The notes under the pieces: generated by a model
Databases searched by the model: none
Told to the model about the DNA's origin: nothing
The model's input: the letters and a program-made list of their open reading frames with translations, nothing else
Shown: positions 1 through 36,578 of the stretch, one piece after another
Numbering within the stretch: position 1 is the stretch's first letter
Layout: each line of letters opens with the position of its first letter
IMG/VR virus record: IMGVR_UViG_3300008450_000166
Coordinates: 1 to 36,578 of that record
Reading direction: 5' to 3' (one strand)
Length of the DNA: 36,578 bases
Source of the DNA: a virus
Program-made: the position numbers and the translations under genes

Positions 1-2
1 CT

Positions 3-47
3 GGTCGTGAGGCACATAACACATACGAAGGGCATGATGAAAAATAA
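3..47 (+). CDS. C-terminal end of a small ORF that spans the window ends
   Basis: The frame is open from base 3 and stops at TAA 45-47, ending in residues GREAHNTYEGHDEK. If the window is circular, this frame continues without a stop from an ATG at 36536, giving a 29-residue product that overlaps the end of the last gene. The sequence is polar, has one Cys, and matches no family I recognise. It could instead be the end of a longer gene lying outside the window. Evidence for translation is limited to the open frame, the natural-looking composition and the overlapping start. Confidence 0.4.
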   Translation, partial: GREAHNTYEGHDEK

Positions 48-68
48 TTTAACTGCGCCCTTGTTTTT
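28..68 (+). terminator. weak candidate terminator
   Basis: AAGGGC (28-33) can pair with GCCCTT (57-62) over a 23-base loop, followed by a T-rich stretch to 68. The long loop and competing A/T pairings make this weak. Its position after the last small ORF of the early region would suit a terminator or attenuator. Confidence 0.25.
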
Positions 69-110
69 CATTATTGATTGATACATCTTTGCGTCCATCT
101 TTTCAACCAC

Positions 111-314
111 ATGGACGCAAAGAAGAGGCAAGAGGCTTTAGAAATCTGCAAGGCTTGTCCGTACTTTAACAAGTATGTCGGCACTTGCGGAACACCAGTA
201 GTCGGGAACTTTGTAAAATTGCCCGATGAATCAACGGCTTATCTTTGTGGCTGCGTGATGTGGTTGAAAACACAACTACTTGAATCACCACATTGTCCAC
301 TCTTAAAATGGTAA
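111..314 (+). CDS. small Cys-rich zinc-ribbon-like protein
   Basis: A 67-residue protein starting at ATG 111; a TTG at 78 would add 11 residues but looks less natural. Cysteines fall in CKAC, GTCG, CGC and a terminal HCPLLKW, a layout that suggests a small metal-binding knuckle. Small proteins with a similar Cys pattern and CPL-x-KW ending occur beside tail-fibre genes in Bacteroidota phages as far as I recall, but I cannot name a function. It sits directly upstream of the tailspike, whose possible ATG at 308 overlaps this stop codon, so the two are probably translated together. Confidence 0.65.
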   Translation: MDAKKRQEALEICKACPYFNKYVGTCGTPVVGNFVKLPDESTAYLCGCVMWLKTQLLESPHCPLLKW

Positions 315-316
315 GC

Positions 317-1900
317 ATGAAAACAATCACAAAAACAATTTATGCAATCGCATTGACAATCCTTGCGTTTGCATCCACCACCGAAGCACAAACAAAGCGA
401 AGGGTGGGCGAGTATTATGTAACAACGAAGCCGACATTTGCTGCGACCGCTGTGAATGACTTGGCAATTGAAACTCCAATCAGAAAGGTCTGGGAGTATT
501 ACACGAACAGCACGACCGTCACAACCGCAAACCGATGGAGGGAAGTAACCGACACGGCAATCACAAACAGATATTTTTCTAATGCAATCAATGGCACTAA
601 CGGCACTAACGGCACGAATGGTGCTAACGGAAAGGATGCCACGATAACAATTGGTAGTGTAAACACAACAACTCTGCCAGCAGGCTCTCAGGCGCAAGTC
701 ACAATCACAGATGCGAACCCTTCAACAAGTGACGCGACATTAAATTTTCAGTTTGGTATTCCACAAGGAGCGCAAGGTGCATCTGGAAGCGGTGGAAGCG
801 GAACTATCAACATGGGGCAATTTCCTTTTATCATTGTTATATCAAACAAGGTTGACGATACAGCACAACTGCAAGCAGCAATTGATTCTGCAAAAACAAA
901 TTGGAAAACAATTTGGTTGAATGGAGTTTACCGAGTAAGCAACACGCTCTGGGTTGCACGCGAACATATCTTTCTTGACATTCGTGGTTACGCAGAACTC
1001 AGGGCAATCAACTCAAATAAATTTACAATGCTCATGTCGCCCGTTCCTCCGAACAACGGTGACGCAGAAGGAGCATACACAAACAGACGCATATCAATTG
1101 ACAAGATTCATTTCAGAGGGTTGAACAACGCTCAGTCTGGAATCAACTTTCAGAGTTCACTTGGTGTTTCAATCACAGAGTGCTATGGATGGGAACTTGA
1201 TGTGTTTATTACAATGCCGTTTGGATTGCGTGCAAAGATTGACCATTGCGAGGCGAATGGTTGCAGAGTTGGTTTTGTGATTACAACTGGCGAAGGTAGG
1301 TGGCAAGGTGCTGGCTCATCAACATCATGCTCAAACGGAGCAATCTTTACAAACAACAGAGTCTATTGTCAGTCATGGACAGACACAGCCGTTGTAATGG
1401 TTGACGCATCGCATCTGCAAATGAGAAACAATGTAATTGAAGGACACTCTGCAAAGGTTGGTCTGTACTACAAATCAACAGCAACAACAGCAGACGGAGC
1501 AAACCTTTATGACTGGCACTTTGAATTGATAAACGGAACGACAGACGCGCAACTTATCATCAGGTCGTCAACACGAAACCACACGCTTGACAGAGTTTAC
1601 TTTTACACGAACCCGAACTGGACAAGCATGAAAGGCTGGCATCTGAAACTTGAAGGTGGTGGATATAAGCAAATTGATTTTGTGAACTATTCATCTGGCA
1701 AGTTCTATGACGGAAGCAAAGGCGCATCAATCGCGCATGATGCTGGCACGAATTACAACTTCATCAATTGTGACGACCCTTTGAGAAATCAAACTACCGT
1801 CAAGTCTTTATTCAACGCGACAATCAACTATGCTTGTGGAACAACTGCTGGAACACGCGGTGCAAACACATTCTGTTTTCAGAACCCAGTAAACCGATAA
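317..1900 (+). CDS. tailspike/tail fibre with signal peptide, collagen-like repeats and beta-helix
   Basis: About 527 residues from ATG 317; an ATG at 308 is the alternative. The N-terminus (MKTITKTIYAIALTILAF, then STTEA/Q) is a classical signal peptide with a predicted cleavage before QTKRR. Around residues 95-110 there is a Gly-Thr-Asn / Gly-Ala-Asn triplet run of collagen type, and a Gly-Ser-rich hinge follows near residue 160. The remaining roughly 340 residues have the repetitive Asn/Gly and hydrophobic pattern of a right-handed beta-helix, as in pectate-lyase-fold tailspikes. Probable role: host surface recognition or glycan depolymerisation; no catalytic residues can be assigned by eye. 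A cleavable signal on a virion protein is unusual. Confidence 0.7.
   Translation: MKTITKTIYAIALTILAFASTTEAQTKRRVGEYYVTTKPTFAATAVNDLAIETPIRKVWEYYTNSTTVTTANRWREVTDTAITNRYFSNAINGTNGTNGTNGANGKDATITIGSVNTTTLPAGSQAQVTITDANPSTSDATLNFQFGIPQGAQGASGSGGSGTINMGQFPFIIVISNKVDDTAQLQAAIDSAKTNWKTIWLNGVYRVSNTLWVAREHIFLDIRGYAELRAINSNKFTMLMSPVPPNNGDAEGAYTNRRISIDKIHFRGLNNAQSGINFQSSLGVSITECYGWELDVFITMPFGLRAKIDHCEANGCRVGFVITTGEGRWQGAGSSTSCSNGAIFTNNRVYCQSWTDTAVVMVDASHLQMRNNVIEGHSAKVGLYYKSTATTADGANLYDWHFELINGTTDAQLIIRSSTRNHTLDRVYFYTNPNWTSMKGWHLKLEGGGYKQIDFVNYSSGKFYDGSKGASIAHDAGTNYNFINCDDPLRNQTTVKSLFNATINYACGTTAGTRGANTFCFQNPVNR
590..645 (+). repeat. 9-base tandem repeats encoding collagen-like triplets
   Basis: Imperfect tandem copies of GGCACTAAC / GGCACGAAT / GGTGCTAAC encode Gly-Thr-Asn and Gly-Ala-Asn. 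Such short in-frame repeats can expand or contract and change fibre length. The protein pattern Gly-X-Y is typical of trimeric phage fibre stalks. Confidence 0.65.
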
Positions 1901-1904
1901 CAAG

Positions 1905-2108
1905 ATGGCAAACAAGAAACCGAAATACAGATTCTGGAAATCCGAAACAGATGGCTTGTGGTACTTCCACCTTCGCGGTGCGAATGGTAAGGTGCAACAA
2001 CCATCAGAGGGATATGCCAGCAAACAAAAGTGCGTTGAAGGAATTGAACGCGCTCGCAGAAACGCAACCATCGCAATCATTGAAGAGATAAAAGACCCAA
2101 ACCCATGA
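1905..2108 (+). CDS. DUF1508 (YegP-like) domain protein
   Basis: A 67-residue single-domain protein. The segment WYFHLRGANGKV followed by SEGYASKQKCVEGIERARRNA matches the DUF1508/YegP repeat (FxLKAxNGxxIxxSExYxSKxxxxxGIxxVxxNA in bacterial members). The family's biochemical role is not established. It starts four bases after the tailspike stop and overlaps the ParB-like gene by four bases (ATGA), so it probably belongs to the same transcript as the DNA-modification block. Whether it takes part in modification is unknown. Confidence 0.75.
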   Translation: MANKKPKYRFWKSETDGLWYFHLRGANGKVQQPSEGYASKQKCVEGIERARRNATIAIIEEIKDPNP

Positions 2109-2662
2109 GCGTTGAAATCACAAAAACAGAATTCGTTGACATCAATTCAATAAGGTCAAACGAAAAGAATCCGCGTTACATTAAGGATAAGGAGTTTCAA
2201 GAACTGGTCAAAAGCGTAACCGACTTTCCAGAGATGCTTGAAGCAAGACCGTGTGTTGTTGACGAGGATGGAATCATACTCGGTGGCAATATGCGTCACC
2301 GCGCTGCTGTTGCTGCTGGATTGAAGCAGATACCAATTGTTCGCATGATTGGATTAAGTGAAGAAAAGAAGCGAGAGTTTATAATCAAAGACAATGTAAG
2401 CAAAGGAAGCTGGGATTGGGATATGCTTGCAAATGAATGGGATTTAAGTGAATTAAATGAATTCGGATTCGATGCTTTCAAATACAATCCAGTCAATCTT
2501 GAAGATTATTTCAAAGAAGCAACTGAAAATGAAACCGAAACCGATAAAGTGAAAATAACACTAATACTAACAAAAGATGAATCAAAAAAAATAATCGAAG
2601 CAACAAAAAAATATGACAAAACAATTGAAGGTGGAATATTAAAAATGATTGACAGTATTTAA
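2105..2662 (+). CDS. ParB/sulfiredoxin-fold protein, possible DpdB-type partner of DpdA
   Basis: 185 residues. Residues 10-100 carry ParB-like nuclease-domain motifs: a NPR box (22-24), then IILGGNMRHRAAVAAG around residues 57-72, the equivalent of the ParB GERR box. A second half (about 95-185) ends in a helical segment and is clearly AT-richer than the first. ParB-like proteins of this type usually sit beside phage DNA methylases; here the next gene, two bases downstream, encodes a DpdA-like transglycosylase. In bacterial dpd islands DpdB, described as a ParB-superfamily ATPase, acts with DpdA to insert preQ0 into DNA. A similar partnership here is inference from position and fold. Confidence 0.75.
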   Translation: MSVEITKTEFVDINSIRSNEKNPRYIKDKEFQELVKSVTDFPEMLEARPCVVDEDGIILGGNMRHRAAVAAGLKQIPIVRMIGLSEEKKREFIIKDNVSKGSWDWDMLANEWDLSELNEFGFDAFKYNPVNLEDYFKEATENETETDKVKITLILTKDESKKIIEATKKYDKTIEGGILKMIDSI

Positions 2663-2664
2663 TC

Positions 2665-3402
2665 ATGATAATCTATTTAGCGGGATTAACAAACAAAGAG
2701 TTGTTGTTGATTAAAGATAAAGCGTACATTTTAGAGTCATTTGCTTATATCAAAAAACATAAGAAATGTATTTCAGAGTTATTGAAACATGAATTTATTT
2801 TAGATAGCGGAGCATTTACATTTATAGGAAACAATAAAAAAAAAATAGATTGGGATTCTTACACCGATTACTACATTGAATTTATTAATAAATACGATAT
2901 AAAGAATTATTTTGAATTGGATATTTATTCAATTGTAGGATTAGAAGAAACAGAGCGATTGAGAAAAAAAATTGAACGAGCAACCAATAAAAAATCAATT
3001 CCGGTCTGGCACATATATTTGGGAATTGATTACTTCAAAAAAATGTGCGAAAATTATTCATATATAGCAATCGGTGCAAGTGGAAGGCACGACAGTAAGT
3101 GGACGCGAAGCAACCCAGATAAATTAAAAGCCTTGATTGATTACGCTTCATCAAAAAAAGTAAGGGTGCATGGTTTAGGTTACACCAACATGACAATGTT
3201 AAATGAATTAAATTTCTATTCAGTTGATAGCACTTCATGGATGAATGGTTCTAAATATGGAGAAGTTCAATATTTTGATGGAAGGATAATAAGAAAAGAA
3301 TCTACAAAAAAACACAAGGCAAAAACCATTGATTCAAAAGAGATAATTAAAAACAATATCAATCAATGGTTGAGTTATCAAAAATACATGAAACATAAAT
3401 GA
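2665..3402 (+). CDS. dpdA: DpdA-like DNA-guanine transglycosylase
   Basis: 245 residues, the size of compact phage DpdA proteins. The TGT-barrel landmarks are visible: LDSGAFT (D47, candidate general acid/base), YFELDIY (D86, candidate nucleophile), IAIGASG (135-140), VHGLGYTN (168-175) and YSVDSTSW (185-192). The family exchanges guanine in DNA for a 7-deazaguanine base, in contrast to tRNA-acting Tgt. It starts two bases after the ParB-like gene and overlaps the next gene by ATGA, in an AT-rich patch. Downstream genes supply the modified base. Substrate (preQ0, CDG or another derivative) cannot be read from the sequence. Confidence 0.85.
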   Translation: MIIYLAGLTNKELLLIKDKAYILESFAYIKKHKKCISELLKHEFILDSGAFTFIGNNKKKIDWDSYTDYYIEFINKYDIKNYFELDIYSIVGLEETERLRKKIERATNKKSIPVWHIYLGIDYFKKMCENYSYIAIGASGRHDSKWTRSNPDKLKALIDYASSKKVRVHGLGYTNMTMLNELNFYSVDSTSWMNGSKYGEVQYFDGRIIRKESTKKHKAKTIDSKEIIKNNINQWLSYQKYMKHK

Positions 3403-4151
3403 ATATAATCGGTCATTCAACAATTGGCTTAATAGGGTATTTAATCACTAATGAATATTTGTTTTTGATAGGAAGTATCATTCCAGATTCAGCATTAATA
3501 TTCAATGAATTAAAATTGAAACAATTCGACAAATGGGATGTGAAATATAAATGGATGTATGATTTAACGCATTCACTTTATGCACCATTAATCATAAGTT
3601 TCATTTCTATTCCTTTGTTTGTTGGTTGGTTAATTCATATTTTAATTGATGTGCCTTTTCATTCATCATCGTTCAGATGGAAGCCATTTTTATTTGAAAG
3701 GTACAAAGAAAAAAGAAAAGTGTTATTGCTTAGTGGTGGTGCAGATAGTATTGCGTGTGCCGAAATAGAAAGGAATTACGATTGTATATTCTTTGATTAC
3801 GGTCAGAAATATTTAAGTTCAGAGCTTGAATGTGCAGTCGAATATTGCAATAAGAAAAATCTAAAGTTGCAGATAATCAAGACGGAATGGGGACACGATT
3901 GCAAAAACAGAAATTATTTAATGATAACTAAGATACTGCAACTTGGATATGATGAAGTTATAATTGGCACAAGGAATTTATTTCCTTTTACAGATAAATA
4001 CAAAGACAGTAATTGGTTTAATCTAAAGATGCTTCAATATCTTTATGGCATTTATATTAATATGCCTTTGATTGGAAAATTAAAGTATCAAATAATTAAA
4101 CTCACAAACAATTATAAATACTATTCAACAGAAAAACAATGTACACAATAG
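3399..4151 (+). CDS. membrane metal-hydrolase-like domain fused to a shortened QueC-like domain
   Basis: 250 residues in one unbroken frame. Residues 1-90 resemble the DUF457/YdjM-type membrane-bound metal-dependent hydrolase family: H6, PD (29-30), TH (57-58) and HILID (80-84), with hydrophobic segments near 8-28 and 61-84. Residues 107-250 are QueC-like: PP-loop SGGADS (112-117), FDYGQ (132-136), KNRN (169-172, matching the GRN box) and DKYKDSNW (199-206). QueC converts 7-carboxy-7-deazaguanine to preQ0 with ATP and ammonia. The usual C-terminal four-Cys zinc site is absent; only C248 remains. The gene overlaps queD by 13 bases. I know of no described fusion of this kind. Confidence 0.75.
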   Translation: MNIIGHSTIGLIGYLITNEYLFLIGSIIPDSALIFNELKLKQFDKWDVKYKWMYDLTHSLYAPLIISFISIPLFVGWLIHILIDVPFHSSSFRWKPFLFERYKEKRKVLLLSGGADSIACAEIERNYDCIFFDYGQKYLSSELECAVEYCNKKNLKLQIIKTEWGHDCKNRNYLMITKILQLGYDEVIIGTRNLFPFTDKYKDSNWFNLKMLQYLYGIYINMPLIGKLKYQIIKLTNNYKYYSTEKQCTQ

Positions 4152-4501
4152 CAAAAGAATTTCATTTCAGCGCATCGCATCAGTTAAGCGGATTGCCCGA
4201 CGACCATCCATGCTCGCGTCTTCATGGTCATAATTATGTATTCAGAGTTCACTTAAAATCCGATACTCTTAATGAAGTTGGATTTGTTGTTGATTACAGA
4301 AACCTTGACGACATCAAAAGGTTTATTGATGATGCGCTTGACCATAAACATCTGAATGATTTTCTCCCATTCAATCCAACAGCAGAGAATATGGCAAAGC
4401 ACTTTGCTATTGAGTTCAATAAAGTTCACCCAGAAGTATATGCAGTCGAAGTAGAAGAAACACCAAAAACAATTGCTCGTTATGAAATTAAAGGTATCTG
4501 A
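4139..4501 (+). CDS. queD: 6-carboxy-tetrahydropterin synthase QueD
   Basis: 120 residues, normal length for the family. Zinc ligands H14, H29 and H31 are present, with the catalytic Cys in PCSRLHGH (C25); D68-H69 and the substrate-binding E107 in VEETP complete the active site. The enzyme turns 7,8-dihydroneopterin triphosphate into 6-carboxy-5,6,7,8-tetrahydropterin, the second step to 7-deazaguanines. The gene overlaps its neighbours on both sides, consistent with coordinated expression. Its G+C content is clearly higher than that of the fusion gene just upstream. Confidence 0.93.
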   Translation: MYTIAKEFHFSASHQLSGLPDDHPCSRLHGHNYVFRVHLKSDTLNEVGFVVDYRNLDDIKRFIDDALDHKHLNDFLPFNPTAENMAKHFAIEFNKVHPEVYAVEVEETPKTIARYEIKGI

Positions 4502-5084
4502 AATATTCTACACCTTGCAAGGCGAAGGCGCAAGGGCAGGAACCGCAACAATATTCATTCGCTTATCTGGATGCAAGACAAAGCACGCTTGCGCTGCATC
4601 TGGTATAGTGTGCGACACAGAGTTCGAGAGCGGAAAAGAAATGACTCTCACGGAAATTCGTGACTGGATTTATGATAACGCTGGTGATTGTAAAGAAATC
4701 ACTTGGACTGGAGGCGAGCCACTTGACCAACTTACGGAAGAAATTATTGCAGACTTTAAGAGTTACGGATTTTTTCAAGCCGTAGAAACATCTGGACTTC
4801 AGCCGATGGTTAAAGGACTTGATTTTATTTGCCTTTCACCAAAAGTGGCAGAACATATTGTGGAAAAGAATTTCCCAGATGGAGTTACAGAACTTCGCTA
4901 TGTTCGCCACTTCGGTCAATCAATTCCAGAACCAAAAGTAAAAGCACAGCACTACTGGGTATCTCCGCATAGCGATGGATTCACTATAAACAAACGAAAC
5001 CTTGCTCACTGCATTCAATTATGTAAAGAGAATCCGAAATGGAAATTATCAGTTCAACAACACAAGCAATGGAACATCCTTTAA
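4482..5084 (+). CDS. queE: 7-carboxy-7-deazaguanine synthase QueE (radical SAM)
   Basis: 200 residues from ATG 4482 (a TTG at 4473 would add three). MKLKVSEIFYTLQGEG is the typical QueE start and TWTGGEP (75-80) the SAM-binding GGE motif. The cluster cysteines lie in CKTKHACAASGIVCDTEF (C31, C37, C44), spaced CX5CX6C instead of CX3CX2C. QueE makes 7-carboxy-7-deazaguanine from 6-carboxy-tetrahydropterin. It overlaps queD by 20 bases, and folE starts within its end. The unusual spacing belongs to recognised variation among QueE proteins, but I cannot confirm which cysteines hold the cluster. Confidence 0.9.
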   Translation: MKLKVSEIFYTLQGEGARAGTATIFIRLSGCKTKHACAASGIVCDTEFESGKEMTLTEIRDWIYDNAGDCKEITWTGGEPLDQLTEEIIADFKSYGFFQAVETSGLQPMVKGLDFICLSPKVAEHIVEKNFPDGVTELRYVRHFGQSIPEPKVKAQHYWVSPHSDGFTINKRNLAHCIQLCKENPKWKLSVQQHKQWNIL

Positions 5085-5617
5085 TGACACCAGAGGAAGC
5101 AATGAAAGTAGTCATTGCAAATTTCGACAATACAGAAAGAGAAGGGTTGAAAGAAACCCCAGTACGCTACATTAAATTCCTAAAGGAGTTTCTGAATCCC
5201 GAACCATTTAAGTTCACCACATTTGATGCAGAGGGAATTCAAACAATGATACTGCAGACAAACATACCTTTTTACTCATTGTGCGAACATCACCTTGCCC
5301 CTTTCTTTGGGGTGGCTGCCGTAGCGTATATTCCTGACGACAAGATAGTTGGGTTATCAAAACTGGCAAGATGCGTTGATTTGTATGCCCGAAGATTTCA
5401 AAATCAGGAACGCATCACAAAACAGATTGCTGACCGATTGATGTCAGAACTCAATCCGCAAGGAGTCGCAGTATCAATCACAGCACAACATCTTTGCATG
5501 GCGATGAGAGGAATAAAGAAACACAATACAAACACAACCACAACCGAACTGACTGGTCTATTTAAAGAAAACACATCTGTGAGAGCAGAATTCTTAAACG
5601 CAATCAATGGGAAGTAA
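5039..5617 (+). CDS. folE: GTP cyclohydrolase I
   Basis: 192 residues from ATG 5039, with ATG 5069 and ATG 5084 (TAATG overlap with the queE stop) as alternatives; the conserved domain begins after residue 16, so all are possible. Zinc ligands C82 and H85 (CEHH) and C153 (QHLCMAMRG) are present. The enzyme opens GTP to 7,8-dihydroneopterin triphosphate, the first step of the 7-deazaguanine route. A phage-borne folE would relieve competition with host folate synthesis. An AAAGAGAA tract upstream of 5039 is a weak argument for the long form. Confidence 0.93.
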   Translation: MEIISSTTQAMEHPLMTPEEAMKVVIANFDNTEREGLKETPVRYIKFLKEFLNPEPFKFTTFDAEGIQTMILQTNIPFYSLCEHHLAPFFGVAAVAYIPDDKIVGLSKLARCVDLYARRFQNQERITKQIADRLMSELNPQGVAVSITAQHLCMAMRGIKKHNTNTTTTELTGLFKENTSVRAEFLNAINGK

Positions 5618-6089
5618 GGTAAAAAAAACAGAGAAGAAAAAACCTGATGATGCAAACGCATCGGAGGAAATTGTTTTGAATTCTCAGGGTGATGCGTTTG
5701 CACAAATTACGCACCCACAAAAACGCGCGATGCTCCAGACTCTGGAAAAGGCTCTGGGAGTGGTTACAACGGCTTGTAATGTTGTCGGCATAAGCAGACG
5801 CAGTCATTACCATTGGATGGAAACAGACCCCGAATACAGAAGGCTGGTGAAGGCAATTGACGATGTGGTGATTGATTTTGCCGAATCGCACCTACACAAA
5901 CGGATAAAGGACGGGGACACTATTGCCACCATCTTCTTTCTGAAAACAAAGGGAAAGAAGCGCGGATATGTTGAGCGCACCGAGATAACTGGTAAGGACG
6001 GAGAACCCTTGCGTGCATTTTCATGGGATGAGTTATTCGCAGCAGCACGCAGAAACACGGACGGGAACGCAGAAACAAATAATGGATAA
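5607..6089 (+). CDS. terminase small subunit
   Basis: 160 residues, immediately upstream of the large subunit. After a charged N-terminus (KKTEKKK), residues 35-75 (MLQTLEKALGVVTTACNVVGISRRSHYHWMETDP) form a helix-turn-helix of the phBC6A51-type small terminase, and residues 75-125 resemble its oligomerisation region (FAESHLHKRIKDGDTIATIFFLKTK). It would recognise the packaging site on phage DNA. It overlaps folE by 11 bases, so packaging and DNA-modification genes appear co-transcribed. Two copies of the ATGCGTTTGCAT word (one truncated) lie in its first 100 bases and another at its end. Confidence 0.85.
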   Translation: MGSKVKKTEKKKPDDANASEEIVLNSQGDAFAQITHPQKRAMLQTLEKALGVVTTACNVVGISRRSHYHWMETDPEYRRLVKAIDDVVIDFAESHLHKRIKDGDTIATIFFLKTKGKKRGYVERTEITGKDGEPLRAFSWDELFAAARRNTDGNAETNNG

Positions 6090-6098
6090 TGCAAACGC

Positions 6099-7274
6099 AT
6101 GAACTTTTGCAAGACCTACTACGACCTGACCGAGCGATTCATCCCCTCGCGCAAACGCATTGCAATCAATCAGGGCGGTACTCGAAGCGGTAAGACATAT
6201 TCAATCATTCAGTTCTTAATTGAAACAGCAATCCGCGCCCAGATAAACGGCATGGAAGGGCGACTTATTACCATTGTCAGAAAGACGATGCCTGCGCTGA
6301 AGGCAACTGCGATGCGCGACTTCATGGAGATACTTGAAAAGATTGGGTACTATTCGGAAGAGAATCACAACAAGTCATTGAATGAATATCACCTTTGCGG
6401 AAGTGTTTTTGAATTCATCAGCCTTGACCAACCTACAAAGGTGCGAGGACGGAAACGGGATATTCTGTTTGTGAATGAAGCAAACGAACTGGACTTTGAG
6501 GACTGGCGACAATTGTTGATGCGTACAACCGACAAGGTGATTATTGATTACAACCCTTCGGACGAATATCATTGGCTCTATGACCATGTTCACACGCGAG
6601 AGGACGCAATGTTTTTCCAGACCAGTTACCTTGACAATCCATTCTTAGAGCCAGAGTTGATTGCCGAGATTGAAAGGCTGAAGGATGAGGACGAAAACTA
6701 CTGGAAGGTGTATGGACTGGGAGAACGCGGTGCAAGCGGAGAAACAATTTACACGAACTGGAAACTCATTGATGAGGAAATACAACCTACTGACATCATT
6801 GAAACAGCATACGGGCTTGACTTCGGGTTCAACAATGCGTCTGCATTGATAAAATGTATGCGTTTGAAGAACGGAGGTATTGTTCTGGATGAGTTGATAC
6901 ATCGCACGCATCTGACAAACAACGATTTGATTCAGTTGATGCGTTTGCACAACATCGGAAGGTCAAAGATTTACTGCGACCATGAGAATGACCGCATCAC
7001 GGAACTGACTCGCGCTGGTTTTCATGCCGTCAAAGCGAGTAAAGATGTCAAGGCTGGCATTGACAAACTGAAGTCAGTCACCATCTACATCACAAAGAAC
7101 AGCAGCAATCTGCTGAAGGAAATTAAAAACTACAAATGGAAGACCGACAAGAAAGGCAATGTCACAGATGAGCCAGTAAAGTTCAACGACCACTCAATGG
7201 ATGCTGCCAGATACGGGTCATTCGATTTGATTGCTGAAAGAAAACTGAAGGCGCGTGTCGCAAAAATGATTTGA
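6099..7274 (+). CDS. terL: terminase large subunit
   Basis: 391 residues. Walker A is QGGTRSGKT (25-33), Walker B ILFVNEA (122-128, catalytic E127) and the coupling motif DYNPSD (150-155). The RNase H-like nuclease shows GLDFGF (D241), YCDHEND (D294) and NDHSMDAARY (D364/D368). This is the PBSX/phage_terminase_3 layout. The protein powers DNA translocation into the prohead and cuts concatemers. Its ATG lies inside a perfect ATGCAAACGCAT word (6089-6100). Confidence 0.95.
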   Translation: MNFCKTYYDLTERFIPSRKRIAINQGGTRSGKTYSIIQFLIETAIRAQINGMEGRLITIVRKTMPALKATAMRDFMEILEKIGYYSEENHNKSLNEYHLCGSVFEFISLDQPTKVRGRKRDILFVNEANELDFEDWRQLLMRTTDKVIIDYNPSDEYHWLYDHVHTREDAMFFQTSYLDNPFLEPELIAEIERLKDEDENYWKVYGLGERGASGETIYTNWKLIDEEIQPTDIIETAYGLDFGFNNASALIKCMRLKNGGIVLDELIHRTHLTNNDLIQLMRLHNIGRSKIYCDHENDRITELTRAGFHAVKASKDVKAGIDKLKSVTIYITKNSSNLLKEIKNYKWKTDKKGNVTDEPVKFNDHSMDAARYGSFDLIAERKLKARVAKMI

Positions 7275-7279
7275 AGGAT

Positions 7280-7287
7280 TACATTTG
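7280..7287 (+). promoter_or_regulatory. Bacteroidota-type -7 box upstream of tail operon
   Basis: TACATTTG matches TAnnTTTG and lies 20 bases before the ATG at 7308, in the only gap between terL and the tail genes. No convincing TTTG lies at the -33 distance, so this is a half-site call. Confidence 0.4.
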
Positions 7288-7307
7288 CATAAACAAAATC
7301 ACAGCAC

Positions 7308-7508
7308 ATGAACATCTTTACACAACTCTGGGCGTTGTTCCGATACAAACGCAAACTGAAAAAGGAAATGAGCGCGAAAATCAGCGCAGCGTTACCCGAC
7401 ATGAGGAAAGGCTCAAAGCAAATGAATGAACTCGGAGGGCGATTGCGCTTGCGTCAGTTGCAAGGTAAGTTCAAACACGATGGTTACACAAGAAGGAGGG
7501 CGAAATGA
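7308..7508 (+). CDS. small basic hypothetical protein
   Basis: 66 residues, strongly basic (RYKRKLKKE near the start and RRRAK at the end), with a hydrophobic stretch limited to the first ten residues. No recognised domain. It is the first gene after the terminase and overlaps the tail chaperone gene by four bases (ATGA), so it may belong to the tail assembly operon. A nucleic-acid contact would fit the charge but is only a guess. Confidence 0.6.
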   Translation: MNIFTQLWALFRYKRKLKKEMSAKISAALPDMRKGSKQMNELGGRLRLRQLQGKFKHDGYTRRRAK

Positions 7509-8313
7509 TTACGGTTTCAATCAAACAGAAAAACAAAACGCTCGGAGTACATGAGCGTCACTTTGAAGTTCCTTCCTCATGGGAGGAATTGACATTGGAG
7601 CAATTCAATTTCATTATGAGTGAAAAGGAAATGAATGAAATCAAGTTGCTTTCGATTCTTACTGGGTTATCAAAAGACTACCTTTCACAACTCCCTGCTG
7701 ATTCATTACATATCACGGGTAATTATCTTTCTGCAATGATTGGAGTGCCTGACATCAGCAAGTGGGAACTGCCGAAACGAATGCTGATTGACGGAAAAGA
7801 ATACGATGTGCCGACATTGGAGAAACAAACATTCGGACAGAAGGTGTATCTGCAAGAGGAACTGAACAGAGTGAACACAGACAAGCGACCATTCTATGAT
7901 GCGTTTGCATTTGCGATTGCAACAATGTTCTATTCTGAAATATCAGGTGACAAACATTTCACAGAAGAGAAGGTGCGTGCATTGATACCAGTCGTACTCC
8001 GCACGAAAGCAAAGCAAGCGATACCAGTCGCAAGTTTTTTTTTGACCAGTTGCGCGCGCTCATTGAACGCGAAGAAGCGAACCTCAGTCTTGAACCGACT
8101 AAGGAGGAATCTGACGCGGGAATTGACAACTTCAAAAAGTTCGGAGTCATGAACCTTGTTGACGCATTGGCTGGCGGTGACTTTCTGAAATGGGACGCAG
8201 TAATGTATTCGCCTTATCTGGATGTCTTCACAAAACTGATGATGAACAAAGAGCAAACATTATACGCTCGCAGATACCAACGCAACGCAATGCAAAACAT
8301 TAAAAACAGATAA
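7505..8313 (+). CDS. tail assembly chaperone pair (G/GT type) joined by probable -1 frameshift
   Basis: The zero frame runs 7505-8152 (215 residues). At 8035-8041 it holds T-TTT-TTT inside a run of nine T, an ideal X-XXY-YYZ slip site in the correct phase. A -1 shift at 8041 gives a 269-residue product (join 7505..8041, 8041..8313) whose extension reads FDQLRALIEREEANLSLEPT, then FKKFGVMNLVDALAGGDFLKWD, typical of gpT-like extensions. The zero-frame tail after the slip is Ser/Arg/Thr-rich and looks non-coding. The position upstream of the tape measure suits a G/GT chaperone that guards the tape measure during tail assembly. A one-base homopolymer error could also explain the pattern. Confidence 0.75.
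8035..8043 (+). promoter_or_regulatory. T9 slippery site for -1 ribosomal frameshift
   Basis: Nine consecutive T, with zero-frame codons TTT at 8036-8038 and 8039-8041 preceded by T, so both tRNAs can re-pair one base back. A short CGCG/CGCG hairpin could form just downstream (about 8053-8075), but it is weak as a stimulator. Confidence 0.65.
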
Positions 8314-8315
8314 TC

Positions 8316-8795
8316 ATGCCGACAAGCGAAATACAACCAATCATTCAGAACGAAATGCTGTTGCTGAAAATCATTCGTGAAATATGCACGGATGAACTTG
8401 ACTCACTTCCGTTTGGTCACGGGATGCGTTCTTACGCGAACCTTGAAACGCGCAAAGGGATATTTGAAACCGAAAAGAAATTTCCGCGTGCGTATCTGTA
8501 CCCAGTCGAAGTGACAAGCGAGTTCGGTAAGTACAGCGGAATGAATCACACATACGAATGTATGATGGACTTTCTTGTGTTGTGCAAGATTACAGACCCG
8601 CAAGAAGTTCTGGAATCAAAACTTGGCGAAATGTTTGAGTTGAGCAATCGGTTCATCTATAAATTGCAGAAGCATCCGCAAGTGATGGAGGTTACGGACA
8701 TAGCACGCGAACCGAACTACCATGTATTCGACATCAACCTTTGTGGATGGGTGCTGAATTTCAAGGTGAAGTTGAATGATGAATACTGCGAGTAA
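8316..8795 (+). CDS. putative tail completion/terminator protein
   Basis: 159 residues, soluble alpha/beta composition, no signal or TM segment. Position between the tail chaperone and a gp10-like protein, and its length, suit a tail terminator or completion protein. I recognise no diagnostic motif; the FxVKLNDEY end and the IxxxxYHVFDINLCGWVLNF strand pattern resemble small tail-end adaptor folds only loosely. It ends in a TAATG overlap with the next gene. Confidence 0.6.
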   Translation: MPTSEIQPIIQNEMLLLKIIREICTDELDSLPFGHGMRSYANLETRKGIFETEKKFPRAYLYPVEVTSEFGKYSGMNHTYECMMDFLVLCKITDPQEVLESKLGEMFELSNRFIYKLQKHPQVMEVTDIAREPNYHVFDINLCGWVLNFKVKLNDEYCE

Positions 8796-9313
8796 TGTTG
8801 ACACCGAACACAATAAAGATTCTCAACAGATACGGAAAACAATCCGTTGAGAAAATGCAGAAACAAGCGAAACCTTTTTCTGCATCTGGTAACATGGTCA
8901 AAGGATTCAGATACGAAGTCACCGCAGAAGGATTGACAATCTACGGAGTGAATTACTTACGATGGGCTGAAACTGGTCGCGGTGCAACACGAGCTGGAGC
9001 AAAGAAGGGAAACCCGACACTCAGGGAAGCAATCGAACAATGGTTGAAGTTCAAAGGCATTCCGCTGTGGCGTGATAAGCGCGGAAGGTTTATCGGAAGA
9101 AGGACAATGGCATTTGTTATCGCAAGAAAGATTCATCGCGAGGGAACATTGCTATACAGAAAGAAAAAGACACGCGACATATTCTCAAACATCATTACTG
9201 AAGAATCGGTTTCAAAACTGATTAAGCAGATAACTGGTAACTACATTATAACAACGAACAGCGACTTGTTGAGAGTGTTTCAACTCGCGTTGCAAAACAG
9301 AACAGCAGCATGA
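8795..9313 (+). CDS. HK97 gp10-like tail/neck protein
   Basis: 172 residues. The segment VNYLRWAETGRG (about 51-62) followed by a basic region and REAIEQWLKFKGI recalls HK97 gp10-type minor structural proteins, where a YAxxxExGT-like motif precedes a basic helix. It starts at ATG 8795, overlapping the previous stop as TAATG, and overlaps the next gene by four bases. Expected in the neck or tail end of the virion. The assignment rests on a motif read by eye and on order. Confidence 0.6.
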   Translation: MLTPNTIKILNRYGKQSVEKMQKQAKPFSASGNMVKGFRYEVTAEGLTIYGVNYLRWAETGRGATRAGAKKGNPTLREAIEQWLKFKGIPLWRDKRGRFIGRRTMAFVIARKIHREGTLLYRKKKTRDIFSNIITEESVSKLIKQITGNYIITTNSDLLRVFQLALQNRTAA

Positions 9314-11271
9314 TTGTAATTCTTACAAGACCACAGACACAAAAGACTCCGACTGCAAACATCAGTAAGTGGAGCGCGGTTCACAATGAAGTGTGCTACC
9401 GATTCCAGAGGCGCGACTATTCTGTTGTTGCAACAGCGCAAGTTTCTGGAAACAGAACGAGAATTCAATTGCTTGAATCAGAGGTGCAAGACCTTTCGAT
9501 TGGCGATATGTTGTGGGTTTCAAGCATCAATGCGTTTGCAAAGGTGACGAACCTTACATACGCATCACCATTCGTTTACGCTACGCTTGACACGCAATGG
9601 AAGTCAACATACAATGTCGCTGGTTACGCGAATAACCACACTATGCGACAGAATTATGCAATGGAGATTGAATTGTATGTCTGGAATAACAAAACTCAGC
9701 AGACCGAATCTGCTGGCGTTTATCGCGTGTACCCTTCAAACGATGGAAGCGCAAAGGCAATTGTCAGTCGCTGGCTATTGAAATACCTTTCAACGAAAGA
9801 GGAAAGCACATACACTCAGGTCGCATACAATGATACAAACGCATGGACTCGTTTCTACATTGGTTACAGACGAACATGGGATGGTTTTGATTCAGAACTA
9901 TTCTTGGAAGACAGAACCAATCCGTTTCTTGGCGCAAACCTTATCGCAAACTCAACATTCAATGGTGGAACATCTGGATGGGATTTGCAAGGAACATGGA
10001 ACTGGAACGCGCAAGAGTACATCACAAAGCCAGTTGATGTGAATGCAATCGCATACGCAAGACCAGACAACTTCAATTCATTCCCGACCGTAGCAGGGAA
10101 GACATACAGAATCAAAGTAAACTGGTTCGGTGTTACTGGCACAAGAACATTTAGCAATACGATGCGCGTGTGGTTATCTGACGCAGGGCTTAATTACAAT
10201 GTTGAGCAAGAGTGTGCCTACGAAGGCGAATACGAATTCGATTTAGTTGCGCCAATCAACGGAGCATTCCCGACCGTGTTCGTGAACAATCAATACTTCG
10301 GTTCGTTTGACAACCTTTCAATTCAAGAGGTGAACGATGAGGTTGACAACACACCGCGTTGGATGTATGTGAACAAAGGAGCGTTACAAATCTGGAATCG
10401 CTTTGATAATAATCATGCCGACCATGTTGCGTTCTATGATGATTACACGCTCACACCACAACACAGAGCGAAATTCATTTGCGATTTTCAAGAGCCGACA
10501 CACTTTGTCGGTTATCCGTTTGACATTGCAATTCTGTTTGACGACATATTGCAGTTCGTTATTGTAAACAAACACGAGGAACTTATCGATGTGCAGAACA
10601 ACGCTGCGCTCGCAACACCAGTTCAATTGAATCAAACAGCAGTCGGTGAGCAGAGAATCCGTTTGCAGAACACATACAACTCAGATATTAAATTCGTTGA
10701 TGTCTGGCTTGAAACAACTGGTGCTGTGAATCCAGATTACGAGCAGTATGTTGCGAATGGATATGTTGATACTGGTTACGCTGAAGAAGTTGTTGCGTCA
10801 TTGCCTACATACATCGGTGAAATCACAGAACGCAGACGGGTTCGCATAAACACAAAGTGCTATCAGAATCCCGTTTACATTGCATGGAAAGGTTCGCAGG
10901 GTGGGTGGAATTACTGGCTGTTTGGTCGCACTCAGGAAATCACATTGAACACAACAGAGCAAGTTCGGATTGAACCATACAGAGATACATTGCTCACGCG
11001 CTCTAATGTTGTGCAAGCATCTGTAAAGAGTGGCGAATCATGGAGGCTCGGAGTTGACAATGTTGATTTGAATGACATCAAAGGATTGATGCGTTTGCTT
11101 GACAGCGAGTGCGTCATGATTTATCTGGGAACAATACCAAAGATATTGACGAAGCAATGGTTGGAAGTGCAAGTGAAACAAGGAAGCGTGAAGGTTTACG
11201 AAACTGGAAACAACAGACACAACTTTGAGTTCAGCATTGACTTACCTCAACGATACACTCACGAATTATGA
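9310..11271 (+). CDS. large tail-tip/baseplate protein with carbohydrate-binding-like insert
   Basis: 653 residues. The N-terminal 200 residues look like a beta-rich tail domain. Residues about 211-340 (LIANSTFNGGTSGWDLQG to FGSFDNLSIQEV) have the start and end signatures of a jelly-roll CBM_4_9-like module: N-x-x-F-N-G-x-x-x-W at the entry and a FDNLSI exit strand. The C-terminus returns to a beta-rich region ending FEFSIDLPQRY. The gene sits upstream of the tape measure and overlaps its neighbours by four bases on each side. Likely distal tail/adhesion function with glycan binding; exact baseplate role unknown. Confidence 0.65.
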   Translation: MIVILTRPQTQKTPTANISKWSAVHNEVCYRFQRRDYSVVATAQVSGNRTRIQLLESEVQDLSIGDMLWVSSINAFAKVTNLTYASPFVYATLDTQWKSTYNVAGYANNHTMRQNYAMEIELYVWNNKTQQTESAGVYRVYPSNDGSAKAIVSRWLLKYLSTKEESTYTQVAYNDTNAWTRFYIGYRRTWDGFDSELFLEDRTNPFLGANLIANSTFNGGTSGWDLQGTWNWNAQEYITKPVDVNAIAYARPDNFNSFPTVAGKTYRIKVNWFGVTGTRTFSNTMRVWLSDAGLNYNVEQECAYEGEYEFDLVAPINGAFPTVFVNNQYFGSFDNLSIQEVNDEVDNTPRWMYVNKGALQIWNRFDNNHADHVAFYDDYTLTPQHRAKFICDFQEPTHFVGYPFDIAILFDDILQFVIVNKHEELIDVQNNAALATPVQLNQTAVGEQRIRLQNTYNSDIKFVDVWLETTGAVNPDYEQYVANGYVDTGYAEEVVASLPTYIGEITERRRVRINTKCYQNPVYIAWKGSQGGWNYWLFGRTQEITLNTTEQVRIEPYRDTLLTRSNVVQASVKSGESWRLGVDNVDLNDIKGLMRLLDSECVMIYLGTIPKILTKQWLEVQVKQGSVKVYETGNNRHNFEFSIDLPQRYTHEL

Positions 11272-13406
11272 GCGCACAACTTTACATAAATGATTCGCCA
11301 GTTGATATGTTCGGCAATGTTGTCATTCCGATAACAATGCAATGCACAAAGATTGCCGAGTTAAAAATCACAAGCGATTACACTACGCAATTCAAAATAC
11401 CAGCAACAGCATACAACAGAAGTCTGTTTGGAACTTCGCTCGAAACGGTATCAGTAGAGCGTGGAGTTTATTCAAAGATACCAGCGAAGTGCATCAACGG
11501 AGGTGTTGAGTACATCGGTTATGTCATTGTTTCATCATACACGGGAAATGAAATTGCGTTGACCTTTTATTCTGGCAATGTAAATTTCTTTGCTGAGATT
11601 GAAGGAAAGAAAATGAATGACATAAACCTCACAGACCTAACCCACCAATTCATTCTTAACCATGTTTACCAAACACGGCTACACAACTGGAATGACGGCT
11701 ACATCTATCCTTTGATAAACACAAGCGCAACTGGTGCTGGCATAAACCTTGTCGCCCCGATTATGGTATTCGATTACCTCGTGCCGATGCTGTTTGTTAA
11801 ATATCTTTTCTACAAAATATTCAACGATGCTGGTTATAAGATAATCGGAAACCTTGACGATGAAATATTCGACAACCTCATGGTTGATTGTCTTACAAAC
11901 TACGCAGATGAAGAGTACATAAAGTGCAAGGCGGTTCGCATTGCAAACACAGCAACTCTTCCAGCAGCAACGACACAGCGATTCATTCCAGCGACACACG
12001 ACACAGAAATATCCGACCCGTCAAACTACATACAGAATCAGACATACGGCTCGCCTTACACTCCATTCAACGGACTTATATTCAAACCGCCCTCACCAGT
12101 CAACGGAGCAAAGTACGATTTTAAATTTCATGTCGTTCCTTACTACGATTTGAATGGTATCATCACATGGACACCAGCAAACGCATCAACATTTCAAGTC
12201 GGAGTTGAAGATTTCTGTTTTTATGATGGTAACATTTATCAGGTAATACAGAACCCAACTGGCGCATTGATTACCGCACCGCCAAATGACCCTTTCGTTC
12301 TCGGAGCATTCTGGAAGAAAATTGCGCTCGGAATTATTTTCTACTCAGACAACCAAGCAATCGGAGCAAAGTTCTTTAACGATAAGATTGAGCCAGTTGA
12401 ATACATTGCAGAAAACATACCTTGTCAGTCTGGAGTCTGGGCTTCATTGCTTATTGACTCATATCAAACTGGAATACTCGGAAACAAGATACCTGAGTTT
12501 GGAATAGGTGCTGGAACAACGATTGAATGTACTGGCGCACGCGAAGCAGCGATTGTTGATGGCTCTTATGTGAACATGACTGGTCAGTTGCATGACATGA
12601 CGCAAAAGGATTTCATAAAAGAAATCGCGCAGATGATGGGAATGTACTTCATCACAGACGCAACTCGCAGAGAAGTGTATGTGCATTTGCATAAGAACAG
12701 AGAAAAGAAAAAGGTCGAATCAATTGACTGGACTCAAAACATGGTTTCAGTTGATAAATTTCAAATACAATACAGAAACCAAGCGCACGGACAACGAAAT
12801 CTGTTTAAGTGGCAAGACAATGACGATACAGACGCTGAGTTGCTCGACATTCCGAATGATTATTGCGAGAGTGAGTTTACGATTGACGATACGGTATTAT
12901 CAAAAGAAAAAACAATTGTTGAATCTAAATTCTCGCCTTCAAGTTCTTTGCAAACGCAATGGACATCCAACGGAGTTCGCATACCAATCATTCTGAAATA
13001 CGAGAACACAATCAACACAGACCCATACTGGCGCAAAATGAATCCGCGCATTCTGTTGTTGATAAGAAGAACCGACTTATTCAGTCTTGAAATGAGGCGA
13101 GTAAATTTATTAAGCACAAAAACATACATAGACAATCATCCTTTGTGCGTGTTCTATGCTCCAGAAGAACCGCTTGACATCACATGGGAATCATTGCTGC
13201 GCGAGAATTACAAGTGGTACATAAAGGATATGCAGAAATACATTTACTTGTATGCAGAAATGATGTTGAACTCAAATGATGTTTACCAAATTGATTTCAG
13301 CAAACCAATTTACCTCAGTCAGTTCGGAAGTTATTTCAGCCTCCAGAAGATTTCTGGTTATGTATCTGGAAAACCAACGAAGGTTGAACTACTAAAAATG
13401 AATTAA
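11268..13406 (+). CDS. large tail-tip/hub-like structural protein
   Basis: 712 residues. The opening (LYINDSPVDMFGNVVIPITMQ) and the following beta-rich 120 residues are typical of tail proteins next to the tape measure in Bacteroidota phages. Around residues 305-350 an aromatic module (FCFYDGNIYQVIQNP, then FWKKI) resembles CBM5/12-type short carbohydrate-binding domains, recurring in two appendage proteins of this genome. Residues 440-480 (KDFIKEIAQMMGMYFITD) look like a hub-type domain. Overlap with the previous gene is ATGA, and the tape measure starts one base after its stop. Function is inferred from position and architecture. Confidence 0.65.
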   Translation: MSAQLYINDSPVDMFGNVVIPITMQCTKIAELKITSDYTTQFKIPATAYNRSLFGTSLETVSVERGVYSKIPAKCINGGVEYIGYVIVSSYTGNEIALTFYSGNVNFFAEIEGKKMNDINLTDLTHQFILNHVYQTRLHNWNDGYIYPLINTSATGAGINLVAPIMVFDYLVPMLFVKYLFYKIFNDAGYKIIGNLDDEIFDNLMVDCLTNYADEEYIKCKAVRIANTATLPAATTQRFIPATHDTEISDPSNYIQNQTYGSPYTPFNGLIFKPPSPVNGAKYDFKFHVVPYYDLNGIITWTPANASTFQVGVEDFCFYDGNIYQVIQNPTGALITAPPNDPFVLGAFWKKIALGIIFYSDNQAIGAKFFNDKIEPVEYIAENIPCQSGVWASLLIDSYQTGILGNKIPEFGIGAGTTIECTGAREAAIVDGSYVNMTGQLHDMTQKDFIKEIAQMMGMYFITDATRREVYVHLHKNREKKKVESIDWTQNMVSVDKFQIQYRNQAHGQRNLFKWQDNDDTDAELLDIPNDYCESEFTIDDTVLSKEKTIVESKFSPSSSLQTQWTSNGVRIPIILKYENTINTDPYWRKMNPRILLLIRRTDLFSLEMRRVNLLSTKTYIDNHPLCVFYAPEEPLDITWESLLRENYKWYIKDMQKYIYLYAEMMLNSNDVYQIDFSKPIYLSQFGSYFSLQKISGYVSGKPTKVELLKMN

Positions 13407-13407
13407 G

Positions 13408-16395
13408 ATGGCAAAGAGAAACGAAATAATACTGCTTGACCTCAAAGTAAATGTTGATGATACGAAAAACAGACTCCGTGAAGTCACAGCAGAAACAATC
13501 AGATTGAAGGAAGCGAACAAGCAACTTCAGAAAGAGGCGCAGGCTGCTCTTGTTGGTGGCGACCTTGCATCATTTCAGAAAAAGTCTGACCTGATTTCTG
13601 ACAACACAGCGAGGTTGAAGTTTCTTTCAACAACACAGAGTCAATACCAGTCAACATTGACAAAGGTTGCTCAGTTGAATAAGGCTGCATCTGGTTCCTA
13701 TGAACAATTGTTGAGGCAATATGAACTTGCTGCGGTGCAATTAAAAATACTTGAAGGAACAATCAAAACCAATAAGGACGGAACGAGAGAGTTCACAAAG
13801 GAATACACAGAAGCAGCAGAGAAATTAAAAAATGCAAAGGACGCAATTGATTCATTCAACAAGGGAATCGGTGACGGACGAAGTTCTGTTGGTCAGTATG
13901 GTGCTGCAATCAAAGAAGTGTTTGCAGACCAAAATCTTTTCAAAGACCAATTGGGAATTATTGCAAACGCATTTCAGGCTGGAAAGGGTGCTGCATCTTT
14001 ATTCTCAAATGGAATTAAAGGAATCGGAGTTGCAATACAAACATCTGGCATTGGAATCTTTACGAGTGCGCTTTCTGTATTACAAGGATTGCTGACAAAG
14101 AACGATGCGATACTTGACCGCTTTGAGCAAGGAACAGCAGCACTCGGTCAGGTATTCAAAGCGGTTGTCGGTGTGATACTCAACTTCGGTAAGGCAATTG
14201 TTTCTGCGATTACAGAGCCGAGAAAATTATTTGACGGGCTGGTGAGTTACATCAACGGAACGGTCGTGCAAGCATTCAAATCCGCTGGCACAATCATACA
14301 AGGAATATTCACGCTTGACTTTGATAAGGTGAGTGAAGGATTCATTGAGTATGGAGGCGCGTTGAAGAATGCGGTGAAGCCTGCTGTTGATGCTGGTAAG
14401 GCTGTTGCTGATTTTGCAAAGGACACAGCAAACGCAGCAGAGGAAGCAATCAACCTGACAAAGAGAACTCAAGAACTCGAAGACCGTGAACGAGCATTCA
14501 AAGTAACGCAAGAAGAAACACGGCTTGAAGTTGACCGACTGATAAAGGCTGCGCGTGAGCGTACTGGAGTTGAAGAGGAAAGAATCAAGTTGCTTGATAA
14601 TGCAGCGCGAATTGAAAAGGAGGCGTTGGCTGAAGCGCAAGCAATACAGCAAGAAAGGGTAAACATCATTGCTGCTGAAAACAAATTGCTTGAAAAGAAA
14701 AACCAATTGACCGATGCAGAGCGCGACAGATTAAAGGAAGCGGAAGTTGAATTGGTGAAAATCAAAGGCGAATCAGCGCAGAAACTTCAAGACATTGACA
14801 ACAGACGCGCAATAATTATTTCCGACTTGAATAAAAAGGAAATACAATCGCGCATTGATTCATTGAATGTTCAGTTACAAGCAGCCGAAGTATCTGGACG
14901 CAGAACAATTGATTTACAAAGGAAACTCGCAGCAGAAGAAAGAAAGATACGGCTCGAAGAAGTTGGATTGAGCGCAGCGCAGATTGCATTGATTGAGGCT
15001 GACTATCAAACCAAGTTGCTTGCAATCAGAAAGAAGGATGAGCAAGACAGATTGAAAGTGCTTGAAGAAGCAGAAAACATCCGCGTGTCGTTAATTAAAG
15101 ACGGCTTTGACCGAGAGTTGATTCAAACCTCTCTGGAGTTTGACAGAAAGATTGAACTCATAAAAGGAAAAACCGCTGAAGAAAACAGATTGCGTGAGCA
15201 GTTGATTGAGCAGTACGCTGATAAGATTGCTGAAATCGAAGAACGCAGAAACAATGAATCAGCGCAGAAACGAATTGAGCAGATACAAGCAAACTCAGAT
15301 GTTGATAAGAAGGCATTGGAAACCGCACTTGCAGACCAAGAGCGTGCAATACAATTGTCAATACTGAAGAAAGAAGTTACTGAACAGCAAGGTGCTGAAC
15401 GATTGCGTCAGGTGAGGGCGAATGCAGCGTTGCAAGAACTGGAACTGGTAAAGAATACCGAAGCACAGAAATTGATTGAACTCGAAAGGGCTTTTCAGAA
15501 TACACTTGCAGCGACTCAGAAGAAATACCAAGACGAAGGGTTGTCGCAGAAGGAGTTTGAAGATGCGAAGATTGAACTCGAAAAGAATTATATCACTCAG
15601 CGTGAAGTATTGACCAGAACATCTTTACAAATACTGACCGATGCTCAACTTCAGTACAGCAACACAACAAAGCAACTTGCATTTGAAACTGCATCTGCAT
15701 TGATTGAGCAAGAGCAAAGGGTGCTTGAAGAGCGAAGGAGAATACAAGACGCGACCGTTCAATCGGTTAGTTCAATGTTTCAATCAATTTCAGCAGTCCT
15801 TTCACAAGATGAAAAGAGAAAACGAAAGTATGCAGATACATTAAAGGCTCTTGCGATTGCTGATGTTTCAATCAATAGTGTGAATGAGATTTCTGGTTAC
15901 TGGGCTGGTGTTGGTCGTGATGCTGCAACGACTGGTAATTATGGTGCGCTCGGTAGTGTTGCGATTGCAGTTGTAAGAACAGCAGCAGCGATTGCGAGAG
16001 CAGCAGCAGCAATCTCACAAATCACAAGCACAAAAACATTTGCGGTCGGTGGTTATACTGGTGGCGGTGTTTCGCGTGATTCAACTGGTCACAAGGTCGC
16101 TGGAGTGGTTCACGACAATGAATGGGTTGCACCTAAATGGATGGTCACTTCGCCAACCTTTGCGCCAATCATTGACACTCTGGAAAGGTCACGGAGGTCG
16201 GGGAAGAAAATCGGCTACGCTGATGGTGGCTTTACATCTCAGTTCATCACCAACACAATCACAAGAGTTGTTGAAGGTTCGCCAGCCGACCAAGCACTTG
16301 AAGTGATTAAGCGCGTTCAGATTGTTGCCAGCGCAGATGAAATCACACAGACACAAATGACGACATCAATCATTCAAACAAACGCAGAAATATGA
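13408..16395 (+). CDS. tape measure protein
   Basis: 995 residues, the longest gene. Residues 1-150 and about 340-750 are heptad-rich and highly charged (long coiled coils), while 165-290 is Gly/Ala-rich and hydrophobic (GIGVAIQTSGIGIFTSALSV), as in membrane-active tape measure segments. The C-terminus carries the usual Gly-rich FAVGGYTGGGVSRDSTGHKV block followed by GVVHDNEWVAPKW. At about 0.15 nm per residue it predicts a tail near 150 nm, i.e. a long siphovirus tail. It overlaps the next small gene by ATGA. Confidence 0.93.
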   Translation: MAKRNEIILLDLKVNVDDTKNRLREVTAETIRLKEANKQLQKEAQAALVGGDLASFQKKSDLISDNTARLKFLSTTQSQYQSTLTKVAQLNKAASGSYEQLLRQYELAAVQLKILEGTIKTNKDGTREFTKEYTEAAEKLKNAKDAIDSFNKGIGDGRSSVGQYGAAIKEVFADQNLFKDQLGIIANAFQAGKGAASLFSNGIKGIGVAIQTSGIGIFTSALSVLQGLLTKNDAILDRFEQGTAALGQVFKAVVGVILNFGKAIVSAITEPRKLFDGLVSYINGTVVQAFKSAGTIIQGIFTLDFDKVSEGFIEYGGALKNAVKPAVDAGKAVADFAKDTANAAEEAINLTKRTQELEDRERAFKVTQEETRLEVDRLIKAARERTGVEEERIKLLDNAARIEKEALAEAQAIQQERVNIIAAENKLLEKKNQLTDAERDRLKEAEVELVKIKGESAQKLQDIDNRRAIIISDLNKKEIQSRIDSLNVQLQAAEVSGRRTIDLQRKLAAEERKIRLEEVGLSAAQIALIEADYQTKLLAIRKKDEQDRLKVLEEAENIRVSLIKDGFDRELIQTSLEFDRKIELIKGKTAEENRLREQLIEQYADKIAEIEERRNNESAQKRIEQIQANSDVDKKALETALADQERAIQLSILKKEVTEQQGAERLRQVRANAALQELELVKNTEAQKLIELERAFQNTLAATQKKYQDEGLSQKEFEDAKIELEKNYITQREVLTRTSLQILTDAQLQYSNTTKQLAFETASALIEQEQRVLEERRRIQDATVQSVSSMFQSISAVLSQDEKRKRKYADTLKALAIADVSINSVNEISGYWAGVGRDAATTGNYGALGSVAIAVVRTAAAIARAAAAISQITSTKTFAVGGYTGGGVSRDSTGHKVAGVVHDNEWVAPKWMVTSPTFAPIIDTLERSRRSGKKIGYADGGFTSQFITNTITRVVEGSPADQALEVIKRVQIVASADEITQTQMTTSIIQTNAEI

Positions 16396-16673
16396 CAGAG
16401 CCGAAAACTAACATCAACACCGTTTATGAAATTGCAAAGCAATTGGAAATGAACGGACATCTTTCAACGATGATACGGACTGGGCTGGTTTCACCGAAGA
16501 TTCGTTTCTACCTTGAACTTTACAGCAAGTACATTCATTTCATGCAACGAGGATTGAAATCACGGGAGGCTGTTTTTCAAGTCACGATTGTTGTCGGGGT
16601 GAATGAACGAACCGTCTGGCGAGCAATCAAAGCGATGAGAACCCAAAATATTGATATGCGTTTGCATGGGTAA
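16392..16673 (+). CDS. small helix-turn-helix protein
   Basis: 93 residues. The C-terminal half (SREAVFQVTIVVGVNERTVWRAIKAM) reads as a helix-turn-helix, the turn being GVNER. The gene overlaps the tape measure by four bases and is the last of its operon. Its final codons lie in the first of four ATGCGTTTGCAT-type repeats that continue into the adjacent non-coding region. That placement suggests, without proving, an autoregulatory DNA-binding protein acting on these repeats. Confidence 0.7.
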   Translation: MTEPKTNINTVYEIAKQLEMNGHLSTMIRTGLVSPKIRFYLELYSKYIHFMQRGLKSREAVFQVTIVVGVNERTVWRAIKAMRTQNIDMRLHG

Positions 16674-16731
16674 CGCTATGCGTTTGCATACTTCACAATG
16701 CGTTTGCATGAATATTTTTATCCGTTTGCAT
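16656..16731 (+). repeat. array of ATGCGTTTGCAT words (operator/iteron-like)
   Basis: Perfect copies at 16656-16667, 16678-16689 and 16698-16709, and a partial copy CCGTTTGCAT at 16722-16731. Start-to-start spacing is 22 and 20 bases, about two helical turns. The word is an interrupted palindrome, ATGC-GTTT-GCAT. Candidate roles are operator sites for the adjacent HTH protein, replication iterons or packaging signals. Confidence 0.75.
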
Positions 16732-16739
16732 AGAAAACG

Positions 16740-17165
16740 AAAAATATTTCTGGGTGGGCTGGGTTATTCTGGAATTCATTTATAATTTTAACCGCATTGA
16801 ATTAGACATAAGGGTTAAAGCACAACCGTTCCCCTAATTGCTTAGAAGGTAAAAGCGATTGAAAACGGCAGAGAGTAAGGCATATTGCGCGTTGATGAAT
16901 CTGGAATGTTCCCACCTACATCCAGTCCCGAAACCGAAAGGAACACAACGCACCTGCAACGGGTCAGGAAACTTGATATGGATTTTGCTCAGTTGATTCT
17001 TCCTTCAAAAAAAAAGAATCAAAAACTTGAAATGAGTATTTCGGGTAAAGGTGGAGTGTATGCAATCGGCTCATAATCAGAATAAAAAAATGTTGCAAAT
17101 ATTTTCGCAAATCAAAATACATTCACCACATTTGTATTCTCTGCCGTAGGTGGCAACCAAAACCC
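16740..17165. other. non-coding region between tail and head modules, foldable
   Basis: No convincing long gene. Hairpin ATTGCTT (16837-16843)/AAGCGAT (16853-16859) is enclosed by CCGTT (16826-16830)/AACGG (16864-16868). A second element nests GTTCC (16908-16912)/GGAAC (16940-16944) inside GCGTT (16889-16893)/AACGC (16947-16951). A 45-codon frame with Cys residues (TTG 16859 to stop 16996) crosses the same bases. This could be a structured RNA, a leader or a small or decayed gene; I cannot decide. Confidence 0.35.
16859..16996 (+). CDS. possible small Cys-containing ORF
   Basis: 45 residues from TTG 16859 (or ATG 16895 for a shorter form). It reads ECSHLHPVPKPKGTQRTCNG in the middle, with three Cys and a Lys/Pro stretch, a natural-looking composition compared with the other frames. 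No family recognised, no ribosome-binding evidence, and it overlaps predicted hairpins, so it may be a chance frame or a remnant. Confidence 0.25.
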   Translation: MKTAESKAYCALMNLECSHLHPVPKPKGTQRTCNGSGNLIWILLS

Positions 17166-17203
17166 GACCGATGCTCCCGCCTTAGAGTATCGGTCATTTT
17201 TTT
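17166..17203 (+). terminator. rho-independent terminator after tail operon
   Basis: GACCGAT (17166-17172) pairs with ATCGGTC (17189-17195), followed by a T-run from 17197 to 17203. A small hairpin TGCC-GTAGGT-GGCA lies just before it. Confidence 0.8.
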
Positions 17204-17234
17204 ATAATTAGGCACACATGATGTTTGCTTTTTC

Positions 17235-17270
17235 GCCCGAAGGTTAGTGATGTTTCCTTCGGGCTTTTTA
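17235..17270 (+). terminator. second rho-independent terminator
   Basis: Perfect 9-bp stem GCCCGAAGG (17235-17243)/CCTTCGGGC (17256-17264), then TTTTT. With the element 40 bases upstream it forms a double terminator that insulates the tail operon from the head operon. Confidence 0.9.
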
Positions 17271-17314
17271 TTTGCTGACAAAATACAGCCACCAGATTAA
17301 GGGATTGCCGAACA

Positions 17315-17322
17315 TAATTTTG
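17315..17322 (+). promoter_or_regulatory. -7 box for head operon
   Basis: TAATTTTG matches TAnnTTTG, directly after the double terminator and five bases before the ATG at 17328, so the transcript would be leaderless or nearly so. No matching TTTG at the -33 spacing was seen. Confidence 0.45.
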
Positions 17323-17327
17323 TCGGC

Positions 17328-18521
17328 ATGAAATTTAAAGGTATAAACGCCAAACATATTTTTGATGCGACCGACAACAAAGCAGTTGGTCACATTTATG
17401 TTTATGGTGACATCTACCATGCACAGCAAGCCGATGCGAATGAGTGGGGCATTGTTTCTATGAAGACGGTGCTTGACCAGATTCAATCGCAGCCAGACGC
17501 AAAAGAATTCATTGTACATATCCACAGCAGAGGCGGTGATGTAAACGAAGGTTTCGCAATTCATGACGCGCTCGTATCATCTGGAAAGAAAATCACAACC
17601 CATGTTGAGGGCTTGTGCGCCAGCATTGCGACCGTAATCGCTCTTGCTGGCTCTGAAAGGAAAATGAATAAGAACTCGGATTTCTTTATTCACAACCCGT
17701 GGGGCGACCCTTTCATGATGAATGGATTTACTGCCGATGATTATGAAAAGCGTGCAGAACAAATCAGACAAGCAGAAACAAAGTTGCTTGACTTTTATGT
17801 TGCAAAGACTGGCGCAGATGCTGGTCAGTTATCTGCAATGATGAAAGAAGAAACCACGCTCACAGCCGACCAAGCGTTGGAAATGAAATTCATCACAGAG
17901 GTTGTTGATACAATCAATGCTGTTGCGAAACTCGGAAAAACACAAACCCAAAATAAAGAAGACATGACAAAAGTTGCACGGGCAATTTCTTTCCTTGACG
18001 GATTGAAAGCCTTTCTCAATGGTGAGTCACAAACCTCACCCACACTTGCGTTGAAAATGACGCTGAAAGACGGAACTGAAATTGAAGTTGAAACAGAAGG
18101 GAATGACATTGCCGTTGATGATGTTGTTACAATCAATGGCGAGCCTGCACCAGATGGCGAGCATGAATTGTCTGACGGACGCAAAATCACTACCGCTGGC
18201 GGTAAGGTTACTGAAATTAAACCAGCCGAAACCACAGAAGAAGGAAGCGAAAGCAATGAAGAAACAGAAGCATTGCAAGCGCAAATCAATCAACTGACCG
18301 AAGAAAACAATACACTCCGCACGCAGAATCAGGAACTTCAAAACAACATGAATACAATCATGGACAAGGTGAAGAGCCTCGAAGCACTTGCAAAGAAAAC
18401 TGGAAGCACCTTTACTCCAGAAAACCGCGACTTCAATCGTCAGAAAGGCGGAGCAGATGAATCTGTTGAAGCAAGGATTGCAAGAAGGAAAGCAGAAGCA
18501 GCACAAAACAAACCCAAATAA
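17328..18521 (+). CDS. ClpP-type prohead protease fused to scaffold
   Basis: 397 residues. Residues 1-200 are an S14 (ClpP-like) peptidase: GDI near 27, HSRGGDVNEG (66-75), nucleophile S99 in GLCASIA, and H122 in FIHNPWG. Residues 213-397 are acidic and end in a coiled coil (about 315-355) and a basic tail, typical of capsid scaffolds. The protease matures the prohead and digests the scaffold. An internal in-frame ATG at 17964, preceded by AAAGAAG, could give a separate 185-residue scaffold, as in lambda C/Nu3. It lies just upstream of the capsid genes. Confidence 0.9.
   Translation: MKFKGINAKHIFDATDNKAVGHIYVYGDIYHAQQADANEWGIVSMKTVLDQIQSQPDAKEFIVHIHSRGGDVNEGFAIHDALVSSGKKITTHVEGLCASIATVIALAGSERKMNKNSDFFIHNPWGDPFMMNGFTADDYEKRAEQIRQAETKLLDFYVAKTGADAGQLSAMMKEETTLTADQALEMKFITEVVDTINAVAKLGKTQTQNKEDMTKVARAISFLDGLKAFLNGESQTSPTLALKMTLKDGTEIEVETEGNDIAVDDVVTINGEPAPDGEHELSDGRKITTAGGKVTEIKPAETTEEGSESNEETEALQAQINQLTEENNTLRTQNQELQNNMNTIMDKVKSLEALAKKTGSTFTPENRDFNRQKGGADESVEARIARRKAEAAQNKPK
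17964..18521 (+). CDS. possible nested scaffold protein (internal start)
   Basis: Codon 213 of the protease gene is an ATG preceded by AAAGAAG at a suitable distance. Translation from it gives the scaffold half alone (185 residues: an acidic domain, then a coiled coil with LTEENNTLRTQNQELQNN, then an Arg/Lys-rich end). Nested scaffolds of this layout are known from lambda Nu3. Use of the internal start is inferred. Confidence 0.4.
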   Translation: MTKVARAISFLDGLKAFLNGESQTSPTLALKMTLKDGTEIEVETEGNDIAVDDVVTINGEPAPDGEHELSDGRKITTAGGKVTEIKPAETTEEGSESNEETEALQAQINQLTEENNTLRTQNQELQNNMNTIMDKVKSLEALAKKTGSTFTPENRDFNRQKGGADESVEARIARRKAEAAQNKPK

Positions 18522-18537
18522 AAATTCCTGCACGAAA

Positions 18538-18936
18538 ATGAAAAAGTTATTCCTTATCGCGTTTCTGACAATGTTCGCAGTAACATCTCAGGCGCAACTA
18601 CGAAATGTAAAAAACTCTGTTGGCGTTGTGAAGAGCGATGCTGCTGGAGCAGACACAATCAACATCACTCCTTCGGCATACGAAACAATCGTGTTTCAGA
18701 CTATGACCGATTCTGTTCACTACAAAGTGAAAAGCAGCGCACAATCAATCAAAGGCGACAAACTTGTGTTTGTTGTTACTGGTGCAAGCGGTAATAAATT
18801 CAGAACCATTCCAGCATCAGGACTGAAAACAACTGGAGCCGACAGCCTTGTTACTATTGGAACAGCAGGGAGGGCAACATTGTCATTCATATTTGACGGA
18901 AGGGATTTTATTCAAACTGGAATCATAAAACTTTAA
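18538..18936 (+). CDS. signal-peptide-bearing head-associated protein
   Basis: 132 residues from ATG 18538; the frame is open further upstream but overlaps the scaffold. The start MKKLFLIAFLTMFAVTSQA with Q next is a standard Bacteroidota signal peptide. The remainder is beta-rich and ends ATLSFIFDGRDFIQTGI, an ending I associate with small fibre or decoration domains. It sits between scaffold and major capsid protein, where decoration proteins are common. Why it carries an export signal is unclear. Function unknown. Confidence 0.7.
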   Translation: MKKLFLIAFLTMFAVTSQAQLRNVKNSVGVVKSDAAGADTINITPSAYETIVFQTMTDSVHYKVKSSAQSIKGDKLVFVVTGASGNKFRTIPASGLKTTGADSLVTIGTAGRATLSFIFDGRDFIQTGIIKL

Positions 18937-18958
18937 ACAATCAACACCACGAATAAGA

Positions 18959-20161
18959 ATGAAAACACTCACTATCACAAAAACCCTGCTCGCAATCGTA
19001 GCCACGATTTTCATGAGCGCAATGATTTCAGTTGCTACTGGAATCAACCCTGCAATTGCAATCGCATTCGGCTTGACTGGTTCTGTAATTCTCGGAGCAT
19101 TCACCAATGGATATGCCTTTGATTTGATTACTGGTACTCCGATTACCTTCAACGGAAAAGAAGCACGCGATGGTATCATTGAGCCTGCATACTCTTCACC
19201 CGAACTGAATGAGTTTATGACCATTGTTGAAGATGTTGTTGCCAAAGAACAAATTGCGTTTCTTGGTCGCATCACAAAGGTTACTCAGAAGGATGCTGGT
19301 TGCGGAAGCGGTGCGCTGAATAAGACCATACCAATGACAGAAAAGTTCTGGGAGCCTGAGAAGGTAAAGTTCTGGCTGACTCAGTGCGCTGACGACCTTG
19401 AAAATACATTTTATGTATGGGGATTGTCAAAAGGAATCGAAAGAAAAGACCTGACCAAAGGCGACTTCATTGATTTCGTAATGGACATTCTGACTACGAC
19501 CGTTAAAGAAGATGCTTTGCGTTTGCTCTGGTTCGGTGACAAATCTGCCGACACAATCGCAAACGGCTCTTTCTTGGGTTCTGCTGGCGATATTCCTTTC
19601 TACGATGCAATTGATGGTTTCTGGAAACAAATCTTTGATGCCGTTACCGCAACTACAATGCAGCGTGTGACCATTTCTGCAAACGCTGGCGTGAACTACG
19701 CAGCACAAGCACTTGCTGCTGGAGCATCGCTGACCATATTCAGAGGACTGATGGAAGGTGCTGACAGCCGACTGAAATCAGAACCGAACAAGGTTATTCT
19801 TTGCACAACTTCAATCTGGGAAAACTGGTTGACCTACAAGGAATCTCAAAACCTTGACATGAGTTTCGTGCGTCAGGAAAAAGGATTCCAGACAGATGTT
19901 TACAGAGGTGTAAAAATCTACTGCGTTGATTTCTGGGATAGGAACATTGACTCTGACATGAACGATGGAACTGCATGGGTAATGCCACACCGCGCAATCA
20001 TGACCACAAAAGCAAATCTGATGGCTGGCTTTGATGCAAGCAGCAAAGTTGCTGAGATTGATGCGTTTCTTGACAAGACCACCGAAATCAATCACATGAA
20101 AGGTGGTTACAAAGTTGACGCGAAAATCGTGTTTGACTTCATGACAATCGCAGCATACTAA
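18959..20161 (+). CDS. major capsid protein with hydrophobic N-terminal extension
   Basis: 400 residues, following protease/scaffold and preceding a tail-tube-like gene, the place of an HK97-fold capsid protein. Residues 8-26 and 31-48 are two hydrophobic segments resembling membrane spans (LLAIVATIFMSAMISVATG and AIAIAFGLTGSVILGAF). The rest is a soluble alpha/beta protein with an early helix-rich part (ELNEFMTIVEDVVAKEQ) and a late region with IMTTKANLMAGFD and EIDAFLDKTTE, as in Bacteroidota phage capsids. The hydrophobic part may be a pro-region removed by the protease or a lipid or membrane anchor. The start is the first ATG. Confidence 0.8.
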   Translation: MKTLTITKTLLAIVATIFMSAMISVATGINPAIAIAFGLTGSVILGAFTNGYAFDLITGTPITFNGKEARDGIIEPAYSSPELNEFMTIVEDVVAKEQIAFLGRITKVTQKDAGCGSGALNKTIPMTEKFWEPEKVKFWLTQCADDLENTFYVWGLSKGIERKDLTKGDFIDFVMDILTTTVKEDALRLLWFGDKSADTIANGSFLGSAGDIPFYDAIDGFWKQIFDAVTATTMQRVTISANAGVNYAAQALAAGASLTIFRGLMEGADSRLKSEPNKVILCTTSIWENWLTYKESQNLDMSFVRQEKGFQTDVYRGVKIYCVDFWDRNIDSDMNDGTAWVMPHRAIMTTKANLMAGFDASSKVAEIDAFLDKTTEINHMKGGYKVDAKIVFDFMTIAAY

Positions 20162-20166
20162 CCCTA

Positions 20167-20176
20167 AAAGGAGGAA
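20167..20176 (+). promoter_or_regulatory. strong Shine-Dalgarno (AAAGGAGGAA)
   Basis: A full AAGGAGG lies about nine bases before ATG 20184, unlike most genes here, which have A-rich leaders. It supports this start and suggests high translation of a structural protein. Confidence 0.75.
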
Positions 20177-20183
20177 ACGAAAA

Positions 20184-20786
20184 ATGAAGAACAAATTTCA
20201 TAATATCCAACTCATGCCTGCGTGCGGATTGATTAATGGCGGTATCGCTGTTAATTGTACTCCGAAACTCGTAGGCGGTGCAAACGACAGACTCATTCTC
20301 ATCAACTTTGATGACATTGAATCGCTTACTCCCGATGGCGTGAATCCAAACCTTTACACAGCAATAAACCTTGCTGCCACGAAAGTTGGTTATGTGTTTG
20401 AAGGAAAGCAGCAGTCTGTTGAACCGAGCCACTCACTTGTGAAAACAAGGTACTCAATCGGACACGACCACATCGTTCAGTTCAAAGTATTCAACAACGG
20501 ACCCGATGTAAAACTTCAACTTGACAAGATGGTTGAAGGTCGTTTCCTCGCAATCGTTGAAAACAACTTCAAAGGAACAGACGGTGACGCTGCATTTGAA
20601 CTCTACGGAGTTGACGCAGGGCTTTATGTTGAAGTCATGGAGCGAAATGTTGCTGACGCAGAAACACTCGGTGCATACAATATTCAGTTGAAGTCTGGTG
20701 AATTCGGAAAAGAAGGTCATGTGCCTTCCTCACTCTGGGATACCGACTACGCAACTACAAAAGCACTTGTGGACGCATTGCTTTGA
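20184..20786 (+). CDS. putative major tail (tube) protein
   Basis: 200 residues, soluble, beta-rich, no signal. The block DKMVEGRFLAIVENNFKGTDGDAAFELYGVDAGL followed by NIQLKSGEFGKEGHVPSSLW and TDYATTKALVDALL looks like a conserved tube-type domain found after capsid genes of Bacteroidota phages. An exceptional Shine-Dalgarno precedes it, suited to a protein needed in many copies. A terminator follows. A head-decoration role is the main alternative. Confidence 0.55.
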   Translation: MKNKFHNIQLMPACGLINGGIAVNCTPKLVGGANDRLILINFDDIESLTPDGVNPNLYTAINLAATKVGYVFEGKQQSVEPSHSLVKTRYSIGHDHIVQFKVFNNGPDVKLQLDKMVEGRFLAIVENNFKGTDGDAAFELYGVDAGLYVEVMERNVADAETLGAYNIQLKSGEFGKEGHVPSSLWDTDYATTKALVDALL

Positions 20787-20806
20787 TTCTGGGCTGTGAA
20801 TTCGAG

Positions 20807-20849
20807 CAAAAGGGCAATTTCCTTCATTGGGGTTGCCCTTTGTTTCTTT
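20807..20849 (+). terminator. terminator after capsid/tail-tube genes
   Basis: AAAGGGCAA (20809-20817) pairs with TTGCCCTTT (20833-20841), followed by GTTTCTTT. The distal stem strand overlaps the -33 box of the next promoter. Confidence 0.8.
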
Positions 20850-20869
20850 ATTCAAATTATTTACATTTG
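20839..20869 (+). promoter_or_regulatory. Bacteroidota-type promoter (TTTG-N19-TACATTTG)
   Basis: TTTG at 20839-20842 and TACATTTG at 20862-20869 are separated by exactly 19 bases, matching the Bacteroidota consensus TTTG/TAnnTTTG. Transcription would start near 20872-20874, right at the first ATG of the next gene (20874 or 20877), i.e. a leaderless transcript. Confidence 0.75.
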
Positions 20870-20873
20870 CTGA

Positions 20874-21455
20874 ATGATGAACGAAGCAGAAAAAACAGAA
20901 CTGGTGAGCGCAGCAATGGAAATCAGGTACAATGACCTGAGTGACCCAAAAGCAGTTGACACGCTCGCAAAGACAATCAAGTTACTATTCGGAACTGACA
21001 TTTGCAAAACTTGCAAGGGCGACATTCTGAATGCTTACTACAAACTTGGTTCACACTTTCAAAACGAAGCCCTATTCAAAACAAAGAAAATGAAATCAAA
21101 GTACATCCTTCACGACAAAGTGGTTCTGTTTGAACCGAACACGCAGAATGTTTTTACAAACAAGAACCTCACCGATGCAGATGCAGAAAGAATACTGGCG
21201 AACTATCCTGCGTTTGCAAAGCGTTTCAAGTTCATTCCAGAGCAGCCAGTTGCCGTAAGCACCGTAGAAAAAAGCGATGATGTAAAACTGAATGAAGCAG
21301 TCGAGTATATTGATTCAGTAAAAACAAAAGCAGAACTCATTTCCGTTTGCGAGCAGAACGGATTTCCAGCAGAGGAATGGAGCAAGTACAATTTTCTGAA
21401 ATTGAAAAAGTACATAAAAACAAAACTCAATGAAATCAACAATAGCCCAAATTGA
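20874..21455 (+). CDS. hypothetical protein in head-connector region
   Basis: 193 residues (ATG 20874; ATG 20877 also possible). An N-terminal helical part contains a CKTCKGD motif (about 43-49), the middle is basic, and the last 60 residues form a helical pair ending KAELISVCEQNGFPAEEWSK, similar in feel to SAP/HeH-type helical hairpins. It is the first gene after a strong promoter and overlaps the portal gene by 26 bases, so it may be a connector or chaperone, but I recognise no family. Confidence 0.65.
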   Translation: MMNEAEKTELVSAAMEIRYNDLSDPKAVDTLAKTIKLLFGTDICKTCKGDILNAYYKLGSHFQNEALFKTKKMKSKYILHDKVVLFEPNTQNVFTNKNLTDADAERILANYPAFAKRFKFIPEQPVAVSTVEKSDDVKLNEAVEYIDSVKTKAELISVCEQNGFPAEEWSKYNFLKLKKYIKTKLNEINNSPN

Positions 21456-22797
21456 GTCGCGAATTGAGTTAAAGAATGACAACTCGCAAGGCATCATTAA
21501 ATATGATGTTGACAACGCATATCCGCAAAGAGTGCGTTTGCTTGTTGAAGGAAGCGGAACGGCATCAGCGTGCGTAAAATTATTCGGCAAATATATTCGA
21601 GGACTCGGATTTCAAGAGCCAACATTCTACTCATCAATTTGCAATACAAAGCGTTGGACATTTGACCGATTACTGAAATCGGTTTCAGATGATTACGCAA
21701 TGTTCGGAGGCTTTGCAATTCATGTGAACTACAATTCATTGCTTGAAATTTCAGAGATGAATTATGTTCCGTTTGAGTTCGTGAGGCTTTGCATTCCTGA
21801 CGATACTGGTTATGTGTCGAAGGTAAAAGTGTACAACGACTGGGGAAAGAAACTCGGTTCGCGCATTGATGAAAACAAGATGCACGAAATAAACATTTTC
21901 AATCCAGACCCAGAAGTAGTGCTGAAACAAATTGAAGCAGCAGAAGGAATTGACAAATATAAAGGTCAGGTGATGTACTTCACAAATGACGCAGACACAT
22001 ATCCGCTTGCGCCAGTTGATTCAATTTACGAAGATGTGCAAACGGATGGCGAGTTGAAACATTACAACAATAGGAATGTGACGACTGGTTTCATGCCACA
22101 AGTAATCTGGTCAACGAAAGGAAAGTTCGAGGATAAAAAAGACCTTGAAGAGCATCTGGAAAACATAAAAGCATTTCAAGGGGTTCGCAATGGAGCAAAG
22201 GTCATTCACCTTGAAATTGAAAGCGATGAAGAAGTGCCAAACATACAGCAGATAAAAAATGAAATCAACGACAAGTTGTTTGAGCATACCGAGCAATCGG
22301 TTCGCGAAAACATCATTAGGTGTTTCATGATTCCAAACATTCTGCTCGGTGTATCAACACCAAATGCGCTCGGAGAAAAGAATGACCGAGAAGGCGCAAA
22401 GAATGTTTATTCCGACATCACGAAAGACGAGCGTATTGTTATGGAAGCGGTGTTTGCGGTTATGTTTGAAAGGTGGCACAAACAAGAGGACAACCCGACA
22501 AAGAACTTTTCAATACAGCCAATACAAGGAGTTCCGCAAACAATCAACGCTGAGTTATACAAAGACATGACGCTGAACGAAAGGCGACAAATGCTGTTGA
22601 ATTTACCAGCGCAGCAAGAACAACAAGCAGCGACAAAGTTGTTGGTCGAAACTCTCGGAGTTGGAGGAACACAAGCATTGCAGACAATATTGGTTGACCA
22701 ATTCCTTACACCGCAACAGAAAAGAGCGACACTCAGGCTTGTATTCGGTTTCACAGAAGATGAAGCATTGCAGTTAATACCCGAAACAAATGGATGA
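21430..22797 (+). CDS. portal protein
   Basis: 455 residues, usual for portals. After a short lead it reads SACVKLFGKYIRGLGF (about 47-62), then a beta-rich wing (AMFGGFAIHVNYN), then the helical stem with NIRCFMIPNILLGVSTPNALGEKNDREGA-type residues and a C-terminal crown ending LVFGFTEDEALQLIPE. Portals form the dodecameric DNA channel and the terminase dock. Here it follows the capsid genes, whereas the usual order is terminase-portal-protease-capsid. Confidence 0.88.
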   Translation: MKSTIAQIESRIELKNDNSQGIIKYDVDNAYPQRVRLLVEGSGTASACVKLFGKYIRGLGFQEPTFYSSICNTKRWTFDRLLKSVSDDYAMFGGFAIHVNYNSLLEISEMNYVPFEFVRLCIPDDTGYVSKVKVYNDWGKKLGSRIDENKMHEINIFNPDPEVVLKQIEAAEGIDKYKGQVMYFTNDADTYPLAPVDSIYEDVQTDGELKHYNNRNVTTGFMPQVIWSTKGKFEDKKDLEEHLENIKAFQGVRNGAKVIHLEIESDEEVPNIQQIKNEINDKLFEHTEQSVRENIIRCFMIPNILLGVSTPNALGEKNDREGAKNVYSDITKDERIVMEAVFAVMFERWHKQEDNPTKNFSIQPIQGVPQTINAELYKDMTLNERRQMLLNLPAQQEQQAATKLLVETLGVGGTQALQTILVDQFLTPQQKRATLRLVFGFTEDEALQLIPETNG

Positions 22798-23278
22798 AAG
22801 ACTATTGATAAGCAAGGAGGATTTCTATGAGTATGAAAACATCCATACTCAGACCGACCCAGTTATGGTCATGCCGTATGTTAAGCAAGCGCAGCAATTT
22901 GATTTGCCTGATGTAATCAACAAAGAATTGATTGCTGATGTCATTGAAAACATGGATACAGAATTGAATCAAACGCTGTTGAAATACATCAAACCAGTTC
23001 TGGTTTATTACAGCCACGCAAGGTATGTAATGCAAAGACAAGGCGCGACAGATTCCGCTTACGGATTCGTTCAAAAGACAAATGAATTCAGTCAACCATC
23101 ATCTGAAAAATCAATTGTAAGAATCGCAAGCGAATCACGCTCACTTGCATCTGCATACGCAAGATTGCTGATTGAGTTTCTTGAAGAAAACAAAACAGAC
23201 TATCCGTTATGGGAAAGCGGATGTTCTGGAATAAAAATAAAATCATTCCCACGAATCACACCAGTATCACGAACATAA
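22790..23278 (+). CDS. head-tail connector/completion protein (DUF6712-like)
   Basis: 162 residues, mostly helical. Features LLKYIKPVLVYYSHARYVMQ and SLASAYARLLIEFLEENKTDYPLW (the latter with the C-terminal Trp) fit DUF6712-type adaptors found next to portals in Bacteroidota phages. It overlaps the portal by eight bases. Probable role: joining head to tail. The family name is from memory of the pattern, not a search. Confidence 0.65.
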   Translation: MDERLLISKEDFYEYENIHTQTDPVMVMPYVKQAQQFDLPDVINKELIADVIENMDTELNQTLLKYIKPVLVYYSHARYVMQRQGATDSAYGFVQKTNEFSQPSSEKSIVRIASESRSLASAYARLLIEFLEENKTDYPLWESGCSGIKIKSFPRITPVSRT

Positions 23279-23294
23279 AAAATACAGAAACAAA

Positions 23295-24278
23295 ATGAGC
23301 CTCAAAGACATTATTTTCCGCTTCATCACTAAGGCTGGACACACCACAAAAGGAACGGAGTTGACGCATGAAGAACTTGATGAAAACTTCGAGAACATTA
23401 TTGACCACCTCAACAAAACAAACCAAGCAGCAGCAGGGAGCATTGAGCCTTACGACAACGGTGCGACATACGACCCAGCAATTCCAAACTATGTTTCATA
23501 TTCTGGAAACATTTATTTTCTGATTGCTGGCTCACCGACAACTGGCATCGTTCCAGACTCAGACCCATTGACATGGGAGATTGTTTCAGAGGGTGCGCTT
23601 GCTCATGTCAAAAACACAGACGCATATCTTGCAAGAGGAACAGCCGACCAAGTGAGCGCAGCAGAAATCCGCGCACACCTTGACGCTGTTGTTGGAACTC
23701 CGCTACAATATATTGAATTGATATGGTCTGAATTCCTTGCGCTTGCAGCATCTGGCGATGTTATACCTCGCACCTTTTATCGTATCACAGACAAAGGATT
23801 TGGAATGCAAGGAGCGATGGTTTATGCTGTTGATGCGGTTGGAACATTCACCCCATTAGGTGATATGGCTTTCGGAACAAATCATCATGGAGTTACACAT
23901 GAAATCGCAACTACATCAGATACTATTGACCTAATGACTGCTCCAGAAGCGTTTGCATTGGTTAGTTGCACAATGTTTGAAATTGACCATACTGGTGCTG
24001 GTAGCCCGTTAATTGCTTTAAACTCTGGCGGTGGAACAGGAAATAAATTTGCAATAAGACCAAAGGGAGGCACAACAATGCAAATCACAATCGCAGACAG
24101 CGGAACATATACTGGGCTTGTAGAAGGAGAGTTTACTGCATCACCATCGGTAGCAGCAGGAACATACACGCTTGATGGCAGCAAGCATGAATACATTGTT
24201 TTCATTGGACTCGGAACAGCATATGGAGGCGCACTTTGGGCTTGCAGAGCAATTGAAATTTCACAAGAAGTCATTTAA
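23295..24278 (+). CDS. appendage/fibre protein with carbohydrate-binding-like module
   Basis: 327 residues. N-terminal TKGTELTHEELDENFENI is the common fibre start motif (KGxxLTxxExDxNFxN). Residues about 53-95 (PYDNGATYDPAIPNYVSYSGNIYFLIAG, ending LTWEIV) resemble a CBM5/12-type module with exposed aromatics. The C-terminal half is Gly/Thr-rich and beta-like, with LIALNSGGGTGNKF. Likely a receptor-binding or head-fibre protein; it opens the appendage block downstream of the connector. Confidence 0.65.
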   Translation: MSLKDIIFRFITKAGHTTKGTELTHEELDENFENIIDHLNKTNQAAAGSIEPYDNGATYDPAIPNYVSYSGNIYFLIAGSPTTGIVPDSDPLTWEIVSEGALAHVKNTDAYLARGTADQVSAAEIRAHLDAVVGTPLQYIELIWSEFLALAASGDVIPRTFYRITDKGFGMQGAMVYAVDAVGTFTPLGDMAFGTNHHGVTHEIATTSDTIDLMTAPEAFALVSCTMFEIDHTGAGSPLIALNSGGGTGNKFAIRPKGGTTMQITIADSGTYTGLVEGEFTASPSVAAGTYTLDGSKHEYIVFIGLGTAYGGALWACRAIEISQEVI

Positions 24279-24281
24279 AAA

Positions 24282-24803
24282 ATGAGCATCATACACAGCA
24301 GCGAAAGTAAGTTCGTGAAGTTTGTTCTGTACAAACCTCACGAGCGTTACCGCAAGAACAAAGAGTATTCGCTTGGCGATGTCGTTTATGATGGTGGCGT
24401 TTATTATGAATATGCAAACGCATCGTCCGTAAGCGGAACAAGCCTGAGTGATGTTACATACTGGACACCTTCAGCATCCCGACCACGATATGACACGACA
24501 GCGATTGTCGGAATGATTATCGTGCTTTACTTTAAAGGAAGCCGAAATGCAGTTGCAATGTATTCGCTGAACCCATCTGGTGGTTTCCTGACGATTGACG
24601 ACACGGACAGCGCATTGTCTGAATATTCAATTGAATTAAGTCGCACACTTACTCAGAAGAAAAAAGAAGGAGTGCTGTGCGCTGAAATCAAATTAACCGA
24701 AACCAGCGTTGGAGCAGTTGACGGAGTGCAGACTACAATCATAAGCGACATTTCAATTGCAGAAATCAATTCACCGATAACTGAATTCATAAGCGTTCCA
24801 TGA
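24282..24803 (+). CDS. small appendage protein with carbohydrate-binding-like N-terminus
   Basis: 173 residues. Residues 18-55 (YRKNKEYSLGDVVYDGGVYYEYANAS to YWTPSA) carry the Y-x-x-G-D-V-V-Y-D/Y-G-x-Y-Y pattern of short chitin/cellulose-binding modules. The remainder is beta-rich without a recognised domain. It starts three bases after the previous stop and overlaps the next gene by four bases, so the appendage genes form one operon. Contains a perfect ATGCAAACGCAT word (24413-24424) encoding Tyr-Ala-Asn-Ala. Confidence 0.6.
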   Translation: MSIIHSSESKFVKFVLYKPHERYRKNKEYSLGDVVYDGGVYYEYANASSVSGTSLSDVTYWTPSASRPRYDTTAIVGMIIVLYFKGSRNAVAMYSLNPSGGFLTIDDTDSALSEYSIELSRTLTQKKKEGVLCAEIKLTETSVGAVDGVQTTIISDISIAEINSPITEFISVP

Positions 24804-25324
24804 CAAGCGTTGATGTAATTGTAAGGAATCAGATTGTTGCCGATGTTGATATTTGCAATATCATCAGACCAGTTTATGGTTACAGATGTTATGTTGCAGA
24901 ATATTATGCTGAGATAGACCACGAAATTGTTTCTATAAAAATAAACGGAAACGATTACGAACTCGGCATATTGCCTCACGGAGAAGGTGCATCAGACCTG
25001 ATTCTCGAAGCATTGATATTGCTTGGATTCAATTTGCAATCTGTTTCAATAACGATTGAAAACTATGTTGAACAAGGTTATGTTGAAGAAGAGTACGCGC
25101 TAAAGAAATTCACCATACAACTCAATCACTTTGTTTCTGACTTACCAGTTTCACTCACAATATCTGATGAGTCAGAAGATGTGCTGTTCACACCGACAGA
25201 GTGCGTTCCGTGCGAGGGCTGCGGTGATGGAGGCGATTGCATTACAATAAGCGGAATTGATGGCGGTGCGCCTGATTCGCTTTACGAAGATTACGATGTA
25301 ATATTTGACGGAGGAACACCATGA
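24800..25324 (+). CDS. hypothetical appendage protein with C-terminal Cys cluster
   Basis: 174 residues, mostly beta-strand character and acidic, with no signal. Near the C-terminus it has CVPCEGCGDGGDC, four Cys in 13 residues, which could bind metal or form disulfides, followed by an acidic tail. Overlaps both neighbours by four bases (ATGA). No family recognised; context suggests a fibre accessory or assembly factor. Confidence 0.6.
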   Translation: MTSVDVIVRNQIVADVDICNIIRPVYGYRCYVAEYYAEIDHEIVSIKINGNDYELGILPHGEGASDLILEALILLGFNLQSVSITIENYVEQGYVEEEYALKKFTIQLNHFVSDLPVSLTISDESEDVLFTPTECVPCEGCGDGGDCITISGIDGGAPDSLYEDYDVIFDGGTP

Positions 25325-26415
25325 CACAAATAGTTGTACCAATACAAACAAGGAGAGGAACATCAGCGCAATGGGTTGCAGAAAACCCAGTTTTGCTGAA
25401 TGGAGAATGTGCGCTTGTTACAGACGCAAATTATATTGTTGTCGGCAATGGGGTTGATGATTTCAATACATTATCAGCAGACCAGAAAAACATCTACGCC
25501 TCACTTGATGTAGTGAATCAAAGCCTTGTATTGCCAGTTGCTGGAAGCGTTGGTGCGTTAGCATCAATTGTATCACAGGAAATATCCGACAGAGAAGGTG
25601 CTGACAGCGCATTGCAATCACAGATTGACGACAAGCAAGATAAAATTACTGGCACTCCAGATGGAACAAAGTTTGCTGCTGATGATGGAACATGGAAGAA
25701 TCTACCATCGTCAAGCGTTCCTGACGCATCAACAACGGTGAAGGGAATCGCCAAACTTTCAACAGCACCAGTTGACCCAGCGGAGCCAGTTGCAGTCGGA
25801 GATAATGATGCTCGAATGACAAATGCAAGAACGCCAACCGCGCACGCATCATCACACACAAACGGAAGCGATGATATACAGACAGCAAACGGAAGCCAGA
25901 AAGGATTGTTAAGTGCTGCCGATTGGACTGCATTTAATTCAGCGCAGAAAAGAGTTTATCCGTTGAGTATGCAGTCTGGATTAAAGACACATACTGGAAC
26001 GCTTGTAAATACAATAGTGCATTCTGTTGAAATTAACCCAGATACAATCGGATTGAATGACGCGCTGCATATAATCATGATGCACAGAAAAACAACTGGC
26101 GCAAGCGCATCGCAAAACTATTCTTTGTACCTTAATACCTCCAATGCAATCGGAGGCGATTTTTTATTATTCAATGTTCAAGGCGGTGCTGTCACTTTAA
26201 TGTTTGAAATGTATATTAAGTGGCTTAACTCAACTACTAACTACATAGCAAAGCAAGGCGCACTCGCTCCGCTTGGTGGTAGTACTGGTAGCGTTGTTTT
26301 TTCTGGTAGCAAATCAACAACATCATCATTGTGGCTTATACTTGCTATTCAATTAACTGATGTTGCCGATGTGATTACGCAATACACATTTGATGTCTTA
26401 CATTATAAAAACTGA
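25321..26415 (+). CDS. tail/head fibre protein
   Basis: 364 residues. The N-terminus (IQTRRGTSAQWVAENPVLLNGECALVTD and VVGNGVDDF) is the phage fibre start module with the RRGT-x-x-x-W and E-x-x-x-x-x-D-T-N-x-x-x-x-GDG pattern, seen also in Mtd-type fibres. A stalk with short repeats (SQEISDREGADSALQSQIDDKQDKI) follows, then ARTPTAHASSHTNGSDDIQ, a common His-rich fibre motif, and a beta-rich C-terminal knob. Probable host recognition. Confidence 0.75.
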   Translation: MTQIVVPIQTRRGTSAQWVAENPVLLNGECALVTDANYIVVGNGVDDFNTLSADQKNIYASLDVVNQSLVLPVAGSVGALASIVSQEISDREGADSALQSQIDDKQDKITGTPDGTKFAADDGTWKNLPSSSVPDASTTVKGIAKLSTAPVDPAEPVAVGDNDARMTNARTPTAHASSHTNGSDDIQTANGSQKGLLSAADWTAFNSAQKRVYPLSMQSGLKTHTGTLVNTIVHSVEINPDTIGLNDALHIIMMHRKTTGASASQNYSLYLNTSNAIGGDFLLFNVQGGAVTLMFEMYIKWLNSTTNYIAKQGALAPLGGSTGSVVFSGSKSTTSSLWLILAIQLTDVADVITQYTFDVLHYKN

Positions 26416-26420
26416 TAACG

Positions 26421-26693
26421 ATGCCGAATTATTTAGGACTAATGACAAAGGCTGAAGCGAAACAACTTGCAGACCTTCGCTTATTGTCAGGTTACGAAAC
26501 AATCAGAACAATCGCAAACATAATCGCGCAGATGCAAGTCAATTCACCAGAGTTTACAGACTTCAAAGTGAATATGGTTGTCACCGATGATGTTGATTCG
26601 TATTTCAAAAACACAATGCAATACACAACCGATTATGTCAAGCAGGGTTATCCAAATGGACAAGGCTTGCTGCGGTCAATTAGTTGGGCTTAA
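26421..26693 (+). CDS. small hypothetical protein
   Basis: 90 residues, helical in the first 50 residues (MTKAEAKQLADLRLLSGYETIRTIANIIAQM), no TM, no Cys. It lies between the fibre gene and the lysis cassette, five bases after the fibre stop. It could be a fibre chaperone or a baseplate accessory; no family recognised. Confidence 0.6.
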   Translation: MPNYLGLMTKAEAKQLADLRLLSGYETIRTIANIIAQMQVNSPEFTDFKVNMVVTDDVDSYFKNTMQYTTDYVKQGYPNGQGLLRSISWA

Positions 26694-26704
26694 AAATATT
26701 CGCA

Positions 26705-27025
26705 ATGATTATGTCAAACCAATTTGTCATAAATGTAAAGGTCATTGTTTCTGTTGTTGCTTCAATCATGAGCATTGTGATAACGATAATGATAAGTGAT
26801 TATGTTTCTTCAGAGAGAAAATTCAAAGAAGAAATACAGGACGACATTAAACAGATGAATGGATTTCTTCAAGACATTCATACTGATTCAGCAATCCAAA
26901 CAGAGAAACTCAGGGGGCTGGAACACGCGACAAGCAAGAACTCCAGAGATATTGAGAATATGAAATACACTCTTTACAGAAACGGGATGCCGATAATCAA
27001 AGAACACATAGAGGATGGGCGTTGA
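26705..27025 (+). CDS. single-TM coiled-coil protein, holin-like
   Basis: About 106 residues from ATG 26705 (ATG 26711 also possible). A hydrophobic segment near residues 9-30 (VINVKVIVSVVASIMSIVITIMI) is followed by a charged coiled coil (RKFKEEIQDDIKQMNGFL) and a soluble tail. The topology recalls phage holin or hemolysin XhlA-type proteins. It overlaps the candidate lysin by 11 bases, supporting a lysis role. Holin activity is inferred. Confidence 0.6.
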   Translation: MIMSNQFVINVKVIVSVVASIMSIVITIMISDYVSSERKFKEEIQDDIKQMNGFLQDIHTDSAIQTEKLRGLEHATSKNSRDIENMKYTLYRNGMPIIKEHIEDGR

Positions 27026-27473
27026 AATAAAAATCACCAGAGATATTTTCACATTACAATGTACTATCGGCAAACTTGAAATTGTCGGGAGTGCATTTAC
27101 TTGTTACACGCTTGAAGATGTGGCGCGTGCAATCGGTGTTAAGATATACGGACAGACCGCAATCCCAGAAGGAGAATACAAATTCACATTGAGCAGAAGC
27201 CCGAAGTTCGGAAGAGTGCTGCCGTTGATATTCAACAACGAAGCAACGATGGCTGTTGAGGACGGACGAGGCGTTAGGTTTACTGGAGTAAGAATGCACA
27301 ACGGAGTGAATCACAAAAACACAGAGGGGTGCGTGCTTTGCGGTTTTGAAAGAAACGAAACTGGTATCTGGAAGCCAGCAACAGATGAGTTGATGAATGA
27401 ATTGCGTGCGCTCGAAATGAAGAATGGTGACTACGGAAAAATAATTATAACCAATAAACAAACAACGAAATGA
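27015..27473 (+). CDS. DUF5675 protein, candidate endolysin
   Basis: 152 residues. The core KIYGQTAIPEGEYKFTLSRSPKF followed by MHNGVNHKNTEGCVLCG (H95, H100, C106) matches DUF5675, a family resembling L,D-transpeptidase-type folds with a His and Cys centre. Several phages carry it in place of a classical lysin. Flanked by holin-like and spanin genes, which supports peptidoglycan cleavage or modification; the enzymatic activity is not established. It overlaps the following small gene as ATGA. Confidence 0.7.
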   Translation: MGVEIKITRDIFTLQCTIGKLEIVGSAFTCYTLEDVARAIGVKIYGQTAIPEGEYKFTLSRSPKFGRVLPLIFNNEATMAVEDGRGVRFTGVRMHNGVNHKNTEGCVLCGFERNETGIWKPATDELMNELRALEMKNGDYGKIIITNKQTTK

Positions 27474-27643
27474 AAAAAGCATGGTACAAATCTCGCGCAA
27501 TGTGGGCTGGCTATTTGCTGGTCGTGTTCGGAATCATTCATTACTGGAAGACAGAAAACCTTTCGGCATCAATGGAACTCGTGTTGATGGGGCTTGGCTT
27601 CATCGGGGTTCGTAGTGCCATTGGTAAATCAATTAAGGGATGA
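27470..27643 (+). CDS. 57-residue two-segment membrane protein, holin-like
   Basis: Starts at ATG 27470 inside the previous stop (ATGA) and ends TGA 27641-27643, overlapping the spanin start. After MKKAWYKSRAMW come a hydrophobic stretch AGYLLVVFGIIHYW and a second one, MELVLMGLGFIGV, then a Lys end. Two short TM segments with a Lys-rich N-terminus suit a small holin. Tight overlaps on both sides strongly support that it is a real gene. Confidence 0.75.
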   Translation: MKKAWYKSRAMWAGYLLVVFGIIHYWKTENLSASMELVLMGLGFIGVRSAIGKSIKG

Positions 27644-28173
27644 AATTGATAAATGCGTTTGCATTTATAGTTATTGCGTTTGCATTCACTTCGTGTTGCC
27701 CGAAAGTGTTGCAGACCGAACAAACAACCAGTCGCGTCACAACATCGGACACAATCTACCTGAGAGATACGATTGAAATTCCGACTGCGACTGCGACTGG
27801 CTTGTTTGATTCCGCTAAATTCATGACAATATGTGACAGCATATTGCTTTTGAAGTCAGGACAAGGCATAGAAATCACAAACACAGAAACAAACACAGAA
27901 ACAAAATCAGTTCCGCGCATCCAGACAATTAAAATTGTAAAGGATACGGCTGGCTTTTTCAGAATTCAAGCCGACATTTCAAGTTACATGGCGGAAATTG
28001 ATTCGCTCCGCAAGGTGATAACAACAAAGGATTCAGTTAGCACCATTACAACAAAGATTATCGCCAAGTGCGTCAGCAAATTTCACCGATTTACGCGGAC
28101 ATTTTTCTGGTTATTTTTAGCCCTATTTTTAGGGTATATTTTGGCGAAAATCGGAGGCTTGAAATTGCCCTAA
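27640..28173 (+). CDS. unimolecular spanin (lipoprotein with C-terminal TM)
   Basis: 177 residues. The N-terminus MKLINAFAFIVIAFAFTSC ends in a lipobox-like AFTSC (Cys19, second Cys next), so it should be a lipoprotein. The middle is a soluble, helix-prone periplasmic span, and residues about 152-170 form a C-terminal TM segment (FFWLFLALFLGYILAKI). A lipoprotein anchored in the outer membrane and inserted in the inner membrane by its C-terminus is the u-spanin architecture, as in T1 gp11. It is last in the lysis cassette. The first bases encode two ATGCGTTTGCAT-type words (27653-27664, 27675-27685). Confidence 0.75.
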   Translation: MKLINAFAFIVIAFAFTSCCPKVLQTEQTTSRVTTSDTIYLRDTIEIPTATATGLFDSAKFMTICDSILLLKSGQGIEITNTETNTETKSVPRIQTIKIVKDTAGFFRIQADISSYMAEIDSLRKVITTKDSVSTITTKIIAKCVSKFHRFTRTFFWLFLALFLGYILAKIGGLKLP

Positions 28174-28184
28174 AATTGCCCAAA

Positions 28185-28208
28185 AATAGGGTATTTTATC
28201 CCTTTTTA
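28185..28208 (+). terminator. candidate terminator after lysis cassette
   Basis: AATAGGG followed by ATCCCTTTTT can form a short stem (GGG-TATTTTAT-CCC) ending in a T-run. The stem is short and A/T-rich, so strength is uncertain. Confidence 0.4.
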
Positions 28209-28332
28209 GGAAAATTATTGGGTTGATTTTCAAGCATTTAGAAAATAAATGATACAACCTATAGTATTATATATTAATATTGCCTCATTGAATTCAAGCC
28301 CAACGGGGCAATGTTCTTTGAAATTTTGGGGT

Positions 28333-28340
28333 TACATTTA
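28333..28340 (+). promoter_or_regulatory. -7-like box upstream of structured RNA
   Basis: TACATTTA is one base off TAnnTTTG and lies 18 bases before the first helix of the RNA candidate. No TTTG at the expected -33 spacing. Confidence 0.35.
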
Positions 28341-28344
28341 AGCA

Positions 28345-28535
28345 AGCGGTCAAGGTAGTGATGCGTTAAGGTGCAAAGCAAAAGTTCAACACCTGAATCA
28401 CGAAACTGCGGACGGGATGTAACAGCCAATATGACAGACCAAGAGGAAACTCAGTACCGCTCTGCGGAGGTCATTGTTAAGTAGGGGTTGAACAACTTTT
28501 CAATCGTTACCCCGAATCGGTTAATCCGAGCAATG
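28345..28535 (+). ncRNA. candidate structured RNA, unknown class
   Basis: Non-coding stretch between lysis and early genes with several consistent helices. Hairpin I: GTGAT (28358-28362)/ATCAC (28397-28401) plus AGGTG (28369-28373)/CACCT (28390-28394). Long helix: CGGG+GTAAC (28413-28416, 28419-28423)/GTTAC+CCCG (28506-28514). Inside it, GACC (28437-28440)/GGTC (28469-28472) encloses GAG-GAAA-CTC (28443-28452, a GNRA loop) and CCGC-TCT-GCGG (28457-28467), a three-way junction. The loop of hairpin I (AAAAGTTCAA, 28380-28389) is complementary to 28487-28500, allowing a pseudoknot. A last hairpin is TCGG/CCGA (28517-28529). No known RNA class recognised. Confidence 0.6.
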
Positions 28536-28674
28536 AAATCTGATAATGCAGCAGTGTGTTGTTAGTCGGGAGATTAACATTAAGGGAGGTTGAGGAACTT
28601 AACAGAGTGCGCTTTTCAATCCACTCGCTTTTATTCGGTATCTGGTTGCCGAATCGCTGCAAACAATCTTCACA

Positions 28675-28751
28675 CAATGTAGGGCGGTGGATGCGTCATG
28701 ATGCTTGTCACATGACGATGATGCGCCTTGAATCGAATTCACCCTACATTG
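28675..28751. repeat. long inverted repeat with internal inverted repeat
   Basis: CAATGTAGGG (28675-28684) is complementary to CCCTACATTG (28742-28751), a perfect 10-bp outer stem around about 57 bases. Inside, CGTCATG (28694-28700) pairs with CATGACG (28711-28717). No T-run follows. The nested palindromes directly upstream of the early genes could form a cruciform or an RNA structure in the leader; origin, operator and leader roles are all possible. Confidence 0.65.
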
Positions 28752-28760
28752 CAACAATTC

Positions 28761-28791
28761 AAACATCACTAATTTAAAAACATCAAACATC
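28761..28791 (+). promoter_or_regulatory. AAACATC leader repeats (first of a set)
   Basis: AAACATC occurs at 28761-28767, 28778-28784 and 28785-28791, the last abutting ATG 28792. The same word precedes the next four genes with starts at 29036, 30442, 31465 and 31829. Confidence 0.55.
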
Positions 28792-29001
28792 ATGAAAAAT
28801 CAAAACATCACAAAGTCGGAAACTCAACTAACTATTGAAAACAGAGTTGAACGCATTATGCGCGAAATTCGCTTTACTGAAAAGTTCTGCGAAACAGAGT
28901 TACGAATCTTTGAAAAAACATTGAATAGCGCAATGAATGAAGTTGCGAGAACGCAAGCAACCGAAATCGCTAATACAATCAGTAGAAACTTTATTAAATA
29001 A
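28792..29001 (+). CDS. small helical hypothetical protein
   Basis: 69 residues, predicted all-helical and charged (NRVERIMREIRFTEKFCETELRIFEKTL), one Cys. It is the first gene of the early region, after the nested inverted repeat and the AAACATC leader. No family recognised; small helical early proteins are often takeover or regulatory factors, but nothing in the sequence shows that. Confidence 0.6.
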   Translation: MKNQNITKSETQLTIENRVERIMREIRFTEKFCETELRIFEKTLNSAMNEVARTQATEIANTISRNFIK

Positions 29002-29035
29002 CTCCAAACATTATAAACAATTAAAAAACATCACC

Positions 29036-30394
29036 ATGTCAATCTACATCAAAGTAATCAAAGCAATCAACCCAATCCACAACGGAGGCGAATGTCTGTA
29101 CAACACCACAGACGATGCAGCAAAGAATCTGATTGAAAGCAATGTTCTGCCCTCTGAATGGAGTGGGATGCACAGCGGCTCAATCATTAGAAGAGGAATG
29201 AAGAAACGGCTTATTAATGCCGTTAAAATTAAAGGCACAATCACCGCAGACAAAGTTCAAACGATTCCAACATCTGGAAGCGTCCCAGCGATGCCGCTCT
29301 CCGAAGAGCGCAGAGCGTTTCTGAATAAGTGCCTTGCTAAGAAGGGAGCAGAAACAGAAACAGAAGAAGAAGAGGAAACCACCGAAGAAACAACATCACA
29401 AGAAACTCAAACACAAACATCACAAACAGAAGAACGAGATATGCTTAAAGAACTCAAAGACGAGATGCAGCAACTACATAACGCTGCGACAACACAACAA
29501 CAAGGTAGCGATGCGATGATGCCACTCGCGCAAATGCTTGCGCCTTCACTCAGCAAATTGATTCAACCGAATTACGACTGGGCGATGGATGCCATCAACA
29601 AGGTCGTGACTGAGGCAATCGCAGCACAGCGACCTCACAAAGTTGAAATTTATGTCAATGATGAAATGAAGGGTGCGACTGGACGCACTCACTTTCAGTT
29701 TGACAAAATCATGCGAGCCTTAACAACCAGAGTTCCTCTTTGGATAACTGGCGAGGCTGGTGCTGGTAAGACGCACAGCGTGCATCAGGCTGCCGAAGTA
29801 TTGAGCCTTCCTTATTACTCTCTCAGTTGCGGAATCGAAACTGGCAAACATGAATTGTTTGGCTACATGAGTGCGACTGGCGAGTATTCAACCACAGCAT
29901 TCAGAAACGCTTACGAAAATGGCGGTGTCTTTCTCTTTGACGAGATTGATGCTGGTAGTGCTGAAGTGTTCACATCAATGAATGCTGCGCTTGCAAATAG
30001 TGGTGTCACATTTCCATGTGGCACTTATGTAAAGAAGCATAAAGACTTCATTGCAGTTGCTTGCGCGAATACAACTGGCGATGGCGCGAATATGAAGTAT
30101 GTAGGTCGCCAACAGATAGACAAGGCGACCACAGACAGATTTGCTATGATTCATTTCAAGTACGATGAGGAACTTGAAATGGATATTTGCGGTAACAGAG
30201 ATTGGGCGAGATTGGTTCAGCGTCTTCGCCACAAGATTAAAGAGGTTAACCCAGAATTCATTGTAAGCCCTCGCGCATCAATCAACGGAGCGAAGTTACT
30301 CGCAGCAGGGTTCACCGAGAGCGAAGTAGTTGACATGGTGGTGCTGAAAGGTGCGCCAGAAACAATCCGTAATCAAGTGAAGGGAATGTATTGA
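29036..30394 (+). CDS. MoxR/CbbQ-type AAA+ ATPase
   Basis: 452 residues from ATG 29036; the AAACATC leader and the Met choice argue against the longer frame from 28937. Residues 1-65 form a small basic domain, 105-165 is Glu/Thr/Gln-rich low complexity, then the AAA+ core: Walker A GEAGAGKT (239-246), Walker B VFLFDEID (298-305), and an ATTDRF sensor/Arg-finger region. ANTTGDGANMKYVGRQQID is typical of the MoxR/CbbQ/NirQ group. These ATPases remodel partners together with vWA proteins; the next gene has a vWA-like domain. A perfect hairpin overlaps its stop. Confidence 0.85.
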   Translation: MSIYIKVIKAINPIHNGGECLYNTTDDAAKNLIESNVLPSEWSGMHSGSIIRRGMKKRLINAVKIKGTITADKVQTIPTSGSVPAMPLSEERRAFLNKCLAKKGAETETEEEEETTEETTSQETQTQTSQTEERDMLKELKDEMQQLHNAATTQQQGSDAMMPLAQMLAPSLSKLIQPNYDWAMDAINKVVTEAIAAQRPHKVEIYVNDEMKGATGRTHFQFDKIMRALTTRVPLWITGEAGAGKTHSVHQAAEVLSLPYYSLSCGIETGKHELFGYMSATGEYSTTAFRNAYENGGVFLFDEIDAGSAEVFTSMNAALANSGVTFPCGTYVKKHKDFIAVACANTTGDGANMKYVGRQQIDKATTDRFAMIHFKYDEELEMDICGNRDWARLVQRLRHKIKEVNPEFIVSPRASINGAKLLAAGFTESEVVDMVVLKGAPETIRNQVKGMY

Positions 30395-30404
30395 TTCCCT
30401 TCAC
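30377..30404 (+). repeat. perfect hairpin overlapping AAA+ stop codon
   Basis: GTGAAGGGAAT (30377-30387) and ATTCCCTTCAC (30394-30404) form an 11-bp perfect stem with loop GTATTG. No T-run follows. It may act as a processing, stability or attenuation element between the ATPase and the vWA-like gene. Confidence 0.7.
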
Positions 30405-30441
30405 GCCACACACAAACATCAAAACATCAAAAACAAACATC

Positions 30442-31368
30442 ATGCAAATCAGACAAGAGAATAATTACGAAAACCAGTACTTCGACTCGGTGGTGGATTT
30501 CAGAACATGGATAAACAACACAACGCGCAATGCTGAAGCCGAAAATGCAAGTGAAGGCACAGACGCGGATAGAAAAGAATTCACGCTCACCGATACGATG
30601 CAAGAGGCTGACCAATATCTTACAAGCGAAAAGATATGGGAAGACGGAATTGCAAAATCAAAAGTGATGATTGCAAACCTACCTCAACCGCAAGGTGATG
30701 GCACAAAGATTAACTTCAAGAACGCTGTCGCTGGTGGTTCTGTTAATCTGGGAAGGTATCTGCAAGGCAAGCCCGATTCAATGAGGCAAATGAAGCGCAC
30801 CACAGCACAGAAGCGCGGAAAGATTATTGACTTATACTTTGACCCTTGCATCAGCGGAGGAATGAGTACAGACGCAATGATTGCATACGGATGCGCTGTT
30901 TATTCAATCGTTAATGAATTGCAGTTACAAGGTTACAGAATTAATCTTTACGCTGCTTACACAAGCAAACAGCACGGAGATAAAAGCAAGGGAGTTGTTA
31001 GGTCAGTATGCACGGTCAAGATAAAGTCAAGCGATGAAGTGCTTGACACGAACTCAATGTTGTATGCAATCGCACACCCTTCAATGTTTCGCAGACATTG
31101 GTTCGCATGGCTTGAACGAAAATCATTCTGGTCATATGGATACGGACAAGTGACTGAGGCTACCGCTTTCAAGCGAAGCGAAGTGATGTGGGGATATAAC
31201 ACGAACCCGACAAATAGTTTCTTCATGCAAAAACTTCAGAACCTACCAAGCGGAATGCAAAACAACTCCACAAAGATTGCCGAACACTTGATTGCAAAGA
31301 TTTACAAGCAGATTGAAAGCGCAGATGAAAATGTGCTTGACGGAGAAGTGCATTTCCAATTTACATGA
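30442..31368 (+). CDS. vWA-like (DUF7192-type) partner of the AAA+ ATPase
   Basis: 308 residues from ATG 30442, which directly follows three AAACATC words; an upstream start at 30391 would run through the hairpin. Residues about 126-170 (GKIIDLYFDPCISGGMSTDAM, then YGCAVYSIVNELQLQGYRINLYAAY) have the strand-loop-helix-strand layout of a von Willebrand A domain with a degenerate MIDAS (D-x-x-x-D...S). Pairing of a MoxR ATPase with a vWA protein is well known (CbbQ/CbbO, NorQ/NorD). Its target in this phage is unknown. Confidence 0.65.
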   Translation: MQIRQENNYENQYFDSVVDFRTWINNTTRNAEAENASEGTDADRKEFTLTDTMQEADQYLTSEKIWEDGIAKSKVMIANLPQPQGDGTKINFKNAVAGGSVNLGRYLQGKPDSMRQMKRTTAQKRGKIIDLYFDPCISGGMSTDAMIAYGCAVYSIVNELQLQGYRINLYAAYTSKQHGDKSKGVVRSVCTVKIKSSDEVLDTNSMLYAIAHPSMFRRHWFAWLERKSFWSYGYGQVTEATAFKRSEVMWGYNTNPTNSFFMQKLQNLPSGMQNNSTKIAEHLIAKIYKQIESADENVLDGEVHFQFT

Positions 31369-31374
31369 GTGATG

Positions 31375-31413
31375 TTTGAAAGGGCGAGGGTGATGCCTCG
31401 CCCGCTTTTCAAA
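31375..31413 (+). terminator. strong GC hairpin after vWA-like gene
   Basis: GGGCGAGG (31382-31389)/CCTCGCCC (31396-31403) is an 8-bp GC stem, extended by TTTGAAA (31375-31381)/TTTCAAA (31407-31413). There is a TTTT after the GC stem within the second arm, so it may terminate or slow transcription in the early operon. Confidence 0.5.
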
Positions 31414-31464
31414 CACAGAAACAAATCAATCAATAAACACTAACAATAAAAACATCCAAACAAA

Positions 31465-31806
31465 ATGAGCAGACAATTTCCTTTATGGGTTGAAATCAAT
31501 TCATGCGCCTACAAAAGCGGTAAAAAAAGTTACGGCATAAAGCAAGACGGAGAAACTAAAGTGTACGCTGGCACATCATCAGCGAACTCGAATCCATTTT
31601 ACAAAATCAGAACAACGACAGTTGACATTGACGATGATGGATTGAAGTACAGAAAGTTCACTATGTCAGTTGACGACTTAGTACTGAAGATTGCGTACAT
31701 GAATCTAAAGACCAACGAATACAAAGTTGTGTTCAACAGAATGAATGTTGTCGCAATCATGAACGAAACAATACAAGAGTGGAAAAAAAATAATTCAAAC
31801 AAATAA
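31465..31806 (+). CDS. hypothetical early protein
   Basis: 113 residues, no TM or Cys cluster, one Cys near the N-terminus. The composition is alpha/beta with a DIDDDGLKYRKF acidic turn and a helical C-terminus. It follows the strong hairpin and an AAACATC leader (31450-31456). No family recognised. Confidence 0.6.
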   Translation: MSRQFPLWVEINSCAYKSGKKSYGIKQDGETKVYAGTSSANSNPFYKIRTTTVDIDDDGLKYRKFTMSVDDLVLKIAYMNLKTNEYKVVFNRMNVVAIMNETIQEWKKNNSNK

Positions 31807-31828
31807 ACATCGCAAACACAAAAACAAA

Positions 31829-32539
31829 ATGAAAAACAAAACAGAAAGAAGATTAATTTGGGAAGGCGAGTACCAAACACAATCACCAGTTGAACTCACG
31901 CTGTTGTTTCACCGCGACTTTATCGGTGGACACTCAGATGAACTTGACCCTATAAAGGTGCATGAAGAGTTTGAAAGAAAGACTGGAATAAGGATTGATG
32001 ATGTATGCACACACTTTGAAATGTCATTGCTGAACGCTGTAAAGAATAACATACGCATGACATCATCAATGACATTCATCGAAGCGAATTCACACAAAAA
32101 GGTTTACAATTGGAGGAAGGAAAGCGGGAGTGGTGACGAAGACAAGATGATTGATGTACTGAAGAAGGGTGCTGGAGAATTGAAAGACAAGACGCTGTAC
32201 TCTTTAATCGTTACTCAATTGATGTGCTACTCAATGCAGAACCTTTCCAGAGTTGCCGTTTACAGCGATGGTAGTGTAACCATTGAAAGCGGAATTGATA
32301 TTGAACTCGCTATACAGCAAGCGAAAGAGAAATACAATTGCAATCCATGCGAAGATGATAATGTAGTAACGCATCAAGCATTTATGAATGGCGAAAGATA
32401 TTATGCTGCTGCACAAGTTGTAATGAAAGTGGATGGCGAGAATTGCGGAATCGGACATATTTACAAAGAGTCAGAGGACGAAAACAGCGCAAGAAACTTT
32501 GCGAACAAAATGAGGAACGAAGCAAACGGATTAAAATAA
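31829..32539 (+). CDS. hypothetical early protein
   Basis: 236 residues, soluble. The first half is helical with FERKTGIRIDDV; the second contains SGIDIELAIQQAKEKYNCNP and ends with a Lys/Asn-rich helix. AAACATC (31805-31811) precedes it. It immediately precedes the putative annealing protein, with no gap, so it may belong to the recombination/replication set. No function can be assigned. Confidence 0.6.
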   Translation: MKNKTERRLIWEGEYQTQSPVELTLLFHRDFIGGHSDELDPIKVHEEFERKTGIRIDDVCTHFEMSLLNAVKNNIRMTSSMTFIEANSHKKVYNWRKESGSGDEDKMIDVLKKGAGELKDKTLYSLIVTQLMCYSMQNLSRVAVYSDGSVTIESGIDIELAIQQAKEKYNCNPCEDDNVVTHQAFMNGERYYAAAQVVMKVDGENCGIGHIYKESEDENSARNFANKMRNEANGLK

Positions 32540-33445
32540 ATGAAAGAAGAAACAACATCGAAGCAGGGAATCATTACAGCCCCTGACCAGACAGCAACCC
32601 ATGAGGTTGCTGTTTCTGGTGAAGGTAGTGAAAGCAAACTCATTTCAATGATTGACCCTGCAAAGATTATGCAATTCGGGTTGAGGTTGAAAGCCTACAT
32701 TCAACAGAACAAGTTAAGCGTAGAGATTAAAGGAAGGCACTATGCAATGACCGATGGATGGAAGTTCGCTGGCATGAACTTCGGCATTGTACCAATCGCA
32801 AGCAAGCCAATCAGAATAGAGCAACAGAATGAATTGCTTTATGTACTGAAGAAGAAAGTGGAAATGAATGGGCGGAACGGAAAGTACACTACACTCAAAG
32901 TGTTTATGTCAACCACGAACAAAACATTGTTTGAGGAAAACATGATGCTTGCAGATGAATACACAATCATTCCTTACTACGCTTACGAATGCTCATGTGA
33001 TTTGAAGTCAATCAATACTGGCAACATTATCGGGCAAGGTCATGCAGTATGCACTAACGCAGAATCTGGAAAGACCGATTTCGATATGTATGCAGTTGCA
33101 TCAATGTCGCAGACAAGGGCAATCGGCAAGGCTTACAGAAACCTTATTGGTTACATCATGAACGCTGCTGGATATGAAACAACAACAGCAGAGGAAGCAG
33201 ACGGCTCAATGAATAAAGAAACAAGCCACGCAACAACGCAAGCCACCACGCCAATCCAACCAGAGCAAGTCGTTACCATACTTGAATTGATTGAAAGATT
33301 GATGCCACACGCACTATCAGAAGAAACAAATCAAATCATTTCATCGATTAAAGAGAAAGTGCATACCTTCAGCAAAGAGCGCGGTGATATGTGCATTGAA
33401 TACCTCAACAAAGAAATCGCAAAAACAAAAACAGAACAACCATGA
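32540..33445 (+). CDS. putative single-strand annealing-type recombination protein
   Basis: 301 residues. Residues about 178-220 contain YAVASMSQTRAIGKAYRNLIGYIMNAAGYE and TAEE, a block that in phage proteins next to exonucleases is shared by annealing-protein-like families (SM-x-Q/V-TRA-x-GKA). The N-terminal 170 residues form a beta-rich domain (GRHYAMTDGWKFAGMNFGIVP). The C-terminal 75 residues are a linker and helical tail. A Cas4-like nuclease two genes downstream fits a recombination pair. The family label is tentative. Confidence 0.5.
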   Translation: MKEETTSKQGIITAPDQTATHEVAVSGEGSESKLISMIDPAKIMQFGLRLKAYIQQNKLSVEIKGRHYAMTDGWKFAGMNFGIVPIASKPIRIEQQNELLYVLKKKVEMNGRNGKYTTLKVFMSTTNKTLFEENMMLADEYTIIPYYAYECSCDLKSINTGNIIGQGHAVCTNAESGKTDFDMYAVASMSQTRAIGKAYRNLIGYIMNAAGYETTTAEEADGSMNKETSHATTQATTPIQPEQVVTILELIERLMPHALSEETNQIISSIKEKVHTFSKERGDMCIEYLNKEIAKTKTEQP

Positions 33446-33603
33446 CTGACGATTCAAAACAAGCACTTGCCGAACTCATTAGAATGAAGGAGCAAGCAAA
33501 ACAAATCGTAATTCAGTACGAAAATTTAGTAAAGTTGCTGCAAGAATTAATTGAAGCAAAGGACAGAGAGGTTGAAAGGAAAGGAGGTCAAGATGTATCG
33601 TAA
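33442..33603 (+). CDS. 53-residue coiled-coil protein
   Basis: Starts at ATG 33442 inside the previous stop (ATGA) and stops at TAA 33601-33603, overlapping the next gene. The product is almost entirely one amphipathic helix (LIRMKEQAKQIVIQYENL, then LLQELIEAKDREVERK). The Shine-Dalgarno of the following gene lies in its last codons. Probably a small accessory protein coupled to the annealing protein; no family recognised. Confidence 0.7.
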   Translation: MTDDSKQALAELIRMKEQAKQIVIQYENLVKLLQELIEAKDREVERKGGQDVS

Positions 33604-33877
33604 CCTTTATGCAGTACAATGTGAACGCGGTGTAATGATTCAACCTGCTTGTTTCTATCGTTACAGAGAGGCAAGAGAATACATCCGCAATGTTCACCCA
33701 AGCGCATTGTCATATCCAGAGGCTGCATGGGATTACATTAGCATAATTAGAATCCCAATACAGACAACATTCATTGACCATCTTTGCTTTCCTTTGCACG
33801 GAAAAGAATACACGGAGTTCATGGAGAAACACAAACACAGAATTGATTTATCATTTAAACGAAGGTACATTCTATGA
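33593..33877 (+). CDS. small hypothetical protein, strong RBS
   Basis: 94 residues from ATG 33593, chosen because AAAGGAGGTC lies about five bases upstream, one of few clear Shine-Dalgarno sequences here; the longer frame from 33551 would translate through it. Basic, aromatic-rich (AVQCERGVMIQPACFYRYREAREYIRNV), two Cys. It overlaps the Cas4-like gene by ATGA. Function unknown, probably DNA-processing accessory. Confidence 0.7.
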   Translation: MYRNLYAVQCERGVMIQPACFYRYREAREYIRNVHPSALSYPEAAWDYISIIRIPIQTTFIDHLCFPLHGKEYTEFMEKHKHRIDLSFKRRYIL

Positions 33878-34668
33878 AATACACAAAAACAATTTCACAA
33901 TCATTACTGAAAGCCTACATCGAATATGCGATGGGATATGAATGCGGATTGCTGTTTGATGCAAAGTACATCAAGAAATCAGTCAAGGACGAACCGAGCG
34001 AAGCGATGTTGCTCGGAAAATATTTTGAGTACCGCGCGACTGGTTATGTGAACGAAGGTGAAGAGCCACCACAACCACAATTGAAGAAGGACGGATTGCC
34101 TAAAGCAGAATACGCAAGAGCAGAATCGCAAGCAATGAACTTCATTGAGCATTGCGAGGAACTCGGCATTGAGATTCTGGAGGTAGGCAAGAGAGTTGAA
34201 AAGGATGGATGCTCGCTTATTGTTGACATCATTGCATTGTACAAAGGGCGCGAAATCATAATTGACTTGAAGTATAGCGGTAAACTATACGACAAGTGGG
34301 ATGATAGTGGCTGGGCGTTGGATGGCTTTGAATATAAGATGAAGCACCACATTCAGCCAATGCACTATCAGTTTATGCTCGGATTGCCTTTCTATTATTT
34401 TGTATTCAGTTCGCAGAACGATGTGGATGCAGAGTTCTTTGAAGTCGTGATGCCACAACCAGAAACGAATGAAGTACACGCGCAAAGGATTGAAAACATC
34501 CGCGAGCGCATTGGTATGGAAATGGCGACTGGTTTCATTCCGCGACCATCGTACAAGCGTTGTATGGATTGCCCTATCTTTAATGATTGCCAACACGCAA
34601 TCAAAGCACCCGAACCAAAAGCAGTAACAATCACACCACAATACAACCAAATACTTGACAGCCTATGA
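33874..34668 (+). CDS. Cas4-like PD-(D/E)XK nuclease with Fe-S cysteines
   Basis: 264 residues. Nuclease motifs: GKYFEYRATG (48-57), VDII (117-120, D118), IIDLKYSG (129-136, D131 and K133) and QPMHYQFM (161-168). Four cysteines, C24 and C230, C233, C239 (CMDCPIFNDC), match the N-terminal plus C-terminal [4Fe-4S] layout of Cas4/AddB-type exonucleases. Likely a 5'-3' DNA exonuclease acting with the annealing protein in recombination-dependent replication. Overlaps both neighbours by four bases. Confidence 0.85.
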   Translation: MKYTKTISQSLLKAYIEYAMGYECGLLFDAKYIKKSVKDEPSEAMLLGKYFEYRATGYVNEGEEPPQPQLKKDGLPKAEYARAESQAMNFIEHCEELGIEILEVGKRVEKDGCSLIVDIIALYKGREIIIDLKYSGKLYDKWDDSGWALDGFEYKMKHHIQPMHYQFMLGLPFYYFVFSSQNDVDAEFFEVVMPQPETNEVHAQRIENIRERIGMEMATGFIPRPSYKRCMDCPIFNDCQHAIKAPEPKAVTITPQYNQILDSL

Positions 34669-35459
34669 AAGCAAAACCAAAGATGACGGTCACAGATGCA
34701 ATCATCTACACTCCGTTCAAAGATTACAGAACCGATATTGATTACAAAGAACTGACATCCGATTACAAGTACGCAGACCATTTTGAGTTCGCGTGGATTC
34801 AGTTGTTGTTGTATGGTATTGAAAACAATGGAGTGATAAAGATGCAAGGCATTGCAGACCGAGTCACATTGCCAGCACTTACGATTGGAGTTACATTGAT
34901 TCAAAATAGACTAATCGGTGTTGAATTATTCCAGATTGAAGGCTTGCCCGATGGACACTATTACAGCCTTTATGTGAATGCGTTTCTGGAAAAGAGGCAC
35001 AAGAGAATGAACGCTGTAAGAAATGCAGCACACTCACGATGGTCGGAAGGGAAGAAAGAAAAGCCGAAGAAGGAAAGAAAGCCGAAGAAGGAAAAGGTAA
35101 AGCAAGCAACAGAAGAGCCGAAGCCAGTAATTGTAAAAAAGAAAACTGATTCCGACATTGCAGTTGCGTTGCTCCGCGAAGCCTTCGCAGATGATACACT
35201 TTACCAAACATCATTGGAGTGGCTCAATGTAAGGAAAGCGAAGCGAGTGCCGAACACAGAAGGAGCAATACAAAGGCTCATTAAGCGCATCCAGATATTG
35301 AGTAACTCAAATCCGCAAGTTGCTGTCGCTATTCTGGACAAGTCAATACGAAGCGGATGGGCTGATGTGTTCCCTTTGAATGAGAAAACATTGTTAATGC
35401 AAAACACCACATACCAAGACATCTATGAACAACTCAAACAAAAGTATCAGCAAGGTTGA
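34665..35459 (+). CDS. replication-initiator-like protein (phage replisome organiser/DnaD-like)
   Basis: 264 residues. Residues 1-115 form a predicted winged-helix region (HFEFAWIQLLLYGIENNGVIKM, then NRLIGVELFQI), followed by a Lys-rich linker with repeats EKPKKERKPKKEKVK (about 125-145) encoded by imperfect DNA repeats near 35059-35100, and a helical C-terminal domain (about 160-264). Winged helix, linker and helical domain is the plan of DnaD-like phage initiators. No helicase or polymerase is encoded, so it probably recruits host replication proteins. Confidence 0.6.
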   Translation: MKAKPKMTVTDAIIYTPFKDYRTDIDYKELTSDYKYADHFEFAWIQLLLYGIENNGVIKMQGIADRVTLPALTIGVTLIQNRLIGVELFQIEGLPDGHYYSLYVNAFLEKRHKRMNAVRNAAHSRWSEGKKEKPKKERKPKKEKVKQATEEPKPVIVKKKTDSDIAVALLREAFADDTLYQTSLEWLNVRKAKRVPNTEGAIQRLIKRIQILSNSNPQVAVAILDKSIRSGWADVFPLNEKTLLMQNTTYQDIYEQLKQKYQQG

Positions 35460-36123
35460 TGATTCAGCCGAAAAAGGCATAGCCTCAATTGAACTTGCGT
35501 TGTTAGGTGTGGCAAAGACATCGGGCATAAGAACACCGCCCGATGTTGCCACACTCAATGAACTCGCACGATTCATCATTCGTTACTTCGGTAAACTAAA
35601 CATGACCGAAATCAAAGACGCATTTGATTATGCAATTGCAAACGGAGTTGAGCATTACGGACAGATGGATAAAACATTTGTTGCTCGTGCGCTTAACTCA
35701 TGGAAAGCAAACCAGCCAGTCAAGAGCGTTGCATTGCAGATTGAGGAAGGCATTACAAATCCGCGCGGAGGAAAGGAGTCATACCTTGCTTTGCTTACAT
35801 TCAGAAACGAACACGGAACATTCCCTTTCGTTTGGGATTGGAGCAAGGCATGGGAGTATATGAAGGAAAATGATTTGATTCCTTTTGATAAGGAGTACAA
35901 GAACAATCTTCACATGAAGGTTATCGCACGACAGAAAGCAGAGATACTGCTCAACACAAACGCAAGCGAGATAACAATTAAGAAAATGATTCAAGATACC
36001 AATGCTGGTTCTGAATCAGTAATCCAACAAACAATCAAAGAAATCGTAAAGGAGGCGATAATAGCAAATGAAAAAAGCAACAATCAAACAATTGATGGTG
36101 ATGCGGAACAGACGGCTGTATGA
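35425..36123 (+). CDS. helical hypothetical, possible replication accessory
   Basis: 232 residues, overlapping the initiator-like gene by 35 bases. The middle (MTEIKDAFDYAIANGVEHYGQMDKTFVARALNSWKANQ, about 60-95) resembles the small helical domain of phage replication accessory proteins that follow initiators, but I cannot name a family. The C-terminal 60 residues form an acidic helix (TIKEIVKEAIIANEK). Could act as a helicase loader or a partner of the initiator; no Walker motifs were seen. Confidence 0.6.
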   Translation: MNNSNKSISKVDDSAEKGIASIELALLGVAKTSGIRTPPDVATLNELARFIIRYFGKLNMTEIKDAFDYAIANGVEHYGQMDKTFVARALNSWKANQPVKSVALQIEEGITNPRGGKESYLALLTFRNEHGTFPFVWDWSKAWEYMKENDLIPFDKEYKNNLHMKVIARQKAEILLNTNASEITIKKMIQDTNAGSESVIQQTIKEIVKEAIIANEKSNNQTIDGDAEQTAV

Positions 36124-36322
36124 ACTCGCAAGGTATCTGAACAGAACAATTGCAACCACACGCGGATATGTACGCAATCCAGAGCGCATGAATATTGCCA
36201 CGATTAACCTGATGGAACAATTCTTTCAAACACCGAAAGGGCTTGTTGGTCAGATTGCACAAGGCATCATTTCAAGCGAGGAACTGATAAGTGTTATTGA
36301 ACTACAAAAACAAGAACAATGA
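36068..36322 (+). CDS. small HTH-like regulator
   Basis: 84 residues, basic and helical. RRLYELARYLNRTIATTRGYVRNPERMN reads as a helix-turn-helix with the recognition helix around residues 24-36. It overlaps the previous gene by 56 bases and the next by four. An AAAGGAGG lies about 13 bases upstream, longer than optimal. Probably a transcription regulator of early genes. Confidence 0.6.
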   Translation: MKKATIKQLMVMRNRRLYELARYLNRTIATTRGYVRNPERMNIATINLMEQFFQTPKGLVGQIAQGIISSEELISVIELQKQEQ

Positions 36323-36549
36323 CTGAGCCGATTTACGAGATACATGAAACTGGAAGCAGTCATGTAATTGTCAGGGATGATGCAATGAAGGTGATTGAAT
36401 ACATCCGCATTCAGTATGGATGCTCACTTGTTACTGCGCTTGAAAGCAGAGGCGTGATGGTTACAATGACCGATGCAACTGGAAGGTATCTGCTTGTGAT
36501 TAAAGACGGACGCACACACTTTGAAAAACTACCCGATGCAAACGCATAA
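36319..36549 (+). CDS. small hypothetical protein, last complete gene
   Basis: 76 residues, alpha/beta, no TM. Contains an RDDAMKVIEYIRIQYGCSLV helix and a C-terminal beta pair ending FEKLPDANA. The last codons form a perfect ATGCAAACGCAT word (36536-36547) that also holds the start of the frame running across the window ends. No family recognised. Confidence 0.6.
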   Translation: MTEPIYEIHETGSSHVIVRDDAMKVIEYIRIQYGCSLVTALESRGVMVTMTDATGRYLLVIKDGRTHFEKLPDANA

Positions 36550-36578
36550 ACCACTAAACAGACCCGATGTTTGCTCCG
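36536..36578 (+). CDS. start of small ORF continuing across the window ends
   Basis: ATG 36536 begins MQTHKPLNRPDVCS and the frame is open to base 36578. Joined to base 1, codon by codon, it continues to the stop at 45-47, giving 29 residues. It overlaps the end of the previous gene by 14 bases. Family unknown. Confidence 0.4.
   Translation, partial: MQTHKPLNRPDVCS

Follow-up and report, generated by a model that had tools for sequence, protein, structure and literature searches.

Compact DpdAs of phages have been regarded as self-sufficient, and an older bioinformatic survey by Iyer et al. in 2013 reportedly linked ParB with TET/JBP phage cassettes. Bacterial DpdB, a PF14072 protein of ~370 aa that is found only in dpd islands, adjoins DpdA, overlaps the dpdA gene by 4 bases, and carries the nucleotide motif of the ParB/Srx superfamily. 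In 2019, a dpdB homologue was proposed for a gene of the kind described here in mycobacteriophage CRB2 (PMC6392294). The DNA of phage Rosebush contains dPreQ0 at ~28% of G, in a study whose main text leaves ParB unmentioned (PMC6884629). ParB domains have been partly described with phage modification enzymes, both as fusions and in remarks. Phage ParB-methyltransferase fusions (Kaljevic et al. 2025, PMC12704722; PHROG 498) have the same ParB_N core and GxxR motif as the protein studied here, although the enzyme in our locus is encoded by a separate gene and is a DpdA rather than a methylase; DpdA, deazaguanine and glycosyltransferases go unmentioned in the main text of the survey. Related ParB-fold proteins bind ATP, CTP or GTP, and changing the Arg of the GxxR motif to Ala abolishes this binding (PMC12704722). 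Likewise, ParBc proteins encoded near the carboxymethyltransferase CmoX, for which an SPPC motif was described, link PF02195 to a cytosine hypermodification enzyme; their function was left unassigned, and they were connected neither with DpdA nor with an exchange of tails (PMC12783734).

The locus analyzed here belongs to an IMG/VR virus record, the whole 36.6-kb stretch of which is referred to as the window (Table 1). Based on Pfam, PHROG and TIGR matches, its genes form a tight operon in the order DUF1508-ParB-DpdA-PLPC-like/QueC-QueD-QueE-FolE-TerS-TerL. The initial annotation placed the ParB-like gene two bases upstream of DpdA, and this spacing is exact: the ParB stop codon (TAA, 2660-2662) is followed by "tc" (2663-2664) and the DpdA ATG at 2665. 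In the window QueC, a PLPC-like domain is fused at the N-terminus, and the cysteine cluster that QueC has at its C-terminus is missing. This form also occurs in its nearest relatives among the surveyed loci, which are numbered with an L (L010, 6897-7637; L012, 6737-7492; L013; L014), and is thus a lineage trait rather than an assembly error. The human gut phage MT835752 (L002) has the full operon with a normal QueC.

Table 1 Features of the ParB-DpdA operon in the window.
Feature	Coordinates	Strand	Evidence and remarks
DUF1508 small protein	1905..2108	+	PF07411, E 5.9e-12; 4-base overlap with ParB start
ParB-like protein, 185 aa	2105..2662	+	ATG start; PF02195; AF2 pLDDT 90; 7bnr Z 13.3
Conserved ParB core, residues 8-122	2126..2470	+	Core/tail analysis; common to ParBs with other enzymes
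P-motif GGNMR (GxxR, residues 60-64), predicted NTP-phosphate binding	2282..2296	+	Alignment of 123 ParBs
ParB C-terminal tail, residues 123-185	2471..2659	+	Differs according to partner enzyme
Compact DpdA, 245 aa, DNA guanine transglycosylase-like	2665..3402	+	phrog_887; TGT fold Z 15.6
Zn_dep_PLPC-like N-domain/QueC fusion	3399..4151	+	PF06508, 2.9e-8; PF00882, 5.6e-4
QueD	4139..4501	+	PF01242, 9e-32; TIGR03367 above cut-off
QueE radical SAM	4482..5084	+	TIGR04508, 6e-35; phrog_2076; start codon picked by eye within ORF 4473-5084
FolE GTP cyclohydrolase I	5039..5617	+	PF01227, 1e-60
TerS, terminase small subunit	5607..6089	+	phrog_4044, 4e-8
TerL, terminase large subunit	6099..7274	+	PF04466, 1.4e-21

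The ParB-like protein matches ParB_N above the curated cut-off (PF02195, E 1.2e-6) and phrog_498/620 at 1e-25. The best structural match of its AlphaFold2 model is ParB-CTPgammaS (7bnr_A, rmsd of 2.2 over 92 residues), followed by Noc, PadC and sulfiredoxin. In the GxxR motif, G61 is found in 123/123 and R64 in 122/123 aligned ParBs. With a ParB_N domain, this P-motif and a ParB-like fold, the protein is assigned to the predicted ParB-CTPase fold of the ParB/Srx superfamily and, by analogy with its characterized relatives, would bind an NTP (CTP, ATP or GTP). Canonical ParB, Noc and KorB also have an N-terminal CTP-binding fold. Unlike these proteins, the window ParB shows no match to HTH_ParB (PF17762, Pfam, E<=0.1), and it has neither ParA in its operon nor a partition context; the genes scanned next to it (1905-7274) belong to families other than parA.

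The adjoining DpdA matches phrog_887 at 4.3e-54. In its predicted structure (pLDDT 91), the nearest relatives are tRNA-guanine transglycosylases (TGTs), aligned over 235 residues; Foldseek ranked general TIM barrels above TGT, and a second aligner placed TGTs at the top. Asp47 and Asp188 are invariant in 39 aligned DpdAs and lie in motifs that resemble those of bacterial DpdA (GDCGAF, SIDST); zinc cysteines are not conserved. The protein thereby combines a TGT-like fold with a conserved catalytic Asp pair, and it is predicted to insert a deazaguanine.

To follow the ParB-DpdA pairing beyond the window, 80 IMG/VR loci with the same DpdA type were collected with an alignment query; a single-protein query of viral contigs with the window DpdA gave no matches, and a scan with the DpdA of phage Rinkes likewise gave none. 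Three of the loci are truncated by a contig end. In 76 of the 77 readable loci, a same-strand ParB is found directly upstream of DpdA, most commonly with a 4-base overlap. This count includes L054, in which a small ORF lies between the two genes, and the sole exception, L053, has a shortened DpdA. Clustering of the surveyed DpdAs gives 42 groups at 90% identity, 31 at 70% and 8 at 50%, and an independent Pfam check called ParB_N in 39 of 46 representative upstream genes. No ParB-DpdA fusion was seen among these loci, and the two genes are also separate in the window. ParB is retained beside DpdA in seven loci in which no que gene was found (L015, L028, L054-L056, L061 and L078), which indicates that it goes with DpdA rather than with preQ0 synthesis. 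The gene-neighbourhood survey suggested in the initial annotation thus shows that the pairing is not due to chance: the link is real and near-obligate for the DpdA type of the window. In the Fusobacterium phage phiFN37 (L003), three ParB-like genes are present, one before DpdA (which is followed by a queuosine-precursor transporter), one by a PAPS reductase and one alone.

This pairing is not general to DpdA, as only 8 of 78 members of an enterobacterial prophage DpdA group (AH07 type) have a ParB a short distance upstream. The genomes of L005-L007, L009 and L266-L268 gave no ParB match to profiles that likewise fail to detect gp1 of Rinkes, a divergent ParB-like protein. The DNA of phage 9g carries dG+, and its genome matches neither PF02195 nor the A4 profile in the same search, which misses the divergent Rinkes ParB; DpdA can work without a detectable ParB in such phages. 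In 9g, RHph_N17 and Me-ZS1 (L266, L267, L009), DpdA adjoins or lies close to a gene annotated as a DNA polymerase beta-clamp subunit, which is followed by a DNA polymerase, and no ParB is found in that place. The beta-clamp subunit is possibly another DNA-clamp partner for DpdA.

Cassettes of similar layout are found in cultured actinophages (Laurie, Nigel and Rinkes; Gordonia phages MakoManhole and CaiB; Rhodococcus phage Tonitrus; the layouts of CaiB and Tonitrus are taken from published papers). As in the window, ParB comes first and the genes overlap, with either DpdA and preQ0 genes or TET/JBP and aGPT-Pplase, and then the terminase. Compared with the window type, these phages have a divergent ParB core and other tails, with a DUF6610 C-terminus in Rinkes; this C-terminal half of the Rinkes ParB (L008, 1-1302) also occurs in the haloarchaeal tailed viruses HRTV-23 and HCTV-1. 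Nigel has the order ParB-DpdA-TerS-TerL, and MakoManhole has ParB-oxidoreductase-aGPT-Pplase2-AK-terminase. Outside the actinophages, the Bacteroides phage BS-TP3 has ParB-methyltransferase-TerS-TerL and the Leptospira phage LE3 has ParB-GNAT-TerL. In the Rosebushvirus Laurie, a gene in the ParB position precedes DpdA-QueC-D-E-FolE-terminase, and its product, gp1, is annotated as hypothetical and matches the Rinkes ParB core. Rosebush, which has been cited as a dPreQ0 phage with a minimal gene set, would be expected to share this gene order with Laurie, a phage of the same genus, and is therefore not clear evidence for a DpdA that acts alone. The initial annotation had noted that compact phage DpdAs are usually thought to act alone, such that a linked partner would be informative.

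A reverse survey was started from ParB. The patterns of this ParB subfamily match IMG/VR at more than 600 places, and the best 80 were read, with the partner taken as the next gene, a near gene or a fusion and labeled from sequence clusters anchored by the Pfam/PHROG matches of their members rather than from a per-locus Pfam table. Among these best 80 of more than 600, the partner is a TAGT glycosyltransferase in 26, an N6/N4 methylase in 19 (18 of them fused), Mom in 9, a C5 methylase in 6, a PAPS-reductase cassette in 5 and TET/JBP in 2. DpdA accounts for five, two of which are behind one small gene. Single cases are a weak glycosyltransferase-like protein and an ABC-type NTPase joined to a GNAT domain in one protein after ParB (L248, 4492-5571). 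Two further loci end at a contig edge, and four have no recognized enzyme (L212, L230, L258 and L265), of which two lie on ~32-kb contigs without N6/N4 or C5 methylases. Frequent pairing of this family with unrelated genes, which the initial annotation held would count against its proposal, is indeed observed, but these genes nearly all encode DNA-modification enzymes, which points to a general modification partner and not to an absence of function. The window ParB is not specific to deazaguanine chemistry. The C5-methylase-like partners (PF00145) follow ParB in L191, L193-L195, L200 and L253, and the SPPC motif known from CmoX is present in all four inspected. In L186, L250 and L237, the cassette lies just ahead of the terminase and comprises ParB, a protein resembling a cupin or a glycosyltransferase, a PAPS reductase and another ParB-like gene; these cassettes hold the nearest kin of the window ParB.

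In a ParB tree, the window protein groups with the ParBs of the PAPS-reductase cassettes (SH-aLRT 96), and the ParBs of fused methylases fall among those of the window type and share their core subfamily. The partner labels require 24 changes on this tree, compared with a minimum of 7 and a shuffled mean of 61, so that partners are clustered and yet have been swapped many times. The tails follow the partner while the cores stay alike. For 41 pairs of ParBs with different partners and cores at least 80% identical, tail similarity is 0.09, against a shuffled baseline of 0.075, whereas it is 0.45 for same-partner pairs, of which only six reach this core identity. The difference was matched by 0 of 300 permutations. 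In four of the different-partner pairs, DNA identity is 68-92% across most of the core and ~50% on both flanks. The ParB core is thus a shared module, and the tail and the enzyme change together, which suggests that the tail docks the enzyme. This covariation could equally reflect a shared recombination block, as the tail and the enzyme are adjacent. A ribbon-helix-helix tail, read by eye, was unsupported by a profile search of PDB sequences, and the tail was matched to no known fold. In L015, L027, L035, L056, L086, L212 and L230, the tail ends in a CPxCG zinc-ribbon-like motif rather than in KIxLEY, and the ParBs with this ending include some without an enzyme behind them.

The initial annotation further suggested that the ParB-like protein may be a phage DpdB. 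A true phage DpdB would be an ortholog of the bacterial ATPase, dedicated to preQ0 insertion by DpdA. The idea is not new, given the CRB2 precedent (PMC6392294), and the two proteins do share the superfamily motif and a place adjacent to dpdA, with the typical 4-base overlap of the surveyed loci equal to the bacterial dpdA-dpdB spacing (L184, 4739-5989/5986-7113). At the family level, however, the suggestion fails. The window ParB matches neither the PADLOC DpdB models (PDLC02811/02812) nor NF041060 at E<=10, nor the DndB/DGQHR family PF14072, and PF02195 is the only Pfam family above its cut-off. As positive controls, DpdBs from real DpdA-DpdB pairs on plasmids (L184, L185) score 1.6e-162 and 3.2e-123 against PADLOC DpdB, and PF14072 matches three real DpdBs. 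Compared with real DpdBs, the window ParB gives a BLASTP E of 0.61, and hhalign aligns only the superfamily GxxR motif, at a probability of 2.1%. The protein is also half the length of DpdB, and most of its relatives serve other enzymes. Across 395 genomes from the phylum to which G003 belongs, the DpdB-like proteins are all distant DGQHR members, and none passes the cut-off. In the Sinorhizobium plasmid L185 (3580-8798), DpdA lies between two DpdB genes, and queE-queD-queC and a VUT transporter come next. DpdB membership was rejected on these grounds, and the family models largely refute orthology, which we consider hardly credible. What stands of the initial interpretation is a ParB-DpdA link that is near-obligate and kept without preQ0 genes. 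The ParB is a superfamily cousin of DpdB, and may act as an accessory of DpdA in the way thought for DpdB without being a member of that family.

Three other explanations bear on the position of this gene. The ParB could be a factor on the packaging or terminase side, with the modification enzyme between as incidental cargo. TerL lies within 4 kb downstream of ParB in 29 of the 34 loci having 3.5 kb of flank, and the ParBs of the four loci without a recognized enzyme stand before terminase genes, as this explanation would predict. It is nonetheless unlikely, since almost every locus that reads far enough has a modification enzyme as the gene after ParB, 18 ParBs carry a fused methylase, the tail varies with the enzyme, and phiFN37 has no terminase annotated in the 10.8 kb around its ParB-DpdA pair. 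A position at or near the cassette front would also suit a regulator or a DNA nickase ("ParB-like nuclease"), such as an operon repressor or a cutter of unmodified DNA, and ParB/Srx proteins include nickases, while an operon-repressing role is described for DndB (PMC12839542, PMC12704722). Methylase fusions and tail-enzyme covariation are not expected of a repressor, and Pfam finds no helix-turn-helix match. To our knowledge, no nuclease site exists in this ParB family, and we regard this role as distinctly improbable. Finally, the core could be a recombination-friendly site near the terminase that serves cassette exchange, with linkage but no working connection between ParB and enzyme; its similarity between unrelated flanks is what a recombination anchor would leave. 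ParB is retained over 31 DpdA clusters at 70% identity, its functional motifs are nearly invariant, 18 ParBs are fused in frame to their enzyme, and actinophages repeat the layout around a divergent ParB, all of which makes this very unlikely.

The reading that we favor as the probable one is of an NTP-binding ParB adaptor whose core is combined with a tail and an enzyme that can be exchanged, DpdA being one such enzyme. The ParB-like protein would be an NTP-binding (CTP, ATP or GTP) accessory of a phage DNA-modification cassette that adjoins the terminase. Its N-terminal core is probably the part that engages DNA or acts as a switch, and the short tail at its C-terminus is the probable docking site for the enzyme of the neighboring gene, here DpdA, which would then act on the phage DNA as it is packaged or earlier. 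Counting against an adaptor are the loci without a recognized enzyme, phages such as 9g, and the C-terminal parts of Rinkes and Nigel, which differ although both phages have a ParB-DpdA pair. A wider proposal, which we put forward only tentatively and do not expect to hold in full, is that a single family of NTP-dependent ParB adaptors uses interchangeable docking tails to serve chemically unrelated hypermodification enzymes of phages, and coordinates the licensing of modification with packaging at the terminase.

New here are the near-obligate tie of ParB to one DpdA type, the partner range within one close ParB subfamily and the exchange of cores and tails, which touch on the way in which the hypermodification enzymes of phages locate and cover their DNA. 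Were a swappable ParB core the common targeting or licensing factor of these enzymes, a single testable mechanism would apply to phage DNAs of the deazaguanine, glycosylated, carboxymethylated, methylated and Mom types. Work on DpdA, TAGT, Mom or CmoX expressed alone may then miss a required partner, and tail exchange would allow ParB-enzyme pairings to be predicted. The same would bear on Rosebush-type phages, hitherto read as cases in which DpdA and preQ0 genes suffice. These results may suggest a general role for such ParB-like proteins as adaptors that help phages to disguise their DNA.

Follow-up and report, generated by a model that had tools for sequence, protein, structure and literature searches.

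The window, the entire 36.6-kb virus record (36,578 nucleotides), contains a single gene in which a YdjM-type domain is fused to a zinc-less QueC-like PP-loop domain. We favor, with a probability of roughly 55%, a model in which this fusion is the phage QueC-step enzyme making the 7-deazaguanine that DpdA places in phage DNA.

3399..4151, plus strand: fusion gene, YdjM-type domain plus zinc-less QueC-like PP-loop domain (250 amino acids, open frame, 12 relatives)

Confirming the original prediction of one unbroken 250-residue frame, the gene runs from ATG to TAG with no internal stop, a stretch of 250 stop-free codons expected from base composition alone with p ~2e-7. The motifs that had been read from it (H6, PD 29-30, TH 57-58, HILID 80-84, SGGADS 112-117, FDYGQ 132-136, and KNRN 169-172) all lie at the positions claimed. 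A search for the same fusion beside DpdA in other phages had been suggested, and our IMG/VR scans, which used the protein and growing alignments, detected it at full length in 12 further distinct proteins on 16 uncultured-phage contigs, with 41 to 67% identity to the window protein. A frameshift at the junction, which the prediction had itself raised as grounds for doubt, is ruled out by the same open frame on these 16 contigs. Furthermore, both halves appear to be under purifying selection in the two closest pairs of fusions, the synonymous distances of most other pairs being large or saturated: dN/dS was 0.36 for the N-domain and 0.06 for the C-domain in the pair L011-L004, and 0.11 and 0.12, respectively, in the pair L017-L018. 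With 12 further distinct sequences and selection on both halves against it, the idea that a frameshift, misassembly, or chance made two genes merely look fused has a negligible probability, and we rejected it.

In a tree, the C-domains of the fusions formed one clade (bootstrap/SH-aLRT, 100/99), which is consistent with a single fusion event; the N-domain was probably joined to QueC once, in an ancestor of the operon. Scans with the N-half or the C-half alone returned fusions and only two weak QueC-like matches (L049 and L050), neither of which is fused. Among isolate phages, the N-domain matched none at E 10, and the whole fusion protein found only weak QueC matches. Two scans of bacterial genomes detected no fusion, and we rejected a host origin; the second scan recovered other QueC-superfamily proteins, mostly of ~200 amino acids with a Cys motif kept. 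Translation of a free QueC domain from an internal start was also rejected, as the candidate codons present in the window (GTG108 and TTG110) are not conserved.

The fusion gene lies within a run of genes for 7-deazaguanine synthesis and insertion, sharing 4 nt with dpdA at its 5' end and 13 nt with queD at its 3' end:

2105..2662, plus strand: ParB N-terminal-domain protein, first gene of the run (PF02195, 28.9 bits; adjoins DpdA in relatives)
2665..3402, plus strand: DpdA-like DNA guanine transglycosylase (phrog_887, E 4e-54)
4139..4501, plus strand: QueD-like 6-carboxytetrahydropterin synthase (PF01242, E 9e-32)
4485..5084, plus strand: QueE-like radical SAM protein, start codon uncertain (phrog_2076, E 8e-22)
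5039..5617, plus strand: FolE, GTP cyclohydrolase I (PF01227, E 1e-60)

The resulting order, ParB-N, DpdA, fusion, QueD, QueE, and FolE, was that of most relatives and was altered in L021 and L048, and the fusion lay directly 3' of DpdA wherever the flanks of relatives were examined. A PF06508 search of the window detected no second QueC, the fusion gene being the only match. Identity to the window proteins in several phages was 60 to 73% for the fusion and QueE but only 25 to 39% for the terminase, suggesting cassette-like movement of the operon.

Several features of the neighboring genes were observed alongside. A ParB N-terminal-domain gene directly before DpdA also occurs in very different phages, such as phiFN37 and Pantoea phage AH07, and one lies just after DpdA in Cellulophaga phi47:1. 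Fusobacterium phage phiFN37 carries after DpdA a gene annotated as a queuosine precursor transporter (L023:7226-7828) with no synthesis genes adjoining, which is a salvage-type DpdA operon. In four loci (L017:9949-10803, L019:9760-10590, L067:3616-4440, and L073:6131-6970), FolE has an N-terminal extension of ~100 amino acids holding a PRPP-loop-like stretch, e.g., LIVDDIVDSGAT, which in L017 matched Pfam Pribosyltran at no better than E 0.16. This extension could be a candidate phosphoribosyltransferase recycling the guanine that DpdA releases. The relative L048 is an 11.6-kb contig that, at 52% GC, is the most GC-rich of the set, with QueE placed before QueD.

The C-terminal half of the protein carries most of the motifs of a QueC enzyme:

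3711..4148, plus strand: QueC-like PP-loop domain without zinc motif, residues 105-250 (PF06508, 33.9 bits; Cap9 Z 14.6; QueC Z 13.3)
3732..3749, plus strand: SGGADS 112-117, ATP pyrophosphate loop (SGGxDS invariant in 13)
3798..3824, plus strand: Y134-G-Q136-(x)5-E142, counterpart of QueC YxQxHxxE with Cap9-like spacing (invariant, 13/13)
3906..3914, plus strand: NRN 170-172, counterpart of VPxRN (invariant, 13/13)
3999..4010, plus strand: YKDS 201-204, counterpart of YPDC with the Cys replaced (Y201, 12/13; D203, 13/13; S204, 13/13)

The PF06508 score of the window protein exceeds the gathering cut-off of 22 bits, and the distant fusion L060 falls just under it at 20.2 bits. With the NCBIfam QueC equivalog TIGR00364, the window protein scored 32.7 bits, below the cut-off of 150.3. 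The ATP-loop residues S, G, G, D, and S, together with Y134, Q136, E142, R171, D203, and K229, are invariant in all 13 fusions. Other positions depart from QueC: the His of YxQxHxxE is replaced by Tyr and its Glu is shifted one residue further, R171 and N172 of VPxRN are kept in 13/13 but VP is not, and the Cys of YPDC is Ser throughout. The C(x)8CxxCxxC zinc motif is absent, and the fusion proteins end where the zinc region would begin. With the motif and the YPDC Cys missing and the equivalog cut-off unreached, the C-half is a truncated, zinc-less QueC-superfamily variant rather than a canonical QueC, a distinction absent from the original prediction.

An AlphaFold2 model of the whole fusion had a pLDDT of 81.4. 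The best structural match to its C-half was Cap9 (rmsd 3.1 over 142 residues), followed by QueC (3bl5; rmsd 3.1 over 143 residues), with a ThiI-type protein behind both (Z 11.6). One study defines the YxQxHxxE motif and describes Y35, R99, and Y131 of Escherichia coli QueC as essential (PMC13329287); their counterparts here are Y134 and R171, kept in 13/13, and Y201, kept in 12/13. In Cap9, a Tyr/Asp pair that is common to QueC stacks on and reads the deazaguanine (PMC13279940). Because these essential residues and the nucleobase Tyr/Asp are kept, the C-half appears, judging from its sequence, to retain recognition of ATP and of a 7-carboxy-7-deazaguanine (CDG)-type substrate. The exception, which counts against a QueC-step role, is L048, where HGDS stands for YKDS and His thus replaces the nucleobase-stacking Tyr.

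The N-terminal half was less readily identified:

3399..3710, plus strand: N-domain, residues 1-104, divergent YdjM/Zn_dep_PLPC-type, all-helical (hhalign; sub-threshold PF00882; AlphaFold2)
3414..3416, plus strand: H6, putative metal ligand, matching YdjM H6 (invariant, 13/13; hhalign pairing)
3483..3488, plus strand: P29-D30, matching YdjM P45-D46 (invariant, 13/13; hhalign pairing)
3570..3572, plus strand: H58 of a T/S-H-S motif, matching YdjM H76 (invariant, 13/13; hhalign pairing)
3636..3662, plus strand: H80-x3-D84-x3-H88 helix, with H80 and D84 matching YdjM H113 and D117 (invariant, 13/13; hhalign pairing)

Comparison by hhalign of the N-domain profile with one built from 11 diverse YdjM proteins of E. 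coli and plasmids gave a probability of 96.1% (E 3.3e-9) over 86 columns from residue 1, against 0.4% and 0.1% for reversed controls. Pfam YdjM (PF04307) matched 8/13 N-domains with a best E of 6.7e-5, all short of its gathering score of 29 bits (21.1 bits for L060). Zn_dep_PLPC (PF00882) matched 9/13 below E 1, with a best E of 1.8e-5 and a sub-threshold 20.3 bits for the window N-half (cut-off, 26.8). All 13 fusions, down to 41% identity, have H6, D30, H58, H80, D84, and H88, and the residue before H58 varies between T and S. In the YdjM set, an HR pair never varies and the PDxD motif nearly always has its second Asp; the fusions have neither. On this evidence the N-domain is, at the level of sequence, a divergent YdjM relative. 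Both proposed domain identities are supported, and the fusions found in relatives speak against the other anticipated objection, an N-terminal half of unrelated fold with no fusion among its homologues.

The N-domain model is all-helical (pLDDT 82.6), with a helix spanning residues 71 to 87 that carries H80 and D84, and H88 just beyond. Searched alone against solved structures, it had no PDB match above noise by which to judge a putative phospholipase C/P1 nuclease fold. The six invariant His and Asp residues probably bind a metal. The domain has one hydrophobic stretch, at residues ~64 to 86 (peak Kyte-Doolittle, 2.4); because this stretch overlaps helix 71-87, it could span a membrane or instead be a buried helix at the metal site. 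A membrane location would be consistent with the YdjM relationship, and both it and the action on the base, pyrophosphate, or a nucleotide suggested in the original prediction are putative. Membrane and hydrolase are terms carried over from YdjM, a family annotated as metal-dependent hydrolases, and serve for the N-domain only as predictions.

We also surveyed which proteins occupy the QueC slot across 80 loci in a DpdA-family scan. Five distinct free zinc-less QueC-like proteins of 141 to 145 amino acids (L067, L068/L069, L071, L073, and L096) lie downstream of ParB and DpdA and upstream of the QueD/QueE/FolE genes. These lie at L067:1970-2392, L068:4370-4792, L071:2073-2492, L073:4591-5016, and L096:5677-6111, the 152-residue frame listed for L071 starting 12 residues upstream of the common start. 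They form a clade separate from the fusions (90/94) in a tree that did not resolve a sister relationship, and they look like the smallest QueC-superfamily enzymes among those found and simpler to assay than the fusion. Full-length QueC proteins of 220 to 227 amino acids with YPDC intact and all four zinc Cys replaced lie beside DpdA, for example at L076:5739-6401, L083:922-1584, L085:5668-6327, L095:4701-5372, and L140:5032-5712. QueC proteins of ~220 amino acids in L102, L107, L122, and L133 have the Cys motif intact, and L022 and L049 encode another unfused form with a Cys cluster kept. We considered Cellulophaga phages phiSM and phi47:1 as possible chemically characterized relatives and rejected them, since they have a separate QueC of ~236 amino acids and a QueF rather than the fused form.

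The N-domain was not found in 37 sister-phage records, most of them fragments. A YdjM profile detected no separate YdjM gene in the short-QueC phages, but this profile also misses known fusions. The presence of free zinc-less short QueC proteins in the same slot suggests that neither zinc nor the N-domain is needed there, and that the N-domain is probably accessory to base synthesis; these short forms had no part in the original prediction.

These findings support a model in which FolE, QueD, and QueE would convert GTP to CDG, and the C-domain of the fusion would bind ATP and CDG and adenylate the CDG carboxylate. Ammonia would then displace AMP to give 7-amido-7-deazaguanine (ADG), or preQ0 after a second round, and DpdA would swap ADG or preQ0 for guanine in DNA. 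The N-domain would have an accessory role, for example in anchoring the enzyme to the membrane, keeping it within a complex, or removing a by-product. The position of the sole QueC-family match of the window within the DpdA-fusion-QueD-QueE-FolE run supports this model, as do the top structural matches, Cap9 and QueC, both of which act on CDG. With the zinc motif, the YPDC Cys, and the canonical length missing and the equivalog score low, the product may differ from preQ0. We infer DNA modification in the fusion phages from DpdA and, by analogy, from work on related operons (PMC6884629).

Since short-QueC phages do without the N-domain, we rank an accessory or tethering role for it first: such a role is probably likelier than catalysis, and the domain is probably not a step that every such phage needs. 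However, the strictly kept His/Asp set exceeds what a mere tether would need, and this conservation leads us to weigh a catalytic role as a possible, if doubtful, alternative. The YdjM-type domain would then be a metal-dependent hydrolase acting on a by-product, nucleotide, or base of the pathway, or an ammonia-releasing partner; in GMP and NAD synthetases, ammonia is released by glutaminase or nitrilase domains. Equally tentative candidates for the by-product are pyrophosphate from the PP-loop step and triphosphate from QueD. The profile match to annotated metal-dependent hydrolases and the sub-threshold match to zinc-dependent phospholipase C favor catalysis, against which stand the loss of the YdjM GHR motif and second Asp, the N-domain evolving faster than its partner domain in one of the two pairs that could be compared, and its absence from the short-QueC sister records, which are mostly fragments. 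YdjM is not known to have a tested activity. The fuller proposal, that catalysis on a 7-deazaguanine-pathway compound lets the fusion make a base, or recycle a by-product, beyond what QueC alone does, is unlikely.

Two further alternatives concern the C-domain. It might convert CDG otherwise than by amidation, for example towards a decarboxylated base, leaving the DNA with CDG or with some product that is neither preQ0 nor ADG. The lost zinc motif and YPDC Cys and the unreached equivalog cut-off would fit such chemistry, and phage DNA with carboxy- and unsubstituted 7-deazaguanine has reportedly been described in the paper that named DpdL (Cui 2023). Yet the ATP loop and the residues required for preQ0 synthesis are kept, and the full-length phage QueC proteins that also lack the zinc Cys indicate that amidation is not necessarily lost along with zinc, making this conversion quite improbable. 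A C-domain acting on a protein as Cap9 does, instead of making a free base, would account for Cap9 being the top structural match, for the shared Y-x-Q(x)5E spacing, and for the shortened fold. Nevertheless, neither a CD-NTase nor a QatB-like gene lies in the run, no protein of the operon starts with Met-Gly, the fusion lacks the zinc motif of Cap9, and its position between DpdA and QueD indicates a role in supplying the base. The QueC model of PADLOC has no preference for the fusion: it scores canonical QueC as high or higher and does not discriminate, so we rejected a special sequence affinity to Cap9. Altogether, we consider action on a protein very unlikely, and we return to QueC-step base synthesis as the preferred reading.

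In the openly searchable literature, we found no QueC fused to YdjM/DUF457 or to a metal-dependent-hydrolase domain, in agreement with the initial claim that no description of such a fusion was known, and the accessible part of a 2026 survey of PF06508 does not mention one. The novelty of the fusion is provisional. It represents an added domain architecture in the phage 7-deazaguanine DNA-modification pathway. Together, the fusion, the short unfused proteins, and the full-length QueC proteins lacking the zinc Cys suggest that reduction of QueC to a zinc-less core happened in phages more than once, and zinc may therefore be unneeded for CDG activation as such. To our knowledge, YdjM/DUF457 proteins are widespread and of unknown function. 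If the N-domain is active, the operon would limit what it could act on to a handful of compounds of the pathway, providing a first substrate for the YdjM/DUF457 family and a route to testing its role.

Among known proteins, A0A6J5N497 of an uncultured Caudovirales phage, which has 252 residues and is 60% identical across 250 columns, with a full-length TM-score of 0.8, belongs to the same fused family and is named "Queuosine biosynthesis protein QueC," with the N-domain absent from the name. Canonical QueC shares with the fusion the PP-loop fold, SGGxDS, the Tyr/Gln/Glu motif, RN, the Y-x-D nucleobase motif, the conserved Lys, and queD and queE as neighbors. In contrast, the fusion lacks C(x)8CxxCxxC, has YKDS instead of YPDC, spans ~146 rather than ~222 residues in its QueC-like part, and carries the extra N-domain. 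The free short zinc-less proteins occupy the same operon slot and have likewise lost the zinc region, and their YKDN/YPDN motif resembles that of the fusion, but they have no N-domain and form a separate clade.

Cap9 of type IV CBASS resembles the fusion in its shortened QueC core and in the Y-x-Q(x)5E spacing found in 13/13 fusions. Unlike the fusion, which lacks the CE(x)6CxxCxxCxD motif, Cap9 keeps its zinc motif and modifies a CD-NTase; the neighbors of the fusion are DpdA, QueD, QueE, FolE, and ParB-N, with no CD-NTase adjoining. With the YdjM/DUF457 inner membrane protein (PF04307), the N-domain shares H6, PD, T/S-H-S, and HxxxD in the same order, whereas it lacks GHR and the second Asp of PDxD, gains H88 and E37, is shorter, and is joined to QueC. 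The known phage QueC fusion, Gat-QueC of phage 9g, is likewise a QueC with an extra domain in a DpdA operon, but its extra domain is a glutamine amidotransferase and its product is archaeosine (PMC6884629).

Follow-up and report, generated by a model that had tools for sequence, protein, structure and literature searches.

The stretch of DNA analysed here (the window, 36,578 nucleotides) is the whole virus record of a tailed phage, with genes for TerS, TerL, a tape measure protein, a head protease and a portal protein; the portal matches those of Bacteroides, Phocaeicola and Cellulophaga phages. Four copies of a short word are clustered at the end of a gene for a small HTH protein, further copies are scattered through the genome, and a gene for a λ-O-like protein lies 18 kb from the cluster. 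The features are collected in Table 1.

Table 1. Word sites and associated genes in the window
Feature	Coordinates	Strand	Details
Site pair within gene	343-373	.	TGCAATCGCA (343) and TGCGTTTGCA (364), 21 bp apart
Site pair, 5′ part of TerS	5651-5702		5651 minus, 5693 plus; 42 bp apart
Sites at and near TerS/TerL junction	6090-6159	.	6090 perfect (at the junction), 6150 one mismatch
Site pair in TerL	6836-6868	+	Two one-mismatch sites, 23 bp apart
HTH protein, 93 aa	16392-16673	+	Weak HTH_11/HTH_23 matches; last codons form the first word of the array
Candidate iteron array/origin	16656-16731	+	Four words: three ATGCGTTTGCAT and one ATCCGTTTGCAT
Perfect copies in array	16656-16667, 16678-16689, 16698-16709	+	ATGCGTTTGCAT
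Fourth copy in array	16720-16731	+	ATCCGTTTGCAT, one mismatch
Lone perfect word	24413-24422	-	Within ORF 24282-24803
Two perfect 10-mers	27654-27684	+	21 bp apart, near start of ORF 27640-28173
λ-O-like replication initiator, proposed reader of the word	34665-35459	+	phrog_678 match and motif RNAAHSRW
Perfect word	36537-36546	-	At end of last ORF
Further perfect 10-mers	6940, 7900, 9531, 12949, 13962, 21209

The preliminary description had reported three perfect copies and a partial one at the array, about two helical turns apart, starting within the final codons of the HTH protein, from where they run on into non-coding DNA. Positions and matches were confirmed, with start-to-start distances of 22, 20 and 22 bp. 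The first copy forms the codons for MRLH in the C-terminal ...NIDMRLHG* of the HTH protein, and three of the four sites are non-coding. Within ATGCGTTTGCAT, ATGC-N4-GCAT is a true interrupted palindrome. The array is the densest cluster of word sites in the phage genome; when sites were placed at random, four fell within 100 bp in 1% of trials. The DNA beside it (16700-16820) is 60-75% A+T, compared with 58% for the genome and a maximum of 86% elsewhere.

The array and the protease gene are separated by about 650 bp that hold no convincing gene (16740-17275) and are absent in the sister phage described below. A 13-nt long-range stem (16865-16877 with 17135-17147) and a terminator-like hairpin (17166-17195) in this region suggest a structured RNA, with a fold z-score of only -2.0. 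Rfam, tRNA and nucleotide searches of the array flank found nothing.

The array is the peak of a larger, genome-wide pattern. The most over-represented 10-mers in the phage include ATGCGTTTGC (16 copies, 0.3-0.4 expected) and TGCGTTTGCA (17 copies, 0.4 expected), and the word is also among the top 9-mers. GCGTTTGC occurs 25 times against 1.8 expected. There are nine perfect copies of the 12-mer ATGCGTTTGCAT, five forward and four reverse, and none of the reversed control word; matches with up to two mismatches number 40, compared with 8.7 in shuffled sequence. Most copies lie within genes, in differing reading frames, and the dispersed sites have no bias toward gene starts or ends. Coding copies of TGCGTTTGCA were compared with shuffles in which synonymous codons were swapped, so that all protein sequences and the codon usage stayed as they were. 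The shuffled genomes held 0.65 copies on average (maximum 4 in 500), against 14 observed, and it is therefore the DNA word itself that is favoured. Five site pairs outside the array lie within 15-70 bp, and four of them are 21, 21, 23 and 42 bp apart, like the arrays of other phages described below, in a test that was chosen after the data had been seen and that the sister phage fails.

The sister phage is a syntenic 28-kb contig (G399/L098) whose MCP is 69% identical to that of the window. In place of the window word it carries dispersed TGCGTTCGCA, with 11 copies, and a 7.7-kb relative (L099) has four; the reversed control gave none. Ten of the sister's copies are in coding DNA, against 0.24 (maximum 3) in synonymous shuffles, and TGCGTTTGCA and GCGTTTGC are absent from its coding DNA (0.49 and 2.4 expected). 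The window in turn has no TGCGTTCGCA, so that each sister lacks the other's word, while the variant TCCGTTYGCA is tolerated in both. Site positions are mostly non-homologous, with loose agreement in TerL and MCP; the only clearly conserved positions are those of the opposite-orientation pair in the 5′ part of TerS, which lies at almost the same place in both phages. There is no four-site array at the sister's HTH gene, and a degenerate ATGCGACTGCAT stands at the corresponding place. The preliminary description had taken random placement of the word in relatives as an argument against an operator- or iteron-like role. On this point the sister is informative: its word is dispersed too, yet it is changed and non-random in form.

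The pattern is absent from TerL relatives and from most MCP and portal relatives. Dispersal appears limited, as far as seen, to the small clade that the window forms with its sister. Pairs of TGCGTTTGCA also occur in 16 further contigs; a similar pattern there was considered and rejected, as these are mostly peptide repeats. Other strongly over-represented words, for example CCAGTTGC and GCTGTTCC, were seen in five relatives (L213, L219, L223, G401 and G407), possibly arising from repetitive protein genes.

Two further observations concern the region upstream of and within TerS. At 2105-5617 a ParB_N-domain gene is followed by what we take to be a possible DpdA-like gene (no family match) and by further ORFs that include QueC and others that we read as QueD, QueE and FolE. 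In the sister the ParB_N gene is followed instead by an apparent C5-cytosine methyltransferase gene, and 2105-5617 reads as an exchangeable DNA-modification cassette. The only perfect word copy of this region is at its end, in TerS, and the TerS site pair (5607-5702) has a possible link to packaging.

Viral contigs contain at least 119 stretches with two nearby copies of TGCGTTYGCAT. In 74 of 81 loci (79 of these stretches together with L009 and L011) the word is in an open frame no more than 400 nt from a motif of the [SAN]A..[RK][WF] type. The typical order in the array-bearing genes is KARxSAxxRW followed by the word array. Their N-terminal domains are DUF1376, Lin1244_N or DUF6291, their PHROG matches are annotated as primosomal or replication initiation protein, and in annotated phages the DUF1376 genes adjoin genes for a DnaB-like helicase, protein P or primase. 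Lin1244_N was not found in 61 Bacteroidota genomes. The copies in these arrays are spaced at 21-23, 32-35 or 42-46 bp, which corresponds to helical turns rather than codons, and all three reading frames are used for the word (27/66/111). These results therefore indicate that the word is a DNA element. Outside the arrays, TGCGTTCGCA is absent from the array-bearing loci (1.7 expected). The phages with the word span about 31-69% GC. Among the matches listed in a search of the open-access literature, with subscription papers outside its scope, no paper described the word as a phage iteron.

A smaller first sample of 12 annotated phage records contained mostly other motif classes, and the question was settled with a larger sample of 80 loci (L385-L464), picked by N-terminal domain alone to remove the bias of selection by the word. 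Within 240 nt after the motif, the word (at most one mismatch) was present in 35 of 35 initiators of the [SA]A..RW class and in 2 of the 45 others. Comparison of RW with non-RW initiators gave a Fisher p of 1e-10. The motif classes were, however, defined while the sequences were being viewed, and since some of the sampled contigs are not independent, there were fewer independent events than the counts suggest. The two exceptions comprise one of 10 initiators with KQR..AN.RW and one of 35 in the remaining classes, the split between SA..RW and KQR..AN.RW having been made after it was seen which lacked the word. Word density was 7.8 per kb after the motif and 0.15 per kb elsewhere in the locus. 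Other motif classes are accompanied by other repeated words: KQR..AN.RW by TGCCACGG/CCACGGCA, and AGKxSAxxR by CGTTGAAC. DUF1376 initiators of the NGKxGGRP class occur weakly with TGGGTTTC. Within the initiator genes of many unrelated phages, the word thus marks probable replication-start repeats.

The C-terminal half of the protein encoded at 34665-35459 in the window matches phrog_678, 'replication initiation O-like' (5.6e-09), and also lambdoid replication protein O. L298, a DUF1376 initiator with an array, aligns to the same part of phrog_678. The N-terminus matched no Pfam family, DUF1376, Lin1244_N and DUF6291 included; the structure model was of low confidence and the fold search was uninformative. 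In alignment the protein carries RNAAHSRW, which fits the [SA]A..RW class. The rule derived from other phages therefore predicts the word TGCGTTYGCA for this initiator, and this is the word that was found here independently. The gene itself holds no word sites with up to one mismatch, and its distance from the array is unlike that in all other phages seen. The sister's initiator has NAAKQKW, not RW, in its motif, and its own gene holds two perfect sites and one near site.

We consider it likely, from these comparisons, that the words are iterons, that is, putative binding sites of the phage's own λ-O-like initiator, and that the array is a displaced four-iteron origin candidate. The iteron reading is supported by strong evidence of association, and as the densest word cluster the array is the best origin candidate. 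In this model each word would be an inverted pair of half-sites for the initiator, which would line up cooperatively along words standing about 21 bp, or two helical turns, apart. An O-some-like complex would then form at the array, where the initiator's O-like C-terminal part may help to recruit the helicase. From the associations described we infer both binding of the word by the initiator and origin activity of the array; any function of the dispersed copies is proposed on the same footing.

In λ, four iterons lie inside gene O beside an AT-rich tract (PMC7466680). The window resembles λ in having four inverted-repeat iterons about two helical turns apart and an initiator with an O-like C-terminal domain. 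It differs in its word and DNA-reading motif, in the separation of the array from the initiator gene and in the dispersed extra copies. The intragenic TGCGTTCGCA arrays of phages with DUF1376, Lin1244_N or DUF6291 initiators are closer: the word is the same up to T/C at one position, and the spacing and the [SA]A..RW motif are the same. In those phages, however, no copy of the word lies outside the initiator gene, whereas in the window the word is found outside that gene and genome-wide. The arrangement would be a variant of the λ-type initiator-iteron system, with sites outside the initiator gene.

The array could instead be the operator of the adjacent HTH protein, serving to regulate itself or a neighbour, with the dispersed copies as secondary sites. 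The start of the array within the final codons of the HTH protein, the degenerate word at the same place in the sister, and a confident all-helical model of the protein (pLDDT 85) with weak Trp-repressor-like fold matches would fit such an operator. However, the array follows the HTH gene, and some 600 bp separate it from the next gene; the dispersed sites lack a gene-start bias; and other phage lineages have the word paired with initiators of the RW motif. Furthermore, many relatives have an HTH homologue and no word, and among HTH-bearing relatives the word occurs only in the two nearest. No initiator with the RW motif was recognised in those wordless HTH-bearing relatives that were read at length, the one motif match appearing spurious, which makes the HTH protein a poorer candidate than the initiator and, as far as sequence can tell, an unlikely reader of the word. 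We regard the operator as an unlikely explanation. Of the preliminary description's 'operator- or iteron-like', the iteron half stands, since the same word occurs at the same spacing in phage initiator genes, while the operator half finds no support, given the homologues in wordless relatives.

A quite unlikely alternative is that the phage has adopted a motif found throughout its host's genome, one that is HIP1-like or is read by a host protein. Such a motif would account for the turnover of sites between sister phages. It would also account for the dispersal in coding DNA without gene-start bias, in which the window word resembles HIP1, the short near-palindromic, highly iterated word of cyanobacteria (PMC4390886). 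HIP1 is a word of the host genome, whereas the window word was enriched in none of 395 Bacteroidota genomes (among which the phage's actual host may not be included) and the sisters have private words. The difference between the two mutually exclusive sister words, the absence of the word from most related phages and its confinement to the initiator gene in unrelated word-bearing phages also argue against a host motif.

The stoperators of mycobacteriophage L5 are dispersed short sites for one phage protein, near gene ends and in one orientation. A phage repressor that silences transcription from dispersed copies would likewise fit scattered short sites, with a partly asymmetric core, for a single phage protein. 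This explanation is very unlikely, as the perfect 12-mers lie in both orientations though the ORFs run forward, the sites have no bias to gene ends, and neither a repressor nor an integrase was recognised in the window. Finally, an artefact of protein composition (NANA, NAFA and MRLH peptides) and codon bias is extremely improbable: many coding copies do spell xA(N/F)A or MRLx, and peptide repeats account for the word pairs of several other phages, but the synonymous shuffles fall far short of the observed counts in both window and sister, and most array sites are non-coding.

Returning to the initiator as the reader of the word, we propose more tentatively, at somewhat less than even chances, that the iterons have left the initiator gene and been kept genome-wide, so that the initiator would bind at many places and not at one compact origin, and that a motif-to-iteron-word code is common to the initiators of unrelated phages. 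Genome-wide binding might provide many potential start sites, or might serve genome organisation, segregation or packaging. Extra origin copies inhibit λ (PMC4488673), and dispersed sites are therefore expected to carry a cost and need an explanation. Possible answers are that the sites are weak, that replication has several starts or that the initiator has a second role.

The comparison links a specific origin word to a short motif in the initiator, and does so in phages that differ widely in GC content. Should the pairing be borne out in the laboratory, protein sequence could be used to predict origins for DUF1376, Lin1244_N and DUF6291, which are families of unknown function. In that case the window and its sister would offer a natural example of dispersed origin-type sites, in which one could test directly why origins are normally compact.

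Follow-up and report, generated by a model that had tools for sequence, protein, structure and literature searches.

To our knowledge, the assembly site of tailed phages and the block on premature polymerisation of their abundant proteins are poorly known beyond a few models, such as T4. Among described capsids, those of HK97 (gp5), T5 and SPN3US (gp75), which carry an N-terminal delta domain or propeptide, have in common with the locus analyzed here the capsid fold, an extension before the mature body and a head protease encoded nearby. The extension reported here differs from theirs in being short and hydrophobic instead of coiled-coil, in being absent from most of its own protein family and subject to a putative cleavage, and in that a probably related leader also sits on a tail protein. 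Signal-peptide-like N-termini on phage capsids are already known from the Porphyromonas gingivalis 'Nixviridae' prophages, where the capsid proteins have predicted signal peptides with proposed prohead-protease cleavage and where Q-rule secreted proteins are also reported (PMC10367356). Compared by description, these too are MCPs (major capsid proteins) of Bacteroidota phages with a hydrophobic N-terminus, but the accessible part of that account mentions neither a two-span hairpin nor tail-tube leaders, and the literature searched, which was covered in part, yielded no case of a leader shared by capsid and tail tube.

The window, that is, the whole stretch of 36,578 nucleotides of viral DNA that was analyzed (IMG/VR record IMGVR_UViG_3300008450_000166), contains the following head genes:

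17328..18521, + strand: ClpP-related (S14) head maturation protease (phrog_94, E 1e-49; CLP_protease, E 1.5e-23; NF045542)
18959-20161, + strand: MCP ORF, 400 aa, leader and HK97-fold body in one frame
18959..19123, + strand: two-span hydrophobic leader, MCP residues 1-55 (hydropathy, absence in relatives, profile, codon usage)
19124..20161, + strand: MCP body, residues 56-400 (family alignment, AF2, Foldseek against the PDB, phrog_38780)
21430..22797, + strand: portal protein (phrog_11226, E 4e-80)

The capsid identity assigned to ORF 18959-20161 in a preliminary description made from the sequence was right. The AF2 model, built with 64 family members as input, has an HK97-type body (pLDDT 84.8), and a Foldseek search against the PDB returned the phiRSA1 mature capsid at the top (E 2e-11) within a group of capsids from phiRSA1, DT57C, T5 and HK97, all matched with E values from 2e-11 to 3e-8. 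The protein matches phrog_38780 (E 7.6e-36), a PHROG of unknown function that thereby gains a likely name, MCP. The placing of the gene, with the head protease and the portal protein nearby, is typical of an HK97-fold MCP, and a DUF6712 protein is also encoded downstream. On the basis of the model, the product is an HK97-fold MCP.

The leader peptide, MKTLTITKTLLAIVATIFMSAMISVATGINPAIAIAFGLTGSVILGAFTNGYAFD, is in frame with the capsid body. The two N-terminal hydrophobic segments noticed earlier were recovered as Kyte-Doolittle peaks (17-residue sliding window) at residues 10-26 (2.41) and 32-48 (2.08), with no others in the whole MCP. Structure prediction, suggested at the time as a check, gave two helices in the leader (residues 3-27 and 31-45), forming a hairpin that is detached from the separate HK97-type body by a low-confidence, disordered linker. 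By their hydropathy, the two segments are predicted membrane spans.

Relatives were sought with the whole window MCP as query, and their starts were read from the DNA upstream of each match. They almost always matched from residue 56 onward, and 116 of the 119 distinct MCPs start 0-8 residues ahead of the body (residue ~54-56 of the window MCP). Only the window and contigs L070 and L072 have a hydrophobic extension, of ~50-55 residues (3/119), no part of which overlaps the conserved capsid body; at this frequency it is not a family-conserved scaffold of the kind represented by the HK97 delta domain. The preliminary description had spoken of an extra N-terminal region, perhaps a pro-region or a membrane-targeting one, and had proposed aligning it with related capsids. 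The alignment places the beginning of the body at about residue 56, and the idea of an extra region fits well because the extension stops exactly where the MCPs of the relatives begin. Residues 1-55 form a genuine leader, joined in frame where the ancestral HK97-fold MCP had its start codon. As most relatives have no leader and assemble without one, it is not required for the HK97-type fold. L001 and L002, the closest relatives (68-69% identical), have the end of the protease gene directly ahead of the capsid start; by comparison, both the leader and a small gene at 18538 that lies between protease and MCP in the window are extra. The leader-bearing MCPs nearest to that of the window are only about 35% identical to it, and no close relative carries the leader of the window. 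Such a leader was found neither in PF05065-type capsids of Bacteroidales genomes nor in the structural genes examined in the isolated phages BS-TP3, phi46:1, BV57P1, BC422P2, BU183P1, BU3-1, B40-8 and B124-14. An origin of the leader as an assembly error was considered and rejected, as leaders recur in independent contigs. Two further capsid genes (L046:240-1340 and L071:4977-6068) begin with 8 basic or hydrophobic residues ahead of the body (MKKIILLA, MKKLLKRG), which may be what is left of a leader.

The ClpP-type protease invoked in the preliminary description is present at 17328-18521, where NF045542 (head maturation protease) scores 126.3 bits against a cut-off of 120. Its C-terminal part includes a coiled-coil region (about residues 300-360) that is likely a fused scaffold; replacement of the scaffold by the leader was therefore rejected, since the protease keeps this region. 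The leader is rare and leaderless relatives have the same kind of protease, which therefore did not arise to serve the leader.

The gene that follows the MCP gave a second view of such leaders:

20184..20786, + strand: predicted major tail tube protein, 200 aa, gene after the MCP (AF2, VIA-align)

Its AF2 model (pLDDT 89.8) was aligned by VIA-align with lambda gpV and the Mu tube at Z ~8 (8.2), and tail tube proteins made up the greater part of its hits. A Foldseek search returned nothing below E 0.001, so the naming is based on VIA-align. The model points to a major tail tube protein with a lambda gpV-like fold, and phrog_21217, a family of unknown function that includes this product, gains that as a likely name. 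In the window, this protein has an extra 10-residue, non-hydrophobic start (MKNKFHNIQL), with AAAAGGAGG upstream. Two or three similar genes stand in a row in phi46:1 and several Bacteroides phages. On the other hand, in 10 other contigs the tail tube protein has an N-terminal two-TM leader of its own, of ~53-65 residues:

L050, L074, L075, L076, L077, L079, L085, L210, L221, L223: contigs with a tail-tube leader

The capsids of these contigs are leaderless among those whose start was read. The tail tube proteins of the related IMG/VR phages L079, L221 and L223, of the lambda gpV fold, apparently bear the same leader module as the window MCP, with the difference that it sits on the tail tube and not on the capsid. 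The design common to this type of leader consists of a positively charged start, a first span, a short loop (often TG[IL]xP), a second span and a junction G-x-[AS]-[FLM]; where leader and body meet, most of the proteins have M, L or F at the position of the ancestral start Met, frequently as part of this junction motif. In L072, whose capsid is also leader-bearing, the tail tube protein (L072:6280-6909) begins with 16 extra, mildly hydrophobic residues.

The relationship between the capsid leader and the tail-tube leaders was examined with an HMM built from eight tail-tube leaders, with 48 real two-TM N-termini and 1000 shuffles as controls. The window MCP leader scored 19.9 bits (E about 4e-5), compared with 13.6 bits for the best of the 48 controls, three of which, the highest-scoring, came from loci picked by a related profile and make this ceiling if anything too high; none of the 1000 shuffles reached the window leader. 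Each of two disjoint training subsets ranked the window leader over all controls (9.6 vs 8.4 and 12.6 vs 9.1). The capsid leaders of L070 and L072 could not be separated from the two-TM controls by this HMM and may be convergent with that of the window. From these profile scores, the window MCP leader and the tail-tube leaders probably belong to a single module, convergence being the alternative, and the match implies a portable module carried by one or other of the two virion proteins that are most abundant. Together with the shorter starts of 116 of the 119 MCPs, the match also places the window extension beyond chance. Searches for other occurrences with the leader alone gave nothing by tblastn against GenBank phages or in a scan of IMG/VR, to which low-complexity filtering may contribute, and only insignificant matches against PHROG. 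Across 296 Bacteroidota genomes the leader profile had only weak hits, best E 0.003, of the sort that membrane proteins give, and it is therefore unusable as a detector. A search of the gaps between the MCP and tail-tube genes turned up no standalone two-TM gene and hence no source of the leader.

The reading that we favor, for which we judge the arguments evenly balanced, is that the MCP leader is a transient membrane anchor on a portable module, cut off near residue 54-56. With two spans and a charged N-terminus, the leader would form a hairpin with both ends cytosolic (N-in/C-in), so that by the positive-inside rule the body would stay in the cytosol yet remain attached to the inner membrane. 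With one span only, the body would be exported; the hairpin would instead act as an anchor at the cytosolic face and not as an export signal. The abundant MCP could in this way be held at the inner membrane, on its cytosolic side, which would delay or locate assembly, and the leader would then be removed at the junction near residue 54-56, keeping hydrophobic pieces out of the shell. Such removal seems likely because hundreds of hairpins would hardly fit a finished shell and because the attachment sites are the exact ancestral starts of the capsid and tail tube proteins. We infer each of membrane insertion, topology, cleavage and the responsible protease. In a broader and more tentative form, it is possible, though we would not lean towards it, that an exchangeable membrane-hairpin leader, on capsid or tail tube, serves some Bacteroidota siphophages as a mobile assembly-localisation module, which tethers assembly to the inner membrane until proteolysis releases it. 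If true, the movement of a short removable membrane anchor from capsid to tail tube genes or back would offer a natural experiment on both assembly site and premature polymerisation.

A clearly less probable explanation, and the best of the alternatives, makes the leader a plain assembly pro-region of the HK97 delta-domain kind. It would occupy the prohead lumen until the phage ClpP-type protease cuts it off there, and its hydrophobicity would serve subunit packing and not a membrane. The head protease encoded two genes upstream is consistent with this, as is the prohead-protease cleavage proposed for Porphyromonas phage capsids with signal-peptide-like starts (PMC10367356). However, that protease, which leaderless relatives have as well, already includes a scaffold-like coiled-coil region, and the same kind of module occurs on tail tube proteins, which do not assemble in proheads. 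This argues for a role of the module beyond the prohead interior, and because tails are not built in the prohead, where head proteases normally act, the pro-region envisaged in the preliminary description is insufficient if it means prohead-internal processing alone.

Cleavage by a host signal peptidase or another membrane protease was also considered. The leader would in this case be a decoy, or a leaky signal for export, taken from the gene of a secreted protein such as the neighboring one at 18538. Neighbors of this type are:

18538..18936, + strand: small signal-peptide protein between protease and MCP (Bacteroidota Q rule, MKKLFLIAFLTMFAVTSQA followed by Q)
L080:6073-6489, L099:1150-1608, L100:1969-2394, L115:6064-6675, L128:715-1332: Q-rule signal-peptide proteins between capsid and tail tube genes

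When the genes surrounding the capsid were scanned without restriction, hydrophobic leaders turned up at the N-termini of the capsid, the tail tube protein and the adjoining Q-rule proteins; the remaining cases were a few distant genes of lipoprotein-like or signal-peptide type. The signal peptide of the 18538-18936 product, which has a weak match to phrog_15797, ends in TSQA before the Q. The Q-rule proteins of L080, L099 and L100 are distantly related, those of L115 and L128 are 54% identical, and none of the five clearly matches the 18538 protein. Their adjacency to MCP or tail-tube genes in several relatives would suit a capture, and by reading the sequence, S-V-A↓T after the first span of the MCP leader looks like a signal peptidase site. 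Nevertheless, hydropathy and AF2 predict a second span after the first, where a Sec signal peptide would have a single hydrophobic helix, then the cleavage site and an exported body; the 18538 signal peptide and the MCP leader are different sequences, and exporting a capsid protein would be unproductive. We regard a captured export signal as improbable.

To a similar degree we doubt that a recent neutral fusion joined an upstream stretch to the gene, which was then tolerated without function. Its sporadic occurrence among the MCPs would be expected of such a fusion, and in six related tail-tube genes the leader is under weak constraint (dN/dS 0.38, compared with 0.043 for the body), neither part having stops or indels. 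This pattern also fits a translated part that would need mainly a property such as hydrophobicity, and a functionless stretch accounts poorly for the recurrence of similar two-span leaders precisely at the N-termini of two distinct, abundant virion proteins or for a frame kept open in ten contigs.

The preliminary description had named as its own refutation a true start beyond residue 55, with the upstream part a separate gene, and this was tested by a scan of start codons and by codon usage. The first 100 codons of the ORF contain in-frame starts at ATG1, ATG19, ATG22, TTG39, TTG56 and ATG87. The last falls within the conserved MCP body and would remove residues 56-86, which are conserved in relatives, leaving TTG56 as the sole possible downstream start. 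The codon usage of the leader (0.246) is like that of the genes of the window (0.27 +/- 0.09). Given the positions of the start codons and the gene-like codons, a downstream start is unlikely, and from the sequence the leader is very probably translated. Translation from TTG56, with the upstream part a small separate or leader peptide accidentally open in the ORF, can be set aside as highly improbable: the codon coincides with the point where the MCPs of relatives begin, but nearly all of these have an ATG directly before the body, TTG56 lacks the A-rich context seen at ATG1 ahead of the gene-like codons, no stop separates leader from body, and the canonical start is lost in other leader-bearing genes too.

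Upstream of the head protease, the leader-bearing phages have methyltransferase-like and glycosyltransferase-like genes (L070:1282-3093; L072:1-3215; names judged from sequence), and similar genes are also found in L032 and L221. Elsewhere in the window, the product of 27640-28173 has a lipoprotein-like start (MKLINAFAFIVIAFAFTSC) and is a candidate spanin component.

Follow-up and report, generated by a model that had tools for sequence, protein, structure and literature searches.

A gene-free gap between the lysis-type and early genes

The window, that is, the whole stretch of 36,578 bases analysed here (virus record G000), belongs to a tailed phage related to Bacteroidota-type phages. Its gene modules are a queuosine-type pathway, terminase, tail, a ClpP-like protease, capsid (our own assignment, made via phage BS-TP3) and a lysis-type region (DUF5675), followed by the early genes. 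The latter include an AAA ATPase and DUF7192, as well as a 301-aa protein and a 264-aa protein that, from inspection by eye, we take to be a single-strand annealing protein (SSAP) and a nuclease, respectively. The queuosine-type set (2665-5617) consists of TGT-like, QueC, QueD/PTPS, radical-SAM and GTP cyclohydrolase I genes; the radical-SAM protein could be QueE, and the set likely serves 7-deazaguanine modification of the phage DNA.

After the last lysis-type gene and before the first early gene, between a 177-aa gene (27640-28173) and a 69-aa gene (28792-29001), there is a gene-free gap of 618 bases on the plus strand (28174-28791). Stops interrupt all six frames and leave no open frame, in agreement with the earlier note, which had described a gene-free region of 600 bases. 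A 17-codon ORF at 28431-28484 (MTDQEETQYRSAEVIVK) overlaps the three-way junction listed below; it is short enough to have arisen by chance and probably did, a leader peptide being possible. The features in and around the predicted structure are as follows.

28278-28313, plus strand: 9-bp hairpin TATTGCCTC/GGGGCAATG with a weak T-rich tail
28312-28321, plus strand: TGTTCTTTGA, called a -7-like box in the earlier note; not TANNTTTG
28325-28516, plus strand: whole structured domain, closing helix 28326-28330/28511-28515 (UUGGG/CCCGA)
28331-28423, plus strand: 5' arm of stacked helices (GUUACAUUU/GGAUGUAAC, GCGGU/ACUGC, GUGAU/AUCAC, AGGUG/CACCU)
28384-28394 with 28483-28493, plus strand: alternative long-range helix (the pseudoknot of the earlier note), disfavoured by energy
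28432-28479, plus strand: three-way junction (UGACA.GACC/GGUC.AU.UGUUA, GAG-GAAA-CUC, CCGC-UCU-GCGG)
28432-28440/28469-28479, plus strand: 9-bp helix with 2-base bulge, in the minimum free energy (MFE) fold
28443-28452, plus strand: GAG-GAAA-CUC hairpin, in the MFE fold
28457-28467, plus strand: CCGC-UCU-GCGG hairpin, in the MFE fold
28481-28510, plus strand: 3' hairpin GUAG.GGUUGAA/UUCAAUC.UUAC, rival to the proposed pseudoknot
28633-28654, plus strand: hairpin ATTCGG/CCGAAT, in the 3' part of the putative leader
28675-28751, plus strand: 3' domain, closed by the perfect 10-bp CAATGTAGGG/CCCTACATTG

Terminator-like hairpins immediately precede the folded domain, and the one at 28278-28313 is a possible terminator of late transcription. 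No strong terminator was seen by the terminator scan between the folded part and the gene at 28792. The promoter consensus TANNTTTG occurs zero times on the plus strand in 28174-28790; relatives carry TATCTTTG boxes at the same junction. The supposed -7-like box at 28312 reads GTTCTTTG, which is degenerate and is not the Bacteroidota consensus, and a promoter at this position was rejected for not fitting TANNTTTG. We take TGTTCTTTGA to resemble boxA. A scan for boxA-like sites gave one exact plus-strand copy, at 28312, and 10 one-mismatch sites for 7.6 expected, so that the one-mismatch sites are not enriched.

Predicted fold of the 5' domain

The best-folding unit, 28325-28516, has an energy of -55.3 kcal/mol with z = -2.56 and p = 0.003, beating 299 of 300 dinucleotide shuffles; its bounds were picked after folding, so that this p-value and those of the sub-domains are optimistic. 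The latter are 0.007 for the arm (28331-28424), 0.05 for the three-way junction alone (28428-28482), 0.01 for the 3' hairpin region (28480-28512) and 0.007 for the 3' domain region (28670-28756). Earlier folds of the region agree with the model. The helices listed in the earlier note (9-bp helix with 2-base bulge, GAAA-loop hairpin and CCGC/GCGG hairpin) all exist in the sequence and in the MFE fold, where their mean pair probabilities are 0.89-0.99. The boundaries given there, 28345-28535, leave out the closing helix as well as GUUACAUUU (28331-28339), which is the outer arm's 5' strand, and because the span cuts the outer strands its p-value against shuffles is 0.09.

A tiling scan of both strands of the window gives z = -2.0 for the plus-strand position 28325, while at least 20 of the 384 other window-strands lie at -2.48 or lower; the lowest value, -4.6, belongs to a 190-nt window starting at 17101. 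From the tiling and the p-values together, the structure is therefore moderately better than chance and not outstanding. The description as a structured RNA has modest thermodynamic support. Since no relative with the same sequence was found, we leave the fold of 28325-28516 as a moderate, unproven prediction.

It had also been proposed that the loop of a 5' hairpin forms a pseudoknot with 28487-28500. The strands, GUUCAAC/GUUGAAC, are complementary and can be extended to 10/11 pairs, yet pairing of the 5' hairpin loop with 28487-28493 comes out at least 6 kcal/mol worse than the nested fold in a simple accounting that excludes pseudoknot loop energies. The 3' strand also pairs, with P = 0.94, in the local 7-bp hairpin GGUUGAA/UUCAAUC, and within the extended 5' strand lies CACCU, which pairs with AGGUG in a stem of its own (P = 0.98). 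If both strands are left unpaired, the energy changes from -55.3 to -42.6 kcal/mol, a cost of 12.7 kcal/mol against a duplex gain of 6.6, and forcing the long helix gives -46.8 kcal/mol. On these calculated energies the pseudoknot would be at most a minor alternative fold; it could conceivably be a switch.

Relatives and a second RNA candidate

Rfam 15 gave no family for the element at the gathering score, so it is still unassigned, as stated previously; a relaxed search returned only sub-threshold chance matches outside the domain. ARAGORN found 0 tRNA or tmRNA genes, and blastn against phages and plasmids gave no credible match to the element. Within the reach of the capped scans, Rfam, BLAST and a covariance model detected no homologue among roughly 50 records of related phages and 395 Bacteroidota genomes. 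The covariance model (R1), a single-sequence model, was run on terminase, capsid and early-gene relatives and on the 395 genomes. It had no match in the related phages; on L194 (record G436), with the filters switched off, its scores rise to at most 10.9 bits, which is chance level. Its sole match among the 395 genomes (E = 0.005 per genome) was discarded as chance, lying antisense within an ORF that we recognised by eye as, presumably, a CDP-alcohol phosphatidyltransferase. A scan of IMG/VR for the GAAA-hairpin motif likewise yielded a single, rejected match, inside a 546-aa ORF adjoining terminase-like ORFs.

Related phages have small genes, short spacers or unrelated sequence at this place. 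In capsid-module relatives the lysis gene is followed by promoters and small ORFs, the corresponding junction of L204 is a spacer of 239 nt, and nothing comparable to the gap is present at this place in G438 (capsid 64%, terminase 57%). To judge from the sequences compared, the element is not conserved among the capsid-module relatives, because these have small ORFs or short spacers at the junction. The closest colinear relative over structural and early genes is G436 (28.2 kb; capsid 69%, terminase 62%, SSAP 50%). Its record starts inside the AAA gene and ends inside the counterpart of 23295-24278, and the syntenic place of the gap is therefore missing from it. G436 does have a gap directly 5' of the SSAP gene (L194:4145-4720), where the window has none, and in G436 some 385 nt of folded, gene-free sequence run straight into an early gene. 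In phage BS-TP3 (PQ571276.1), whose structural genes follow the same order, the lysis cassette is followed by a gap of 774 nt. Neither the G436 gap nor BS-TP3 could be linked by sequence to the reported region. One gene-free gap of BS-TP3 (L130) holds four successive terminator hairpins, at 17801, 17963, 18134 and 18292, with the loop motif CT(C/T)GTGAT(A/G) common to all.

The window has a second gene-free gap, 16673-17328, upstream of the ClpP-like gene, with the following features.

16753-17045, plus strand: second RNA candidate; counterpart L194:4335-4571 of G436, probably homologous
16901-16925, plus strand: hairpin
16927-16933/17039-17045, plus strand: closing helix
16966-16975, plus strand: AGGAAACTTG element
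16993-17001/17014-17022, plus strand: hairpin

In this gap and in that of G436 the order is the same: a TATTT(T/C)TG box, a GGTGGG(T/C)TG start, a hairpin of 7-8 bp, one base, the closing helix, AGGAAACTTG and a hairpin beginning with CAGTTGA. The long-range closing helix is GGGCAAAACACA/TGTGTTTTGCCC in G436 and CCCGAAA/TTTCGGG in the window, with spans of 124 and 119 nt. Alignment of the two domains gives p < 0.001 (1000 shuffles, three scoring schemes), a post-selection value for a domain chosen by eye, and larger regions give p = 0.002-0.045. In hand-aligned pairs from two sequences only, 12 of 23 are altered on both sides, including a change of the closing helix from CCCG/CGGG to GGGC/GCCC; MAFFT places this helix differently. 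Only the domain-level alignment was significant, BLAST-like scoring of the whole gaps (16673-17328 against G436) being not significant. Single-sequence covariance models find the expected domain end to end in both directions, at E = 9.1 and 3.6, and the architecture score was matched by 17 of 200 shuffles for the window and 0 of 200 for G436. A family motif search of the 395 genomes gave 2 matches, against 1 in the reversed control, and the one inspected lies inside a long open frame. At the gathering score Rfam had no match on the window and L194; below that threshold, a weak match fell in the terminator part. Taken as sequence evidence, these comparisons indicate that the gaps 16673-17328 and L194:4145-4720, which lie at different genomic places, probably share one homologous structured RNA domain. 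The second RNA candidate is a better RNA candidate than the reported element.

Two further observations concern the surroundings of this second gap. Two adjacent strong terminators, 17166-17195 and 17235-17264 (within 17164-17272), stand at its end, upstream of the ClpP-like gene. The motif GCGTTTGCAT, often extended to ATGCGTTTGCAT, has 12 copies in the window for 0.23 expected (largest shuffle value 3), at 365, 5650(-), 6089(-), 7901, 16658, 16680, 16700, 23949, 24412(-), 27655, 27676 and 36536(-). Three copies and one variant stand in tandem immediately 5' of the second RNA candidate, and the motif was not found in the checked stretches of G436, G437 and G438. It could be a protein-binding or DNA-modification motif.

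A possible leader of the early operon

The reading that we tentatively put foremost, with a probability of roughly 0.45, is that the element is a lineage-specific, cis-acting structured untranslated leader of the early operon, about 465 nt long. We infer that transcription would begin where the late (lysis) genes give way to the early operon and run into the genes from 28792. The reported feature would be the 5' half of this leader, whose transcript would fold into the 5' domain 28325-28516 (stacked arm, three-way junction and hairpin) and the 3' domain 28675-28751. Its role in cis might be to stabilise the early transcript, to time the translation of the first early genes or to influence elongation. 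The leader is favoured because the gap has no open frame and lies directly 5' of early genes on the same strand, with no strong terminator intervening; because 28325-28516 and 28670-28756 have p-values of 0.003 and 0.007 and a perfect 10-bp repeat closes the 3' domain; and because G436 has its folded stretch of about 385 nt before an early gene and BS-TP3 its 774-nt post-lysis gap. It is disfavoured by the missing homologue, a fold unexceptional in the window, the lack of a consensus promoter and the fact that the element is not conserved.

Less probable, and in our view rather doubtful, is that the gap is an ordinary spacer made of late terminators and an early promoter region, its helices being chance matches with no RNA function. 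The tiling z of about -2, with at least 20 other window-strands lower, would fit such a spacer, as would the p-value of 0.09 for the span first reported, the absence from relatives and the terminator-like hairpins just upstream. However, a spacer of 618 bases would be long for so packed a genome, and the p-values of 0.003 for 28325-28516 and of 0.01 or less for several sub-domains argue for more than chance. A free-standing phage noncoding RNA acting in trans, for instance by binding a host protein or RNA, and either released from the leader or made separately, would account for the compact multi-helix domain with its closing helix, GAAA loop and three-way junction in a gene-free stretch. We consider it unlikely, as there is no terminator after 28516 or before 28792, no consensus promoter and no homologue in the collections searched. 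That the gap lies where modules meet and contains inverted repeats, for example CAATGTAGGG/CCCTACATTG, would also suit a replication origin, attachment or partition site in which the repeats act as DNA, but such an element is very improbable: the gap shows no GC-skew break, the repeat scan no iteron array, and the proteins profiled, which are part of the protein set, no integrase.

Still less probable is that the element is a diverged member of the family of the second RNA (16753-17045) and its G436 counterpart, with an arm, a closing helix, a AGGAAACU hairpin and a GUUGA hairpin. Like these two, it is gene-free and hairpin-rich, lies at a module junction and has AGGAAACU and a GUUGA hairpin; neither in sequence nor in fold does it match them significantly across the full regions. 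Among the gene-free gaps scanned, AGGAAACT occurs only in these three, the GUUGA hairpin then follows in each, and the element and G436 domains align with p = 0.013-0.055. Against this, the full regions give p = 0.19 or more against G436, comparison with the window's own second RNA gives p = 0.04-0.72 depending on the scheme, the G436 covariance model misses the element, and 21 of 200 shuffles, as well as one other place, equal the element's architecture score. The closing helix that the family would require, GGG.AU.GUAAC/GUUAC-CCC (28414-28423/28506-28513), costs 8.5 kcal/mol. That both window gaps and the differently placed G436 gap contain members of a new movable phage noncoding RNA family, in which the reported element has diverged, is improbable, if marginally less so than the DNA site.

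The preferred reading, a leader of the early operon, can be compared with known systems. Phage lambda nut and HK022 put are structured 5' leaders or antitermination elements of phage early operons; like them, the element precedes an early operon and has a boxA-like TGTTCTTTGA just 5' of the folded domain, but one-mismatch boxA-like sites are at chance frequency, and no antiterminator was identified for the element. GOLLD and ROOL occur in phages. With GOLLD, ROOL and OLE, which are large ornate phage and bacterial RNAs (PMC12286853), the element has in common that it is gene-free and multi-helix, whereas its domain is much smaller and has no Rfam match at the gathering or the relaxed threshold.

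At present the reported element is an orphan prediction. If real, it would add a structured leader or noncoding RNA not described before to the few RNAs that have been characterised in this phage group. The probable RNA domain common to two phages at different genomic places offers a concrete target for a family search.
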